Shown: in pieces, positions 1 to 61,939 of the stretch
How the letters are laid out: every line of letters begins with the position of its first letter
How positions within the stretch are numbered: the first letter of the stretch is position 1
DNA from: Deltaproteobacteria bacterium
GTDB lineage: Bacteria; Myxococcota_A; Polyangia; JAAYKL01
DNA: 61,939 nucleotides
Reading direction: 5' to 3'
NCBI GenBank assembly: GCA_016935665.1
Contig: JAFGQN010000166.1
Location: 1-61,939 of the forward strand
Position numbers and translations under genes: made by a program
The notes under the pieces: generated by a model
What the model was told of the DNA's origin: nothing
The model's input: only the letters and a program-made list of their open reading frames with translations
The model's database searches: none

Positions 1-1
1 G

Positions 2-61
2 ACCGACGAAGTCACCACTCTGCTGCAGCACAACCCGTTCTGGAAAATTTCATCCCGCTAA
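2..61 (+). CDS. C-terminal tail of a gene cut by the window start
   Basis: Nineteen sense codons are open from the first bases and end in TAA, reading T-D-E-V-T-T-L-L-Q-H-N-P-F-W-K-I-S-S-R. It is convergent with the RhuM-like gene that ends 32 bp further on. The piece is too short to assign a family, and it could be chance reading. It is listed because it abuts a real gene and fits a normal gene end. Confidence 0.3.
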   Translation, partial: TDEVTTLLQHNPFWKISSR

Positions 62-93
62 GGCGGCGTGTTCACAGAACGGATACTGACCTT

Positions 94-1164
94 TTATGAC
101 TTACCCTTATCGTCCTGACCATTCTTCCCGGAGGCTTCGAGCTGTTTCACAGCATTATCGAAATCGCTGGTGGATTGCGCCAATTCCAGCAGGCGCTTGC
201 TGTGAAACTTCTCATATTCGTTTTCGGCCAGTTGCTTCGCCATCTCATGGGAAATACTGCCAGCATGGTTCAGGATGTCCCGGTCATTGATGGTCAGGAA
301 ACCATCCAGCTTTTTAATCCAGTCCTGCATATACATGGGAATCCGACGCATGGCCTGGCCCTGAGCGAAAATCAAATATTGCTCGACAAGGTTATTAAGA
401 GCGGCCAATTCCTCTTCATGCAGGTAATTTTTGGCAATGGTCACATCCTGCTTGCGAACCTTTGCGCCTCGATAGTTGGTCAGTCCCATGTTCGGTTTTT
501 CCGAATCGGCACGGGAGTGAATAATTTCCGCCGCCGTCTGGCCGACAATAGCCCAGTGCATCTTGTTTTGAACTGTCTTAAAAAAATCAATGCTGATATC
601 CAAAGTTGGGTCGTAGTCAATGCTGGTGGCATAAATGTCGGTAATTTTCTGATAAAACCGGCGCTCGGAAGTGCGAATATCCTGTATACGCCGTTCCAGC
701 TCTTCAAAATAATCAAAAGGCTGATCCGGGTTTTTCAGCCGTTCGTCATCCAGCAAAAAGCCCTTCCTGACAAATTCGGCCAATTGTTGCGTTGCCCAGA
801 TGCGAAAGCGTGTCGCCACATGGCTCTTCACCCGGTACCCCACCGAAATAATCATATCCAGATTATAATAATCCAGCAGACGCTTGACCTCACGCTTCCC
901 CTCCAATCGAACCGACAAGAATTTCTTGTGAGTTCCCTCGGGAGGAAGCTCGCCTTCCTCGTAAATGTTCAGCACATGTTGACTGATATTCTGCTGAGTG
1001 GTCTGGAACAACTCGGCCATCAATGGCTGTGTCAGCCATACAGTCTCTCCCGACAGCCGCACATCGAGCTTCAGTGAGCCATCTTCGGCCTTATAAATGA
1101 GAAACTGCCCCTTGGCCGCTTCCACTCCATTTTCATCTGTGTTCACTGGTGATTTCTTTGGCAT
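94..1164 (-). CDS. RhuM-family protein (virulence RhuM / Fic-DOC-like)
   Basis: A 356-residue protein of the RhuM family. Members are often found next to restriction and abortive-infection genes; their biochemical role is not established. The N-terminal part (about residues 20-130) has the family hallmarks: a GETVWLTQPLMAELF helix-turn-helix-like segment, then QNISQHVLNIYEEGEL, then the YYNLDMIISVGYRVKS block, followed by a helical C-terminal half. The start is placed at the internal ATG because AAAGG lies 7 nt upstream; the longer reading begins with GTG and adds five residues. It sits 175 bp downstream of the helicase gene on the same strand, as the last gene of the defence run. It is probably an accessory of that run, but this is inferred from position only. 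Confidence 0.8.
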   Translation of the reverse strand: MPKKSPVNTDENGVEAAKGQFLIYKAEDGSLKLDVRLSGETVWLTQPLMAELFQTTQQNISQHVLNIYEEGELPPEGTHKKFLSVRLEGKREVKRLLDYYNLDMIISVGYRVKSHVATRFRIWATQQLAEFVRKGFLLDDERLKNPDQPFDYFEELERRIQDIRTSERRFYQKITDIYATSIDYDPTLDISIDFFKTVQNKMHWAIVGQTAAEIIHSRADSEKPNMGLTNYRGAKVRKQDVTIAKNYLHEEELAALNNLVEQYLIFAQGQAMRRIPMYMQDWIKKLDGFLTINDRDILNHAGSISHEMAKQLAENEYEKFHSKRLLELAQSTSDFDNAVKQLEASGKNGQDDKGKS

Positions 1165-1339
1165 TACTGAGCCTTTCACAGCCGCTTCATGACCGCGTCT
1201 TCGATTCTTAATGTTTTGTACTGGAAAAAAATATTTTTCATATTGCTCACAACCATTGAAAAAACCGAATACTTCAAATTTTTAAACCGTCCCACATATT
1301 CGCAAAATGCATGTCTGTGCTGCGCCATTAATTCGTATT

Positions 1340-3265
1340 TTAGACCTCATAAACATTTGACTCCCCGAATATTCTTTTGGCGTTTTCAATTATCGAAGGG
1401 CTGGGATTCTGGTAGAACACGACCAAGTTTCTCATTGCTCTGGTGCAACAAACGTAAAAAATCTTCTTCGTACGAGATAAAATATCCGGGTAACTTTTTT
1501 TCTTCGCGGGTTTAAGCGATGCATATATTGAATCGTCCAACAAATATTCAAAATTGTATTTTGACCAACCACCATTATCTAAAACCACAAGAACATTTTT
1601 GAACTGGTCACCTTTGATGTTGTGCTGAGTCGTGAAGGGGGTGAACCCTTCTAAATAAAAAAAGAGATTTTGAAATTCGGAAAATGGAAGACTCGAAACT
1701 CTGGAGAAGACATACGAATTCTCACGTTTAAACGACTGAATATTGTCATCCATCAGGCATATTCCCGTTCGATCCGCTTCTTCAATTACTTCACCAATCG
1801 TCTTGTTCTGATTGGAAGCAAAACTTTCTATTGTATCTCGTAGTGTTTGTTTGTCTCTGCCAAATCGCAACGGGAAATCTGTCTTTTGTATAAATTCATT
1901 GAATCTTTTTTCTTTGTACAACAAAATATTTGTTTGAATTTTAAACAGATGCTTAATCAGTTTATCGCGTTTAGAACCCTTTTTCGCCTGTGCGTCAGTA
2001 TCAATTTTTTTGTCGTCAAGAAGAGCATCTTTAGAGACATATATCTTGCGAACTTCTGTAAACGGCAGGTCCTTTAATTGGCCAAAAAGTGAATTCAGTT
2101 TGGGGTCGGCTAAGATGAGATCAAGTTTGTTTTCTTTTTGCCGATTCTTTAGGGGAACAGCTCTGGCAACGTGTTCAAACGTATCGTCATCAGCGATTTC
2201 AATATTGTCTTCTTTTATTTTATCGACCAAGCTAGACTTAAACTTCAAAATGGGATCGACGTCATAGATTTCATATAACTCAGAAAAGTCAGCCTTTTCA
2301 GCAATGAGACGGTGCGTTAAATTGAGTTGTTTGGTTTCCTTCGAATTTGCAAAATCCCACCCCTCAAAATGTGAAGTTTCATAGGACTTAATCACCTGAT
2401 TTATTGACTTCGATGAAGAGTAAAGAAATGTCGTCTTCCCTGGAACAATTTTTCCATCCTTCATATTCGGAGCACCCATATCATCGGATGGAATCTGAGT
2501 TATACTGTCAGTACGAATCTGATTTGCCAAGTCAATGACACTTTGCGGATTTCTTCGATTTTGGGCTTTGGGTACTTCTTCAATTATTTTTGATTCAATA
2601 TATGACTGCAAATCACCTACGCCATCATCGTAGATTGACTGCATACTGTCACCGAAAAAACCGATTGTATTTGTTCTCTTTTGCTCTTGCAGATATTTAA
2701 GAAGAATTTTGACAATTTTGGGACTGGTATCCTGATATTCGTCCACAAAAATGAATTGGTATTTATCAATGAGAATATTTCTGAGCTTGCCGTATCTCTC
2801 ATACATGGATTCCGCGAGTATCAGCACCTCATCATGTGAAACAATCCCATCTTTTATCCGAAGGTATTCTTTATACTGGATACCTTCTTCTACGCTGTCA
2901 AAAAACGAATAATCAAGGGCTTCCTGAGCTAAATTCGATTTCAAGTCCCCGCTCTTTAACAAATCAACAAGGCACTTTTTCAGTTCAACCTGGAACTGAG
3001 AAATATTGTCCCATAGGAAATCGTGAATAGTAGAGACAGAAAGGTTCGAATGATCCACCCGCTCTGCAATCTCACGCACCGCTGCGTTCGTATAGGTTAT
3101 ACAAGCAATCTTCGCAGTCGGATGTTCGTCAAAGGCGTGGTTAATGACCTGTACTAAGGAATATGTTTTTCCACTTCCAGCGCCGCCGCTGAGCAAGAAG
3201 TTATGCCCTTCATTGATCAGCTTGAATATTTGAACGACCTCGGGCTCTAATTCTGTTTCAACCAT
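1340..3265 (-). CDS. UvrD/PcrA-like superfamily 1 helicase, GajB-like
   Basis: A 641-residue SF1 helicase-like ATPase. The Walker A motif GGAGSGKT is at residues 27-34, followed by ITYTNAA (motif Ia). FIFVDEYQDTS is motif II, TTQHNIKGDQFKNVLVV resembles motif V, and YVCCTRAMRNLVVF is motif VI near the C-terminus. Its start overlaps the end of the OLD-nuclease gene by 19 bp, so the two are probably translationally coupled. A class 2 OLD nuclease followed by a UvrD-like helicase is the organisation of Gabija anti-phage systems (GajA-GajB). It is longer than typical GajB (about 500 residues) because of an insertion around residues 330-470. The role as the helicase-like partner of the adjacent nuclease is family knowledge plus context. 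The segment is visibly AT-richer than the genome backbone further right. Confidence 0.82.
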   Translation of the reverse strand: MVETELEPEVVQIFKLINEGHNFLLSGGAGSGKTYSLVQVINHAFDEHPTAKIACITYTNAAVREIAERVDHSNLSVSTIHDFLWDNISQFQVELKKCLVDLLKSGDLKSNLAQEALDYSFFDSVEEGIQYKEYLRIKDGIVSHDEVLILAESMYERYGKLRNILIDKYQFIFVDEYQDTSPKIVKILLKYLQEQKRTNTIGFFGDSMQSIYDDGVGDLQSYIESKIIEEVPKAQNRRNPQSVIDLANQIRTDSITQIPSDDMGAPNMKDGKIVPGKTTFLYSSSKSINQVIKSYETSHFEGWDFANSKETKQLNLTHRLIAEKADFSELYEIYDVDPILKFKSSLVDKIKEDNIEIADDDTFEHVARAVPLKNRQKENKLDLILADPKLNSLFGQLKDLPFTEVRKIYVSKDALLDDKKIDTDAQAKKGSKRDKLIKHLFKIQTNILLYKEKRFNEFIQKTDFPLRFGRDKQTLRDTIESFASNQNKTIGEVIEEADRTGICLMDDNIQSFKRENSYVFSRVSSLPFSEFQNLFFYLEGFTPFTTQHNIKGDQFKNVLVVLDNGGWSKYNFEYLLDDSIYASLKPAKKKSYPDILSRTKKIFYVCCTRAMRNLVVFYQNPSPSIIENAKRIFGESNVYEV

Positions 3266-5433
3266 AACAGCCCTTCACTAATGTATGCTGGCGTTATCCA
3301 GTTTGAAAACTGTAAATTTGTCTCGTCATCCTCTATACTATGCAAAAGAATATCGAGTGCGAAAGAAGGCTTTTTATCCACACATTCCCTAGCGAGCGTA
3401 TATGCACTATTTATATCATCCTCAAGTTTCTCCCGATTTTTGAGTCCAGCAAATGTATCACTACTATCAGAGATGAATTTTCTATTTAGATGAAAAAAAG
3501 CGTCTTCGAAGCTGCGAGCATAATACACGTCACCTTTCGCGTTCTTCTCCTCCATTTGATAACAAATTAGAACATGCCCGCCTTTATTCACCTTCCAAGT
3601 CCTGTCCTTTGGGTCTTTTGATATCGACCTTTGGTCGAGAGGGCGATTTAAATAGGATTTGAAATCGCAACCGTTCAGAAAAAATTTTAGAGCAGTGTTC
3701 GAAGAATGAGTCGCCGTTGCCACAGGTTCTGCTGCAATCCTCTTGTTTTCATTTTCTTTCCCCGAATCAATATCTGTGATTATCAGACACTTAATGCCAA
3801 TAAAATCTATAAATTTCTCAAAAATTTGAGAGTATGCACCAACCTCTACAATTGAAATATTTTGTGATAATAGTGGCGTTTCGTTTTGAACGTCGTTTTG
3901 ATCAATTTTCTTCATCATTGCGGGCAACAAAATACGTTCTGTGTCGCCCTCCACCAATATTGCCTTGTCAGCGAAAAAAAGTTCAGCTCTATTAAGCGTC
4001 AAATATTGCTTCAAGAACCTGAAGTGTTGTTGTTCTTCATCGATGATGTATTCCTGTTTCAGATCAGTCAGATTCTTCGAAATGATCGCATCTGCCATAC
4101 CGTTTTTTGTAAAAAATTTAATATCGTCGAAGCTGCTTTCCGCAGCAATATGAGAAGAATGAGTGGTGATAATTGTCTGAAGATTGAAAGCAGGACCAGA
4201 CTTTCCTTCGCTCGCGTTTCTCAATATATCTTTTATATTCTTAATAAAAACATATTGCATTTGCGGATGGGTATGTGCTTCGGGCTCTTCGATAAATAGG
4301 AGGTTAATCTCTGCAGGGGGCTCATTTTCGTCTTCTTCGCGCTGAAAATCGTGAAGCCGAACTTCGATCTCGAAAATCATGCTAATTAAATTTAAATAGC
4401 CAAGGCCGTTATAATTTTCTGGCAAAGAGAAATCATTGTCCCCGTCATGGTTATATGCAACGGTTGTGTTATCCTTCAAAAGATTTTTGTGCTCCAATGT
4501 GGAGTTGACACAGATTTGCGAATCTCCGGCTTTTATCCCGCCAAATCGTTTTACTTTTTCAATGACGTCATGAAAGATCTTGCCATATGCGGTATTCAAG
4601 TGCTTGTCAGTATCGCTCAAAGCATCTTTGAAGCTTTCTATCTCCGGTGATTCTTCTGCCTTTTTTTCTTTATTTTCGTAGTACTTCGATGCCAAATTCG
4701 AGAGTGTTTTATTTGAGTCTTTGTTAGACACTTCTCGCTTTGCCGAGATCGCTTGAAAATTCAATAGCCCCTTGAGAGATACATTATCTTTATCAAGGTC
4801 TCTGTATTCACTTTCGTTTTCAGATTTGGTTTCAATATCGTACGAAATTGATTTGCGGAAAATCCGAAAAAACTGTCTATGTTTTTTTTGCATAAATTCG
4901 TTAAACAAAGACTCGTCGGACAATGCTTCGTTGCCGCTTTCGACGTCGGCTGCTGTTCCGCCAATTTTTTCAACCGTAGACGCAGACACTCTTGCCTTCT
5001 TTTTGGTTCTGTATTCGATAAATGCAGAATGTAATTTTGAAAAATCTGGTTCGGCAATGACATACTCGAAAAGCAGCACCACCATATTGTTACACGGGTC
5101 AAGATCCAGCATTAACGCTTTAATATTTGCCAAACTGTCAGCATCAGAATATTCAATAAATACCTTCAGTGAAAGTCTTCGCGACACATCCGACGCCATT
5201 GGCGTACCATTGACAACGTTATCGCGAAGTGCTTTCTGAAAGCCGATATTGAAATCGTCGTAACTGAACATGCTCGACGTCGGCTTCGCAGACAAAAATT
5301 TCCCTAACAAAGACAGAAGAGAGGTCTTACCGCAATTATTTTTGCCAATGATGAGTGACAGCTCATTTTCTAAGGAAAGTTCAAAGTCTTTCAACAATCT
5401 GAAATTTTCCGCTTTTAGTTTCACGATTTTCAC
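3247..5433 (-). CDS. OLD-family ATP-dependent nuclease (AAA + TOPRIM), GajA-like
   Basis: A 728-residue overcoming-lysogenization-defect nuclease. The ABC-type ATPase half shows Walker A GKNNCGKTS (residues 30-38), a signature-like NYNGLGYLNL (341-350), Walker B LLFIEEPEAHTHP (378-390) and an H-loop TTHSSH (423-428). The TOPRIM nuclease half shows AILVEGDTER (491-500, catalytic Glu 495) and IITDIDSG (551-558, the Asp-x-Asp pair). GTG is the start, with GGAGGG 8 nt upstream. The gene begins 33 bp after the type IIG enzyme and overlaps the helicase gene downstream, so the three look like one operon. It is longer than GajA (about 580 residues), with extra sequence around residues 140-330 between the ATPase lobes. 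It is likely an anti-phage DNA nuclease working with the helicase; class 2 OLD assignment rests on the tandem helicase. Confidence 0.85.
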   Translation of the reverse strand: MKIVKLKAENFRLLKDFELSLENELSLIIGKNNCGKTSLLSLLGKFLSAKPTSSMFSYDDFNIGFQKALRDNVVNGTPMASDVSRRLSLKVFIEYSDADSLANIKALMLDLDPCNNMVVLLFEYVIAEPDFSKLHSAFIEYRTKKKARVSASTVEKIGGTAADVESGNEALSDESLFNEFMQKKHRQFFRIFRKSISYDIETKSENESEYRDLDKDNVSLKGLLNFQAISAKREVSNKDSNKTLSNLASKYYENKEKKAEESPEIESFKDALSDTDKHLNTAYGKIFHDVIEKVKRFGGIKAGDSQICVNSTLEHKNLLKDNTTVAYNHDGDNDFSLPENYNGLGYLNLISMIFEIEVRLHDFQREEDENEPPAEINLLFIEEPEAHTHPQMQYVFIKNIKDILRNASEGKSGPAFNLQTIITTHSSHIAAESSFDDIKFFTKNGMADAIISKNLTDLKQEYIIDEEQQHFRFLKQYLTLNRAELFFADKAILVEGDTERILLPAMMKKIDQNDVQNETPLLSQNISIVEVGAYSQIFEKFIDFIGIKCLIITDIDSGKENENKRIAAEPVATATHSSNTALKFFLNGCDFKSYLNRPLDQRSISKDPKDRTWKVNKGGHVLICYQMEEKNAKGDVYYARSFEDAFFHLNRKFISDSSDTFAGLKNREKLEDDINSAYTLARECVDKKPSFALDILLHSIEDDETNLQFSNWITPAYISEGLLWLKQN

Positions 5434-5466
5434 GAAAACGTTCCCTCCAATAGTAGATTAGAATTT

Positions 5467-8400
5467 TTAATCAACTCGTCTCCATTTAACGACATCATGG
5501 CTTTGATACTGAACCAGCACCCCAACTGCCGCCAAGCTCTCCAACACCGGCTCAACAGATTTAACTTGCGCTCTTTTGAAAGAATTCTTCACATCCTCAC
5601 TTGTCCATGTGCCTTCCGAATTCTGAATCAAATCGCGAATTGCTGAGATTCTTTCCGGCAGCGTTTTGGGCCATGAACGTTTATTCTCTGACATGGAAGG
5701 AATTCTAGACAAACTGGATTCTGCTTGTTTTGCAGAAGAAATGGTTTCTTGGGATTCCTGAATTTCTCCGGGCAGCCTAACGTTTGCACGTTGAAATTCT
5801 GGTCGAAGCCATTTAATTATGCCATTTCTTTCTTCTGTCGCGCGCTGATGATTTAAATCTAACAACCACTCAATAATATTATCCTCGGACTCCCCAACCT
5901 TCCAGCCGTAGGCATCATAGACAGCAGCGTCGAGCTCATTATGCAACACAGCTAGAACCTGAACCAAACCAAGCTGATAGATTCGAGCTTCCTTATGCGA
6001 CAATTTTTCATTACCCTGCAACTTCGACAGCACGTTATAAAGAGATGTGAGAGTAATCTCAGGGTGACTTTCTATTTGTTCTTTTCTATGTTTCTCTATT
6101 TTCTCAGCAATCTTAGCAATTTCTTTTTTCTTATGAGAGGAACACGCGGGAAAGGGAAAAGGATCGAAGCAAGGACCGTTCTGATAACGCAAGTCATTTC
6201 CCACTCCCATCCGACCGCCGGTTGCAGCGGACCAAATCACATGGATTTTACTACTGAGTATTCCGAGATGATACGAATCAGAGAGAGCAATCGCAATGAC
6301 TCCACCGTCAACGAGATTGTTTGGCCACGTAAGTGTGGTAAAAACTCGAAACTTTGCTACTTCACTTGTGACAATATATCGATTGAGGCCGCTGTTTGCC
6401 AAGCGTAAATCGGGACGTGGTCTACCAAAAACCCACCATTTTTCACGAAAAGTTTTGTCGCGGTTCTGTATCCTAATTGGTCGTACATGGTCATAAAGGT
6501 ACTGGTACAAGATTGGATATTTTCCACGACTTTCTTCTTCTGAGAGCCCGAACATGTCGACTACGTAACGCTCTGTTGGTTTTTGAGTTATGTCACGTCC
6601 TGCCCAATACCGAGGGAGCCGTTCCTCGCACTCTGGTTGACGAGTGACGAACTTTGTCTTTTGTTCCGAATCGATCTGGAATTGTGAGCCGACTAATTTA
6701 CATCCTTGCCAACAAATCTTTGCATTAGCTAAGAGAGGAATCGCTGTCGTAAGATTTGCACCTGCTTTCAAGTTGCTGTGGATTATCCCTACCTTTGAGC
6801 TCAATTCTACAGATACAGTTTCCGTTCCTGCGAACGATTCTGATGTGACAGTACGTAATATCCCAAGCTTTTTACCTGGAGCTGCCACAGTCATTCCTAT
6901 TCTAACTTGAGCCCCACTCTCGGAATCAACCCAAGGATGGTCTGGTATGGCAAAAACGACAGACAATGGCAATTTGCTCTCAAGATAATTTTGAAGCACT
7001 TTTCTACTAGAGGTTTGAGAAATACTGTTTGTTGTAATAAAGCCAAATTGACGAATTTGACCAGTACTGAGCAGGGAGGCCGCGTAGTTCCACCAGTACA
7101 TCACAAAATCAATAGTCTCAGGTAGCTCTCGATACACACTTCTGAGGGCATCCACATATCCATCACCGATTGCTGTTCGCATCCTTTTGCTTCCAACAAA
7201 AGGGGGATTTCCAACTACATAATCCGCTTTGGGCCATTCGGCCTTGCGCGGATTGATATATCGATACTGAACTACTGCCGCTGTTTCATCAGGGATATCC
7301 TTCCCTGTTACAGGATGCTCTTTCATGGTTTCGCCATCCCATTGCGTTAAGGGTTTCCCATGATCATCTATAACAATTTCTTCTTTGTCGTACGCCAATA
7401 CTGCATCCCTGCATTCAATATTGCCGTAGTTCTGCAGAACAGGCTCAGGAACATTGAGCGTTTTCTCATCTCTCGCGTACGTTCGAACATGCCACTGTAG
7501 ATACCCAATCCACAGCACCATCTCAGCAATTTCCTTGGCCCAGCGTTTGACTTCAATTCCTAAAAATTGTGACGGATTTACCGTGAGATTTTCCCAGTCA
7601 AATCGCATCGATTCCCCGAACGCCTCAAGCATGGACAATACCTCGCCCTCTAGTCGCTTGAACATTTCCAGCGTCACATACAGAAAGTTCCCTGAACCAC
7701 AGGCGGGATCGAGCACCTTTGTTTGGCAAAGCTTTGAATGGAAAGCGCGGACTACCTTGCGGGCTGCCTGCATATCGTCGCTTTCCACCAGATGCATGGC
7801 CTCAGCCTTCACGAGATTCCATTCTTCTCGAAGCGGCTCTTCAATAGTCGGTCGGACCAACCGTTCTACATATGCTTTGGGCGTGTAATGAGCACCAAGA
7901 GCATGACGCTCTTTCGGATTTAATGCGCGCTCCAAAAGGGTACCGAAAATTGCGGGTTCAACATCGGACCAATCCATTTTGGCAGCGTCGAGCAGTAGCT
8001 GTAGTTGCTTTTCATTGAGTGGCAGAGCATCCTGGCTGGCGAACAGTCCACCATTAAACTTTAATAGCTTTCCGGCGACCATGGTATCGCCACCATCATT
8101 CATGGCTTTCCATAATGCGCGCACGCCATTGGGAAATGATTTGGGCGAAGGTAGCCAAAAGCGCTCGATTGAGTCAGTAAAGATATTGTGAGGCAGCAAC
8201 CCAACGTCCTCAGCGAACATCGTGAAAATACAGCGCATCAAAAATGTCGCGACAGTTTCCGAATGATGTCCGGCACCTTCAAGGTCTTTTGACAACTCCG
8301 CAAGTTTTCCAGCAACTTCACGGGTTACTTTAATGACCTGTTTCGCAGGGTCCAACGCAAGTGGATCGGTGAAAATCTTTTTTAATGTTTCAGCGTTCTG

Positions 8401-8898
8401 AGCGAGGTCTTTAAGAAAAAAGCGGAATTTTTGCGGATTTGGGAACCGCGAATAATGGGTTGACCCATCAAACGATGCGTAAATATCAAAACAGTATCCA
8501 ATATCGCAGATTACAAGAAAGGGCGGCGGTGAATCCACATGTTTGGCATACTTCAGGGCTTGCCCATATGCTTCCTGCATCGCCAAATACCATCCGCCCG
8601 TCCCTCTTTTAGCAGTACCAATCTTTTTTGACTCTGCAGTTGACCCCTGCTTGGCCTCCAGAATCAGGCAACCTTTTTTGTACAGATCCATTTTTCCGAT
8701 ACTGGAAGAATCACCTTCATGCGGAATTCGAACATCGCCCTCAAAAACATACGTGTCTTTTTCAGCGTCGCCTGTCGTTGGATTGGGCCTATCGACGCCC
8801 AGTACCTCACAAAGCTCCATGAGAAAAGCATCTTTATTAGCTCGCTCAGACGCCTGAGATTCTGACCATTTCTGAATAAATTCTTCGAGTGTCTGCAT
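5467..8898 (-). CDS. Type IIG/IIL restriction-modification enzyme (nuclease and N6-adenine methylase in one chain)
   Basis: A 1143-residue single-chain restriction-modification protein of the MmeI-like kind. At the N-terminus a PD-(D/E)XK nuclease signature is visible: Asp 71, then Glu 81-x-Lys 83 in GKMDLYKKGCLILEAKQ. The methyltransferase has motif I DPACGSGNFL (397-406) and catalytic motif IV NPPF (564-567), the order of gamma-class N6-adenine methylases. A target-recognition region follows (about 690-950). The last 70 residues (ERISAIRDLIQNSEGTWTSE onwards) resemble a winged helix and are extra compared with MmeI (about 920 residues). It is the first gene of the minus-strand defence run. 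A BREX PglX methylase was considered, but no other BREX gene is present and the N-terminal nuclease motif argues for type IIG/IIL. Confidence 0.85.
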   Translation of the reverse strand: MQTLEEFIQKWSESQASERANKDAFLMELCEVLGVDRPNPTTGDAEKDTYVFEGDVRIPHEGDSSSIGKMDLYKKGCLILEAKQGSTAESKKIGTAKRGTGGWYLAMQEAYGQALKYAKHVDSPPPFLVICDIGYCFDIYASFDGSTHYSRFPNPQKFRFFLKDLAQNAETLKKIFTDPLALDPAKQVIKVTREVAGKLAELSKDLEGAGHHSETVATFLMRCIFTMFAEDVGLLPHNIFTDSIERFWLPSPKSFPNGVRALWKAMNDGGDTMVAGKLLKFNGGLFASQDALPLNEKQLQLLLDAAKMDWSDVEPAIFGTLLERALNPKERHALGAHYTPKAYVERLVRPTIEEPLREEWNLVKAEAMHLVESDDMQAARKVVRAFHSKLCQTKVLDPACGSGNFLYVTLEMFKRLEGEVLSMLEAFGESMRFDWENLTVNPSQFLGIEVKRWAKEIAEMVLWIGYLQWHVRTYARDEKTLNVPEPVLQNYGNIECRDAVLAYDKEEIVIDDHGKPLTQWDGETMKEHPVTGKDIPDETAAVVQYRYINPRKAEWPKADYVVGNPPFVGSKRMRTAIGDGYVDALRSVYRELPETIDFVMYWWNYAASLLSTGQIRQFGFITTNSISQTSSRKVLQNYLESKLPLSVVFAIPDHPWVDSESGAQVRIGMTVAAPGKKLGILRTVTSESFAGTETVSVELSSKVGIIHSNLKAGANLTTAIPLLANAKICWQGCKLVGSQFQIDSEQKTKFVTRQPECEERLPRYWAGRDITQKPTERYVVDMFGLSEEESRGKYPILYQYLYDHVRPIRIQNRDKTFREKWWVFGRPRPDLRLANSGLNRYIVTSEVAKFRVFTTLTWPNNLVDGGVIAIALSDSYHLGILSSKIHVIWSAATGGRMGVGNDLRYQNGPCFDPFPFPACSSHKKKEIAKIAEKIEKHRKEQIESHPEITLTSLYNVLSKLQGNEKLSHKEARIYQLGLVQVLAVLHNELDAAVYDAYGWKVGESEDNIIEWLLDLNHQRATEERNGIIKWLRPEFQRANVRLPGEIQESQETISSAKQAESSLSRIPSMSENKRSWPKTLPERISAIRDLIQNSEGTWTSEDVKNSFKRAQVKSVEPVLESLAAVGVLVQYQSHDVVKWRRVD

Positions 8899-9084
8899 CT
8901 TTTCCGATTCCGAATTATTGGCTATTCTGCTGTATCCATTGAAGATTTCTCATAATTTTACAGACCACGAAGAAAATGACCAGGGAAACTTACTGTTTTT
9001 CATGGAGAATATCTGTTGTTCACTGTCTGCGTTGTGCGGGAAGGTGTCCCATAAAATAGGCAAGATTATTTCAACACACAATAC

Positions 9085-9096
9085 AAATCAGACAAA
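9085..9096. promoter_or_regulatory. Putative AbiEi-type operator half-site
   Basis: AAATCAGACAAA lies 31 bp before the first AbiEi start codon. The same 12 bases begin the left arm of the inverted repeat in front of the second AbiEi-like gene (10654-10708). No matching inverted partner is seen here. AbiEi proteins are known to bind inverted repeats and repress their own promoter, so this is likely a shared binding half-site. Confidence 0.45.
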
Positions 9097-9127
9097 TCAC
9101 CTTCACTTATTCACAAGTGCTGGTATT

Positions 9128-9739
9128 ATGTCTGAAATGAGGAAACCATTCGAAAATGTGATTGAGGTGTTTCAAAAGCACAATGGAATACTGCGAATGG
9201 CTGAGGCCATTGAGCTGGGAATCACCAGATACACGCTGTACAAGATGCGAGACGAGGGTATCGTTGAGGCAATATCCCGTGGCGTGTACCGTCTGACTGA
9301 CATTGAAGGGATGAGCAATCCCGACCTGGCGACAGTGGCGAGTCGCGCCACACAAGGCATTGTGTGCCTTATTTCGGCACTCTCTTTTCATGAGCTCACT
9401 ACGCAGGTTCCTCACGCGGTGGATATTGCACTCCCCAGAGGTGCGGAACTGCCGCGCATAGACTACCCGCCAATCAACACATATTGGTTTTCAGGCGACG
9501 CCTATTCCGAGGGCATTGAGATGCATACCATTGACGGCGTATCCGTGCGCATTTACACCCCGGAAAAAAGTATCGCTGACATCTTCAAATACAGAAACAA
9601 ACTGGGCCAGGACGTGGCACTCGAAGCGCTTCAAATGTGGGCGAAGCGCAAGGAACGCAACATCAACATGCTCATGAAATATGCAAAAATATGCCGTGTG
9701 GAAAAAGTCATTCGCCCGTATGTGGAGGCACTACTATGA
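9128..9739 (+). CDS. abiEi: AbiEi-family antitoxin / autorepressor
   Basis: A 203-residue type IV antitoxin of the AbiEi family. The N-terminal winged helix reads KHNGILRMAEAIELGITRYT and is followed by the family signature GVYRLTD with ATRATQGIVCLISALSFHEL-like sequence. The C-terminal domain has the YTPEKSIADIFKYRNKLG block typical of the family. The ORF is open further upstream, but ATG at 9128 is where family similarity begins. The stop codon overlaps the toxin start as ATGA. In known AbiE systems the antitoxin binds operator repeats and represses the operon while also counteracting the toxin without contacting it directly. Here the half-site at 9085 fits that role. Confidence 0.85.
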   Translation: MSEMRKPFENVIEVFQKHNGILRMAEAIELGITRYTLYKMRDEGIVEAISRGVYRLTDIEGMSNPDLATVASRATQGIVCLISALSFHELTTQVPHAVDIALPRGAELPRIDYPPINTYWFSGDAYSEGIEMHTIDGVSVRIYTPEKSIADIFKYRNKLGQDVALEALQMWAKRKERNINMLMKYAKICRVEKVIRPYVEALL

Positions 9740-10599
9740 CACCGGTAAATATTGCCGCCTCGATACGGGCGCGATTGCTCAACAAAGCACGCGAAACCAA
9801 CCGGCCCTTTCAGGAGCTGATACAGTACTACGCCCTGGAACGTTTCCTTTTCAGATTCGGTGTATCCAAACACAGAGATCGCTTTGTGCTGAAAGGCGCG
9901 TTGATGCTCCGGGCCTTTAATGCGCCAATGATGCGCCCCACTAAAGATATTGATTTGCTGGGCGCTGCCGACAATAGCATTGAGAATATTGAAACCGTCG
10001 TTCGCGATGTGTGCACCGTTCCGGTTGTCGACGACGGCATCTCATTCAGCCCTGACACTGTCCAGGGCGAACTCATCAAAGAAGAATCCACTTACAGCGG
10101 TGTTCGGGTGAAATTCAAAGGCCAGCTGGAAAATGCAAAGATTCCCATGCAAATCGACGTGGGATTTGGCGACGCTGTGTTTCCACCGCCAGAGGAACGC
10201 GAATATCCCGCGATGCTGGAGTTCGACGCCCCTAAACTGAAAATGTATTCCCTTGAAGCAGTCATCGCCGAGAAGTTTCAAACCATGGTGGAACGTGGCA
10301 CCATGAACAGCCGAATGAAGGACTTTTTTGATATTTACACCCTATCAAAACAGTACGAGTTCAACCGAGACAACCTGGCAGCTGCCATTAAACAGACTTT
10401 TGAAAACAGAAATACCGAACTCACCGCCACCCCGATAGTATTTGAGGATTCATTCGCCCAAAACGAGAATATCGCCAAACAATGGCGGGCGTTTTTAAAA
10501 CGAGGGATGCAAGGAACTGCGCCGGATGATATCGGGGAAGTCATTTGCGGAATACAGCAGTTTATTGCCCCAATACTGTCTTCCGCTACCGCCAAATAA
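9736..10599 (+). CDS. abiEii: AbiEii/AbiGii nucleotidyltransferase toxin
   Basis: A 287-residue toxin of the DNA-polymerase-beta nucleotidyltransferase superfamily. Near the N-terminus it has FVLKGALMLRAFN, then the catalytic RPTKDIDLLG, and further on the IPMQIDVGFGD strand and the YSLEAVIAEKFQTMVERG helix that are conserved in AbiEii. The start is the ATG of the ATGA overlap with the antitoxin, which shortens the longest ORF by 33 codons. Family members such as MenT transfer nucleotides to tRNA and block growth; AbiE gives phage resistance by abortive infection. Together with abiEi it forms a complete two-gene system. Confidence 0.87.
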   Translation: MTPVNIAASIRARLLNKARETNRPFQELIQYYALERFLFRFGVSKHRDRFVLKGALMLRAFNAPMMRPTKDIDLLGAADNSIENIETVVRDVCTVPVVDDGISFSPDTVQGELIKEESTYSGVRVKFKGQLENAKIPMQIDVGFGDAVFPPPEEREYPAMLEFDAPKLKMYSLEAVIAEKFQTMVERGTMNSRMKDFFDIYTLSKQYEFNRDNLAAAIKQTFENRNTELTATPIVFEDSFAQNENIAKQWRAFLKRGMQGTAPDDIGEVICGIQQFIAPILSSATAK

Positions 10600-10624
10600 T
10601 ATTCAAGCCAGCCTCCGCGGTATC

Positions 10625-10651
10625 AATTGTGCGGACACTGACCGCACAATT
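10625..10651. other. Perfect 10-bp hairpin after abiEii
   Basis: AATTGTGCGG and CCGCACAATT form a perfect stem with a 7-nt loop 25 bp after the toxin stop codon. There is no U-run on either side, so it is not a standard intrinsic terminator. It could stabilise the mRNA 3' end or be another protein-binding palindrome. Confidence 0.5.
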
Positions 10652-10653
10652 CA

Positions 10654-10708
10654 AAATCAGACAAAACGTCACCACTTTATGCATATATGAGGACATTTTG
10701 TCTGATTT
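10654..10708. promoter_or_regulatory. Operator palindrome before the second AbiEi gene
   Basis: A 17-bp inverted repeat with one mismatch: AAATCAGACAAAACGTC (10654-10670) faces GACATTTTGTCTGATTT (10692-10708), with 21 bp between. The spacer contains TATATG, a plausible -10 element, and the gene starts 29 bp downstream. The arrangement fits autorepression by an AbiEi-type winged-helix protein. The arm shares 12 bases with the site at 9085-9096. Confidence 0.65.
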
Positions 10709-10736
10709 GGTTTAATTTATTCAAAATAAACGTATC

Positions 10737-11513
10737 ATGAGTACTCCAAAATCAAAAAATTTAAACCAATTCCTTCAAAACCACCCCATGGGCAGAGTGG
10801 TCACATCGCGATTCCTGGCAGACAACCACATATCGAACGATCTGGCGCGCATCTATGTCGCTTCAAACTGGCTCACCCGTATCGGGCGGGGGGCGTACAT
10901 CCACACTGGCGACACCGTGGAATGGCAAGGGGCGGTGTATTCGATGCAATCGCAGTTGAGCCTTTCGGTTCATGCTGGCGGGATGACAGCGTTGCAGATG
11001 AAAGGACAGGGGCACTTCATACCGATGGGAGCGGCAACCGTTCACCTGTTTTCTGATGGACAGGAAAGACTACCTGACTGGTTTGCCAAAACTGACTGGC
11101 GGACGCCGATTGAACACCACAACGGCGCGTTGTTCGACTTGCCTGCGGGGGCCTCACTTACGGCGTGGCCCCACAAAGAGTTTGAAATAAAGGTTTCAAC
11201 GCCGGAACGGGCAGCATTTGAGATGCTCTCGCTGGTGAAAAACAACGCCGACTTTGATTACGCAAGTACCGTGTTTGAAGGATTGGCCAGCCTGCGCCCT
11301 AAAGAAGTACAGCAATTATTGGTGGCGTGCCGTTCAGTGCGGGTGAAGCGTATGTTTCTCTGGATGGCAAAAGACTTTGAGCATCCATGGGTGGAGTACC
11401 TGGACTTGGACGCCGTGGACCTCGGCAAAGGAAAGCGGGTTATCTATGTCAATGGGCGTTTTGACAAAGCGTTTCAAATCACTGTGCCCAAAGAAAATTT
11501 GGATGGTTATTGA
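10737..11513 (+). CDS. AbiEi-like transcriptional regulator / antitoxin without adjacent toxin
   Basis: A 258-residue protein of the AbiEi antitoxin class with an N-terminal winged helix (about residues 8-55: LNQFLQNHPMGRVVTSRFLA and TRIGRGAYIHTGD). It is followed by the family body containing LSVHAGGMTALQMKGQGHFI and the block STPERAAFEMLSLVKNNADFDYA (around residues 155-178). It is longer than and clearly different from the AbiEi at 9128. In most genomes this subtype is followed at once by an AbiEii gene. Here 380 bp without a gene follow and then an MntA/HepT pair, so its toxin has been lost or replaced, or it acts on the neighbouring AbiE pair. The preceding palindrome suggests autoregulation. 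Confidence 0.75.
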   Translation: MSTPKSKNLNQFLQNHPMGRVVTSRFLADNHISNDLARIYVASNWLTRIGRGAYIHTGDTVEWQGAVYSMQSQLSLSVHAGGMTALQMKGQGHFIPMGAATVHLFSDGQERLPDWFAKTDWRTPIEHHNGALFDLPAGASLTAWPHKEFEIKVSTPERAAFEMLSLVKNNADFDYASTVFEGLASLRPKEVQQLLVACRSVRVKRMFLWMAKDFEHPWVEYLDLDAVDLGKGKRVIYVNGRFDKAFQITVPKENLDGY

Positions 11514-11893
11514 GTGCTGTTGTGAACTGGTGGCGCTCGGAAATGGGTTACGTGGGGGTGCAGGGGCGCGCTCCGCAGTCTTGTGATTCCGAGGGAATCC
11601 CCAAAGATTTTTGAAAGAAATAATTTTAAAAGAAAGAATGACGGCAAGATTGCGAGTGTATCGCTGCGCGGCGGGGTGGTGGACGCTGCGCGCCCACCGG
11701 GGGGTGAAATCTTCGGGGCTTCCCCCTCCATCACTGCGACCGGTGCGAGTGCGGAGTGAGGTTCTGGTGATTTGGGGCGTGGGTGAGTGTTGGTGTCAGC
11801 AGGGGCTGTGCGGATCTTGACGCGCGGAGTTGTTGGCCAGGGGCATGATTCAAATGGTAGACGGGCTTGTGAAATTCAATTAAACTGCATTGC
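11514..11893. other. Gene-free stretch between AbiEi-like gene and mntA
   Basis: No convincing gene is visible. The stretch is locally G-rich (around 11540-11780), and its short ORFs have no recognisable composition or ribosome-binding site. It sits where an AbiEii toxin gene would be expected, but no toxin remnant could be recognised in any frame. The last 60 bp should hold the mntA promoter. Confidence 0.5.
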
Positions 11894-12208
11894 ATGGCTG
11901 AGAAAACGACATTCCATGATGTGATTTTGGATTCGCAGGAAATCAAGGATTTTTGCGAGGCGCATCATATTGCCAAATTGTCGTTGTTTGGCTCCATACT
12001 CACCGAGGCTTTTCACGCCGACAGTGACGTTGATATTCTGGTTGAGTTCGAACCCGGCCATACACCTGGCTTTTTGCAGATGGCTGCCCTTGAAGCGAAG
12101 CTTTCGACGATGCTTGGCAGAAAGGTGGACCTTCGAACACCTGCCGAATTGAGCAAATACTTTCGGGATGAGGTGCTCTCCAAAAGCGAAGTTCAGTATG
12201 GACTCTAA
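11894..12208 (+). CDS. mntA: MntA-type nucleotidyltransferase antitoxin
   Basis: A 104-residue minimal nucleotidyltransferase. The catalytic signature is intact: GS at 33-34 (LFGSILTEAF), the Asp-x-Asp pair at 45/47 (SDSDVD), and a third carboxylate at Asp 79 (KVDL). In characterised MntA/HepT pairs, MntA neutralises the HEPN RNase by adding AMP to the Tyr beside its catalytic motif. Its last codons overlap the hepT start by 11 bp, so the two are translationally coupled. Confidence 0.88.
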   Translation: MAEKTTFHDVILDSQEIKDFCEAHHIAKLSLFGSILTEAFHADSDVDILVEFEPGHTPGFLQMAALEAKLSTMLGRKVDLRTPAELSKYFRDEVLSKSEVQYGL

Positions 12209-12530
12209 AGACCGCATTCGAATCCAACACATGATTGATGCCGCCACCGAGGCGATGGAGTCCGCAGCCACACGCACACGGAAGGACCTGGACAAAGACC
12301 ACATTTGGACTTTAGGGCTCATCAAGTGCATTGAGATTATCGGAGAAGCCGCCGCCCGCGTTTCAGCGGAAACATGTGAAGCATACCCTGAAATTCCGTG
12401 GCCCATAATCGTTGGAATGCGCAACCGCCTGGTGCATGTATATTTTGACGTGGACCTCGACCAGGTGTGGAGCACCATTCAAACCGACCTGCCGGAATTG
12501 ACCGCGCAACTGAAAGCCATTGTGGGCTGA
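12198..12530 (+). CDS. hepT: HepT-type HEPN RNase toxin (DUF86)
   Basis: A 110-residue HEPN-domain protein. The RNase motif R-x4-H-x-Y is complete in MRNRLVHVYFDVD (Arg 75, His 80, Tyr 82), where the Tyr is the residue AMPylated by MntA in known systems. The start chosen is the ATG overlapping the end of mntA; the longer ORF start ten codons upstream lies deep inside mntA. Together the genes form a type VII toxin-antitoxin pair, often found in defence islands. Confidence 0.9.
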   Translation: MDSKDRIRIQHMIDAATEAMESAATRTRKDLDKDHIWTLGLIKCIEIIGEAAARVSAETCEAYPEIPWPIIVGMRNRLVHVYFDVDLDQVWSTIQTDLPELTAQLKAIVG

Positions 12531-12758
12531 AAGCCTGTAATTTACTGCCTATTGCTGCCAATTCTATCGCGCTCAACATCCACATTTCCAAACCACTCTC
12601 CCCCAACAAAACACCGCCTTTTTACCGCCTGCGCCGCCGCAATTTCTGCTCGTTTCGATTCTGGCCCCCAACCCTCAGCAGCACACGAAATCCCGTCGCA
12701 AGGGCAATTTCGGCGCAATTCAAAATATGGAGTCTCGAATTTTTTATTTGGAGGGCGT

Positions 12759-12875
12759 TCACGGTTTGCGTTGCAGGAAAAAAAGCAGTAGCACAATCAC
12801 ACTCATGGCGACCAGATTTTTGTTGATTCGTTTTTGCTCGGTGAGCAGGTCGGAGATTTTGCTGAGAAAAAGGGG
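12759..12875 (-). pseudogene. Fragment of a small membrane-anchored protein (remnant)
   Basis: A short minus-strand reading of 38 residues ends in TGA: an amphipathic segment ISDLLTEQKRINKNLVAMSV followed by a hydrophobic stretch (IVLLLFFLQRKP). It has no good start (an in-frame stop lies just upstream) and it ends 12 bp from the MITE-like element, so it may be the 3' remnant of a gene disrupted there. Similarity to a specific family was not recognised. The rest of 12531-12886 holds nothing else that can be supported. Confidence 0.3.
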
Positions 12876-12886
12876 TCAGGTCGCGA

Positions 12887-13092
12887 GGGGCTGTTGCCCA
12901 AAAGAAAATTTTGCGTTCGAAAGCGCTTTTCATGCTGACTTCGAAAATTGAGGATTTTGGCTAAAACGGCGCAAACGCCTACAGAAACTGAGCCAGAGGT
13001 GAAATCACTGGGACTGTAAGTTTGGAATAGCCCGGCCGAAAACGGTACATTTTGCCAAAAAGTTGGGTCAAAATGATTTGGGCAACAGCCCC
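12887..13092. mobile_element. MITE-like element, 206 bp, 16-bp perfect TIRs, 4-bp target duplication
   Basis: The ends are perfect 16-bp inverted repeats: GGGGCTGTTGCCCAAA at 12887-12902 and its complement at 13077-13092. GCGA flanks both sides directly (12883-12886 and 13093-13096), as expected for a 4-bp target-site duplication. There is no coding capacity inside. The GG.GCTGTTGC end resembles tips of several insertion sequence families with DDE transposases. No transposase is present in the window, so the parent element is elsewhere or lost. The right end supplies the last codons and stop of the membrane-protein gene at 13068-13682. Confidence 0.75.
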
Positions 13093-13682
13093 GCGACAAT
13101 TGACAGTTTTCGCCTCCTTCGCTGAACAACCAACGCCACCACCAACCCCACCACTCCCCCTAAATAACTCGAATTATGAATCACCCCCACCATCGCGAAC
13201 CGTTGCAAGATCGCCTCTGACAGTTCCCGCTCCCAACCCATGAATGTGATCGCTTGTCCTCCTTCGCCAACGGCTACGGCGGATCTTAAAAACATGAACC
13301 ATCCGAGGATTGCCCCGACGCAAAACGCCACCACCGCACAGCCAAACACAATCCCAAACCCTCGCAAAATATCTCTCCGTGCCGTTGTCAGGTCATCACT
13401 GTTAAACCGCACCCGCGCAATAAACCACCCGACAATCGCCCCCACCCACCAGGTGGCCAGAAAACCGATGATTGCAACAAACACACGATTCGGCAGCCCG
13501 AAATCTGCATAGTGGAACTGATGAAATTTGAAGTGCGTGAAGTACTCCGGTGAAATGGCGTAGCTGATTTGATCATGAATAGCGCCGTACGCGCCGCTAA
13601 TGATACCGCCCACCAAAACGTAGGGAATGATTTTGTGAATGATTCGGACTTTCGGATAGATCCAATGGCGATTAAACTTCAT
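13068..13682 (-). CDS. Conserved membrane protein of unknown function, C-terminus supplied by the MITE
   Basis: A 204-residue integral membrane protein with about four hydrophobic segments (residues 14-35, 68-92, 110-135 and 168-188). The stretch AIHDQISYAISPEYFTHFKF (about residues 34-53) matches a widespread uncharacterised bacterial family, recalled from experience and not searched. The start is the ATG at 13682, just after the GGGAG of TTGGGAGTAC; a TTG six codons upstream is the alternative. The final residues (AGLLPKSF) and the stop are encoded by the inverted repeat of the MITE-like insertion, so the original end has been altered after the RRRRK segment. It follows the Sel1 gene by 24 bp and may be co-transcribed. 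Confidence 0.7.
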   Translation of the reverse strand: MKFNRHWIYPKVRIIHKIIPYVLVGGIISGAYGAIHDQISYAISPEYFTHFKFHQFHYADFGLPNRVFVAIIGFLATWWVGAIVGWFIARVRFNSDDLTTARRDILRGFGIVFGCAVVAFCVGAILGWFMFLRSAVAVGEGGQAITFMGWERELSEAILQRFAMVGVIHNSSYLGGVVGLVVALVVQRRRRKLSIVAGLLPKSF

Positions 13683-13706
13683 GTACTCCCAACGCCACAA
13701 ACAGCG

Positions 13707-14384
13707 CTATTCTTCCAATGTCCGTCCAATCAGATTCAAATAAATCCACGACGCTTCGTGGTCTCGGTCTTTATCGGCAGTTTCAAAATGAGCTCTTGCC
13801 TTTTTGATGTTGCGCTTCACGCCCTTCCCTTCCAGGTACGCCAACCCAAGAAAATGATGGGCATCATCCACATCGGCGTCGCAAACCTGGCCAGCTAAAT
13901 CAGTTGCCACCTTTTGAAAGCACTCAACTGCAGCGGCATAGTCCTGCTTCACGCCAATTCCATAAAAATAGCATTGCCCAATTTCGAGTGTTGAGTCGAC
14001 ATGGCCAGCGTTCACCGCTTTTGTGTACCAGGAGAAAGCCTTTCGATAGTTGCCCATATCGCGATAAATGGTCGCCATGTTGTGGGCTGCCACCGCACCA
14101 CCGCTTTGAAACGCTTTTTCAGTCCAATAAATTGCTGCCTCATTGTCAAGAGCGACGCCCGTGCCGGTACTGAGGAAAACGCCCAAGGCAACTTGAGCAG
14201 CGGCATGCCCTTGCTCTGCAGCCTTTTGATACCACACGAAAGCATTCTTCAAATTTTGACGAACGACCACATTCCTATCGGCATCTTTAACTCCGTCTTC
14301 ATAGTATGAAGCAACCTCCCACTGGGATTCGGGATCCCCACGTCTGGCTTTGGTTTGGAGAGCTTTCCATTTTGACTTGTCCAC
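13707..14384 (-). CDS. Sel1-like repeat (TPR-related) protein
   Basis: A 225-residue soluble protein built of about five Sel1-like repeats. Examples are AFVWYQKAAEQGHAAAQVAL, AAIYWTEKAFQSGGAVAAHN, AFSWYTKAVNAGHVDSTLEI with CYFYGIGVKQD, and HHFLGLAYLEGKGVKRN. Such solenoids mediate protein-protein contacts, so no enzymatic role is expected. No signal peptide is seen. A GTG start at 14384 with AAGGA 10 nt upstream is preferred, because the first ATG (14486) would overlap the preceding gene by 73 bp. It is the third gene of a tight minus-strand run (15896 to 13068). Confidence 0.75.
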   Translation of the reverse strand: MDKSKWKALQTKARRGDPESQWEVASYYEDGVKDADRNVVVRQNLKNAFVWYQKAAEQGHAAAQVALGVFLSTGTGVALDNEAAIYWTEKAFQSGGAVAAHNMATIYRDMGNYRKAFSWYTKAVNAGHVDSTLEIGQCYFYGIGVKQDYAAAVECFQKVATDLAGQVCDADVDDAHHFLGLAYLEGKGVKRNIKKARAHFETADKDRDHEASWIYLNLIGRTLEE

Positions 14385-14413
14385 TGTCAGATTGTCCTTT
14401 GGATATGCCGAGT

Positions 14414-15331
14414 CTATGCGCCAAGTGAAATTCGGGAAATCAGTTTTTCGTTTGTCTTTCCCACCTTGGGCTTGCATGACCGCCAAAATTTGTTGCCGCT
14501 TCGATATTTAGTTGGTTTGTACAGGTAATCCAACAGGTATACGGCCAACTCATTTTCTTCAAATACAAAGTTATACTCTTCCACCTTGCCACTGGATGTC
14601 TCTACATGCGTTTCGTTTATTTCCTTTAAAGCGATGAGAGCTGCTTTGATTCCCGCATTGAGGAGCTCCTTATTCATTCCTTCTGGCACTGAATAACTAA
14701 CCATGTAATCTCTGGGATAAAGTGTAAACAGAACCACACCACTTCTACTCTTCGAATTTGGATTTTCATATGAATTCGGATTGGCAAACTCAACTAATAG
14801 TTTTCGTCCGCGATATCCTATGAGTTTGCTTGTTTTCACAAACTCATAAATTTCGTTCAAAGTAACAGGAAATCTTCTGTTCTTCTTTGGTTTGGGATAA
14901 GCTGCCCCTCTCTGTATATCGCGTGGCCGCTCCTTTTGTTTTGGGGGACACAAATGTGCCGTATCAATGTCACCTGGAGACAATCGAGTTGCACCAGAGG
15001 ACAACTTTGCCAGTATGATTTTTGCCAGGGGCTGCTCCGATTCCCAGTGAAAAGTGTCCGCACTGCAAATCTGTACATATGTACCCGCAATACTCAATGC
15101 CGAATCCGCGTCAGACACGCCAAGTTTCTCCTGAAGCGTTCGGATTTTATAATCTACACGCTCGATGACATCTGCTTCTTCCCCTCCATAGCGTCCCCAT
15201 GTATTCATCAAATTGCTCAAATATAAAGCACTCTTCCCGGCAGCCATTTGTTTGAATTGCCCGGTTATTAGTCGAAGATATTCATCTTCCAATTCATCGA
15301 GCTGTTCGTAGAGTCTTTGATTTCTGCCCAT
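14414..15331 (-). CDS. Hypothetical protein, 305 residues
   Basis: A soluble protein that was not recognised. Residues 1-70 are helical (LYEQLDELEDEYLRLITGQF). A middle linker around 125-155 is rich in Lys, Pro and Arg (PPKQKERPRDIQRG, PKPKKNRRF). The C-terminal half looks alpha/beta, with the segments KSRSGVVLFTLYPRDYMVSY and YNFVFEENELAVYLLDYL. It starts one base after the stop-side boundary of the SF0329-like gene, so the two are almost certainly co-translated. The lower GC content is like the defence genes on its left rather than the backbone on its right. Confidence 0.6.
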   Translation of the reverse strand: MGRNQRLYEQLDELEDEYLRLITGQFKQMAAGKSALYLSNLMNTWGRYGGEEADVIERVDYKIRTLQEKLGVSDADSALSIAGTYVQICSADTFHWESEQPLAKIILAKLSSGATRLSPGDIDTAHLCPPKQKERPRDIQRGAAYPKPKKNRRFPVTLNEIYEFVKTSKLIGYRGRKLLVEFANPNSYENPNSKSRSGVVLFTLYPRDYMVSYSVPEGMNKELLNAGIKAALIALKEINETHVETSSGKVEEYNFVFEENELAVYLLDYLYKPTKYRSGNKFWRSCKPKVGKTNEKLISRISLGA

Positions 15332-15332
15332 T

Positions 15333-15896
15333 TCAGCGCTTTCCGGATTTGCTATCTATGTTCCCAATCACATCAGGCCGACGAATACCATCCGCAGCAC
15401 ATCTCAGTTCTAACATATACTTCACCAGCGAATGCTCTGTTTTCCGAGGTTCGTGTGCGCGAATCCGCCGTTTTCCAAAGCGACGATCAATCATTGCAAT
15501 GGCACGAGTCAAAATGTCTTCGCTTCCCAAAGCGTCATCAATTGACAGAGATAGATAATTTTCGAGTGAACGATAGTAGCCATTCAATGAATAATTGCCT
15601 TTCTCGTTCATTATTTTGTCGGCCTCGTCATAAGCGGCATAATAGCCATCTCTCTGCTCGGGATTCCAATGGTCCGTACATCTGTTTATTGCACGAAGTT
15701 CGTTTGATATCCCGTAGTAGTCTCTCATCCACTTCATCGTGCAAAAATCGTAGATCTCTTCTTTGTCCACCGTAATCCACCCTTTGCCCTCCTCATCGTG
15801 AGTTCCCCGGTACCGCGTCGCCCGCAATTCGACTTGCCCCTTTAGCGAATCGCAAAACATCGCTTCGACCTGTTTCTTAAGTCTGCTCCATTGCAT
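15333..15896 (-). CDS. SF0329-family-like protein of unknown function
   Basis: A 187-residue soluble protein. The N-terminal pattern MQWSRLKKQVEAMFCDSLKG with ELRATRYRG and GKGWITVDKEEI resembles the uncharacterised SF0329 family, recalled by eye. Function is unknown. It heads the minus-strand run that continues with the 305-residue protein and the Sel1 protein. The 86 bp between its start and the divergent TTG-start gene must hold both promoters. Confidence 0.6.
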   Translation of the reverse strand: MQWSRLKKQVEAMFCDSLKGQVELRATRYRGTHDEEGKGWITVDKEEIYDFCTMKWMRDYYGISNELRAINRCTDHWNPEQRDGYYAAYDEADKIMNEKGNYSLNGYYRSLENYLSLSIDDALGSEDILTRAIAMIDRRFGKRRIRAHEPRKTEHSLVKYMLELRCAADGIRRPDVIGNIDSKSGKR

Positions 15897-15982
15897 GATG
15901 TGTGTGCTCGTTTCTTCTTTTTAAAAGCTGTTAAATCATAGACCGATAAGATAGAATGATGCAATAGGAATAAGGAGAGTAA

Positions 15983-16717
15983 TTGTTGCAGAACGTATTC
16001 ATTTCAGACGTTTTTCGAATAGAACCTGCCATATGTGCTGGCGCTACCCGAGGTGCTGATTTCACATCCAACGATGATCGCATCATCATTGATGAGGCGG
16101 CCGGTTTAATTGGCGTCGGTCGAGCGAAAGGCTCAGGTTATGGCGGATACCATAAACCGCGCAATATAGATGCAGGCATCGGACGCATCATTGAAACTTG
16201 TCGCTCGGATATGGCGAATATAAATCTCCGCTCAGTTGTTGAGCACGTGGACCAAACCTTGCCCGTAAAGCAGGTTGACATCATGGATTCCTCTGAGCAT
16301 GCCACATGGACACTAACCGCTGGATTGCTAAAAGGAATGTCATTTCATATCGCCCACATTGGCGTATGTAGATTGCTGCGTTTTCGAAATAGCAAATACA
16401 CCCAGATTACACGTGACCACTCCTGTGCTCACGCAGATCCTGAACCGAGCCTGTTCGCTGCAACCGAATCGCAATACCTGGGATACAGTAGAGATCCTGT
16501 TCACATTGACGAGCTCGCAATTGAAATGACTTCCGGTGACTCTTTCATCTTTTGCAGCCCTGGTGTTTGGGCGAACGTCTCTGTGGCGCAAATGGAAGCA
16601 TGTGTAAAACAGCACTCGAATGATCCGCGGCGAATATGTGAACATCTCGTTCACCGGGATACATCGAATGATTCTTTCAACTTTGACTCAACGGCGGTTT
16701 GCTTGATTGTTGGCTGA
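15983..16717 (+). CDS. PP2C/PPM-fold protein lacking metal ligands (probable pseudophosphatase)
   Basis: A 244-residue protein that follows the PPM phosphatase fold from end to end but not its chemistry. The fold markers are SNDDRIIIDEAAGLIGV (29-45), LKGMSFHIAHIG followed by VCRLLRFRNSKYTQITRDHS (116-147), GDSFIFCSPGVWANVS (185-200) and the final DSTAVCLIV strand. The DGxGG loop is replaced by GRAKGSG (46-52). The Asp of the AHVGDSR motif is Val 128. The metal-binding Asp of SDG is Pro 193. The DN near the end is DS (235-236). With these ligands gone, metal-dependent catalysis is unlikely. TTG at 15983 is the start, with AAGGAGAG just upstream. No kinase or partner gene is adjacent. Confidence 0.7.
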   Translation: MLQNVFISDVFRIEPAICAGATRGADFTSNDDRIIIDEAAGLIGVGRAKGSGYGGYHKPRNIDAGIGRIIETCRSDMANINLRSVVEHVDQTLPVKQVDIMDSSEHATWTLTAGLLKGMSFHIAHIGVCRLLRFRNSKYTQITRDHSCAHADPEPSLFAATESQYLGYSRDPVHIDELAIEMTSGDSFIFCSPGVWANVSVAQMEACVKQHSNDPRRICEHLVHRDTSNDSFNFDSTAVCLIVG

Positions 16718-16727
16718 TCTGGTGTTC

Positions 16728-17135
16728 TTACTGTTTCAAAATATGAAACAGCTCCGCCATCGTCATCTCCGGAGTGATCGTGTCCCACGTCAGCTTTTTG
16801 TGGAAGTGTTTCTCGATATCCCAGTAAATGTTTTCAATCTCATAACTGTCCACGAAATCGGCACTGGTATGATAAAGACGGCCGATTGTGTCATCTGGTA
16901 AGATACGATTCCGGAATCTATCAGGTACCAGGAAGACATCGTCGAGAATACACAAATACTCGATAACCATGCCCGCCTGTTCCGGGAATTGACACCTCCA
17001 CAAATCAATGCTCTCATCACGCTCGCCCAGATAGTCATAACGCCCAACGCCGAAATACTTCATAATTGGAAGCACAGAGCGCTTTAACAGCAGGCCGCAT
17101 TTCCTTTTAAGAGAAGTTATGCCTTTATTGGCCAT
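16728..17135 (-). CDS. Hypothetical protein, 135 residues
   Basis: A small soluble protein that was not recognised. The basic N-terminus (GITSLKRKCGLLLKRSVLPI) is followed by a YFGVGRYDYLGERDESIDLW segment. The last 50 residues (VDSYEIENIYWDIEKHFHKK, then TWDTITPEMTMAELFHIL) faintly recall an acyl-carrier-like helical bundle, but a phosphopantetheine site is not clear. Its start overlaps the stop of the small gene at 17125-17298 by 11 bp, suggesting translational coupling. It is convergent with the PPM-like gene. Confidence 0.6.
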   Translation of the reverse strand: MANKGITSLKRKCGLLLKRSVLPIMKYFGVGRYDYLGERDESIDLWRCQFPEQAGMVIEYLCILDDVFLVPDRFRNRILPDDTIGRLYHTSADFVDSYEIENIYWDIEKHFHKKLTWDTITPEMTMAELFHILKQ

Positions 17136-17298
17136 CGCGGTCCACCCGTTTCACAACATCGGTTTGGGCGCTTTGCTTATTTCCCTGGCTTTGCTTATTT
17201 CCCTCGCCGATCTCCTCCGCGATGCGCCCAAACAGCCAACCCAGCTGCTCCAGCGCAACCACCTGATTATGTTTCGCTTCCCTGAAGACGTTGCTCAT
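17125..17298 (-). CDS. Small hypothetical protein, 57 residues
   Basis: A short soluble protein: MSNVFREAKHNQVVALEQLG, then an acidic helix WLFGRIAEEIGEG, then a duplicated GNKQS-x-GNKQS stretch encoded by an 18-bp direct repeat at about 17175-17210. An upstream start at 17340 would give 71 residues. It overlaps the downstream 135-residue gene, which is the main reason to believe it is translated. Confidence 0.45.
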   Translation of the reverse strand: MSNVFREAKHNQVVALEQLGWLFGRIAEEIGEGNKQSQGNKQSAQTDVVKRVDRDGQ

Positions 17299-17397
17299 TC
17301 CCGCGAAACGACATGTCTTTCCGCTTTCGCCACGTCCCAACCTCTCTGACCGCTTTTCAAGGGATCACAACTGGCCGCTTTGAGGTGTCGATTGAGG

Positions 17398-19299
17398 TCA
17401 AGGATCAATATTCACCCACAGTTCAATATTGTCCGTTCCAAACCCTTCGTTAAGAAATGAAATTCCGGCCAGCAGCTGTCCGTATGAAATATCATCCGAA
17501 AAAGAAACCAGTCGAGGAGCTGCTTCTCGTGGACCTTCACATCTTTCGAGCTGTTCTTTCAGCTTTTGCAGAGTCGTTGTGGAATTTCCCTTTGCAAATC
17601 GAGTCACATATATCTTTGTACCTTCGAATCGAAAATGGGTAAAACCAGAGTGTTTCTGTCGCGGTGTTGCCCTTACAAAACGCAGAGGACGGGTTGCCTT
17701 TTGGATATACCATGCATCTTTTTTGCTGCTTCGCGACAGACCAACCAGCCGGACTTCGAGGCGTTCTTTTACGCAGAGTTCAAAAATCTTTCGAATGCGC
17801 GTTGCTGGCGTTTTCGAATCAGCCAATAAAAAAGCAGTTCCCAATGAGCGATATTCGATGGCGCCATCCAGTTCGTAGTAGGTACGCAATCGAAACGTAT
17901 CCCAATTTCGAAAAACCGTGTGCTGTTGAACATGAGACTGAAAATCAGCCCTTGCATCTTTCAATGCCCCGGGTAACCTCTCTAAACTCGCAACAGGCGT
18001 TTGGTTCACATAAATTTGGCTATCAACGAGAGAAAGAAAGACAGGGTTATCCTGCATCAATACTGCCTGCAGACCGTATTCCACCTTCGGCAAGTCAATA
18101 TTTTTATCGTAAAGAGAAAAAACAGGCTGCCCAGGTTCGTTCTCAAATGTTATTGGGACTCGCGCTGCAAACCTTCCAACATCACCCAGCGCTGTATCTG
18201 AATTATGTTCGCCCGCAGTCGCGCGCATCGCAGCAATCCCCCATGCTTCTCGCCCAACAACCGGCAGAAGAAACAACGCTACCCCAAAAAGTACAGTTTG
18301 AAGACGGAACCCATCACCATGACGATTTCGACGAAAAAGCACTACTCCAACTACCGACATTCCAATTATCAACAATGCCGCCACATGAAAAATCGTCGCA
18401 TAAACAAACCAGGGCGTTTCGCCAAACACAAACCATGTCAAAGATGACATTAATGGTTCCACTGTGGAGCGCATCACCGCTGCGGCAAACATTGAACGCC
18501 CCGCATCAAACAGGCAAATCAGCAATCCAAACATCGCCACAATGGAAACAGACTGATAGTTGTCTGCGCCATTTAAAAGAGTCGATTTCGGCTGCACAAA
18601 CAAATGACCAAAGAAAAACTGGAACAGAAAAATGACCCACAGCAACTGACGCCATGCCAAAAATCCACCCCCTTGCTGGGGATAAAACAAAGTCGTCAGC
18701 CAGTGTCCGACGAAATGTGAAACAGATTCAATCTCATATGGTCTGTTGGCCAGAATCATCACTCCCCAAAGTACGACTCCGAACAAGCCAAAACAGTAGG
18801 TCGCGCCAGAGCGAAAGAATCGAGGTGGTTGCCAATCAAAAAGGTGGACCAGCGTTGTCCTGCTGAGCACAACCACCGAAAAAATTGCGGTAGCTGCCCA
18901 AATAAGCGCAATAGACTGTCCTCCAACCACATGCAACGCATCGCCATAAAAATACCAGTCAACCGGAAAGCCAAAATGATTATGCACCGCCACTTCGCTA
19001 AAAAACTGCCCTCCAAAGATGTATGGGATCAACATGGCCCATAAATTACAGAGCAGAGGCGCCCCCAAAAAGACCCATCTGGAAACACGTTGCGTCAAAT
19101 CCAACCACCATGTGGCGACAAGGCACAGCAACACACCTATTCCGCCAATTCCAACCGACACGGTGACAATTGCATCTCCCCTGCCCTGCTCCCGAACATA
19201 ATAAAAAGTCGCCAGTGCAGCCAACGCAAGCGCGAATAGCTGCAAGAGGGTGGCGGCAATCAGTGATAATCGTTTCTTAATAACGGACATGTCATTCAT
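17398..19299 (-). CDS. Polytopic membrane protein with ExbD/TolR-like C-terminal region
   Basis: A protein of about 633 residues. The first 350 residues hold roughly eight to nine hydrophobic segments, starting with LSLIAATLLQLFALALAALA. The remaining part is soluble. It contains DNPVFLSLVDSQIYVNQTPV, LERLPGALKDARADF, GTAFLLADSKTPATRIRKIF and ERLEVRLVGLSR. That order (strand with short hairpin, helix, ADxxxP-like strand, helix, strand) is the layout of ExbD/TolR periplasmic domains. A second, shorter ExbD-like end (SYGQLLAGISFLNEGFGTDN) closes the protein. No ExbB/TolQ partner gene is next to it. ATG at 19299 or 19290 is preferred over the longest reading; neither has a clear Shine-Dalgarno. 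The assignment is by pattern only. Confidence 0.6.
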   Translation of the reverse strand: MNDMSVIKKRLSLIAATLLQLFALALAALATFYYVREQGRGDAIVTVSVGIGGIGVLLCLVATWWLDLTQRVSRWVFLGAPLLCNLWAMLIPYIFGGQFFSEVAVHNHFGFPVDWYFYGDALHVVGGQSIALIWAATAIFSVVVLSRTTLVHLFDWQPPRFFRSGATYCFGLFGVVLWGVMILANRPYEIESVSHFVGHWLTTLFYPQQGGGFLAWRQLLWVIFLFQFFFGHLFVQPKSTLLNGADNYQSVSIVAMFGLLICLFDAGRSMFAAAVMRSTVEPLMSSLTWFVFGETPWFVYATIFHVAALLIIGMSVVGVVLFRRNRHGDGFRLQTVLFGVALFLLPVVGREAWGIAAMRATAGEHNSDTALGDVGRFAARVPITFENEPGQPVFSLYDKNIDLPKVEYGLQAVLMQDNPVFLSLVDSQIYVNQTPVASLERLPGALKDARADFQSHVQQHTVFRNWDTFRLRTYYELDGAIEYRSLGTAFLLADSKTPATRIRKIFELCVKERLEVRLVGLSRSSKKDAWYIQKATRPLRFVRATPRQKHSGFTHFRFEGTKIYVTRFAKGNSTTTLQKLKEQLERCEGPREAAPRLVSFSDDISYGQLLAGISFLNEGFGTDNIELWVNIDP

Positions 19300-19482
19300 A
19301 GCACTGCAAATATTCCACAACACGAACAAATATGCAATACTGGGTCGTCATCCGCCGTCGCGCTGCGCGCTTTGGCGCGGTCTTCAAAATACAAAAACTT
19401 AAAAGCGGCCAGATATGGTTGATTGTCGTTGAAGTTTTTTGCTTACACTGCGCTTACATGACCAAAATCGGGCCCAAACCCC

Positions 19483-19572
19483 CAAAAACAAAAACCCCGT
19501 AACTCATCAGAATTACGGGGTTTTTAGCGAGCCAACACGGGGACTTGAACCCCGGACCTACGCATTACGAAT
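19483..19572. repeat. attL: Left att site: displaced 3' half of tRNA-Thr plus its terminator
   Basis: Ninety bases match 29423-29512 with two differences. They comprise a terminator hairpin (CCCCGTAA/TTACGGGG with a T-run) and the tRNA-Thr sequence from its 3' end back to the anticodon loop. Identity stops at CGCATTACGAAT, inside the anticodon loop, where this copy continues with unrelated island DNA. It is therefore the host's original tRNA end displaced by the integrated element. Nothing else is seen in 19330-19729 apart from the arm-like repeats. Confidence 0.9.
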
Positions 19573-19689
19573 TTTGTAAAAGGCAATAGCGGCCAACAAC
19601 AAACTATAAAATTCAACAATTAATTCGGCAGGTTAAAGAGCATTCGATTATTGGGCATTATTGGCAAAAACTGCCCTTTTTTGCCCCGG

Positions 19690-19706
19690 AGTGCCCCATG
19701 AGTGCA
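19690..19706. promoter_or_regulatory. Candidate integrase arm-type sites, left end
   Basis: GAGTGCCCCATGAGTGCAC contains one AGTGCCCC and a partial second copy, about 120 bp inside the left att site. The same AGTGCCCC octamer occurs twice inside the right end (29378-29400). Repeated short motifs near both island ends are typical of tyrosine-integrase arm sites. Confidence 0.4.
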
Positions 19707-19729
19707 CTATGAAAATCTAAGTATCTTTA

Positions 19730-22360
19730 TCATAATTCAAATTCTGTCACATCCATTCCCAGTCTTTCCGCTATTCGCTGGCAATGTATGTTGTCAAATT
19801 CCAACTTTAAACCAGCTTCGACGTACGCACGAGCGCGGTTTTCCTGATTTATTGATATTGCCAACCACGCCATACGAGAATAATCATCTGCATCAGCGGC
19901 TGACACCCTCTGGTCCATAACATCCAATAAACGCCGGGCAAACTCATTCTTCTGCTCTGAATCAAACTCATTCGGATATTTCTTGCCCAATTCGTTTAGC
20001 CGATTAGCTGTATTTGAAATGTCCCGAAACGAAATATCACTTAATTGAGCTCTCTCAATAAAAGCGTGAATCTCTCCAAGATAATCGCCGAGCTGATAAC
20101 ATGCATGACCTAATATTTTCCATGCGTCCGCGATTTCAGGGCTTTCAAACTCGTTTTCCAAAAAGTACCGTGCAGCTTTGCAAGCATATTTGTAGCTATC
20201 ATCTGTTCTCTGCTCCATTTGCCATTTGGCAAGTATGAGCCAACCGTACGTGTATGACTGACATATCATTTCCAGAATAGGCCGAAATTCCTCAAACGGA
20301 ACACCTTCCTCGACTCGCAATGCTATATTGGCAATGAATTTGTCCAGTTTGCGTGCGAGTCCAAGTTCAACGTCGTTCGTACTGGTTTCTAACAACTGTA
20401 GGACGTCAATATCAGCACGTATCGAGTCTTTAAAAGGACTAATATTCAACTTCTTTTTACCAAACACCAAAGCAACCAAGGGTACGCTGATAAAAGGCTG
20501 CCGATCAGCAGCTGAAACATTTTCTTCTGCCATTGAATAAAGAAGCAATGACTCAACACCGTTTTCAACCTCACTTCTTTCTTCTGTCGATCTCAATAAA
20601 ACTGCTTCCAGTGCAAGGCGCGGAACAGCTGCATTCCATCCCGATAAGGTTAAAAAAGCTCTTTGAGCACAGGGGGAGATGGAAGCATAGGTTCTTTCAA
20701 ATAAAGAAATTAATACCTCATCCGTCCCGGCAAGCAGGCGCGGAATGTTTGCTTCTCTCTTTTGCTTAGCAACCTCACCTAGTAAAATTTTAATGATATA
20801 AGGATGCCCTTCAGATTTTGCAGCTATATCTTCTTTGTAAGCTTCAGATATTACGCTTGATATTCCAAGTTCTGCAGAAGTCTGATCTATTAGCGCGCGA
20901 GCTTCTCTGTCCTCCATTCCACGAACATCTACCGGGTAGTCACCTTTAAACTCTCGAAGCCTCGTCGTTATAAGTATTTTATTGGGCAATCGAATATGTG
21001 TATCAAGCCATCCAAATATTTCTATCGGATTTTGTGTGGTTTCAAAATTGTCAAAAACAAACAAACACGTGCCTGCGCTGCTATCTGAACCACTTTGTTG
21101 AAGGTCATGCTCAAAAAACTTTTGTGCATCAAAACTTTTATTCGCAATCTCATCTTCGCTCAATGTCAATGCAGCGTATAGTCGACTCATATCTTTAGGA
21201 GAAAAGACAGAAGGCTTTACGGGTTTGGGGCCAGTAAGCTTCAAATCAATATCGCGAGCACTTAACCAAATAACGCATTCGAAACGTTCTGTTTCCATCA
21301 AGTCATGTACAACCTTCAGCGCCAACGATGTTTTTCCTATGCCGCCTCTCCCAACGAGAGTGACAATTGGCCTCCGGTTATCTATCAATAGCTTGTACAA
21401 CTCCTCTTCCAAGCCAGGCCTTGAAATGTAGTTCTTTATCTGCTCAGGAACATTTGAAAAACAATTTCCCTTAACAACCAACCCGCCAATACTATGAGTC
21501 TCGCTTGTCGGCAATTCACCAGGGGGAGTGCTGTATTTCCGCGAATCGCCATCAATACGATCTCCACTCGCATAGGACATCAACTCGAAACGTTTAGTAC
21601 CCATACCACCATTGGGAAGAAAAAAATCTTGCAGATCAGGATCACCCACTAAAAGTGGTACTTCCCGAGGGGAATCCCAGAAAATGTACACTCCGTTAGG
21701 CAACGAAATTTTGTTCTGCGTTTTTAGATAATTAAACTTTTCACAATCAGTGCCAGAAACACATGTAACGCGATATTTTCCAGAATAATTCCTGTGTAAG
21801 AATGCCCATGGCAAATCAAATAGAGAGTAATTCTCGTAAAAAAGACGGATGCTCTTTTCCAATCTTTGACACACACCACTCGTCAATCCCGGAAGACTTG
21901 CCCCATGCGCCCTCGTTTTATTCCGTAAAGTTGAAAACAGTCGAAACCATCTTTTCATATCTGTTTTAGGCGGCAAAACCTCCGACGTGATTTTTAGATC
22001 GTCGAGCACTTCTTTCAATAATGCAGTCGATTCGTACTGCCAATCCTGCTGTCTATAATTATTCGCGAGTTCCCTCTGTTGAGAACCCGCTTCATTGATT
22101 AGATGTTGAGATGCAGGCCCATTCAGCAACTGCTCAAGCGCTCGCCCCCATTCTCCAATTCCATCGCTGCGTACCAAAAGATACTCCAAATTGTAGCTGC
22201 TTCTTTCCTTGTCTTTCGCCAATGCTGACATCAATCCCAAAACAACGGTTTTCACCAACGCCTCCCCACAAACCATTAGTGTGAAAAAAAGGGTAAAATC
22301 TGAATCTTCTGCCGAAGGCACAATTCTCTCAAAAACTTTATCGAGAAGTTTGTTTCGCAT
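19730..22360 (-). CDS. STAND NTPase (NB-ARC) with N-terminal HEPN-like motif and C-terminal helical repeats
   Basis: An 876-residue STAND protein. The NB-ARC core has P-loop LVGRGGIGKTSLALK (about 335-349), Walker B CLFVFDNFET, a sensor-like KILITTRLREF and a winged-helix-like region after EGHPYIIKILLGEV. The C-terminal 300 residues are TPR-like helices (AWKILGHACYQLGDYLGEIH). The N-terminal effector region (1-200) is helical and contains LRNKTRAHGA (residues 145-154), an Arg-x5-His pattern of the kind used by HEPN RNases. The start at 22360 is supported by AGAGGG 7 nt upstream, removing 51 codons from the longest ORF. Bacterial STAND proteins are often phage sensors that switch on an effector, and its place in an integrative island fits. 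The HEPN reading is a hypothesis. Confidence 0.75.
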   Translation of the reverse strand: MRNKLLDKVFERIVPSAEDSDFTLFFTLMVCGEALVKTVVLGLMSALAKDKERSSYNLEYLLVRSDGIGEWGRALEQLLNGPASQHLINEAGSQQRELANNYRQQDWQYESTALLKEVLDDLKITSEVLPPKTDMKRWFRLFSTLRNKTRAHGASLPGLTSGVCQRLEKSIRLFYENYSLFDLPWAFLHRNYSGKYRVTCVSGTDCEKFNYLKTQNKISLPNGVYIFWDSPREVPLLVGDPDLQDFFLPNGGMGTKRFELMSYASGDRIDGDSRKYSTPPGELPTSETHSIGGLVVKGNCFSNVPEQIKNYISRPGLEEELYKLLIDNRRPIVTLVGRGGIGKTSLALKVVHDLMETERFECVIWLSARDIDLKLTGPKPVKPSVFSPKDMSRLYAALTLSEDEIANKSFDAQKFFEHDLQQSGSDSSAGTCLFVFDNFETTQNPIEIFGWLDTHIRLPNKILITTRLREFKGDYPVDVRGMEDREARALIDQTSAELGISSVISEAYKEDIAAKSEGHPYIIKILLGEVAKQKREANIPRLLAGTDEVLISLFERTYASISPCAQRAFLTLSGWNAAVPRLALEAVLLRSTEERSEVENGVESLLLYSMAEENVSAADRQPFISVPLVALVFGKKKLNISPFKDSIRADIDVLQLLETSTNDVELGLARKLDKFIANIALRVEEGVPFEEFRPILEMICQSYTYGWLILAKWQMEQRTDDSYKYACKAARYFLENEFESPEIADAWKILGHACYQLGDYLGEIHAFIERAQLSDISFRDISNTANRLNELGKKYPNEFDSEQKNEFARRLLDVMDQRVSAADADDYSRMAWLAISINQENRARAYVEAGLKLEFDNIHCQRIAERLGMDVTEFEL

Positions 22361-22960
22361 AGTGAATCCCTCTGTATCAGCTAGGATCTGCTTGAGGCCA
22401 AGCGCTCTTTGTTGCTGAACACGTATTATTTCGAATGTTACAGAAATATTACAGTATAAATCAACAGCGTACAACGAAACAATTAACCATAATTGTTTAA
22501 ACTTCCGCGCCACAAATCATCCCAATAGCGCGAGAAGAATCCGACATCGGTTGAATTTCATGTGTTGCAAGCTTCTGATACTCACCGACAATTTTTCATG
22601 CTCACAGCCGTCTTTGCGGATTTCCCCTCTATCAGCTTCCTGTGTGCCCCTGAGACCGTTCCTAATGCTGTAACGATTCCCGCGCCAGCAGCACAATTTT
22701 CTCTGCGATTCCTAAAGCCATTTTTGACGTTCGACACCATTGCCAAAGGTAGCGCATTCACCTCCCTTTCAATGCTGCCCTCCACATTACTTTACATGTC
22801 GGATATTCAATGGAGAATGGTACCGAAACGGCTAAATACCCGAAAACGACACCAAAATGCCTTTAAAACGCCTATATAAAAACGCCATTGCACTGGAAAC
22901 TGACTGGAAAATGCCTAGAAAATGCCAAGTGTTTTCGGTCTTCACGATGACGGGCTCCAT
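22361..22960. other. Non-coding stretch of the island with iteron-like repeats
   Basis: Six hundred bases without a supportable gene. The part nearest 22361 should hold the promoter of the STAND gene. No terminator with a T-run was found. The right part (22854-22926) holds five AAAAYGCC repeats described separately. Small ORFs here lack ribosome-binding sites and normal protein composition. Confidence 0.5.
22854..22926. repeat. Iteron-like array: five AAAA(T/C)GCC octamers
   Basis: The octamer occurs at 22854, 22865, 22879, 22908 and 22919 on the plus strand, all in the same orientation, with spacings of 11, 14, 29 and 11 bp. The array lies 35 bp after the 3' end of the winged-helix protein gene. 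It is suggestive of a replication origin or of binding sites for that protein. Confidence 0.45.
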
Positions 22961-23806
22961 TCACACCACCCGAGATTTGGTGTCTTCGATTAACCTTGCG
23001 ACTGAAATATCTTTGACGACCGGGTCGACCATTTTATCTCCAGCACGCTGATGCGATTCATCTAAAAGGTCATCTATTCGGCGGCCGTCTTGCCAGCCGG
23101 GAAACAATATCTGTTGGGCTTTGTTCAATTCGAGCACTCTGGCGTCTACAAGCCGTTGCACGGTCTCCTGGAGCAATGGTGGAATTTCCACACCCGCTTC
23201 AATCGCATCGTTGTAATTGATGTGCAGTTCTTTGGCATTCACAGGGAACTTCTTTTGGATGACAAAACACAGGTCCTGCAGTCTCGTCGTGATCGGCGTT
23301 TCGTCGGCCCCCACAGGGGCCGTGTTTTTTATATATGTTGTTTCTTGTTTATTAAGAGAACTTGAACTGCGTTCATGTTTGACTTGAACGGAGTTCCCCT
23401 TGCCACTTGAACAGACTTCAACTTGTTCCCGATGAGTACTTGAACTCTGTTCATGTTGAATTCGCATTACGTAGCTTCGAATAATTTGATGTGAAAGCCG
23501 ATATGTTCTGACGCGTCCGAATACACGTTTACGGTTAGGGAGAAAATCGCCGTCACGCAATACCCCCATAATTAAAACATTGGCTTTCACCATTAACTTG
23601 AGGCGCTTCGATACCCATTCAGGAGTTAGCCCCGCTTCTTTCGCAAGCTTCTTCTGTGTGATCCACGTAATATAGGTGCCTTTCCAAAAAAATGCCGACA
23701 TAGTGTTTAATATGGTCTTGTCAGCCTCGGTGAGACGAGGAATATGGTTGATACAGAGTGTAAGTTCCCTCGGTGACAACCGGGGGACGTCGTCTTTAGT
23801 CGACAC
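22961..23806 (-). CDS. Winged-helix DNA-binding protein of the island (Rep-like or regulator)
   Basis: About 281 residues. The N-terminal third holds a MarR/Rep-like winged helix: LTEADKTILNTMSAFFWKGT, then TQKKLAKEAGLTPEWVSKRL as helix-turn-helix, then LMVKANVLIMGVLRDGDFL as wing. A low-complexity Ser-rich linker follows (EQSSSTHREQVEVCSSGKGN and further), then a helical C-terminal domain. Such proteins initiate replication or regulate excision in integrative elements. The GTG start at 23806 is proposed because it gives a short overlap with the excisionase-like gene; a start at 23842 is possible. The neighbouring AAAAYGCC repeats are candidate binding sites. The protein family was not recognised with certainty. 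Confidence 0.6.
   Translation of the reverse strand: MSTKDDVPRLSPRELTLCINHIPRLTEADKTILNTMSAFFWKGTYITWITQKKLAKEAGLTPEWVSKRLKLMVKANVLIMGVLRDGDFLPNRKRVFGRVRTYRLSHQIIRSYVMRIQHEQSSSTHREQVEVCSSGKGNSVQVKHERSSSSLNKQETTYIKNTAPVGADETPITTRLQDLCFVIQKKFPVNAKELHINYNDAIEAGVEIPPLLQETVQRLVDARVLELNKAQQILFPGWQDGRRIDDLLDESHQRAGDKMVDPVVKDISVARLIEDTKSRVV
23305..23331 (+). terminator. Intrinsic-terminator-like hairpin antisense to the winged-helix gene
   Basis: CGGCCCC and GGGGCCG form a 7-bp GC-only stem with a 4-nt loop, followed on the plus strand by GTGTTTTTT. It lies inside a minus-strand gene, in the linker-coding part, so it would stop transcription entering from the left. It may also be fortuitous. Confidence 0.35.
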
Positions 23807-24032
23807 GGCGCACAATCCCTGATTTCCCCACAGGTACACCACGGTGCGCTTCCAGCCATTTTAGAAACGCGATTTCGTCGATAAGCACACGACGATTCAC
23901 ACGAATGAAGCAATGCGTGATGCCCTTTTCTTCCGCTGTAAAAATGAGCCAGCGCAGACCGCCTTTTGACGGCCACGGATAACGGGCTGCGAACTGGTCT
24001 ACCGTAATGAAATGGTCAAGTGGATTCGTCAT
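23796..24032 (-). CDS. Excisionase/AlpA-like DNA-binding protein
   Basis: A 78-residue protein of the MerR-like helix-turn-helix class. It reads DHFITVDQFAARYPWPSKGG, then LRWLIFTAEEKGITHCFIRV, then NRRVLIDEIAFLKWLEAHRG. That pattern (target-recognition helix, then the R-V-L-I-D-E wing and a C-terminal helix) is typical of excisionases and AlpA regulators that act with tyrosine integrases. It precedes the winged-helix gene and overlaps its start. It probably controls the direction of recombination of the island. Confidence 0.75.
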   Translation of the reverse strand: MTNPLDHFITVDQFAARYPWPSKGGLRWLIFTAEEKGITHCFIRVNRRVLIDEIAFLKWLEAHRGVPVGKSGIVRRVD

Positions 24033-24103
24033 TGTTACCTCCCTAAAAGATGTGGGTTGTTGTTTCTTCTTTGGGAGTATGGCGGGTGTCGGTCGTGAAC
24101 GGG

Positions 24104-24135
24104 AGGGGACATAGGAATTAAAACTTATGTCCCCT
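24104..24135. other. Perfect 10-bp palindrome across the end of the 261-residue gene
   Basis: AGGGGACATA and TATGTCCCCT pair perfectly around a 12-nt AT-rich loop and include the stop codon of the gene ending at 24125. No T-run follows on the minus strand. It may be an mRNA-end hairpin or an operator for the excisionase-like gene that starts 71 bp downstream. Confidence 0.5.
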
Positions 24136-24910
24136 CTACCCTGTCGTACGGTGGGATCTCTATGTCAACAATCACACTGAGACGATTAGTCTCCCGACGT
24201 ACATACTGGGCTGCGTTCTGCATGTTCTCATGACCGCCTACATTGTATTCTCGCGCTATTTTAACGGCAGACCAGCGAAACACCACACGTCGTACCAGCC
24301 ATTCAACTCGGTCATCGGGCGTGTTGGCTCGCTCCCGTGTTTCTGGCAAATATCGCAGTCCCTCTTGCGCCTGTAGGTCAGCGTTTTTCTCCAGATAGGT
24401 GAAAAAACGATCTGTGAGCACGTTGCACAGGCCCTTGAGCTGCAGGCCTTCCCCATCTGATACAGGGTCCCAATCAGGAGCACTAAAAGAGAATGGCGGC
24501 TCTTTGGGCATCATTGGAACCGCACCAGAGAGCACCATCGCATACTTTTCAGGATTGCCTCGCTTCAGATTCAGCAAATAGGTGCTAATTGCCCCCCTCG
24601 CCCAGGGAACATTGATATGGTGCTCCGTAAGCCACGATAATAGCGCTTCGATGTATGCATCACTTTCTTCGAAAGGGTCCGTTGAGCGCAAAGGGAGCAC
24701 GCGTTGTATCAACATCGCTTTTGCATCTGTTTTCAATGCCAAGCACTTTTTCAAAAATTGCATTTGATACTGCATTCGCTCATCAACGGAGAACCTCACC
24801 CTCGATTGCTTCTTCTCGGCAATACCAACACGCATTCGCATGAGTGCAGCACATTCGCTGGCAAAGTACGCCCGCAGCTTGTTGACTCTGTCGCTGTAGC
24901 TTTGCGTCAT
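24125..24910 (-). CDS. Island protein of unknown function, 261 residues
   Basis: A soluble, mainly helical protein that was not recognised. The N-terminal 120 residues are basic and helical (SDRVNKLRAYFASECAALMR). The middle has a proline-rich turn (PMMPKEPPFSFSAPDWDP). The C-terminal 60 residues contain RRVVFRWSAVKIAREYNVGG, which looks like a helix-turn-helix. Its start overlaps the integrase stop as ATGA, so it is translated from the integrase mRNA. A role in recombination or regulation of the island is likely from position. Confidence 0.6.
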   Translation of the reverse strand: MTQSYSDRVNKLRAYFASECAALMRMRVGIAEKKQSRVRFSVDERMQYQMQFLKKCLALKTDAKAMLIQRVLPLRSTDPFEESDAYIEALLSWLTEHHINVPWARGAISTYLLNLKRGNPEKYAMVLSGAVPMMPKEPPFSFSAPDWDPVSDGEGLQLKGLCNVLTDRFFTYLEKNADLQAQEGLRYLPETRERANTPDDRVEWLVRRVVFRWSAVKIAREYNVGGHENMQNAAQYVRRETNRLSVIVDIEIPPYDRVEGT

Positions 24911-25992
24911 GATGTTGTTTCCTGTGAAAAAATCTTGTCGGTCATTGACGCCACCACTTTGGAAGTGTGCGCCTCGCTCAGGTGGGCGTACCGTTTCACC
25001 ATTTGCAGTGTTTTATGGCCGAGCACTTCCGCTATCTCCGCAAGAGTGGCCCCATTCATTGCCAGATATGACGCACAGGAATGCCGCAAGTCATGCCAGC
25101 GAAAGTTCTTGATATCCGCTGTAACCATCGCCTCACGCCACGGGCGTGTGAGGTCCATGGGCTGTCCAGGCACCTTTCCCGGAAATACATAGTCGTTGGA
25201 CATAGGCAGCACCGTGCGCGATTCTCTGCGCTCCTTCATCACCTCAAGCGCGTGCCCCACCAGGGGAACATTGCGCCGTTCGCCGTTTTTGGTGTCTTCA
25301 AATATCAACAGCCCCCGCTTCAAATCCACATGATCCCATTTGAGATTCCACAGCTCACCCCGCCGGCAGCCGGTTGAAATGGCCACTACCACTGCACAAT
25401 ACAAATCGCCGTTGGAACTCTCCTTGCACGCCTTCAGCAATGCCGCCCGTTCATCATCGGACAAAAACCGCACCACGCCCCGCGACTGTTTAGGCTTGAT
25501 CACCCGCCGAAAAGGATTGTCATCAATCCACTGCCATTCCTTCATAGCCACCGTAAAGACATGTGACAGCGACGCCATATACCTGGTAACCGTTCCCGCA
25601 GTGCGCCTGCCCCCGCGATTGGTATCTTCACTCAACAGCCTGTCCCGATACTCCGCCAGCAACGCGGGCGTCACGCGGTCCAGCGTGTACTCCCCCAACT
25701 CATTCGCCCAAAAAATCAACTGCTTATCCTGCGACACCGCACTGGACTTCTTCTTCTGATGCAACACATCCCGCCGATACCGCTCAATCATCTCCCCCAC
25801 CGTCCGCTTCTTCGCCATCGTCGTTGGAAAATACCGCCCCTCCCGAATATCCGCCTCCGTCTTCTGCGCCCACCGCCTCGCATCCGTCAACCGAGCAAAC
25901 GTCGCCGACTGCCGTGGATATCCCTTCAACCGAACCAACGCCCGGTAAGAAACAACGCCCGTTTTTGAAATCCGCTTTTCTATATTGGCCAT
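24907..25992 (-). CDS. int: Tyrosine recombinase (phage-type integrase)
   Basis: A 361-residue integrase. The AP2-like arm-binding domain (1-60) is followed by a SAM-like core-binding domain (about 65-165) and the catalytic domain. The catalytic residues are all visible: Arg 210 in TGCRRGEL, Lys 235 in EDTKNGERR, His 300 and Arg 303 in HDLRHS, His 326 in LGHKT and Tyr 335 in VKRYAH. The start at 25992 has GGAGG 8 nt upstream; an earlier reading adds 14 codons. It is the recombinase that inserted the island in the tRNA-Thr gene, whose att repeats flank it at 19483 and 29423. It lies mid-island rather than beside an att site. Confidence 0.93.
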   Translation of the reverse strand: MANIEKRISKTGVVSYRALVRLKGYPRQSATFARLTDARRWAQKTEADIREGRYFPTTMAKKRTVGEMIERYRRDVLHQKKKSSAVSQDKQLIFWANELGEYTLDRVTPALLAEYRDRLLSEDTNRGGRRTAGTVTRYMASLSHVFTVAMKEWQWIDDNPFRRVIKPKQSRGVVRFLSDDERAALLKACKESSNGDLYCAVVVAISTGCRRGELWNLKWDHVDLKRGLLIFEDTKNGERRNVPLVGHALEVMKERRESRTVLPMSNDYVFPGKVPGQPMDLTRPWREAMVTADIKNFRWHDLRHSCASYLAMNGATLAEIAEVLGHKTLQMVKRYAHLSEAHTSKVVASMTDKIFSQETTS

Positions 25993-26300
25993 GTGAAAAC
26001 CTCCGCTTGAGATGAGGAGAAAAATGTATGGCAACCAAGAGAAAACCGCAACAAGAAACTAATAATGCATTGACATTACGACATACTTAATTGATTTTAT
26101 TTGCTTTTGGTGACTATAAGCATGACTATAGGGCACTGGCAGGGCAATAACAAAAAAAACACCCCCAAAAAAAGCGACTAATTCCGTATCGTCCCATGCA
26201 CCAAAAGCAAAGTCGTTGTAAATATCTTCGGTACAGGTTACCAAATCGCAGACGGCCGCCAGTATCAGCGTTTTTTTATAAATTTGCGGGAGAATGAGAT
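25993..26300. other. Divergent intergenic region between int and the SIR2 gene
   Basis: AT-rich, with promoters expected in both directions. One minus-strand ORF (26059-26325, 88 residues) contains a hydrophobic stretch (LVAFFGGVFFVIALPVPY) and might encode a small membrane protein. It overlaps the SIR2 start and has no ribosome-binding site, so it is not called. A TTATTTGCTTTTGGTG / GCACCAAAAGCAAAG partial inverted similarity is present at about 26096 and 26198. Confidence 0.4.
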
Positions 26301-27656
26301 TTGATAAAGCTATCCAATCCAACAAATAAAAACGAAGTTTTCCGTTTTATTTCGGAATCAATATCTTTCGGCAACTTGGGCTTATTCATTGGCGCAGGCT
26401 TTTCAAAAGCGGTAATGGATGAAGGAGGATTTTCTGTTGCACTCTCTTGGAATGAGCTACTTGAAAAAAGTTCAGCTGAGTTGGACATTGACTATAACTC
26501 CATCGATAAGCACTGCATCAGCTACCCAGATCTCGCTACAAAAATTTGCGAAATTTATTCAGCCCAACAAAACATTGAATATAAAGAGGCGGTAAAGACC
26601 TTTAAGAGATCACTCGCCGCCTTAACGAGCTGGTATCCGAACAAAGATAAAAGGGAGAAATACTCGCAGTACATCGAACAAATGAGCGCAAATTGGATCA
26701 TGACAACCAATTATGACCTAATTCTGGAAAGCTTACTAACAGGCAAATGCATTCCCTTGGCACCTACAGAATCGCTTTGCTCTCCAGCTGGGATGACACC
26801 GATCTATCATCTTCACGGCATTCGTTCGAATCCAGACAGTCTAATAATTTCCCAGGAAGATTACATCGAATTGTTCAGGCCCAATGAGTATCGGCAAATA
26901 AAGCTTGCCCTTACCATGAAAGAATCCACGGTACTCCTCCTTGGATATGGATTGGGTGATGTTAATGTTTTAACCGCTTTGGATTGGTCAACAAATGTCT
27001 TCAGCTCAAACGCAGGAAATTATCCAAACGAAACAATACAAATAGTCAGACGCAGTGCTCCCGCCCCTGGGCCTTATCGTGATAGAAATGGCATAGTTAT
27101 TTTTGAAACTTGCGAGATTGAATATTTTTTCAATGAATTCATTGAGCAGCATATCCTCTTTCAAAAAGAGCGGGAAACGCAAATATCTGCCCTGAAAACC
27201 TTCTCGGAACAATTGATTGACCCCAATGAAACAACGATACAAATGTTTATAGACGACGCTGACTATCGCAAACGAATACTTGCTGCTTTGGCCAATTTTT
27301 CACCATATGTCGTATCAGGCTTCATTTCTCTACTAAACAAAGTGTTGGATGAAACTTGGAAACGCGCTGAGCCAAACGGCGCGTTTCACGCATATAACCA
27401 AAATATCACCATTCTTTTAGACATCATCACAACTTTCAAACTTGAAAGCATTCCTCCTGCAGTATTCGAAACCATTGCGTACAACCTTGACAAAGTAGCG
27501 TATTATGTGGGGCCTCAATTCGGGAAATCGCACAGCGCCCACAGAACATTCGAACGGCAAAAGGCCAACTTATCTGAAGAAATAATTGCTGAATTGAAAA
27601 ATACAGCCACACAACATGGATATCTGGGACTAAAATCCTTGTTATCGAGAATTTGA
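26301..27656 (+). CDS. SIR2-domain protein, probable NAD-consuming defence effector
   Basis: A 451-residue protein. Residues 20-260 form a SIR2-like Rossmann domain: LGLFIGAGFSKA (27-37, NAD-binding GAGxS), IMTTNYDLILE (133-143, with the Asn-Asp pair), YHLHG (169-173, catalytic His 172) and LLLGYGLGDVNVL (212-224). The C-terminal 190 residues are helical and unrecognised. Stand-alone bacterial SIR2 proteins in defence islands (for example ThsA and the DSR proteins) deplete NAD during phage infection, so this is inferred to be a defence effector. TTG is the start, with GGGAGAA a few bases upstream. The AlbA_2-type gene follows 121 bp downstream on the same strand and may be co-transcribed. Confidence 0.82.
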   Translation: MIKLSNPTNKNEVFRFISESISFGNLGLFIGAGFSKAVMDEGGFSVALSWNELLEKSSAELDIDYNSIDKHCISYPDLATKICEIYSAQQNIEYKEAVKTFKRSLAALTSWYPNKDKREKYSQYIEQMSANWIMTTNYDLILESLLTGKCIPLAPTESLCSPAGMTPIYHLHGIRSNPDSLIISQEDYIELFRPNEYRQIKLALTMKESTVLLLGYGLGDVNVLTALDWSTNVFSSNAGNYPNETIQIVRRSAPAPGPYRDRNGIVIFETCEIEYFFNEFIEQHILFQKERETQISALKTFSEQLIDPNETTIQMFIDDADYRKRILAALANFSPYVVSGFISLLNKVLDETWKRAEPNGAFHAYNQNITILLDIITTFKLESIPPAVFETIAYNLDKVAYYVGPQFGKSHSAHRTFERQKANLSEEIIAELKNTATQHGYLGLKSLLSRI

Positions 27657-27777
27657 TTTGTGGCATATGCACTATCATTTCATCTTCGATTTCTGGCAAA
27701 TCCTTTTCAAATAGATACGGGCAATTCACTCTCCTCGCGATTTGCCAAGCCAATCTATTGATGATAACTCAATCCCC

Positions 27778-29226
27778 ATGAAGGAATCGCAGAACACCGA
27801 GTGGAAGGAACGCTGGCAGGACAAGTATCTTGAATGGGTGTGTGGCTTTGCCAATGCGCAGGGCGGCAAAATCGTTGTCGGGAAGACCGATACCGGTGAG
27901 GTGTGCGGTGTGTCGAATGCTCAGAAGCTACTGGAAACCATTCCCCAGAAAATCCGCAACCAGCTCGGGTTGATAGCCGATGTGAACCTTCATCACGAAT
28001 CGGGTAACGACTACCTCGAAGTTATTATAAAAGTTTCTTCAGCACCGGTATCGTACCGGGGCCACTATTACTACCGCACCGGCAGCACCAACATGGAGCT
28101 TACCGGAAATTCGCTCAATGAGTTTTTGCTGAAAAAGGCCGGTAATACCTGGGATGCGGTAATCGAAGAACGGGCCACACTGGACGATATTGATGAAAAT
28201 TCGGTGCGCCAGTATATCAAAGACGCCAAAACCGCTGGGCGGATTCCCAATGTGGAATCGCTGTCTACCCTTGAACTGTTGAACGGTTTGCGTTTATTGC
28301 GAGATAGCAAGGTCACTCGCGCCGCGCTGGTAATGTTTGGCAAAGACCCCGGCATATTCTTCCCTAATATGATGGTAAAAATTGGGCGCTTCGGTAAAGA
28401 CCATGCGGATTTGCTTTTTGAAGAAGCCCCCGAAGGCAACCTGGTGTTTCTGCTTCGCGAAGTGCTGGTGCAACTGGAGCACAAGTTTTTGGTGAAACCG
28501 GTTCGGTTTGAAGGAATGAAGCGCATTGAAATGCTGGAATACCCAATAGAGGCGCTGCGCGAAATCCTACTCAACGCCCTGGTGCACAAAAACTACATGG
28601 GGTCCATGATTCAGATGCGCGTGTATGATTACAAGCTGACACTTTGGAACCCCGGCGAGCTGCCTGAGGAAGTACCAGTGGAAAAGCTCACCGAAACACA
28701 CCAGAGCATTCCAAGAAACCCGCTCGTTGCCGGTGCCTGCTACAAAGCAGGCTATATCGACGCCTGGGGGCGGGGTATTCAAAAGGTCACCGACGCTTGT
28801 GAAGAGTACAAGATACCCGCCCCAAAATTTGAGGCGGAATCACTGGGATTAACCGTGATTCTCAAAAATCGGTTATCGCTGGAAGCGGCTGAAAAGAATC
28901 AAGAGGGACCAGGTAGGGACCAGGTTACCGACCAAGTTACCGACCAGGCTACCGACCAAGCTACCGACCAAGTCACCGACCAAGCTGCGGACCTGGTCAC
29001 CGAAGAAATTAACAGGCTTGTAAAAACGGTAAAAGGAGAAATGAGTCGAACCGAGCTGCAAAAAGAACTGGGGCTAAGGCATAGAAATCATTTCAAAAAC
29101 GCATACTTGATACCGTCTCTAAAAATTGGTTTTATTGAACTGACTCTTCCAGACAAGCCCAGCAGCCCATTGCAAAAATACCGCCTCAGCGCCAAAGGCA
29201 AAACCTATCTTGACTCGTTAAAATAA
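27778..29226 (+). CDS. Schlafen AlbA_2 / divergent-ATPase regulator with VTDQ repeat linker
   Basis: A 482-residue protein. The N-terminal AlbA_2 (Schlafen-type) domain reads ESQNTEWKERWQDKYLEWVC and FANAQGGKIVVGKTDTGEVCG. A middle domain follows, then the HATPase_c_4-like block REILLNALVHKNYMGSMIQM with NPGELPEEVP and AYKAGYIDAWGRGIQ-like sequence. Near residues 382-409 is a tandem (V/A)TDQ linker, then a C-terminal winged helix (SRTELQKELGLRHRNHFKNA). ATG at 27778 starts at the domain boundary; a TTG 12 codons earlier is possible. Such proteins are common accessory regulators, and some are defence-linked. The function here is unknown. Confidence 0.8.
   Translation: MKESQNTEWKERWQDKYLEWVCGFANAQGGKIVVGKTDTGEVCGVSNAQKLLETIPQKIRNQLGLIADVNLHHESGNDYLEVIIKVSSAPVSYRGHYYYRTGSTNMELTGNSLNEFLLKKAGNTWDAVIEERATLDDIDENSVRQYIKDAKTAGRIPNVESLSTLELLNGLRLLRDSKVTRAALVMFGKDPGIFFPNMMVKIGRFGKDHADLLFEEAPEGNLVFLLREVLVQLEHKFLVKPVRFEGMKRIEMLEYPIEALREILLNALVHKNYMGSMIQMRVYDYKLTLWNPGELPEEVPVEKLTETHQSIPRNPLVAGACYKAGYIDAWGRGIQKVTDACEEYKIPAPKFEAESLGLTVILKNRLSLEAAEKNQEGPGRDQVTDQVTDQATDQATDQVTDQAADLVTEEINRLVKTVKGEMSRTELQKELGLRHRNHFKNAYLIPSLKIGFIELTLPDKPSSPLQKYRLSAKGKTYLDSLK
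28918..29002 (+). repeat. 12-bp coding tandem repeat (ACCGACCAAGYT)
   Basis: About seven imperfect copies of ACCGACCAAGYT encode the (V/A)TDQ linker of the AlbA_2 protein. Further copies appear after the stop codon at 29234-29280 (ACCAAGTTACCGACCAAATT and neighbours), outside the reading frame's end. Copy number is a multiple of three bases, so expansion would lengthen the linker without a frameshift. Confidence 0.75.
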
Positions 29227-29377
29227 CGTTTCACTAACCAAGCCACCAACCAAGTTACCGACCAAATTACCGGGCAAGTCAAGTGCCGTTTGCCCGCCGT
29301 CGCTCCTTTGGAGCTATGGCGAGATCCTCAAAATACGTGTTGAAAACTGCAGTGATTTACTGCCAATTGTTGTCCCC

Positions 29378-29400
29378 AAGTGCCCCGCCAGTGCCCCGCA
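29378..29400. promoter_or_regulatory. Candidate integrase arm-type sites, right end
   Basis: AAGTGCCCCGCCAGTGCCCC holds two AGTGCCCC copies 12 bp apart, about 22 bp inside the right att repeat. The octamer is also found near the left end (19690). It is consistent with integrase arm binding. Confidence 0.4.
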
Positions 29401-29422
29401 GAGACTCGCCTGTCGGCCCGCT

Positions 29423-29542
<120 letters not shown>

Positions 29543-29582
29543 CTACCTTGGGTTAGAAGGTATCTCTAAAAAGAGCATCGGA

Positions 29583-29610
29583 AAAGTACTCGACGGGATG
29601 GATTTGTCAA
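29583..29610 (-). promoter_or_regulatory. Sigma-70-type promoter of tRNA-Thr
   Basis: Read on the minus strand, TTGACA (29610-29605) and TACTTT (29588-29583) are separated by 16 bp, placing the start of transcription roughly 30 bp upstream of the tRNA 5' end. The perfect -35 box makes a strong promoter likely. Confidence 0.65.
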
Positions 29611-29710
29611 GAGGAAAATAGAGTGAAGGTTTGGGGGGTTAGGGTTTGATGGGGTGGATGGCGAGACGGGTTTGTTGCGGGTGGGGATGATTTTTGGTAG
29701 AACTTTTTTT

Positions 29711-30675
29711 ATGTCTGTTGAAGTGGATGCATTTGAGGCGCTGGTGGGGCGGATTCGTTCGCTGTATGAGACAGAGTTGGGGGCGCTGGGAGTGACGGAG
29801 CGGCAGCGGCGGCTGGTGCGGGTGAATTGGCTGGTGGGACGGTATATTGTGGAGTCGGAGCAGGAGGGGGAAATCCGCGCCAGATATGGGTCGAAGCTGA
29901 TTGAAAAGTTGTCTTTGAAGCTGACCGAAGATTTGGGTTTGGGGTTTTCGAAACGAAAACTTGAGTATTCGCGGGCGTTTTATAGCGAGTATGAGATTGC
30001 GCAGACCTCTGCGCAATTGAGCTGGAGCCACTATGTGGCGCTGTTGTCGGTGCCGGACAAGGATGTGCGCGATGGGCTGATGCAACGAGCGGTGGATGAG
30101 AATTTGACACATGAGGCGCTGTTGCAGCTGGTGAAGGCACACAATCAACAGGTGGCGCAGGAGGCGGGTCGGAGAAAGCTGGTGCCGCGCAAGGGGCGGT
30201 TGAATGTGTGCCGGGTAATTGCAGTGGAAAGAGAAACGGGAAGCCGGGCGGCGCTGGACCTGGGGTTTTATGTGACGCAGCCGCTTTCACGGGCGCGGGC
30301 GAATAATTTTAGTGTTGGGCAGCATGTGGAGTGGCTGGATGAAGACGGGGGATTTCGCTTGCGTGGGATTGCGTGTAGAATTGGCGAGCGCTACTGCTAT
30401 GAAGGGTATTTGCAGAAGGTGGTGGATGGGGACACGCTGCTGGTGGAGGTGCTGCTGGCCAATGGGACGACGTTGCTTTCGCGGTTGCGGCTGAGAGCGA
30501 ACTGGGGACGGAGATGGGGGAACGCAGCAAAAGATTCGTTGAACGAACAATAAACATCGGAACAAGAATCAAAATATTAACATATGGTCGAGACCGGTAT
30601 GGACGGTATGTGGCGGATGTGTTTTTTGCGGATATTTTTTTGAATGAGTTGCTGATGGCGAAGGGAATGGGGTGA
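29711..30675 (+). pseudogene. DUF1016-N / staphylococcal-nuclease-like fusion, frameshifted
   Basis: The in-frame reading stops at 30553 (280 residues). Residues 5-140 are a DUF1016 N-terminal domain (RIRSLYETELGALGVTERQR, then LSWSHYVALLSVPDKDVRDG), which is DNA-binding in YhcG-type nucleases. The second half starts a SNase-like domain (YEGYLQKVVDGDTLLVEVLL and LSRLRLRA). At about 30494 the homology jumps one frame: ESELGTEMGERSKRFVERTI, then ILTYGRDRYGRYVADVF with LNELLMAKG, ending at TGA 30673-30675. A single lost base explains this. No slippery heptamer is seen, so a true frameshift mutation or assembly error is more likely than programmed recoding. Start ATG at 29711 is uncertain, since upstream in-frame ATGs exist. 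Confidence 0.72.
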
Positions 30676-30716
30676 GATGAGGGGCAACCACGGAGAGTTG
30701 CCCGTACGGATGCGTT

Positions 30717-31124
30717 TTATTTAATGATGAGTTCCCATTCAATTTTGGCGGTTTTGCTGAGCATGGCGGAGACGCCGCAGAAGGTGGTTTCGGACAGGGT
30801 GATGGCGCGCTCGATGTCCTGCCGGTTTGCCTCGTCGGTTTTGAAGGTGTAGGTGATTTTAATGGATTTGTACACTTTGGGATGGGTGCCGGTTTGTTCG
30901 GCGGCCACGGTGATTTCGAAATCATCGTAATCCACTTTCTTTTTTTCGAGGATGGAGACCACATCGAGGCCGGTGCAGCCCGCCAGACCGTAAAGGAGCA
31001 GACTTTTGGGACCAACGCCCTCGCCCAGACCGCCTGCGTCTTTGGGGGCATCCATGGTGATGCGGGCAATGCCGTCGTTGCTTTGGAATCGTTTGTTTCC
31101 CTGGTAGGTGGCTTTTATTTCCAT
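30717..31124 (-). CDS. OsmC-family hydroperoxide reductase
   Basis: A 135-residue OsmC/Ohr superfamily protein that reduces organic hydroperoxides by a Cys pair. The two conserved Cys are visible in LYGLAGCTGLDVVSIL and ETTFCGVSAMLSKT, with the family's central GGLGEGVGPKSLLL loop before the first. The start at ATG 31124 has AAGGA 5-6 nt upstream and matches the family N-terminus; a longer reading adds 20 codons. It is divergent from the activase gene and shares a 238-bp intergenic region with tandem repeats. It has the short YhfA-like form rather than Ohr. Confidence 0.85.
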   Translation of the reverse strand: MEIKATYQGNKRFQSNDGIARITMDAPKDAGGLGEGVGPKSLLLYGLAGCTGLDVVSILEKKKVDYDDFEITVAAEQTGTHPKVYKSIKITYTFKTDEANRQDIERAITLSETTFCGVSAMLSKTAKIEWELIIK

Positions 31125-31272
31125 AAAGTGTCCTTTTCCTTTCGGTTTGGTTTTATTTTCATCCAAATGGTAAGCACTGTTCAAATGCGGTCAAATATTC
31201 GCAGAGCGAAAAAACGCGGGTTCCCTTGCCCTGTCTGAAAAAATCGCGTTTTTGAGGGGTGCTTTTTTTCTG

Positions 31273-31326
31273 GACTGACACTCAAGTCTAGTGGTATTGG
31301 AGTGACGACTGACACTGGAGTCTAGT
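31273..31326. promoter_or_regulatory. Tandem 20-bp repeats, putative operator
   Basis: GACTGACACTCAAGTCTAGT (31273-31292) recurs as GACTGACACTGGAGTCTAGT (31307-31326), 34 bp apart, differing at two central bases. Each copy has a rough internal dyad (GACACT..AGTC). They lie in the divergent osmC/activase promoter region, 37 bp before the activase start, and may bind a dimeric regulator, three helical turns apart. Confidence 0.5.
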
Positions 31327-31362
31327 TTTGACTTCGTTTCTTTGTTTTAAGCAGGTAAAAAT

Positions 31363-34300
31363 ATGTTTTCAATTAAAAGAACCCTTGGCATCGATGTGGG
31401 TGCTGAAACCATTAAAGTTGTGGAACTTATTAGAGATGAAGCCGGCGAGGTACGCTGGTCGAAGCGCGCGGTGACGCAGCATCATAAGGAGCCCACCAAA
31501 GTGCTTGGCGAAATGCTTTTGGACTTTGACTGGGACGCCATTTCGGGCGCTGCGGTGACGGGCCGTCTGAGTCGTACCATGAACGTGCCGCGCATTCCCA
31601 TTAAGCAATCCCAGATTAAGGGCTTTGAATATTTGTTTGGCGAAAAACCGGCGACGATTGTGTCGATTGGCAGTCACGGGTTTTCGGTTTTGGAAATACG
31701 GGATTCAAATATCGAGATGTTTCGCGAGAATTCCCGATGCTCCCAGGGGACAGGGAACTTTTTGCGGCAACTGGTGGAACGATTTAATATGTCGATTGAG
31801 GACGCCAGTGATTTGTGCGCGCCGGTGAAAAAGCCGGCGCCGCTCTCGGGCCGATGCCCGGTGATTTTGAAAACCGACATGACGCACCTGGCCAATAAGG
31901 GGGAGCCGCAGGAGCGCATTCTGGCGGGCCTGTACGATGCGGTGTGTGAGAATGTGCAGGTATTGATTAAGCCGCGCGTGAGTCCCAAAGAGATGGTGCT
32001 CATTGGTGGGGTTACTCAGGCGGAGCGCATTCGGGCCAATTTTGCGGCATTTGCCCAAAAAAACGACATGACGCTGACGGAAACCGATGGGGATGCGCGT
32101 CTGTTTTTTGAAGCGCTGGGGTGCGCCGCCATTGCCATGGCGCAGGACGCTGCGGTGCCTCAAATGGCAAATCTGTTTAACCCGCCCGAAGACCATGCAC
32201 TGGAGACGCTGCCGCCGCTCTCGAACTACCTGGACAAGGTGACCCGATTGACTGCGGAGGAAAAACCGCCGGTTTCGGATGAGATGCGGTTGATTCTGGG
32301 TTTTGACATTGGCTCGACGGGCTCCAAGGTGGTGGCGGTGGACAGCCGTACGAAACGGGAGGTGTGGGAAGCGTACATTAATACCAATGGCGCACCGGTG
32401 GTGGCGGCGCAGAATCTGATGCAGCAGTTTGTGGACAGTGCTTTTGCAAGGGTGCCGGTGATTGCGGTGGGCGCCACAGGCAGTGGCCGCGAAATTGTGG
32501 GCTCGCTGATGACCACCTGTTATGGCGGCGAGAATGTATTTGTAATGAATGAGATTGCCGCTCATGCGGAAGGCGCTCTGCATTTTGACCGGACGGTGGA
32601 CACGATTTTTGAGATTGGCGGTCAGGACGCCAAGTACATTCGATTGACGCAGGGGCGTGTGGTGGACGCAGCCATGAATGAGGCCTGCAGCGCCGGGACG
32701 GGATCGTTTATTGAGGAGCAGGGCAAGAAGTTTCAGGGAATTGAAAATGTGATTCATTTGGCCGATGAGGCGCTACAGGCAGAAAACGGGGTGTCACTGG
32801 GACAGCACTGCAGCGTGTTTATGGCGGAGATTATAGACGAAGCGGTGGCCTCTCATGTGCCGCAGCGGTCGATTATTGCGGGTATTTACGATTCGATTAT
32901 TCAAAACTATTTAAACAGGGTGAAGGGCAGCCGGTCGGTGGGCAAGGTGATTTTCTGTCAGGGAATGCCGTTTGCGTCGGATGCTCTGGCTGCGTCGGTA
33001 GTGCGTCAGACAGGGGCGCAGGTAATTGTTCCGCCCAATCCGGGAACGGTGGGAGCACTGGGAATTGCGCTGCTCAGTTTGAAAGAGCTGGCGCCCAGTC
33101 TGGAAGACGGTTTGGATTTGCACCGGTTTTTGAATGCGGAAATCATAAAAAAAGATGTATTCACCTGCAAGTCCACCAAGGGGTGTGGCGGCAGTGGCAA
33201 TTACTGTCGCATTGATCGCATTACCACTGTGGTGGAGGGGGTGACGCAGAAGTTCACCTGGGGCGGTGGCTGCTCGCTGTACGACAAAGGGACAGGCAAG
33301 AAGAAATTGCCCGACCTGTCGCCCAATCCATTTAAAGAACGCGAGGAGCTGGTGGCAAAGATTTGTGAACGGTTCGTGAAACGCCCGAACCACCCCACAA
33401 TCGCCATTACGGACCAGTTTGTTTTGAAAAGCATGTTTCCGTACTTTACATCTTTCCTTTACGATTTGGGGTTTGATCTTGAACTGCACATGGCGGCGGA
33501 TCAGGCGACGCTGAAACGAGGGATTGAAGACGCCAATGTGCCTTTCTGTGCGCCCATGCAACAGTACCACGGGGTGGTGACCGAAATGGCAGAGAGCAAG
33601 GCGGACTACCTGTTTTTGCCCATGGTGCGTGGCACACAGCGCATTGGGTCGGAGCCCTGGGCGAGATTGTGCCCGATTGTACAGGGGTCGGCGGACATGC
33701 TGATTTCGGACCTTGGAGAGATTAATGCGAAAATTGTTTCTCCGGTGATTAATATTGGTAAAAAGAACTTTGAATCGGTGCTCTTTTTGGACAGCATGAA
33801 GGCGTTGGCCGAGGAGCTGGGCGTGGCCCACAAAAACTGGCGCGCGGTGGTTCGCAAGGCCGCGGCGGTACAGGAAAAGTTTGACGCGGACTGCATTAAG
33901 GTGGGCGAGCACGCGCTGGCATTTTGCGAGAAAACCGGCGTGACACCGGTGGTGGTGCTGGGACGGACCTACACGATTTACAATGATGTGCTCAATTCCA
34001 ATGTGCCTGCCATTTTGCGGGAACAGGGGGCGATTGCGGTTCCGGTGGATTGCTACCCCATTGGTGAGGAAACGCCGATTTTTCCCAAAGGGTACTGGGG
34101 ATATGGTCAGAAGAACCTGAGAGCGGCCCATCAGATTCGGCGAACGCCCAAACTGTTCAGTCTGTTCTGCAGCAACTATTCGTGCGGGCCGGACAGTTTT
34201 AATGTGCATTTTTACAATTACATTATGGAAGGCAAGCCGGCCGCTATTATTGAGACCGATGGGCACAGTGGCGATGCGGGCACCAAAACGCGAATTGAAG

Positions 34301-35706
34301 CGTTTTTATACTGTGTGCATGAAGACCAGTCATCGGGCAATTCCAATGACGCCGAACCCAAAGATTTGATGGCGCTCCAGAGCGAAACCGATGAGTTGGA
34401 CGACATCATGGGACGAAATGCCACGGTGCTGCTGCCCAGGATGGGCCCTGGTGCGGAAACGCTGGCCGGTGCGCTTCGCGGTCTGGGCATGAAAGCGGAA
34501 TCACTGCCCATGCCCGATGCCGAGGCATTAAGTCTGGGCCGCAGGTACACCTCGGGCAAGGAATGCTTCCCCATGGTGATTACACTGGGCAGCTTTTTAA
34601 AACGGGTGTTGAGCGAGGACGACAAAACTAAAAACTTTACCTTTTTTATGCCCACGGCCAACGGTCCCTGTCGCTTTGGGGCGTACAATGTGCTGGACCG
34701 CATTGTGTTTGAACGTTTGGGGCTGCTGGACCGCGTGAGCATCTGGGCGCCCATTGACGACGACTATTTTGAGACGGTCCCGGATGCATTTGCGGCGGTG
34801 GCATATGCGGCGCTGGCGTCGTCGGATTATTTGCTGGAAGGCCTGTACACGAGTCGTCCGGTGGAGAATCGCAAAGGGGTGGCGACGGAAATATGGAACT
34901 ACTACCGCAAAGAGCTGGAAACCATGCTGGAAGAGTATGTGCGCGGTTCCACACTTTCAATGGGGGTAGCCATCAGCAATATTATGTCGGGGCATTTGTT
35001 TGGGATCATCGATTTGCTCAAACGGGCCGCAAAGGCGTACCGCGACATCATGGTGGACAAAGAAATGCCGGAGGTGCTGGTAACCGGGGAGATGTATGTA
35101 CGCTGCGATCCCTTCAGCAATGATTTTGTCATCGACAATCTGGAAAAGCGAGGCATTCGGTGTAAGTTTGCGCCGTTTAATGAGTGGCTGGAGTACACGG
35201 ATTACCAGGACGGTCAAATCAAACAGGCGTCGGATTGGGTCAGTTCCTATCTGCAGGCCAACATTCAGCACTTACTGTACTACAGCATGGCGGATATCAT
35301 GGGTTGGCACACGCGCACTACGGTGCAGGATGCGCTTGCTGCCTCAAAACCGTACGTTCGCGAACATCTGAGCGGGGAGTCGGTGCTGACCATTGGCGGA
35401 CCGCTCCATGAATGGCGACACAACATGATTGACGGGATGGTGAGTGTGGGACCGCTGGAATGCATGCCCAACAAGATTAGCGAGAACCAGCTGCACCACA
35501 TTGCCGAGAAGGAAGGCATGCCCAGTCTAACGCTGTACCTCAATGGCGATCCGGTAGACCCGGAGATTCTGGACAACTTTGCCTATGAAATTCACGCGCA
35601 GTTCAAGCGACGCAAGGAAGGCAAACCCACACTGGCGCCCCCGCCGGTGTCCCCACGTCCCCGCATCTGGCGCGCCCAAAGCAAGTTCAATCCCAAAGAC
35701 AATTAA
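31363..35706 (+). CDS. Large 2-hydroxyacyl-CoA dehydratase activase-type protein (two BcrAD/BadFG ATPase domains, DUF2229)
   Basis: A 1447-residue cytoplasmic protein. It has two ASKHA-fold ATPase domains in tandem: the first starts LGIDVGAETIKVVELI (6-21), the second LGFDIGSTGSKVVAVD (about 308-323), the latter with IFEIGGQDAKYI and the ACSAGTGSFIEEQ loop. A Cys-rich segment STKGCGGSGNYCRIDR follows, then a DUF2229 / CoA-enzyme activase region (FCAPMQQYHGVVTEMAESKA and beyond) and a HgdB-like end. The family activates radical-forming dehydratases or acts in anaerobic CoA-ester metabolism using an Fe-S cluster, but the role of these giant forms is unclear. No dehydratase subunit gene is next to it. 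It appears monocistronic. Confidence 0.85.
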   Translation: MFSIKRTLGIDVGAETIKVVELIRDEAGEVRWSKRAVTQHHKEPTKVLGEMLLDFDWDAISGAAVTGRLSRTMNVPRIPIKQSQIKGFEYLFGEKPATIVSIGSHGFSVLEIRDSNIEMFRENSRCSQGTGNFLRQLVERFNMSIEDASDLCAPVKKPAPLSGRCPVILKTDMTHLANKGEPQERILAGLYDAVCENVQVLIKPRVSPKEMVLIGGVTQAERIRANFAAFAQKNDMTLTETDGDARLFFEALGCAAIAMAQDAAVPQMANLFNPPEDHALETLPPLSNYLDKVTRLTAEEKPPVSDEMRLILGFDIGSTGSKVVAVDSRTKREVWEAYINTNGAPVVAAQNLMQQFVDSAFARVPVIAVGATGSGREIVGSLMTTCYGGENVFVMNEIAAHAEGALHFDRTVDTIFEIGGQDAKYIRLTQGRVVDAAMNEACSAGTGSFIEEQGKKFQGIENVIHLADEALQAENGVSLGQHCSVFMAEIIDEAVASHVPQRSIIAGIYDSIIQNYLNRVKGSRSVGKVIFCQGMPFASDALAASVVRQTGAQVIVPPNPGTVGALGIALLSLKELAPSLEDGLDLHRFLNAEIIKKDVFTCKSTKGCGGSGNYCRIDRITTVVEGVTQKFTWGGGCSLYDKGTGKKKLPDLSPNPFKEREELVAKICERFVKRPNHPTIAITDQFVLKSMFPYFTSFLYDLGFDLELHMAADQATLKRGIEDANVPFCAPMQQYHGVVTEMAESKADYLFLPMVRGTQRIGSEPWARLCPIVQGSADMLISDLGEINAKIVSPVINIGKKNFESVLFLDSMKALAEELGVAHKNWRAVVRKAAAVQEKFDADCIKVGEHALAFCEKTGVTPVVVLGRTYTIYNDVLNSNVPAILREQGAIAVPVDCYPIGEETPIFPKGYWGYGQKNLRAAHQIRRTPKLFSLFCSNYSCGPDSFNVHFYNYIMEGKPAAIIETDGHSGDAGTKTRIEAFLYCVHEDQSSGNSNDAEPKDLMALQSETDELDDIMGRNATVLLPRMGPGAETLAGALRGLGMKAESLPMPDAEALSLGRRYTSGKECFPMVITLGSFLKRVLSEDDKTKNFTFFMPTANGPCRFGAYNVLDRIVFERLGLLDRVSIWAPIDDDYFETVPDAFAAVAYAALASSDYLLEGLYTSRPVENRKGVATEIWNYYRKELETMLEEYVRGSTLSMGVAISNIMSGHLFGIIDLLKRAAKAYRDIMVDKEMPEVLVTGEMYVRCDPFSNDFVIDNLEKRGIRCKFAPFNEWLEYTDYQDGQIKQASDWVSSYLQANIQHLLYYSMADIMGWHTRTTVQDALAASKPYVREHLSGESVLTIGGPLHEWRHNMIDGMVSVGPLECMPNKISENQLHHIAEKEGMPSLTLYLNGDPVDPEILDNFAYEIHAQFKRRKEGKPTLAPPPVSPRPRIWRAQSKFNPKDN

Positions 35707-35729
35707 TGTCATTGTTTTAATGTAACGGG

Positions 35730-37169
35730 TTACGCGTCGAATCCGAGGATTTGCGACATGCGGCTGGAGATTTCGCCCACGCTGAAGGGTTTTTGAACGA
35801 AGCCCACATTGTCGTTTTTAAGCAGTTCTGTGGCGCTGTCGTCCTTGCTGTAGCCCGAGCACAGGATGACCGGGATGTCCGGTCGCATCTCTCTGGCTCT
35901 GGCGAACGTGGCCGGTCCGTCCATGATGGGCATGATCATGTCGAGCACGATGAGGTCGATTTCATGGCGGTGTTCCGACAGGATTTGAATGGCCCGCTGA
36001 CCATCCTCTGCCACGTAAACGGCGTAACCGATTTTTTCGAAGATGCGTTTGGCGCTTTTTCGAATCAGCACTTCATCATCCACCAGTAAAACGGTATGGC
36101 GCCGAAGGTCCTTCACCGGAGGCCGACTGCCGCGTATGCCGGGATCTTCGCGCGCTTCATCGAGCGCCGGAAACATTACGTTAAAGGTGGTGCCAATGCC
36201 GGAGTCGCTGTCAATTTCCACACTGCCGGAATGCGCCTGAACAATGGCCCACACCCTGGGTAACCCGAGCCCGGTCCCCTTCCCTTCGGGCTTGGTGGTG
36301 TAAAACGGCTCAAAGGCGCGCCGAAGCGTTTCTTCGCTCATTCCCTCACCTGTGTCAGTCACCTGCAATAGAACGTAAGGGCCCGCCGGTAGAAATTCGG
36401 TTGGCTTTTTCAGCTTTTTTTTGCGCAACGCGACGGTCAGTTCCCCGTCGCCCGACATGGCGTCGATGCCATTAATGCACAGGTTCATTAACACGTTTTT
36501 GATTTCACTGGGATCCCCTTCAATCTGGGGAATGTCGGATTCGAAATCCAATTTGATGCCAAGGGATTTGGGGGAGACGCGCAGCAGCAGTTTGCGAATG
36601 TCTTCGATTTCCTTCACCAGGGAAATGGGGCGCTTGAGGAAATCGCCCTTGCGCGCAAATCCCAGCAGGGAGAGGGTTAAATCGCGACCCCGTCGGCAGG
36701 CATCGAGGATGTCGTTTACGTCCTCGGCGGGGACCTGGCAGTTGGTCATTTCCATGTCCAGCTTCATGGTGGATGCGATACTCATGATGGACGCGAGGAC
36801 GTTGTTCACGTCGTGGGAAATGCCGCCGGCCAGACGTCCCAGCGCTTCGAGTTTGGGCGCATGCCGTTGATCTTCCCTGTGTTTTTCCTTTTCCTCGATG
36901 AGCGCGTCTATTTTTTTCTGCTGTTTTTGGATGTGTTCCGCAAGACGGCGCAGCTCTTCGTCTTTTTCCTGTATCTGCCTTCGCCGAAATCCGATGCCCA
37001 GGGACAGGAACGTTACTCCCAAAACCATGCCCAGCACAAACGCAATACCGTGGGAATACCAGGGAACGCCGTTGGCGGAGTATCGAGTCGAAACGGAGAA
37101 ATGACACATCACGAACACAATCCCGCTAACAACCGAAATAAAAAGGATTTTTCCGACATTCTGTTTCAC
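35730..37169 (-). CDS. Hybrid sensor histidine kinase with C-terminal receiver
   Basis: A 479-residue inner-membrane kinase. Two membrane helices (about 8-26 and 39-60) flank a short periplasmic loop. A coiled coil follows (to about 105), then HisKA with GRLAGGISHDVNNVLASIMS (phospho-acceptor His 119) and HATPase_c with N-box LMNLCINGIDAM, G1 DTGEGMSE and G2 GKGTGLGL. A REC domain ends the protein: VLLVDDEVLIRKSAKRIF, phospho-acceptor Asp in LIVLDMIMPIMDGP, and Lys in VQKPFS. The GTG start at 37169 has GGGAG 9 nt upstream; the longer reading adds 16 residues. The loop is too short for a sensor domain, so the signal may come from the membrane or a partner. It is convergent with the activase gene, and no output regulator is adjacent. 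Confidence 0.9.
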   Translation of the reverse strand: MKQNVGKILFISVVSGIVFVMCHFSVSTRYSANGVPWYSHGIAFVLGMVLGVTFLSLGIGFRRRQIQEKDEELRRLAEHIQKQQKKIDALIEEKEKHREDQRHAPKLEALGRLAGGISHDVNNVLASIMSIASTMKLDMEMTNCQVPAEDVNDILDACRRGRDLTLSLLGFARKGDFLKRPISLVKEIEDIRKLLLRVSPKSLGIKLDFESDIPQIEGDPSEIKNVLMNLCINGIDAMSGDGELTVALRKKKLKKPTEFLPAGPYVLLQVTDTGEGMSEETLRRAFEPFYTTKPEGKGTGLGLPRVWAIVQAHSGSVEIDSDSGIGTTFNVMFPALDEAREDPGIRGSRPPVKDLRRHTVLLVDDEVLIRKSAKRIFEKIGYAVYVAEDGQRAIQILSEHRHEIDLIVLDMIMPIMDGPATFARAREMRPDIPVILCSGYSKDDSATELLKNDNVGFVQKPFSVGEISSRMSQILGFDA

Positions 37170-37333
37170 GTTTCTTGCTCCCTGGTTAAATTTAGCACCG
37201 ACGTGGTAATAATCCAATTACTTCAAATTGCTTTTTCGAGGAAACCAGGTGCGCAAAGGGACGGACTGCCGTACAGGGCTACTGTTGACCGCATTTGACA
37301 AACGCCAAAAGCAGGAAAATCCATGGGAAAAGT

Positions 37334-37816
37334 TCATTTTTGCGGTTTAGAGCGGAAAGGAATTATTTTTCGACGCGTGCGCACCACGAACAAGGCGCCG
37401 GTCCAGAGGCGGCAAAGCAATCCACGAACCCACCTGCGCGAGGCATCGTCACCCAGCGCCAGTTGAGCGACTGATTTTCCAACAAGACTTTCACATCTGT
37501 AGTGCAACCAACGCCAGCGAATCTCCAAAATCTGGAAAACAATCGAATCAGCCGCAACCTCTTCCGTTTGCCATGCGGCATCCCCTTTGAGAATAAAGGA
37601 TTTTCGCCCCCCGCTGTTTTCGAACCCCACGACTCGATGCGCAGTCCCTCCGCCTGTCTCGTCGATAAAACAGACCACGTCGCCGACACAGAGCCTGTCC
37701 ACATTTTCAACCGAGATGACCTTCAGCCGGCTTCCCGGCGGAATAAACGGCAGCATGGATGCCCCTGTAGCTCGCACCCATCTGGCGTTGTCTCCACTGC
37801 TTGCCGCGTTGTTCAT
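37334..37816 (-). CDS. S24/S26-type peptidase of the RiPP operon
   Basis: A 160-residue protein with the S24/S26 signal-peptidase-like fold: RATGASMLPFIPPGSRLKVI (nucleophile Ser in ASM), then DRLCVGDVVCFID, then TAHRVVGFE and SFILKGDAAWQ, where Lys of LKGD is the likely general base. The start is the ATG of the ATGA overlap with the radical SAM gene. The longest ORF would begin 85 codons earlier, inside that gene. A C-terminal basic tail (RTRRKIIPFRSKPQK) is present, and no obvious membrane anchor is seen. Being the last gene of a precursor / kinase / PqqD / radical SAM operon, it may cut the leader of the modified peptide. Confidence 0.75.
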   Translation of the reverse strand: MNNAASSGDNARWVRATGASMLPFIPPGSRLKVISVENVDRLCVGDVVCFIDETGGGTAHRVVGFENSGGRKSFILKGDAAWQTEEVAADSIVFQILEIRWRWLHYRCESLVGKSVAQLALGDDASRRWVRGLLCRLWTGALFVVRTRRKIIPFRSKPQK

Positions 37817-38853
37817 TGAGATTTCATCGAATGTCGCAAGCGGGCCAGCAGACAATCCTGGGAGGATGATTTTTCCACATTTCCATGTTCCAAAAAGGCA
37901 TCGGCGGGACAGCGTCCGCAATAATCGGAGTACGCGCAATGATGACAGGCGGGATTGTCTCCCCAGCGCAATGCATCGAGCTGTTTTTTGACTTCTGAAT
38001 TTTGCCAGATATTGGCGAACGATGATTGTCTGAGGTTTCCAAGTGTTAAAGGAATCATGGTACAGGGCCACACATCTCCGTTGGCACAGAAATGAACGTC
38101 AGTGCTCCCTGCGGAACAGATGCGTTCACTCATGTTTTTTGGGGTTGATTTGATGCTTTTGGCTACCTCGGGATAGCTGAACAGTTTCAGTATTTGATCC
38201 TCACTGGCTCGCAGTTTCGCTGTGTCGCCACCGCCATCCAGCCGGGGGTAAATCCGCACATCAAAATTGGTGACAAACTGCTGTTCATGACACCATTGCA
38301 AAAGCGCGGGAATAACTGAAATATTCCAGTGCATTACCGGGATGGTGACATGCAGCTGGCCGCCGGCCTTTACCATGGTTTGTGCGGCGTTCACTGCATT
38401 GTGAAACGCACCTTGCATTCCAACAAAAGCGTCATGCGCGCTGCTGTCGGTGTGCAACAGAGTGATGGTGAGATTATGCGCCCCACTGCGGTACAATTGT
38501 TCTGTCTGCAAAGGACTGAATAGCGCAGCGGACGACTTGACGGAAACAACGAAATGTCGGGATGCCGCTTCCTGCACAATTTCACAGAGATCTTTGCGAA
38601 GGCCAGGCTCGCCGCCAGTAAACGTAATTTTAATCACGCCGAGGGCCGCCAGTTCATCGAGCAGTTGCACCAGTTCCTGGGTTGTCAGTTCGTCCGCTAC
38701 CAAAGAAGGTCTTTCGCAAAGATAGCAGTGCGTACACGAAAGCGGACAGCGTTCTGTTAAAGAAATCATTGCCGTCAGCGGAAACGAACTTTGCGCGGCC
38801 AGCATGTCCCATATCCGCTCGGAATCGTCCCTGCATGTTTGCCGCAATTCCAC
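37813..38853 (-). CDS. Radical SAM/SPASM peptide-modifying enzyme
   Basis: A 346-residue radical SAM protein. The [4Fe-4S] motif is C36-x3-C40-x2-C43 (ERCPLSCTHCYLC). TFTGGEPGLRKD (78-89) is the SAM-binding GGE motif. The C-terminal SPASM-type Cys cluster includes ICSAGSTDVHFCANGDVWPC, ACHHCAYSDYCGRCP and a final DC. Such enzymes install thioether, C-C or similar cross-links in ribosomal peptides (PqqE, AlbA, ranthipeptide enzymes). The gene starts 4 bp after the pqqD-like stop and overlaps the peptidase gene by 4 bp. The likely substrate is the precursor encoded at 40012-40173. Confidence 0.88.
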   Translation of the reverse strand: MELRQTCRDDSERIWDMLAAQSSFPLTAMISLTERCPLSCTHCYLCERPSLVADELTTQELVQLLDELAALGVIKITFTGGEPGLRKDLCEIVQEAASRHFVVSVKSSAALFSPLQTEQLYRSGAHNLTITLLHTDSSAHDAFVGMQGAFHNAVNAAQTMVKAGGQLHVTIPVMHWNISVIPALLQWCHEQQFVTNFDVRIYPRLDGGGDTAKLRASEDQILKLFSYPEVAKSIKSTPKNMSERICSAGSTDVHFCANGDVWPCTMIPLTLGNLRQSSFANIWQNSEVKKQLDALRWGDNPACHHCAYSDYCGRCPADAFLEHGNVEKSSSQDCLLARLRHSMKSQ

Positions 38854-38856
38854 GTC

Positions 38857-39147
38857 TTATTCTTCTCCTCCCCCGGCGACGGTGGCCAGTTTTCTTTGAA
38901 CCAACACTTCAACGAATTCGAGCACATCCGTCTGTGCCCGAACGACATCCACATCAAACTGCTCGGCGATGCGGCGCGCGATGGATTCCAGCGGCATTCC
39001 ATCACCGTGTTCCCAGATGAAGGCGCCAGTTGCATTCAGTTTTAAAAGGATGTTTTCAGAAACGTCCACCAACACCATCACTTCAGCGATTCTTCGAAAA
39101 GCGATTCTGGGATTCCTTGAAAATATGTGTTTTGATTCAATTGCCAT
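38857..39147 (-). CDS. PqqD-like RiPP recognition element protein
   Basis: A 96-residue PqqD family protein: RNPRIAFRRIAEVMVLVDVS (strands of the winged fold), LKLNATGAFIWEHGDG, then a helix-rich end with EQFDVDVVRAQTDVLEFVEV. PqqD domains bind the leader of a precursor and present it to the radical SAM enzyme. The start at ATG 39147 overlaps the end of the HPr-kinase-like gene by 11 bp; a longer reading adds seven residues. The Gly-Gly-Gly-Glu-Glu end is natural. Confidence 0.88.
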   Translation of the reverse strand: MAIESKHIFSRNPRIAFRRIAEVMVLVDVSENILLKLNATGAFIWEHGDGMPLESIARRIAEQFDVDVVRAQTDVLEFVEVLVQRKLATVAGGGEE

Positions 39148-40006
39148 TGGATGCTCCAGGCGTGTCAATCAAGGGCCAAAAGGTTTCGTTGAGCGGAAAC
39201 CGCAAATGGTACACCGGTATGGTCTCGTAGATGCGTGCGGCCAAATCCATTAGAGACATCATGATTCCGGCGTCTTTGCGAAACACCAGCAGTTCGTTTA
39301 AAAATCGGGACAAAAATTCTTCCACCGGCAACTTTCGCACACTGGCCGCCGCGTTGCTCTTTTCAATGAAACAGATGCCCGAAAGAGGCATTGAGGGGCA
39401 AGGCAGATGCTGCCCCGTTTCATCACTGAACGGTGTTCCCGCCGCAATAACACCGGTGGCTGCCGTTGTGTCATTGTTCAATACAATGCGGTCAATGGAA
39501 AAGACCTGACCACCGTTGTTCAGTTTCTCCACAATCGTGGTTTTGCCCGATTCTGCGGGTCCGGAAAAGGCCCACAATCTGCCATTGCGCACAACACCGG
39601 AGGCGTGCCACATTACCTGATTTCGAAGTACCGCCAAAAGCGCCAGACACGCTCGAATCAGCATGATCATAGGCCAAAGTCCATTTTGTCGAATGGTCAC
39701 TTGACCATGATATGCGCTCGCGGGTTGGGTGGCCGCAAGCTCCACCCAAAAAAACGGATGTTCAATGCGAATTTGCGTCACTTCGTTTTTTGCATTGGTC
39801 TGGTAAAAAAAATCGCCGTCCGTGTCAAAACCGCTGTACCAGTCAGGCATTGGCGTCAATTCGAGTTGAATATCAACAGGTGCAGGAGGGACACTCGCCG
39901 TCTGATGGTGCGGCCACAGCGTTAGCCAATGGGAAGGCAAATCGGTTTTCGATATGATCTGGATATTCATGTGGGCAATTCGCCACAAAATCGAATCAGC
40001 GGCCAT
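39137..40006 (-). CDS. HPr-kinase-like protein of the RiPP operon
   Basis: A protein of about 289 residues. The N-terminal half (IQLELTPMPDWYSGFDTDGD) is beta-rich. The kinase half has the P-loop LWAFSGPAESGKTTIVEKLN and SIDRIVLNNDT, a pattern of HprK-like kinases found in RiPP clusters. In some lasso peptide clusters such kinases phosphorylate the peptide; elsewhere their role is unknown. The ATG at 40006 comes right after the precursor stop. ATG at 39970 is another possibility, and neither has a good ribosome-binding site. The longest ORF (to 40063) overlaps the precursor in another frame. It ends with an 11-bp overlap of the pqqD-like gene. Confidence 0.78.
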   Translation of the reverse strand: MAADSILWRIAHMNIQIISKTDLPSHWLTLWPHHQTASVPPAPVDIQLELTPMPDWYSGFDTDGDFFYQTNAKNEVTQIRIEHPFFWVELAATQPASAYHGQVTIRQNGLWPMIMLIRACLALLAVLRNQVMWHASGVVRNGRLWAFSGPAESGKTTIVEKLNNGGQVFSIDRIVLNNDTTAATGVIAAGTPFSDETGQHLPCPSMPLSGICFIEKSNAAASVRKLPVEEFLSRFLNELLVFRKDAGIMMSLMDLAARIYETIPVYHLRFPLNETFWPLIDTPGASNGN

Positions 40007-40011
40007 GGGGT

Positions 40012-40173
40012 TCAGCCGCTTGGGGGTACGTTCGCAGCCGCGCAGGACGATTTCATAGGGCAACTCAGAGACATCAGCTCAAACGTTTCTTCCGCCACAA
40101 TCGCAGGTTTTTCGTAACTTTTAAGTTGCTGCTGCTTCGCTTCCGGCTGTTCTTTATTTAATTTTACATCCAT
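40012..40173 (-). CDS. RiPP precursor peptide, 53 residues
   Basis: A short gene that begins MDVKLNKEQPEAKQQQLKSY, continues with EKPAIVAEETFELMSLSC, and ends PMKSSCAAANVPPSG. The leader-like stretch (residues 18-37: KSYEKPAIVAEETFELMSLS) has the K-P-x-I-V-x-E-x-x-F-E-x-L pattern frequent in precursors of radical SAM/PqqD systems. The presumed core carries Cys 38 and Cys 44 and many small residues. An in-frame TAA directly precedes the ATG, so the start is fixed; no strong Shine-Dalgarno is seen. It is the first gene of the operon and stops 6 bp before the kinase start. It is too short for ordinary ORF cut-offs. Confidence 0.8.
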   Translation of the reverse strand: MDVKLNKEQPEAKQQQLKSYEKPAIVAEETFELMSLSCPMKSSCAAANVPPSG

Positions 40174-40277
40174 TTAAACATACCCAATACCCCGCAAAGA
40201 AGGCTAAAATGAAAATACCACATTAATCATGCGATGCAACGCCGCCACCACCTCCATAATCCTGTCCGGAAGATCTG

Positions 40278-43200
40278 TCAATACATGGGTTCCGCGCAGT
40301 GCACGTCCTGGTTGTCCGGAGTGGTTGTACACTTCCAAATGCTCCCCACCTGGCCACAGACATTTCCCGCACCACACGTTCCATCATAAATCGCCACGCC
40401 TCCATCGCAGAGGACAATGCTCACATCATCTGATCGGCAACAGTTAAAGGAACCGGAGCTGACCACGCAAGGGCTGGTTCCGCAAATTCCCTCATAGCAA
40501 CTTTCTCCAGCGCCACAGGTTTCGCCGCAAACAAGATTCCCCCCGCAATGTGTACCACATTCCACCCCCGCTGCAGCACACGATGCGGGGAGCGGATCGC
40601 AGGTGTCTGTGTCGACGTCTGTACCGGTATCGGAGTCCGTGTCGGTGGCGCTGTCTGAATCCGCCATTGGTGTAATAATAACATCGATCTCGTACGATGC
40701 ACGTATGCGCTTGTCCCAGTTTAATATCTCTAAATAATAGGTACCCACATCCGCAGAAGACACAAAGTACGTGATTGACTCAGAGCTGGTGCCAATATCC
40801 TCACTGGCGTCTACCAGAGTTGTCCATGAAGAGTGATCGATGCTGCCCTCCCACAAATACAAATCCAGGTCGGCCGCCGCACCATTGAACGTTATGATTG
40901 CATCAATGGTGGAGGCCTCCGTGATATCAAACTCAAACACATCTGGATCCGACGTGCCAGGAGAAGGGCTGTCCAAATCGAGGCAGGAGACCAATTGAAC
41001 CGCATCAAAGCCATTGGTGATTAAGACCGCTTCCGAATCGTTGTCGTTTTCTTCATAAATGTCATCGGTGCAATACTCACAATAATCCCCTGTAAACCCG
41101 CTATTGCAGCTGCACGATACCACACCGCCCACAATGCTGCATGTTCCTCCGTAATTACAAGACGATGCGGTACATGTTTCATCCACAACACACGTACTGC
41201 CCACCTGATGGTAACCGCTGGCACAAGTCGCACAATAGGTGGCCGGATCCCAGTTTCCGGTACACGTACAGGAAATAGCGTTATTCACAACTGTGCAGGC
41301 GCCACCATTGGCACAACTTGAGGCGGTACAGACAGTGTCCACAACACAGTTGCCGGATTCCATGTGATATCCATTGGCACATACCGAACAGTCATCGCCT
41401 GCAAACCCAGCGTCACATTCGCAACTCACCAGGCCGGTGGTATCATTGCATGCCCCGTGGCTGCTGCAATCCGCACTTGGGTCACTGGTATCCACACAGA
41501 CTTCGTTTGCGACACAATTCCCGGACAAAAAGTCGATGTGAAATCCCACAGCGCACTGGTCGCAGTAGGTTCCGGTGTAACCCGATGCGCAATTGCAGTC
41601 CACCAGCCCGTCCACAATCAGACAACTGCCGTTGCCACTGCAACTGGTTGCCAGACACTGCTCGTTCAACACACAATCGCCGCTGAACAAATGATAGTCT
41701 GTCGCACATGTGTCACAGCTCGTTCCCATCCAACCGGTTTCACAGGTGCATACCGGCACTCCTGAAGAATCGTCACAGGAACCGTTGCCACTGCAATCCG
41801 CGCTGTCGGCGCCATCCTGGTTACAGACGGAATCCGCTACGCAACTGGAACCATTGAAATGATATCCCGAAGCGCAGACTTCACAGGTTATCCCTGTCCA
41901 GCCGGCGTTGCACTCGCAAATCACCAGGCCGGTGGTATCATTGCAGGTTCCATTGCTGTTGCAGTCCGCACTCGGAACAGAGGTGTCGACGCATGCTTCG
42001 TTTGTGACACAATTTCCCGAAACGACGTCAAGATGAAATCCCGTCGCACACAGATCGCAGTAGGTTCCCGTGTAGCCCGCCGTGCAGTCGCAGTCCACCA
42101 GACCGTCCACAATCTGACAACTGCCATTTCCACTGCAGCTGGTTGCCACACACTGCTCATTCAAAACGCAATTACCGCTGAAGAGATGATAGTCTGTCGC
42201 ACACGCATCGCAGTTGGTTCCCGTCCATCCATTTTCACAGATGCATACCGGTGCTCCGGAAGAATCGTCACAGGAACCGTTACCATTGCAATCAGCACTG
42301 TTTGCGCCATCCTGGGTGCATGTAGTATTTATGACACAGCTTGAACCGCTGGGATGATATCCCGCGGCGCAAACGTCACAGGCGGTCCCTGTCCAGCCGA
42401 CGTTGCATTCACACACCACCACTCCGGAATTATCCACACACGTCCCATTTCCACTGCAATCACTGCTGTTGACGCCGTCCTGCACGCACTGGTCATTTTC
42501 CAGACAGACGTCCAGGGTGTAATCCCAATGAAATCCGGATGCGCAACCGGCACAATCCGCTCCGGCGTATCCTCTGTCACATTCACACTCCGCCAACCCC
42601 GAAAAAACATTAACGCCGCAGTCACCGTTGTCGCCACAGTTCATCCCCTGCAACGCTGCAGTATCGCAATCCGGTTGGCATTCTCCATCCCCGTTTTCAT
42701 CCTGGTACCCGGAAACACAAGCGCTGCATGTTGCGCCAGTGTACAGCGCATCGCATTCACAACTCTTCACACCATCGACATAACGGCAAGTGCCATGGTC
42801 GCCGCAGGGATTCAGTACCAAACAGGAATCGTCGTCTTCCACACACCCGATTCCGGCATCCCAGTGATACCCACTCACACACTCTTCACAGAACGTGTCG
42901 GCATCCAGATGTGACCCGAAGGGACACACGCAGAAAACCGTACCGCTGGTATTCTCGAAGCACGTGCCATCGCCACAGGTAGTGGCGGCACATTCTTCGT
43001 CCAAAACACAAACAGTCGCATCACCATCCGGATGATGATATCCATTGGCGCATTCACTGCAATCGCTGAATGCGTCACTGGAATTCTCGTGAGTCCATCC
43101 GGTCGAACAAACGCAAATGGCTGAGCCTTCCACTGTTACCACACACTGGCCGTTATCGCCGCAGGCGCTCGCTGTGCAGGTTTCGTTCTTTAAACAGTTT

Positions 43201-43943
43201 TTGCCATCCACATGATATCCTTCGGGACAGATTTCACACAACTCACCAATCCAATTGTTCCCCGCAGACGTTGTCCCGGATACACTGCAGTCACAGACAA
43301 TGCGCCCCGCTTCCTCTGAACAGCGCGCCGAATTCATGCAGGGGCGCGTACCGTCGAGACAATACACATCTTCCACGCATTCATCGTTTTCTTCGTGAAA
43401 CCCGGGAAGACAGGTAGCACAGTGATTTTTATCGTCCCACTTCCCTTCACAATCACAAACCACGACACCATCATCCACGGAACAGCCACCATCCACTTCA
43501 TGAAATGCGCAGCTGGTTTCCAGACATTTTTCGTCCAGCTCACACTCACCTTTTTCATCGTGCCACCCCGCCGCACACTCATCACAGGTGGTCCCGGCCC
43601 ATCCGGCATCGCATTCGCAAACCGCACCCGTATCTGTGGAAACACATCGCCCGTTTTCACTGCAGGGCGCGACGGCCGTGCAATCCACATCGCTGGTGGA
43701 TTCCGAATCCGACGCGGAATTCGAATCAGTGTACGATTCAGTCTCTGTCTCGGTGACGGTTTCAGTGTCAAGGGCATAAGTGCCGCCATCCGGCATTGAA
43801 TTGCTGCATCCGAAAACGCCCCCCAACAGGGTCCAAAATACCAATGCGAATCCAAATGCGAACCCCCTCGTATACAAACAAGTTGGTTTCATCCAAAGAA
43901 TTGTTGCCGATTTCTGAATAACCGCCGATGTGCTGCTTGCCAT
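40278..43943 (-). CDS. Giant EGF-like-repeat lipoprotein
   Basis: A secreted lipoprotein of about 1221 residues. After the N-terminus comes a signal sequence (FAFGFALVFWTLLGGVFGC) with the lipidated Cys, then a Thr/Ser/Asp/Glu spacer. About twenty EGF-like modules follow (SENGRCVSTDTGAVCECDAG is one). Next is a PPC-like beta domain (DIYEENDNDSEAVLITNGFD) and a short Asp/Thr linker. A last Cys cluster (GTHCGGNLVCGETCGAGESC) completes it. The start at 43943 has GGGAG 7 nt upstream, although an ATG 17 codons later would give a more usual signal peptide. Two 495-bp tandem units are in the EGF region. Surface adhesion or binding is likely; the exact ligand is unknown. Confidence 0.8.
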   Translation of the reverse strand: MASSTSAVIQKSATILWMKPTCLYTRGFAFGFALVFWTLLGGVFGCSNSMPDGGTYALDTETVTETETESYTDSNSASDSESTSDVDCTAVAPCSENGRCVSTDTGAVCECDAGWAGTTCDECAAGWHDEKGECELDEKCLETSCAFHEVDGGCSVDDGVVVCDCEGKWDDKNHCATCLPGFHEENDECVEDVYCLDGTRPCMNSARCSEEAGRIVCDCSVSGTTSAGNNWIGELCEICPEGYHVDGKNCLKNETCTASACGDNGQCVVTVEGSAICVCSTGWTHENSSDAFSDCSECANGYHHPDGDATVCVLDEECAATTCGDGTCFENTSGTVFCVCPFGSHLDADTFCEECVSGYHWDAGIGCVEDDDSCLVLNPCGDHGTCRYVDGVKSCECDALYTGATCSACVSGYQDENGDGECQPDCDTAALQGMNCGDNGDCGVNVFSGLAECECDRGYAGADCAGCASGFHWDYTLDVCLENDQCVQDGVNSSDCSGNGTCVDNSGVVVCECNVGWTGTACDVCAAGYHPSGSSCVINTTCTQDGANSADCNGNGSCDDSSGAPVCICENGWTGTNCDACATDYHLFSGNCVLNEQCVATSCSGNGSCQIVDGLVDCDCTAGYTGTYCDLCATGFHLDVVSGNCVTNEACVDTSVPSADCNSNGTCNDTTGLVICECNAGWTGITCEVCASGYHFNGSSCVADSVCNQDGADSADCSGNGSCDDSSGVPVCTCETGWMGTSCDTCATDYHLFSGDCVLNEQCLATSCSGNGSCLIVDGLVDCNCASGYTGTYCDQCAVGFHIDFLSGNCVANEVCVDTSDPSADCSSHGACNDTTGLVSCECDAGFAGDDCSVCANGYHMESGNCVVDTVCTASSCANGGACTVVNNAISCTCTGNWDPATYCATCASGYHQVGSTCVVDETCTASSCNYGGTCSIVGGVVSCSCNSGFTGDYCEYCTDDIYEENDNDSEAVLITNGFDAVQLVSCLDLDSPSPGTSDPDVFEFDITEASTIDAIITFNGAAADLDLYLWEGSIDHSSWTTLVDASEDIGTSSESITYFVSSADVGTYYLEILNWDKRIRASYEIDVIITPMADSDSATDTDSDTGTDVDTDTCDPLPASCAAAGVECGTHCGGNLVCGETCGAGESCYEGICGTSPCVVSSGSFNCCRSDDVSIVLCDGGVAIYDGTCGAGNVCGQVGSIWKCTTTPDNQDVHCAEPMY
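41325..42314 (-). repeat. Tandem 495-bp duplication inside the EGF-like gene
   Basis: Two adjacent 165-residue units correspond nearly residue for residue: units begin QDGANSADCNGNGSCDDSSG and QDGADSADCSGNGSCDDSSG, and each holds four EGF-like modules in the same order. The period was measured from the shared GCGCCATCCTGG at 41809 and 42304. It keeps the reading frame. Confidence 0.8.
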
Positions 43944-44136
43944 TAGAATGCTCCCTGGCTGATCGCCAATTCCAAGCAAAAAGGGTGTGCCATGTTGATG
44001 TTTTCCATCCCTTAAACTTCCGCCCCGGATAAGTTAGTGTTCGTTCAACACTCGAATTCCGAACGCTGACCATCCAGATTACTGAAATATATTTACTTAT
44101 TCAAACAATGTCCTGCATTTGACATCAAAAATATAA

Positions 44137-44150
44137 TGTAAAGCGTTACA
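44137..44150. promoter_or_regulatory. TGTAA-N4-TTACA dyad
   Basis: TGTAAAGCGTTACA is a perfect dyad in the intergenic region between atpC and the EGF-like lipoprotein gene, about 190 bp upstream of the latter. Similar dyads occur before the CotH lipoprotein gene (55483-55507) and elsewhere. It is a possible operator. Confidence 0.35.
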
Positions 44151-44209
44151 ATTTGCGAGTGAAAATAGACATTTGTGAGAAAAGCGGCAGATTGCAGAAA
44201 GATGGACGT

Positions 44210-44623
44210 CTACTTTTGAGCGACTTCCAATTGGGCCTGCAACCAGGTAATGCCGGCTTCCAGCGTGGTTCGTGCGGGACTATCGTCTTCCAATCCGGAA
44301 AACTCTTCCTGTAAGCTGCCCAGTTCTTTTTCCAGATCCTCAATCTCTGCCTGAATGGATTCTTTTGAAACACAGTGCTGTGTCATCACATTCACGTGAT
44401 TAGCACTGCTTTCGAAAAATCCAATGTCCACGGCGTACACATTTGGTTCACCGTCCATCTCGAACATCAAACGCCCTGGTTTTAAAGACGCCAGAACGGG
44501 TCTGTGCTCAGGCAGCACACAAAATTCGCCCAGCTCCGAAGACGTGGTAATCGAACTGACCATCTGTTCGACCACAGGTCCCGAAGGAGTCACCACACGC
44601 AGTTTTATTAAATCATCGCTCAT
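44210..44623 (-). CDS. atpC: ATP synthase epsilon subunit
   Basis: A 137-residue F1 epsilon subunit. The N-terminal beta-barrel has LRVVTPSGPVVEQMVSSITT and GEFCVLPEHRPVLASLKPG, the family signature. The C-terminal helical hairpin (from about residue 90) is present. It is last in the operon, 5 bp after atpD. Regulatory inhibition through the C-terminal helices is known for the family. Length is normal. Confidence 0.95.
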   Translation of the reverse strand: MSDDLIKLRVVTPSGPVVEQMVSSITTSSELGEFCVLPEHRPVLASLKPGRLMFEMDGEPNVYAVDIGFFESSANHVNVMTQHCVSKESIQAEIEDLEKELGSLQEEFSGLEDDSPARTTLEAGITWLQAQLEVAQK

Positions 44624-44628
44624 TGAAA

Positions 44629-46092
<1,464 letters not shown>

Positions 46093-46962
46093 TTAGTCGT
46101 TGAGCGCCTCAGCGCCGCCCACGATATCCATCAATTCGCTGGTAATTGCAGACTGTCTGGCGCGGTTGTAAACCAGAGTCAGACTGTCAATCATATCCTG
46201 CGCGTTATTAGTTGCGGTTTCCATGGCGCTCATTCGCGCCGCGTGTTCTGCCGCTGCCGATTCCAGCAGTGCGCTAAACACTTTTACTTCCACGTACCGT
46301 GGCAACAAAGCGGCAAGCAGTTCACTCTCACTGGGCTCAAAAATAAATACAGGGGAAGCGAGTTCGCCGGCTTCAACCTTTTTCTTCTCCGGCAATGCAA
46401 CTGGCAGCAATTGAACCAGCGTTGGCACCTGGGAAACCACCGAAACCATTTCGTTGTACGCCAGATAAATCATGTCGTAATCGCCATTTTCGTACAGCTT
46501 CGCCAGTTCGGCGGCAATTGACGCAGCTTTGTCGTAATCCAAATCATCGAAGACCTCGTCGTAATACGTTTGAATCTTCACCATGCGGTGTTCGAAGTAT
46601 CCTTTCGCCTTTCGGCCCACTACCGACAGATCCGTATGGACTCGCCCCGAATTCAACTCCGCCGCCACCAGACGGTTTAAATTGCTGTTAAATCCACCAC
46701 ACAGCCCTCGATCGGATGAGATCACCAAAACCAGTGCCTTCTCGGGCTCGCGCCGAATCAAAAGCGAATGCGCATCTTCTTCGGCGTCCGACGCCACTTC
46801 CGCAAGCACTTCAGACATCAAGCGGGAATAATCTCTGAAACTCTCGGCATGTTCCTGTGCTTTACGAAGCTTGGCCGCTGCCACCATCTTCATGGCGCGC
46901 GTGATTTTCTGTGTTCCGTGAACACTGGCGATTCGCCGACGTATCTCTTTAAGATTTGCCAT
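46093..46962 (-). CDS. atpG: ATP synthase gamma subunit
   Basis: A 289-residue central-stalk subunit. The N-terminal helix (MANLKEIRRRIASVHGTQKI) and the C-terminal helix (MIDSLTLVYNRARQSAITSE) form the coiled-coil rotor, and the Rossmann-like middle includes VISSDRGLCGGFNSNL. Normal length, between atpA and atpD as expected. Confidence 0.97.
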   Translation of the reverse strand: MANLKEIRRRIASVHGTQKITRAMKMVAAAKLRKAQEHAESFRDYSRLMSEVLAEVASDAEEDAHSLLIRREPEKALVLVISSDRGLCGGFNSNLNRLVAAELNSGRVHTDLSVVGRKAKGYFEHRMVKIQTYYDEVFDDLDYDKAASIAAELAKLYENGDYDMIYLAYNEMVSVVSQVPTLVQLLPVALPEKKKVEAGELASPVFIFEPSESELLAALLPRYVEVKVFSALLESAAAEHAARMSAMETATNNAQDMIDSLTLVYNRARQSAITSELMDIVGGAEALND

Positions 46963-46978
46963 AGCGTATTATTTCCGT

Positions 46979-48547
<1,569 letters not shown>

Positions 48548-48553
48548 TTACAC

Positions 48554-49096
48554 TCAGCCGCCCAACATATCCTCTTTTATTCTATCCAGTTGTGTTCTGA
48601 TAGATCCATCGTACATCAGGTCCCCAACCCTGGTTACAATGCCGCCAATAAGCGAACTGTCCTGTCGCTTTGAAATTACCACTTTCTTTCGTGTAGCGGC
48701 CTCAATAGCGGCCTGAATACTGGCCAGCACCGTATCTGCAATCGGTTGCGCGCTCACCACTTCTGCTCGAATTCGATTTTCCTTCGCATCTGCCAGTTTT
48801 TGAAATTCCCGGGAAATGGCCCCAAGCTCCGCAAGACGATGTTTGTCATTCAAGAGACGTAGAAAGTTTTCCGTGGTTTTCGAGACCGCCAGTTTCGCAA
48901 TCACTTCCACTAAAATGGCTGTGCGAACCTTGCTTTGCAGTCTGGGATTCGCCATAGCGTTTCGAAGTTCCTCGCTGGACTCCCATACATCTGCAACCCG
49001 TTCAATTTCTCTGGAAATCACCTGCGATCTGTGTTCCTGCTCAGCCAGTAAAAACAGTGCTTTTGCCCATCTGCGCGAAATGCTACCAGTACCCAT
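48554..49096 (-). CDS. atpH: ATP synthase delta subunit (OSCP)
   Basis: A 180-residue peripheral-stalk subunit. N-terminal helical domain SISRRWAKALFLLAEQEHRS, and the C-terminal block VISKRQDSSLIGGIVTRVGD typical of delta/OSCP. It joins the b subunits to alpha3beta3. It begins 10 bp after the end of atpF. Confidence 0.95.
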   Translation of the reverse strand: MGTGSISRRWAKALFLLAEQEHRSQVISREIERVADVWESSEELRNAMANPRLQSKVRTAILVEVIAKLAVSKTTENFLRLLNDKHRLAELGAISREFQKLADAKENRIRAEVVSAQPIADTVLASIQAAIEAATRKKVVISKRQDSSLIGGIVTRVGDLMYDGSIRTQLDRIKEDMLGG

Positions 49097-49105
49097 TAAA
49101 CACCT

Positions 49106-49747
49106 CTACTTTCCGGTCTGAACAGCAGACATCACCGAGCTGACATACTCTTTGGCCAGGCGATCATGGTCCGCTCCACTGAGCTTTTCAACAATCTTTT
49201 TCTCGGCCATTGCCACAATCTCTTCCACAACATCCCTGCGAATCTGCGCTGCCAGCGTCGCAACTTCCTGAGAAATCACAGTCTCGGCGTCCCTGCGCAT
49301 TCGCTCGGCGCGCGCGGTGGCTTCCTTTTCAATATGTGCCGCCTGCGCTTTGGCAGCCGCGATGACTTCGGAACGAATCTTCGCCATCTCCACATCAAGT
49401 GCATCGTTCCGGTCTCTGGCGATGGCCAATGCCTCTTCGGCTTCCTTCTTTAGCGCATTCGCCGCTGCCAATGCCTTTTCCAAATCCTCTTTGCGGCCGC
49501 GAATTTTTGCACTAAGGCTTTTTCTCATCAGCAAATAGACCAGCCCGGCGACCACAATAAAATTGAAAAACATGGGAACAAGAGGTGGTGTTTCCGTATT
49601 GGACAAATCCATCCAGTTGAGGGCTTGCGCGTCGTGTTCACCCGCTGCACTCGCACCATGTTCAGATGCGGCACCATTTGCCAACCCTGGCAGAGAAAAG
49701 GTCAAAATGAACATTCCCGCCACAACCAAAGTTCTTAAAACGGCCAT
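49106..49747 (-). CDS. atpF: ATP synthase b subunit with N-terminal signal-like extension
   Basis: A 213-residue b-type stator subunit. Unusually it begins with a cleavable-signal-like segment (VLRTLVVAGMFILTFSLPGL) and a 35-residue linker before the real membrane helix (MFFNFIVVAGLVYLLM, about 58-73). A long charged coiled coil follows. GGAGG ends 5 nt before the ATG at 49747. A GTG at 49762, overlapping the upstream stop as GTGA, is the alternative. Signal-like extensions of b are known in several deltaproteobacteria, as recalled. Confidence 0.92.
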   Translation of the reverse strand: MAVLRTLVVAGMFILTFSLPGLANGAASEHGASAAGEHDAQALNWMDLSNTETPPLVPMFFNFIVVAGLVYLLMRKSLSAKIRGRKEDLEKALAAANALKKEAEEALAIARDRNDALDVEMAKIRSEVIAAAKAQAAHIEKEATARAERMRRDAETVISQEVATLAAQIRRDVVEEIVAMAEKKIVEKLSGADHDRLAKEYVSSVMSAVQTGK

Positions 49748-49758
49748 CATATCCTCCG

Positions 49759-50223
49759 TCACCCTACCTTTTTCAACATGCGAGACATCACAGCGTCCGC
49801 CAGCTGACCCACATCTTTTCTCAGCTGGTCACGCACGGCATCACCACTCGATTGCATTTTCACGCGGGCATTCTCCATCTCCCTGTGCGCGGCGGCGTGT
49901 GCGTTGCTTAGAATCTCCCGTTCCCTCTCTCGGGCATCATCAATGATTCGATTGCGTTCCAAAATGGCCGAAGAACGAATATCCACCAGTTTCCCATCCA
50001 CGTCATCGGCCAGTTCCGATGCATCAAATTTCATCTGGAGGGCCCTTTGGGTGGTTCCTTCAGTTGCCTCCCGGCGGGCGGCAATCATGCGCATCACGGG
50101 TTTAAACAAGGCAAAATGGAGAAATATGAACATCACGAAGAAGATGCCCAACTGAATGAAGAAGGTACCGTCCAGATCCACCAGAGATCCACCGGATGCA
50201 ATATTAAGAAGAGATGAACTCAT
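49759..50223 (-). CDS. ATP synthase b' subunit
   Basis: A 154-residue second b-type subunit. One membrane helix (FFIQLGIFFVMFIFLHFALF, about 18-37) precedes a coiled coil with PVMRMIAARREATEGTTQRA. It is the first gene of the operon and overlaps or abuts atpF. With atpF it forms a heterodimeric stator. The start at ATG 50223 is preceded by GGAGG at a long 13-nt spacing; a start 13 codons upstream is possible. The 278 bp before it should hold the operon promoter, and the a and c genes (atpB, atpE) are not in this window. Confidence 0.92.
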   Translation of the reverse strand: MSSSLLNIASGGSLVDLDGTFFIQLGIFFVMFIFLHFALFKPVMRMIAARREATEGTTQRALQMKFDASELADDVDGKLVDIRSSAILERNRIIDDAREREREILSNAHAAAHREMENARVKMQSSGDAVRDQLRKDVGQLADAVMSRMLKKVG

Positions 50224-50501
50224 GATTTGTCTTATGCCTCCAAACAGAACAAGGGCTATCAAAGACTTTCTTTAAAACGATGAAGACCGAGTTTTACAAA
50301 GTTCAGGTTGTTAGAAAACTCGCGGCTTGTTTATCAGGCTGCGTTTACCGCGTCAAGGCACTACAACTGGAATCGGTTTCAATGAGCTTAAAAATTTGTG
50401 GTTTTTTTCCTGGGTCGCCAAAAATCCGCTAATAGACAAGCAAACAATATCGTTTTCCATGGATAAAATGTACAAAAATGTAACATTTGCCAGTGTTTCT
50501 G

Positions 50502-52307
50502 TTACTGGCGTTTCTGTCGTTTTTTGTTCTTCTTTGCTTTTCGGCTGGACGCTTTGTTGTCCCTGGAATCGGATTTCTGCTTTTCTGCGGCGTCTTCGTT
50601 CGGTTTTTTGGAATAAGCGGCGTCCGTTGCACCTACGTTTTTGCGTTTTTTCAGGGAGGACGTTTCAGTGTCGCCCCCTTGTGCCGCCTTCCCCTCGGAC
50701 TTCTTTTGGGCAACCGTCCTTTCCGTGTTCTCCCGGGCCTTCAATTCAGCAACGGCATCCTTCTTTTTCCGAACCGCCGCCCGGTCACTGGATTTCCCGT
50801 CCGATTGCTTCTGTTTGCCTGCCTGGCCCGCGGCTTTGGACGTGTTCTTAACCTCAGCTGCCCGCTTCTCTTTCTTCTTCGCAGTCCCGGCAGATTCGCG
50901 TCCACTTTTTGGGTGATCAGGGGCCCGCTTGAATTCCCTGTCCAAAAATTCCGCCTCCCGACACGGCAAAGAGTGATTGATAAACTCTGCAAATGCGCCC
51001 GCCACGTACGAGATGATATTGGCATCTTCATCGCTGAATGACGCATTGACCTCCCTGTTAAACATCTGAATAACGCCAAAGGTATGCCCCTCAAAGGCCA
51101 CAGGGGAGACCAGAACGTTCCCGATTTCGAATGTTCCGCGCAAATCCACCCTGGCATTAAACCGTTCATCCAGCGGATCCTCCACACGCATCACCGCACC
51201 CAATCGAAGGGTCGCGCCCACAATTCCACCCATGGCGGGAACCCGAATCGTATCGGGTTCCACATCCGCAAATCCCCGATGCGCAGCGATGTACAGTTCG
51301 TCTCTGCCCGGAGTGTTCAGCATAACGGCACAGGCTTCCGTCGGAATGCCTTCCATCAATGTGTCCAGGATTACCTGCGCCGCCTCGTCGTGCTGTTTTG
51401 TACCATATAGTCGCTGCAACTGCTCAAAGGCCCACATGACACCACCGTCCACACCTGCCACAGCATCGGGTACTTTTCGTTCGCCGTCTCTTGAATTGCC
51501 GCTACATACATTGTCCACCGGTCGCTCGCTTGCCAAACTGCCATTTAAAGAAGTCACTTCTATTTCCCCTTTTTCTGATTTACTGTCACAAGGTGTTGCA
51601 GATTCAAATTCCTGTTCCGCGTAACCCGTAAATGACACCGACGCTGAACACCGTGAATCTGCTGAACTTCTGGTTATATCCAACTGCCCCACATCAAGTA
51701 CTGCCGCAGACACCGCTGCGTCGTCACCGACACGCAAAGAACCGCCCACCGATTCAAAATCTCCATCCTCTTCGCCGTGCACGGGATAGTCAACTATTAT
51801 CCGATTTGGATTCCATTGTTCCCAGGACATGCGGAGGAGCGGCGGTTTCAGCGGATGCTCTTCAAATTTATGGTTGTAAACGTAAACAGCTACAACGAGC
51901 TGCTCGTCATCGATAGGTTTCACCTGTGCCAAAAGCACATCCCGCGCCACATCCCGACTCTCGGTGACAGTCATCCAGTCCGGAACGCGCACCAGTTGCT
52001 CCCGGTATGTGATCCCCCCTTCATCGGCTTCATTGTGACGAGTGCCAAAAATTTCAATGGCGGCAGACGGTCCATCCTGTTTTTCGACATCCGAAAACGG
52101 ATGCAGATAAAAAACACGCCCCGACACAGCGTCCCGCACTTCCACTGACCCGTCGCTGGTGGGATTACACGAAATACTCGCCACCACACTGCCGCTGCAA
52201 CGGTTTAATCCGTCGTGAAGCGCAGCAAACCAATTGTCCGCGGTAATCGTGAGTTGCCTGCCCGAAAAACCCAGGCCGTCATCGGGTATGTGAAACATCC
52301 ATTTCAT
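50502..52307 (-). CDS. GAF-domain protein with lysine-rich C-terminal tail
   Basis: A 601-residue soluble protein. Residues 1-200 are an unrecognised beta-rich region. Residues 285-440 are a GAF domain (LYGTKQHDEAAQVILDTLME, then GIVGATLRLGAVMRVEDPLD, and FGVIQMFNREVNASFSDEDA). The final 130 residues are low-complexity and strongly basic (KKKEKRAAEVKNTSKAAGQA, ending KNKKRQKRQ), probably unstructured and possibly nucleic-acid or membrane associated. No output domain is attached, so the GAF part may sense a small ligand for a partner. It lies upstream of the ATP synthase operon on the same strand. Confidence 0.75.
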   Translation of the reverse strand: MKWMFHIPDDGLGFSGRQLTITADNWFAALHDGLNRCSGSVVASISCNPTSDGSVEVRDAVSGRVFYLHPFSDVEKQDGPSAAIEIFGTRHNEADEGGITYREQLVRVPDWMTVTESRDVARDVLLAQVKPIDDEQLVVAVYVYNHKFEEHPLKPPLLRMSWEQWNPNRIIVDYPVHGEEDGDFESVGGSLRVGDDAAVSAAVLDVGQLDITRSSADSRCSASVSFTGYAEQEFESATPCDSKSEKGEIEVTSLNGSLASERPVDNVCSGNSRDGERKVPDAVAGVDGGVMWAFEQLQRLYGTKQHDEAAQVILDTLMEGIPTEACAVMLNTPGRDELYIAAHRGFADVEPDTIRVPAMGGIVGATLRLGAVMRVEDPLDERFNARVDLRGTFEIGNVLVSPVAFEGHTFGVIQMFNREVNASFSDEDANIISYVAGAFAEFINHSLPCREAEFLDREFKRAPDHPKSGRESAGTAKKKEKRAAEVKNTSKAAGQAGKQKQSDGKSSDRAAVRKKKDAVAELKARENTERTVAQKKSEGKAAQGGDTETSSLKKRKNVGATDAAYSKKPNEDAAEKQKSDSRDNKASSRKAKKNKKRQKRQ

Positions 52308-52320
52308 AAGCGAATTATCA

Positions 52321-52515
52321 TCAATATTTTAACAGCGCCGTCATAGCCGATGAGGTGTATTCAATCGGCATCAGCGCAATACCGTCAGCCTCCAACCATA
52401 TCATTTTCAGGACCGAATCGGTATGAAATAAAACAAAGGAACCCGCATTTTCGCCACCCGCTTTAAAAAAAATCATTCGAAAATTAGCTTCAAAAATAGT
52501 ATAGAGCCTTTCCAT
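52321..52515 (-). CDS. Possible small protein upstream of the GAF gene
   Basis: Sixty-four residues, ending SFVLFHTDSVLKMIWLEADG and IALMPIEYTSSAMTALLKY, with ordinary protein composition. It ends 13 bp before the GAF gene start. Its ATG overlaps the divergent pdxA ATG (CATG), and no ribosome-binding site is visible. A later start at 52476 would avoid that. It may instead be non-coding promoter DNA. Confidence 0.35.
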   Translation of the reverse strand: MERLYTIFEANFRMIFFKAGGENAGSFVLFHTDSVLKMIWLEADGIALMPIEYTSSAMTALLKY

Positions 52516-53515
52516 GACACCGAGAATCGCCATTTCATTAGGGGATCCGGCGGGCATCGGCCCTGAGATCACCATCAAATGCCTAAAAACGGCAAAACAC
52601 ATCTGCAGGCCGACGCTGTTTGGCCACTGGCCCACTTTTGCCCAAACATGTCAAGCATTGAATTATTCCACCGATGACATTCAGATTGTTCAATCCGGAA
52701 AATTGGAAAACGATCATTCAGTCATTCGCTTCGTTGAAGTCCCCGGACCAGACCTGGCCGTGCCAGCTCCGAACGATGACGCAGCGCGGATTCAACTGAA
52801 TGCACTGGCCGCTGCCGTGACCGCCATCCAGAAAGGCCATTGCGACGCTCTGGTGACCGCACCGGTGTCAAAGGCGCTCATTGCGCGTATCGAACCGGAT
52901 TTTACCGGGCACACCGAATATCTGGCGCAGCGTGCAGGTCTGGCCAAAGACGATGTCACCATGGTTTTCGCCAATACCCAGTTGGTAGTGGGATTGATTT
53001 CGACCCATATCCCTCTGGTTAAAATTCCTTTAGCCATCAACGAAAAAACATACGCGCGAACCCTCAGGCACGTTGTGGCCACGGTTAAACAAACCGGTAA
53101 AACAGCCACGCCACGCATCGGAGTGGCCGGGCTAAACCCCCATGCGGGTGAAGAAGGTCTGCTCGGAACCGAAGAAGTGACATTCATCGGACCGTTCTGT
53201 CAAAAATTCAATGGACTCGACGGCGCCCGTATCACCGGACCTGTCCCCGCAGATGCGGTCTTTCGCGATGCCTTTGCCGGGAAATACGACGGTGTCATTG
53301 CCGCTTATCACGACCAGGCGCTTATCCCGCTGAAGCTGGGGGGATTTGGCGGCGCCACCAACGTCACCGCTGGACTGCCGTTTATTCGCACCAGTCCGGA
53401 TCACGGTACCGCCTACGAAATTGCAGGGCAGAACATTGCCGATGCCAGTGCCATGAAAAGCGCCATCGAAATGGCGGTCAGACTTCTAATCGGCAAACAG
53501 ACACCAGCCGACTGA
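52514..53515 (+). CDS. pdxA: 4-hydroxythreonine-4-phosphate dehydrogenase
   Basis: A 333-residue PdxA, the NAD-dependent enzyme of pyridoxal phosphate synthesis that oxidises 4-phosphohydroxy-threonine. The N-terminus IAISLGDPAGIGPEITIKCL is diagnostic. VTAPVSKALI and FTGHTEYLA hold the first metal-binding His, PHAGEEGLLGTEE the second, and VIAAYHDQALIPLKL the third. The start is just upstream of the conserved block. The 13 bp to the thiolase gene suggests an operon. Confidence 0.95.
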   Translation: MTPRIAISLGDPAGIGPEITIKCLKTAKHICRPTLFGHWPTFAQTCQALNYSTDDIQIVQSGKLENDHSVIRFVEVPGPDLAVPAPNDDAARIQLNALAAAVTAIQKGHCDALVTAPVSKALIARIEPDFTGHTEYLAQRAGLAKDDVTMVFANTQLVVGLISTHIPLVKIPLAINEKTYARTLRHVVATVKQTGKTATPRIGVAGLNPHAGEEGLLGTEEVTFIGPFCQKFNGLDGARITGPVPADAVFRDAFAGKYDGVIAAYHDQALIPLKLGGFGGATNVTAGLPFIRTSPDHGTAYEIAGQNIADASAMKSAIEMAVRLLIGKQTPAD

Positions 53516-53528
53516 AAAAGAATCCAAA

Positions 53529-54290
53529 TTGCAGCTCACAGACAAACTCATCAAGACAATTGCCAAAACGTCCGGCGCCTATGGGATTATTGAACCCAAC
53601 GACAAAATTCTGGTGGCAGTCAGCGGCGGCAAGGACAGCTACGGACTGCTGTATCTCCTTCATATACTGAAGAAGCGACTGCCGTTTCCAATAGACATCG
53701 TTGCCCTGCACGTGGCCCAGGGCCAACCCGGAGTGGATCCCGCGCCAGTGATAGACTGGCTTTCAGCAAGCGGTATCCCGTTCGAAATCGCCAGAGAAGA
53801 CACGTATTCCGTGGTTCAGCGCAACCTGAAGCAAGGGGCAACGCCATGTGCCATCTGTTCCAGATTACGCCGCGGGATTATCTACACTCGCGCTGAAAAA
53901 CTGGGTTGCACTAAAATCGCCCTGGGACACCACCGGGAGGATACTCTGGCCACCCTGATGATGAATCTCTTTTATAGCGGCAAACTGCAGGCCATGCCCC
54001 CCAAATACACCACCGATGACGGTCGCTTTGAAGTTATCCGCCCAATGATCGAAGTGGCCGAAGCCGATCTCATCGCCCTTGGGGATGAACAGCAGTTTCC
54101 GATTGTTCCCTGCGCCCTGTGCAGCGGGCAGGAAGATCACAAACGCCGCTACGTCAACGAATTCCTTGATGCCGTGCAGGAAACCCATCCCGCCCTGCGC
54201 AATGTAATGCTGGGCGCTTTAAAACACGTGAATCCGTCACACCTAATGGACTTGTCCATTGCCAGAACAAAAAAAACACAACTGGATTAG
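53529..54290 (+). CDS. ttcA: TtcA-family tRNA 2-thiocytidine biosynthesis protein
   Basis: A 253-residue PP-loop ATPase: ILVAVSGGKDSYGLLYLL (SGGxDS motif), the CxxC motif CAICSRLRRG, LGHHREDTLATLMMNLFYSG and a second Cys pair in PCALCSGQ. TtcA uses an Fe-S cluster to put sulfur on C32 of tRNAs. TTG is the start, matching the family N-terminus. It follows pdxA closely. Some TtcA relatives act on other positions, so the exact tRNA site is inferred. Confidence 0.88.
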   Translation: MQLTDKLIKTIAKTSGAYGIIEPNDKILVAVSGGKDSYGLLYLLHILKKRLPFPIDIVALHVAQGQPGVDPAPVIDWLSASGIPFEIAREDTYSVVQRNLKQGATPCAICSRLRRGIIYTRAEKLGCTKIALGHHREDTLATLMMNLFYSGKLQAMPPKYTTDDGRFEVIRPMIEVAEADLIALGDEQQFPIVPCALCSGQEDHKRRYVNEFLDAVQETHPALRNVMLGALKHVNPSHLMDLSIARTKKTQLD

Positions 54291-54326
54291 CCCGCACGCA
54301 ATGGTGCGCGGCAGGTGGGCAGTCGC

Positions 54327-55349
54327 TCAGGAAATGACTCTATCCTGCAACTGGCGCTCCACCATCCATCCGGGATACTCCAGCGCAAGCGCCGAGATAT
54401 CATCAAGTCTGGACAACTCCGCGTCTGATAGTGTCAGCTCTATTGCGGCAATATTGTCTTTAAGCTGCTCAAGTTTTTTTGCGCCGATAATAATGCTGGT
54501 GACATACTTTTTAGAGAGCATCCACGCCAAAGCCACCTGCGCCGCAGATACTCTGTGGGCTTTGCCAATTTCAATCATCTCATCAATTATGTCGTACGCC
54601 TTTTCCTTATCAATGGGCGGAAAATCAAAATTGTCTCTGCGGCTGTCCCCGGCCGTCTTTGTATCGCGGGTAAATTTTCCAGAAAGGAATCCCCCGGCCA
54701 ACGGGCTCCACGGCATCAGTGCCATTCCTTCGCTTTGGGCCATGGGCACTATCTCCCGCTCAATATCGCGACCGGCAATACTGTAATAATTTTGCAGCGC
54801 CGAAAATGCGGTCCACCCCATTTTGTCGGCAATCGCATTGGCTTTCATCACCATCCAGGCGGGATGATTGCTGATACCGAGATAGCGCACTTTCCCCATA
54901 CGAACCACATCCTCCAGCCCGCGCATGGTTTCTGAAAGCGGCGTCATCGAATCCACCCCGTGAATGTACAGTAAATCCACATGGGACAGGTTCAGACGCG
55001 CCAGACTGTCATCCACCGCATCCATGATGTGCAATCTGGACAACCCCACCTGATTGGCGCCCTTCCCCATACGGATTCGCAATTTAGTGGCAATGAAAAT
55101 CTCCTGCCGGTGAATGCCCACTTCCCTAAGTGCTTTGCCCAGCATGATTTCAGAAAGTCCCTCGGAATAGGCATTGGCCGTATCGATAAAATTGATACCG
55201 GCATCAAAGGATGTCTTCACTATTGCGTTCACCACGTCCTGAGGCTGCTCCCCAATCGCCTTCCAATAGCCTCGGCCGCCAAAAGTCATGGCCCCAAGGC
55301 ACAATTCCGACACCAGCACACCGGTTCTTCCCAGCGTATTGTACTTCAT
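54327..55349 (-). CDS. Aldo/keto reductase
   Basis: A 340-residue NADPH-dependent oxidoreductase with a TIM-barrel fold. The catalytic residues are seen in NFIDTANAYSEG (Asp and Tyr), FIATKLRI (Lys) and LLYIHGVDSMT (His). The nucleotide-binding C-terminal part has SIIIGAKKLEQLKDNIAAIE. The substrate cannot be predicted. The start at 55349 has an excellent AAAGGAG 8 nt upstream and a typical MKYNTLGRTGVLVSELCLG opening; the longer ORF adds 47 spurious codons. It is convergent with ttcA. Confidence 0.92.
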   Translation of the reverse strand: MKYNTLGRTGVLVSELCLGAMTFGGRGYWKAIGEQPQDVVNAIVKTSFDAGINFIDTANAYSEGLSEIMLGKALREVGIHRQEIFIATKLRIRMGKGANQVGLSRLHIMDAVDDSLARLNLSHVDLLYIHGVDSMTPLSETMRGLEDVVRMGKVRYLGISNHPAWMVMKANAIADKMGWTAFSALQNYYSIAGRDIEREIVPMAQSEGMALMPWSPLAGGFLSGKFTRDTKTAGDSRRDNFDFPPIDKEKAYDIIDEMIEIGKAHRVSAAQVALAWMLSKKYVTSIIIGAKKLEQLKDNIAAIELTLSDAELSRLDDISALALEYPGWMVERQLQDRVIS

Positions 55350-55482
55350 GGTCAATCTCCTTTTACTGTTGGGTAACTGAAGGACAATTATAACCTGCTT
55401 TTCATGCCGTGCAGAAATTGGTGCGATATTCCCACATGGGCTGCAACATCTCGAAACAAATTGATTTTTTTTGTCACCCGGA

Positions 55483-55507
55483 TGTAACACTGTTTCACAC
55501 TGTTACA
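55483..55507. promoter_or_regulatory. TGTAACA-N11-TGTTACA inverted repeat
   Basis: Perfect 7-bp arms lie 60 bp upstream of the CotH lipoprotein start in the divergent region with the aldo/keto reductase gene. Within it, ACACTGTT is directly repeated ten bases apart. It is a likely operator for one or both genes. Confidence 0.5.
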
Positions 55508-55567
55508 ATACAAATGTCTCGACCAGAGCAATTCTGGAACCATGGCGAGGCCAAGAGGGGATACTTC

Positions 55568-57460
55568 ATGAATTATAAGTTTGTTTTTTTACTGATTATT
55601 TCGTTGTTACTTATGACGTTTGGCTGCAGCGACAGTGGCGCCCAAAACGGGAACAACAGTGACACGGGTTCCGATGGTGACGGCGATAATGATTCGGATA
55701 GTGATGGGGACAGCGATGGGGATTCCGATAGCGACGGGGACAGCGACTCGGACAGCGACTCGGACAGCGATGGGGATTCCGATGGCGACGGGGATGGGGA
55801 CAGTGACAGCGATTCCGATGGCGAATACGCGATTATTATTGATCCCCCGAGCAGCACCTTCCAAAACAGCATTTCGGTAACCATCAGCGGTGGCGGTGGC
55901 GAGACCATTCGATACACCACCGACGGCACGGCGCCCACAACCTCATCATCGGAATACAGTGACGCCATCGACATTTCATCGTCCACAGAACTAAACACTG
56001 CCGTTTTTATTGGCGATATTCCTGTGGCACAAAAAAGTGCATTATATATTCCAAGAAGCGAAAAGATTTCCGGGGATTTACCCATCATTATAGTGGACAG
56101 CTACGGCGCACCGGATCCGGACAGAGAATATATTCGAGCGTCTTTTATGGTTTTCGATACGAAGGACGGCACCGCCGACATTACCAAAACGCCAAACGTG
56201 GCCACCAACGCCGGATTCCACCTGAGGGGCCAGTCATCGGCCATGTTTGCAAAAAAACCATATCGCATTGAACTTCGTGACGCCAACGATGAAGACAGGG
56301 ACCTCGAAGTTCTGGGCATGCCCGCAGAATCGGACTGGGTCTTCAGGGCACCATACGTGGACAGAGCCCTCATCCGGGATGCCTTCCACTACGGTCTGGG
56401 CAGTGACATTGGCATGCAGGCCCCCCGTTTCAGATACTTCGAACTTTACAAAAATCTGGATGGCGGCCCTGTGGGCCCCGAGGACTACGAAGGTGTCTAT
56501 CTGTTACTGGAAACCATCAAAAACTGCAGCGCACGGCTGGACTTGAAACAACTCAACCCCGACAAGACATCCGACGAACAGCTCTCTGGCGGGTACATAT
56601 TTAAATTTGAGTGGCAGGCTGCCGAAGAGCCCATGCTTCAGTGCCCCGTTGAAGAAAGCGAATACTGCTGGCAATACGTGGCCCCCACCGCGGGCATGAT
56701 GGGTGGCTCCCCACAGGGGAGCGGACTGGAAATAGTCGACCCGGTCGATATTGTTCAGCCCCAGGCCGATTGGTTGGCAGACCATCTGTTTGAATTCAGC
56801 GAAAAACTGCACACCACATCATTGAATGATGCAAATGGCTATGGAAATCACATTGACGCCCAGTCCTTTGCTGACCAAATCATCATGAACGAAATCGGCA
56901 GAGAGCTCGATTCCTATATCCGCAGCGCCTATTTTTACAAGGATCGGGACGGTGTACTGACGGCGGGTCCCCTGTGGGATTACAACCTGGCGCTGGGCGC
57001 CGGTATGGCGGCGGGTGGCGGTATGGGCGGCTCATCTCTGGAAAACATGTCCCCCGAAGGATGGATGTACGAAGTGCAGGTGGAGCGCGGCGAACCCAGC
57101 AACGACTGGTTCTTCGTGATCATGGAAGATCCTGCATTTCAGAATCTGATTATCGACCGCTGGAAAGAACTGCGCAAAGGCGAAATGGCCACAGACAAGC
57201 TCATGGCGCGCATCGACTCGCTCACCGGCCCCCTTAAAAATGCCCAGGCGCGCAATTTTGAGCGCTGGCCCGATTTACTGAATCCGCCGGAAACAACCGG
57301 TGGCGGAGGCATCGGAGGCATCGGAGGTATCGGAGTTGGCGGCATGGACATGGCCAGCGTTTTTGACACATTTGAGGACGACACCTGGGAGGGTCAGGTA
57401 AATTCATTAAAAAACTGGCTCGAAGAACGACTGGAATGGATGGATAGCCAATGGCAATAA
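55568..57460 (+). CDS. CotH-kinase-family lipoprotein with Ser/Asp repeat linker
   Basis: A 630-residue secreted lipoprotein. Signal sequence FLLIISLLLMTFGC ends at the lipidated Cys. A long (S/G)D repeat linker (about residues 34-86, DGDSDGDSDSDGD type) follows. A chitobiase C-terminal / Fn3-like domain (ISVTISGGGGETIRYTTDGT) comes next. The CotH domain occupies the last 420 residues: FHLRGQSSAMFAKKPYRIEL, WVFRAPYVDRALIRDAFHYG, GVYLLLETIKNCSARLDL and GPLWDYNLALGAGM. CotH proteins are spore-coat or surface protein kinases in studied cases; here the substrate is unknown. The start at 55568 has GAGGGG upstream. Confidence 0.85.
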   Translation: MNYKFVFLLIISLLLMTFGCSDSGAQNGNNSDTGSDGDGDNDSDSDGDSDGDSDSDGDSDSDSDSDSDGDSDGDGDGDSDSDSDGEYAIIIDPPSSTFQNSISVTISGGGGETIRYTTDGTAPTTSSSEYSDAIDISSSTELNTAVFIGDIPVAQKSALYIPRSEKISGDLPIIIVDSYGAPDPDREYIRASFMVFDTKDGTADITKTPNVATNAGFHLRGQSSAMFAKKPYRIELRDANDEDRDLEVLGMPAESDWVFRAPYVDRALIRDAFHYGLGSDIGMQAPRFRYFELYKNLDGGPVGPEDYEGVYLLLETIKNCSARLDLKQLNPDKTSDEQLSGGYIFKFEWQAAEEPMLQCPVEESEYCWQYVAPTAGMMGGSPQGSGLEIVDPVDIVQPQADWLADHLFEFSEKLHTTSLNDANGYGNHIDAQSFADQIIMNEIGRELDSYIRSAYFYKDRDGVLTAGPLWDYNLALGAGMAAGGGMGGSSLENMSPEGWMYEVQVERGEPSNDWFFVIMEDPAFQNLIIDRWKELRKGEMATDKLMARIDSLTGPLKNAQARNFERWPDLLNPPETTGGGGIGGIGGIGVGGMDMASVFDTFEDDTWEGQVNSLKNWLEERLEWMDSQWQ

Positions 57461-57811
57461 GTCGTTTTTTACCGACCAAGGGCAGAGAAACACACCTGCC
57501 CGGTAAAAGTGCGCACGTACTGCAATGACAGCGATCGTTTCACCACGCAGTGCTTGACAATGACCGTAATTCCCTGAAAAAATTGGAGTCGCGCAAACCC
57601 ACTTTCGTTGTTGAAAGGATGGCCCGGTCACTCCAGGAGTAGAAGCGGTGACCGGGCCATGGGTACGCGCTGTCTTTGAGTACCAACTATCCCAAAATCA
57701 GGGTCAGTAATACTGAAATTTTTTCTCAAAAAAAGTCGCCCATCGTCATAACCTACTGTTTTTAAACATTTTATTCACGTCTACCATCGATTAGGCAGCT
57801 AAAATAGGCAG
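57461..57811. other. Gene-free convergent region with perfect hairpin
   Basis: It lies between the convergent CotH and PAP2 genes. ATGGCCCGGTCAC (57619-57631) and GTGACCGGGCCAT (57648-57660) form a perfect 13-bp stem with a 16-nt loop, but no T-run follows. It may act as a bidirectional mRNA-end hairpin. The rest is without visible features. Confidence 0.5.
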
Positions 57812-58660
57812 CTAAAATCGAACACTGGCGCCAATCCCATTGATGCGTCCACCGACGGGATACACCACCACTTCTTGCGCTGGATTTCGATGCAGCCATG
57901 GCACAAAGACGCCCACAAGAGCTCCAAAAGCTGCACCAGTCAGAATATCTGAAGGGAAATGTTTTCCGGCCACATATCGCAATACGCCAATGGTGGACGC
58001 CAGGGACAGCGAGGCGGACCATATCACAATGCGCCAGCGGGAATTGGGGGCCATCGCACTAAATGTGGTGGAAAGAAAAGTAGCGCCGCAAAACGCAAGG
58101 GAGGTATGAGCGGAAAAAAAAGATATTGCAGGATCGGGCAGGGAAGCGCGTTTTGCCAGGGACAAATCATCGTTGTACAAAAAAGGCCTGTTCCGTTTGG
58201 CAAATGCTTTAACCACACTGGTGAATCCCAGACTGATGGTAAACGCTTCAGCGTACATCAGCAGCAACGTGGTCGCCCGTTTTTTCCGGTGCACCGCAAA
58301 CTGGTGAATCACCGGAATCAGCGGTAAAAGGGCGGCAGTGACCACAAACACATCACTGGCAGTGGCGGCGCCCGACGACCAGCGGCGTGTGGCGCTGCGG
58401 TCAAAGGCATTCACGTCACTGCTGTTTAGCGCGTCAATCTGATGTTCAGAGAGGTCATTAATGGATTGTGACCAGATAAGTCCCCCCACAGACAACGTTA
58501 CCCCCATAGCCGAAAGCGCAATATCTTTGGCGGGAAAAAGCGCATAGGGAAAATCCGTGGGCGCCACCGATGGGCTCTGTGCACCATGGGCAGATACACT
58601 CCAAAGAAACAACACCATTAAAACCGCCGATAGGTTTTTTACTGGATAAGGTCCGTTCAT
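57812..58660 (-). CDS. PAP2-family membrane phosphatase
   Basis: A 282-residue protein with an N-terminal signal sequence (LSAVLMVLFLWSVSAHGAQ) and about five membrane segments. The phosphatase motifs are KAFAKRNRP (motif 1), SFFSAHTS (motif 2, the usual SGH read as SAH) and RYVAGKHFPSDILTG (motif 3, with catalytic His and Asp). It acts on lipid phosphates such as undecaprenyl pyrophosphate or phosphatidate; the substrate is not predictable. Ala for Gly in motif 2 is conservative. The start at 58660 is preferred over an ATG six codons earlier. Confidence 0.88.
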   Translation of the reverse strand: MNGPYPVKNLSAVLMVLFLWSVSAHGAQSPSVAPTDFPYALFPAKDIALSAMGVTLSVGGLIWSQSINDLSEHQIDALNSSDVNAFDRSATRRWSSGAATASDVFVVTAALLPLIPVIHQFAVHRKKRATTLLLMYAEAFTISLGFTSVVKAFAKRNRPFLYNDDLSLAKRASLPDPAISFFSAHTSLAFCGATFLSTTFSAMAPNSRWRIVIWSASLSLASTIGVLRYVAGKHFPSDILTGAAFGALVGVFVPWLHRNPAQEVVVYPVGGRINGIGASVRF

Positions 58661-58847
58661 CCGACCATGATGCACCAAAGCAGGGCATGGCGCAAATAAG
58701 CGACGCAGCGGGTTTACGCCTATTCGCCATGCTGCGTTGCACTGTGTACGGGGGAGTTTTCGCAGGCGTTTTCGCGGACGCTGAAACTTTTAACGCTCCA
58801 GGACATCTGAATATCCGTAATTTTTAAACCACCGTCCCGGAGGCCCC

Positions 58848-60329
58848 ATGATGCACCTTGCTCTTCAAACAGCCACAGACCTTTCCAAAATCATTCTTAA
58901 TAGACAGATTACTTCGGTGGAACTGGTCAATGAACTACTCAACACGATTGACCAAAAGAATCGCACACTCAATGCCATTGTCACATTAAACGCCGAGTCC
59001 GCACGCCAGCGGGCAAAGGCCGCCGACGAGGCTCTTGGTCGCGGGGAGGTTTGGGGACCCCTGCACGGAATTCCCGTCACCGTGAAAGACGTGTACAAAA
59101 CCAAAGGCATGCGCACCACAGCGGGGCATACTCCTTTAAAAGACTATGTCCCATCGACGGACGCCTGCGTGGTGGCACAGCTGCGGAACGCGGGAGCGAT
59201 TATTCTGGGCAAAACCAATACACCCGCACTGGCCATGGATGTGCAGACCGAAAACCGACTGTTTGGCGCCACGCGCAACCCGTGGCACCCAGACCGAACC
59301 TGCGGCGGCAGTTCCGGCGGTGATGCAGCAGCCGTGGCCAGTGGCATGTCTCCTATGAGCACCGGAAGCGACATTGGCGGCTCCGTGCGCATTCCCGCCC
59401 ATTTTTGCGGTGTCTATGCCTTCAAACCGTCCGATGGCGTTGTGTCCATCGCCGGACACATTCCGCCGCTAAAAGGCCAGGTCAACACCATCCGTCATCT
59501 GGCAGTGCCGGGCGTCATCGCCCGTTCGGTGGCGGATTTGCAGCTCTGGTTAAACGTGGTGTCTTCATCCGACCGTTCGGATAAGCGGACATCGGCCCCT
59601 TTCGCCACCCTGGCGCCGCGCGCTCTGAAATCGTATCGATTTATCTGGAGTGATTCGTTTGGCGAACTGACAACTACCAGAGACACACAACACGCCATCG
59701 CATCACTGGCATCGAAACTGGCAGACGCCGGATGCCAGGTGACCAAAGTCACGAATGACGATATTTCCATTGACCAGTTATGGCGATGCTACGGCGAGAT
59801 TTTTGGTGTTATGGCATTTGCCAACCTGCCTGCGGTATTGCGCTGGATGATTCCATTGATGATGCCTCTGCTCACCCAGGACCCCATCTCCCGGGCAGGC
59901 GGAAAAATGGCAACGGCGGGCGTAAAATCCTGGTTCGCCGCTCTGGAAAGACGAGATGACCTGATAAAAAAAATGTCAGTGTTGCTGGACGGGGTTGACG
60001 CATGGATCACACCCGTTTGTGCGGGGCCCGCGTTTCCCCATCGAAAAATGGACAAAATCCATACTCCCATTGACGTTGATGGCACTCGTTTTCCAGGCAA
60101 TCTGGCAGCAACGGGATTCACTTGTCCCTTCAATCTGACGGGGTTTCCGGCGGTGGTGCTCCCGCTTTCCAGAACCGCCGATGGCCTCCCCATTGGCGTC
60201 CAGTTGGTGGGACGGTTTCAACACGATGAGGAACTCCTCAATGTTGCCGAGGCGATGTCGAACGGGATGAGATTTCGACCCGCAGCCCTCCCATTGCAAC
60301 CGGAGACCTTCGCCCCTGTACCCAAATAA
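58848..60329 (+). CDS. Amidase signature family hydrolase
   Basis: A 493-residue amidase. The Ser-cisSer-Lys triad is visible: Lys in GIPVTVKDVYKT (about 84), cis-Ser in TCGGSSGGDAAAVASG (about 155) and the nucleophile Ser in STGSDIGGSVRIPAHFCG (about 180). GGAGG lies 6 nt before the ATG. It hydrolyses amides or works in transamidation. A neighbouring gatB/gatC is absent, so it is more likely a stand-alone amidase than GatA. Slightly longer than typical (about 470). Confidence 0.88.
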   Translation: MMHLALQTATDLSKIILNRQITSVELVNELLNTIDQKNRTLNAIVTLNAESARQRAKAADEALGRGEVWGPLHGIPVTVKDVYKTKGMRTTAGHTPLKDYVPSTDACVVAQLRNAGAIILGKTNTPALAMDVQTENRLFGATRNPWHPDRTCGGSSGGDAAAVASGMSPMSTGSDIGGSVRIPAHFCGVYAFKPSDGVVSIAGHIPPLKGQVNTIRHLAVPGVIARSVADLQLWLNVVSSSDRSDKRTSAPFATLAPRALKSYRFIWSDSFGELTTTRDTQHAIASLASKLADAGCQVTKVTNDDISIDQLWRCYGEIFGVMAFANLPAVLRWMIPLMMPLLTQDPISRAGGKMATAGVKSWFAALERRDDLIKKMSVLLDGVDAWITPVCAGPAFPHRKMDKIHTPIDVDGTRFPGNLAATGFTCPFNLTGFPAVVLPLSRTADGLPIGVQLVGRFQHDEELLNVAEAMSNGMRFRPAALPLQPETFAPVPK

Positions 60330-60741
60330 GCGCCCTCCCATTCTGGTACAATCGCATCCACGGTGCGCTCTACAGAATGCGTTTGCACGTCTCACCAGCG
60401 ACCGGCGCATTCAAAATGAGACACTGGAACGTTTTCATCACTCACCACTTTTACGCGTAAATATCCGAAGACAAATAAAAATTCGGCATCTATTCACATC
60501 TGGCACAGCGCTTGCTTGTTGCCATGGCATGAAATACAAACACGCCACAACCAACATGCCTTTTTTTTACCCCCTCGGATACGATGCCGCCCTGGGCGTC
60601 CACATCCGACGCCCGGACCGGGGGAAAACCGCTTTCCTCCTGTCTGGGCTGCCACACCGCGAACGGGCGTGTTTGTTTTCCCATATCATTTCGCCAAAGG
60701 ACCGCCTGGGCCTCTTCTGGAACCGATGAGGAGACATCTCA
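60330..60741. other. Long 5' region before the YiiX-like gene
   Basis: It contains the sigma-54 promoter (60501-60515) and about 215 bp of presumed leader up to the ATG at 60742. The leader has one 66-codon ORF (60529-60729) that starts almost on the predicted transcription start without a ribosome-binding site; it was not recognised. A regulatory leader is possible. Confidence 0.4.
60501..60515 (+). promoter_or_regulatory. Sigma-54 promoter
   Basis: TGGCACAGCGCTTGC matches the -24/-12 consensus (TGGCAC-N5-TTGC) perfectly, with the correct spacing. Transcription should start near 60527 and read into the small membrane peptide and the YiiX-like gene. An enhancer-binding protein gene is not adjacent. 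Confidence 0.75.
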
Positions 60742-60847
60742 ATGAAACGCAACATTACTATTATATCTGTCGCTGATTTTGGTACTGGCTGTGGGTGTGA
60801 CTGCACTCGCCGCCCTGACTAAAAAAAATGCCACGGAGCGCATATGA
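60742..60847 (+). pseudogene. Small single-helix membrane peptide, apparently frameshifted
   Basis: ATG at 60742 has GAGGAG 8 nt upstream but reads only 26 odd codons. Dropping one base near ACATTACT gives a sensible peptide, MKRN followed by LLLYLSLILVLAVGVTALAA and LTKKNATERI, whose TGA overlaps the next ATG (ATGA). The coupling and composition favour a real gene with a one-base insertion or a sequencing error. Confidence 0.5.
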
Positions 60848-61939
60848 TTCGAAAAAAGATATTGTTCATCGCCATACCCGCTGTTGTCGCCACTTTGTAT
60901 TTTTCAGCCATGATTCCAGACAGTGTTCCCCCTCTGGCCACAAAGGGCAAAGGCGACAGCTTTGCATGGAAAAAGGACGCCTACTGGCAAAGACTCGAAG
61001 ACCGTTTTGGAGCGTTGCAAAAACAAGGATGCAACGGACAGGTGAAAGCCACGGGGGAGTTGATACAGCAGGCCAATCAGCGCGTTCACCAGTGGCAGCA
61101 AACAGGCCGCTTCCCGGGAGCTGACGAAACGCAGGCGCTGGAACAGCTGTTGTTTGATGCGGCAGTGAAAATGGCCGCGTGCAAAGACGCCATGACCGCC
61201 CACGGCGCCTCCTATGAACGACTGCGACTGACATTAAAACGCCTGTCCAGCCGATGGGACATCCGCAATCCAAATGTGCGAACAACCGTTTACCGGCTGC
61301 TGTACGGTTCCCGTATCGCAACTGAGCAAGCCATGCTGGTGTCCGGTATCTTTCCAAAAGTCCAGGCTGTATCCGACGCGCCCCGGCATCCCGTCCCAAC
61401 CGTCACAGTACATGGCGTCACCATTCAATCCGGCGATTTGCTGCTCTCCCGCGGCACCGCTCCCACATCGGCATTCATCGCCCGCGGCAACAACTATCCT
61501 GGCAACTTTTCCCATGTGGCACTGGTACACGTGAGCGAGCAAAAAAAAGTCTCCATCATCGAGGCCCACATCGAAGGAGGCGTGGCGGTCACCGATGGGG
61601 AGGGGTATTTGCGCGACAAAAAATTCCGAATTCTCGTATTGCGATTGCGCAATGATTTACCCGCCATCCAAAAGAACCCCACCCTCCCCCACGACGCCGC
61701 CACCCTGGCGTTCAACCGCGCCAACGCCGGACACACTCCGTATGACTTCGAAATGGATTACCAAAACAGCAACAAACTGTTCTGCTCCGAAGTGGCGTCC
61801 TCGGTGTACGCTCAAAAAGGCATCAATTTGTGGCAGGCCCTCTCCCACATTTCCAATCCGGTGGTGGTGCGCTGGATGCGCGATTTTGGCGTACGCCATT
61901 TCATCACACAGGCGCCATCCGATTTGGAATACGACCCGC
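60844..61939 (+). CDS. YiiX/YebB-like NlpC/P60-type cysteine hydrolase (C-terminus missing)
   Basis: An open frame of 365 codons running off the window. The N-terminus is a membrane anchor or signal (KKILFIAIPAVVATLYFSAM). Residues 30-160 are helical, with paired Cys. The C-terminal domain is a permuted NlpC/P60 (papain-like) fold: GDLLLSRGTAPTSAFIARGN, then GNFSHVALVHV (catalytic His 224), SIIEAHIEGGV, and KLFCSEVASSVY (catalytic Cys 314). The family cleaves amide or thioester bonds at the cell envelope or lipids. It starts at the ATGA overlap with the small peptide and is likely under the sigma-54 promoter. Confidence 0.8.
   Translation, partial: MIRKKILFIAIPAVVATLYFSAMIPDSVPPLATKGKGDSFAWKKDAYWQRLEDRFGALQKQGCNGQVKATGELIQQANQRVHQWQQTGRFPGADETQALEQLLFDAAVKMAACKDAMTAHGASYERLRLTLKRLSSRWDIRNPNVRTTVYRLLYGSRIATEQAMLVSGIFPKVQAVSDAPRHPVPTVTVHGVTIQSGDLLLSRGTAPTSAFIARGNNYPGNFSHVALVHVSEQKKVSIIEAHIEGGVAVTDGEGYLRDKKFRILVLRLRNDLPAIQKNPTLPHDAATLAFNRANAGHTPYDFEMDYQNSNKLFCSEVASSVYAQKGINLWQALSHISNPVVVRWMRDFGVRHFITQAPSDLEYDP

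Follow-up and report, generated by a model that had tools for sequence, protein, structure and literature searches.

Among described peptide pathways, the closest to the locus analyzed here are lasso peptide clusters that carry an HprK-like kinase. Most of the kinases studied phosphorylate the C-terminal Ser, acting on the linear precursor and with the remaining sequence mattering little (PMC8498205). The family is not bound to that position, however, as the Bradymonas kinase BsfK, sped by its RRE partner and working with a YxxPxL leader, phosphorylates Ser3 of the core (PMC10368454).

We analyzed a 61,939-nucleotide stretch of DNA, here called the window, in which such a kinase is encoded beside a radical SAM enzyme. 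We interpret the locus, with the pathway set out in the Discussion, as a member of an undescribed, phylum-wide RiPP family that combines lasso-like leader and kinase logic with radical SAM chemistry, and give this reading a probability of roughly 0.7. The initial annotation of the window recognized no described class with this gene order. Likewise, within the open-access literature, which leaves many chemistry journals outside, we found no paper on a peptide served by an HprK-like kinase, a PqqD protein and a radical SAM enzyme, and none pairing a YxxPxL leader with radical SAM chemistry.

Results

Gene Order and Start Sites

The five near-contiguous genes claimed for the minus strand at 37334–40173 are all present as ORFs, in the order 53-aa peptide, kinase, PqqD, radical SAM/SPASM enzyme and S26-type peptidase. 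The peptide, MDVKLNKEQPEAKQQQLKSYEKPAIVAEETFELMSLSCPMKSSCAAANVPPSG, has its Cys residues at 38 and 44 as originally described, and its start is best placed at 40173. The remaining starts were revised, that of PqqD to ATG 39147 and that of the radical SAM gene to GTG 38853. The kinase most likely begins at ATG 40006, a few bases past the precursor stop, and not at TTG 40063, which overlaps the precursor, while the peptidase start is best placed at ATG 37816, in a 4-nt ATGA overlap with the radical SAM stop, and not at the upstream GTG 38071. As adjacent genes overlap by, or sit within, a few bases, translation of the five is probably coupled. The unit as annotated was nevertheless incomplete: the conserved unit is larger than 37334–40173 and includes a large lipoprotein gene that had been missed. 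No terminator-like site was found on the minus strand between the end of that gene at 40278 and the precursor. The features are as follows:

40278–43892, minus strand: large secreted lipoprotein with a lipobox (GVFGC), repeats of the EGF-like type and a C terminus rich in Cys; ATG 43892 was chosen as the start
40012–40173, minus strand: RiPP precursor, 53 aa; Y20-x-x-P23-x-I25, F31-E32, Cys38 (Cys1), Cys44 (Cys2) and penultimate Ser52
40060–40062, minus strand: Cys38 codon; predicted radical SAM target and predicted leader/core boundary (Ser37/Cys38), 18 residues past Tyr20
40018–40020, minus strand: Ser52 codon; predicted phosphorylation site adjoining the C terminus, from the Ser/Thr rule of the tail and the lasso kinase precedent (PMC8498205)
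39137–40006, minus strand: HprK-like peptide kinase of 289 aa with the Walker A sequence GPAESGKTT; His134 and Asp172 are conserved
38857–39147, minus strand: PqqD-type RiPP recognition element; start ATG 39147; PF05402 at 2.8e-15
37813–38853, minus strand: radical SAM/SPASM maturase, 346 aa; PF04055 and PF13186; start GTG 38853
37334–37816, minus strand: S26-type peptidase, 160 aa, the predicted leader peptidase; dyad in GASMLP (Ser) and HRVVG (His)

Distribution across the Phylum

Searches with the radical SAM enzyme returned relatives of 34–41% identity in the same family and class, and their neighborhoods encode homologous kinase, PqqD, radical SAM and peptidase proteins. Precursor homologs sharing this leader and the pair of Cys lie directly 5' of the kinase at nine loci. 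Scans of genome contigs with single radical SAM proteins gave nothing in one case and one locus in another (JAQTNF010000002.1, Deltaproteobacteria bacterium isolate STA_58). A precursor profile built from 16 homologous precursors matched 71 of 318 genomes of the class and 51 of the 379 in a sample of the phylum, mostly adjoining the same enzymes. The precursor is under purifying selection, with pS exceeding pN in every close pair and substitutions being mostly synonymous. The earlier concern that the frame might be unconserved, or might lack homologs beside related enzymes, is thus contradicted. The precursors tested match no Pfam or NCBIfam model, and the family looks overlooked in that it escapes NCBIfam despite occurring in about a fifth of the sampled genomes of the class.

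We compared gene arrangement in 80 neighborhoods. The order lipoprotein–precursor–kinase–PqqD–radical SAM–peptidase is found in the window and its family and also, without a recognized PqqD, in another class. Other loci show kinase–PqqD–radical SAM–lipoprotein–precursor–peptidase, peptidase–kinase–PqqD–radical SAM–precursor, or precursor–kinase–PqqD–radical SAM. A same-strand kinase is near 67 of 74 precursors, and the same number (67/74) have a radical SAM gene nearby. All four enzymes were recognized at at least 28 loci, complete-set counts being lower bounds because contig ends truncate several clusters in these draft genomes. PqqD was not recognized beside many operons outside the class, and no recurring exporter was found among the neighboring genes. 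Judged by these sequence comparisons, the gene set is not a chance association and is conserved in the class and in other classes of the phylum.

Anatomy of the Precursor

Comparison of the 74 precursor sequences revealed a lasso-type leader motif, Y/W-x-x-P-x-[IVL], with [YWF]xxP at a set distance ahead of a Cys in all 74. The pattern K-P-x-I-V-x-E-x-x-F-E read in the initial annotation does belong to a conserved leader, for which YxxPx[IVL]...FE...L-x-C is the better description. Cys1 lies at Tyr+18 in 61 precursors and at +19 in six. Counted from it, Glu occupies position −6 in 53 of 74, Leu position −2 in 53 of 74, and Ala or Ser positions −1 (55/74) and −3 (54/74), giving a signal-peptidase-like, AxA-like site. 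A lipobox reading of L-x-[AS]-C was ruled out, since a signal peptide is absent and the Leu is misplaced. Exactly two Cys are counted from Cys1 onward in 61 of the 74 sequences, and the next Cys follows Cys1 at a spacing of 2–17 residues. The conservation anticipated earlier was borne out, in that the leader, the register of Cys1 and the neighboring genes recur in dozens of genomes. The core usually has 13–22 residues and is rich in Pro, Gly, Ala and Asn, with no conserved acceptor residue seen among the 74.

The other conserved element is the tail. Of the 74 precursors, 57 end in Ser and 60 in Ser or Thr (the binomial value for this residue, 3e-41, takes no account of relatedness and serves as description only), and 70 have Ser or Thr among the last two residues, compared with 12.4% within the core. 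The window precursor, ending in PPSG, has its Ser in the penultimate position, and another ends in SQPQ. Three divergent precursors have no C-terminal Ser/Thr, although their kinases retain both the acidic residue and the Lys of the P-loop. In the few operons where no kinase was seen nearby, perhaps because of cut contigs or a kinase elsewhere, the precursor still ends in Ser. The tail rule holds across many families.

Maturation Enzymes

The HPr-kinase-like and S24/S26-type peptidase identities proposed earlier lie below Pfam cut-offs for the single sequences and were placed by profiles and structure models. The AF2 model of the kinase (pLDDT 91.5) matches the PEPCK and HprK/P fold, and there is a weak match to TIGR04355. 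H134, G154, K155 and T157 are invariant in 39 homologs and D172 nearly so; the positions studied in published lasso work (His, Gly, Lys, Ser/Thr and the last Asp, as Asp/Glu) are retained. The suggestion that the peptide is "perhaps phosphorylated" is reinforced by the Ser/Thr tail. Given this tail and the lasso kinase precedent, predicted phosphorylation of the C-terminal Ser is well supported and is the best supported step of the pathway. The nucleotidyltransferase PF14907 adjoins some operons, three of which we note here, and in pseudomycoidin an enzyme of this kind is reported to decorate the phosphoserine.

The PqqD-like and radical SAM/SPASM assignments stood as made, with the Pfam matches listed above. 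The best NCBIfam model for PqqD, lasso_PqqD_Strm, scores 2.3e-8, below cut-off, and no NCBIfam model reaches cut-off for the radical SAM protein. The latter has CxxxCxxC at 36–43 and SPASM Cys at 246, 264, 303, 306, 312, 315 and 334, and all ten Cys are invariant in 12 homologs. In a profile comparison with solved structures, SkfB came first (2.9e-37) and PqqE second (9.5e-31), followed by others. Cys1 is the likeliest target, since no other core residue keeps a constant distance to the leader motif. Unlike the phosphorylation, the predicted radical SAM product is not well supported; a cross-linked peptide would be plausible.

The peptidase has a Ser/His dyad of the SipW/Sec11 kind, the His being invariant and the Ser (sometimes Cys) conserved among homologs. 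Its profile matches SEC11A at E = 1.1e-9, and TIGR02228 is matched at about 1e-7, below cut-off. Signal peptidases head the Foldseek matches of its model (pLDDT 89.9), in a weak list with a top E of only 2.8e-3. The protein begins with MNNAASSGDNARWVRATGASM, contains no hydrophobic stretch there and has no N-terminal membrane anchor, for which reason it probably acts in the cytosol, as does the maturation protease of Ni-SOD. Ala or Ser at −3 and −1 of Cys1 would fit a signal-peptidase-like specificity. Alternatively, it may be the radical SAM enzyme, and not the peptidase, that recognizes the A-L-[AS]-C motif.

Lipoprotein Neighbor

In about 50 of the 74 loci, the gene immediately upstream of the precursor, in the same orientation, encodes a large secreted lipoprotein, mostly of 1000–1700 aa. 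An ORF of at least 400 aa occupies this slot at 56 loci, five of these being a radical SAM gene or a chance frame. The lipoprotein is the only other neighbor family to recur widely (39 loci). Most of the lipoproteins scanned contain FG-GAP repeats; several from the window's family, that of the window among them, have EGF-like repeats. When the gene order changes, the precursor moves with the lipoprotein, which suggests a joint function of the two and not merely a shared location. A recurring lipoprotein neighbor is a rare clue to RiPP function. The Bradymonas bsf lasso cluster likewise has an FG-GAP protein at its border (PMC10368454). We considered whether such a neighbor is common to the lasso clusters of the phylum and rejected this: of 20 lasso loci, only 4 have an FG-GAP-like ORF nearby, which lies on the opposite strand, and a link of FG-GAP proteins to lasso peptides is thus unsupported beyond the single published case.

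Discussion

In the pathway that we propose, PqqD would bind the YxxPx[IVL] leader and present the precursor, and the HprK-like kinase would phosphorylate a Ser at or adjoining the C terminus (Ser52 in the window). The radical SAM/SPASM enzyme would modify the core, most likely at Cys38, a thioether or other Cys-centered macrocycle being our first guess and a Cys38–Cys44 disulfide either an alternative or a step that follows. Removal of the leader before Cys38 would then fall to the soluble S26-type Ser/His peptidase, leaving a core of the form C-x(n)-C-x(m)-pSer with about 13–22 residues, and the product may act together with the large surface lipoprotein of the adjacent upstream gene, or at it. 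The gene set, its conservation, the positions of the motifs, the purifying selection and the predicted folds are results of the analysis; the reactions and their sequence, the site of cleavage and the tie to the lipoprotein are inferred. A narrower reading, tentative and on balance doubtful, is that of a RiPP class defined by a radical-SAM-modified, Cys-centered core and a C-terminal phosphoserine and paired with a giant surface lipoprotein. Were it true, the peptide could, for example, be a bound ligand or prosthetic peptide on the FG-GAP propeller, which would be integrin-like, or on the EGF stalk, tuning adhesion or cell contact across the phylum.

Several other explanations share parts of this evidence. 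The two Cys might form a plain disulfide, with the radical SAM enzyme making a change without Cys (an epimerization, C–C cross-link or desaturation) and the kinase still phosphorylating the tail. The variable distance between Cys1 and Cys2 and the lack of a conserved acceptor in the core would suit a flexible disulfide, but the fixed register of Cys1 to the leader motif in 61 of 74 precursors is what is expected of an enzyme target, and the closest solved relative by profile, SkfB, is a sactipeptide enzyme; we regard this explanation as somewhat unlikely. The enzymes could also act mainly on the lipoprotein, the small ORF being an adaptor or joined to it. This would account for the one other widely recurring gene lying directly 5' of the precursor. 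However, five loci without a nearby lipoprotein retain precursor, kinase, PqqD and radical SAM genes, and the lipoprotein architecture switches between EGF and FG-GAP while the enzymes stay alike, making the lipoprotein an improbable main substrate.

A cofactor precursor like PqqA or that of mycofactocin, trimmed to a small redox cofactor, is suggested by the combination of PqqD and a SPASM radical SAM enzyme, which is the PQQ arrangement, and by the rank of PqqE as the second-best solved relative. Cofactor precursors hold an invariant core, however, whereas conservation here is confined to Cys1, Cys2 and the terminal Ser amid a varying remainder, and we know of no role for a C-terminal-residue kinase in cofactor pathways; we consider such a product quite improbable. 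Least of all do we expect a degenerate or dispersed lasso system in which leader, RRE and kinase are lasso-derived and a cyclase acts from elsewhere in the genome. The YxxPx[IVL] leader, the nearest PqqD model being a lasso one and the C-terminal Ser kinase would all agree with it. Against it, neither the window's genome nor two sampled genomes of its family have a match to the lasso B2 leader peptidase (Transglut_core3, PF13471), and in all clusters with good coverage a radical SAM enzyme is present in its stead. Nor is the lasso preference for Thr (or Ile/Val) at leader position −2 seen, this residue being Leu in 53 of 74 if the core begins at Cys1, as predicted. The operon kinases also separate, at 96/94 support, from those of lasso clusters in the same phylum, in a tree with only 7 lasso rows.

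Comparison with Known Systems

With the preferred reading of a radical SAM RiPP family in mind, the nearest named but uncharacterized system is the SynChlorMet cassette (TIGR04248–TIGR04251: ScmD, ScmC, ScmE and ScmF), which shares an HprK-related protein, a PqqD-like protein and SPASM radical SAM chemistry but has two radical SAM proteins against one in the window operon. Its models stay far below cut-off, with ScmC reaching no more than 39 of 125 bits across the searched genomes, ScmD at 23 of 100 and ScmE at 91 of 400. We know of no characterization of the cassette and found no paper using its name in the open-access literature. The GeoRSP system has PqqD with radical SAM/SPASM in common, and its models TIGR04302 and TIGR04303 reach only 29 of 100 and 107 of 400 bits. 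SPASM RiPPs, including those of the sactipeptide/ranthipeptide type (SkfB, PqqE), share the SPASM architecture, PqqD-type recognition and a Cys-containing core, and none of their curated precursor or enzyme families reaches cut-off. Our operons differ from the sactipeptide/ranthipeptide type in having a kinase, a rule of C-terminal Ser, and one fixed Cys with a second that drifts.

Kinase-bearing lasso clusters (paeninodin, ThcoK/SyanK, pseudomycoidin and Bradymonas bsf) have in common with the window a YxxPxL-type leader, a discrete PqqD-like RRE, an HprK-like kinase and a C-terminal Ser (Ser3 in bsf), sometimes with a nucleotidyltransferase. The operons described here have no B2 protease and, among the operon proteins scanned, no Asn-synthetase-like lasso cyclase; a radical SAM/SPASM enzyme and an S26-type peptidase are found instead, with two conserved Cys, no Thr/Ile(−2) rule and no recurring exporter gene. 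If our reading is correct, phosphorylation of the C-terminal Ser extends outside lasso peptides, and the trio of leader, recognition element and kinase is a transferable module able to combine with radical SAM chemistry.

Genomic setting of the operon

The operon and the large secreted lipoprotein gene lie directly 3' of ATP synthase genes in the window, and atpC-type homologues flank the related operons in neighbourhoods L063, L066 and L069, while that in L061 is likewise flanked by ATP synthase genes. Given this common setting, the operon/lipoprotein island seems to have been inherited in place within the window's family. The surrounding genes are as follows.

44213-48538, minus strand: ATP synthase genes atpC, atpD and atpA
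35730-37217, minus strand: hybrid histidine kinase that includes a receiver domain, immediately downstream of the operon
31363-35706, plus strand: 1447-residue protein resembling, by sequence, a fused 2-hydroxyacyl-CoA dehydratase activase/component

Recurrence of the hybrid histidine kinase was not seen in relatives.

Variation among related operons

The same genome carries a divergent second operon (L077, G000:C103:8556-11578) encoding PqqD, a radical SAM enzyme 26% identical to that of the window operon, a precursor-like ORF, a kinase and an S26-type peptidase. The precursor-like ORF (10056-10268) contains three Cys and ends in CRASGIVGPFGMSCAGPCSGGS, with a terminal Ser. Outside the class, many operons (L150-L152, L154, L155, L157, L158, L160 and others) have adjacent kinase and radical SAM genes with no recognised PqqD; in these, the recognition element may have diverged, be part of a fusion or be encoded elsewhere.

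Kinases and the predicted phosphorylation site

Precursors L160, L168 and L169 lack a terminal Ser/Thr, ending in QGALE, CAEL and YGG, respectively, and the kinases beside them retain the P-loop Lys and the acidic residue; these cases may mark a different phosphorylation site. Tandem kinases occur within one operon in L123 and L142. A single contig (G359:C289) carries two operons of this kind, L067 and L068, separated by roughly 27 kb; L068 has no recognised kinase, yet its precursor has a terminal Ser.

A PF14907 nucleotidyltransferase is encoded near the operon in L120, L121, L145, L146 and L149 (Pfam-confirmed for L120, L145 and L146). As phosphoglycosylated lasso clusters also contain such a nucleotidyltransferase, the analogy hints that a group may be added onto the predicted phosphoserine.
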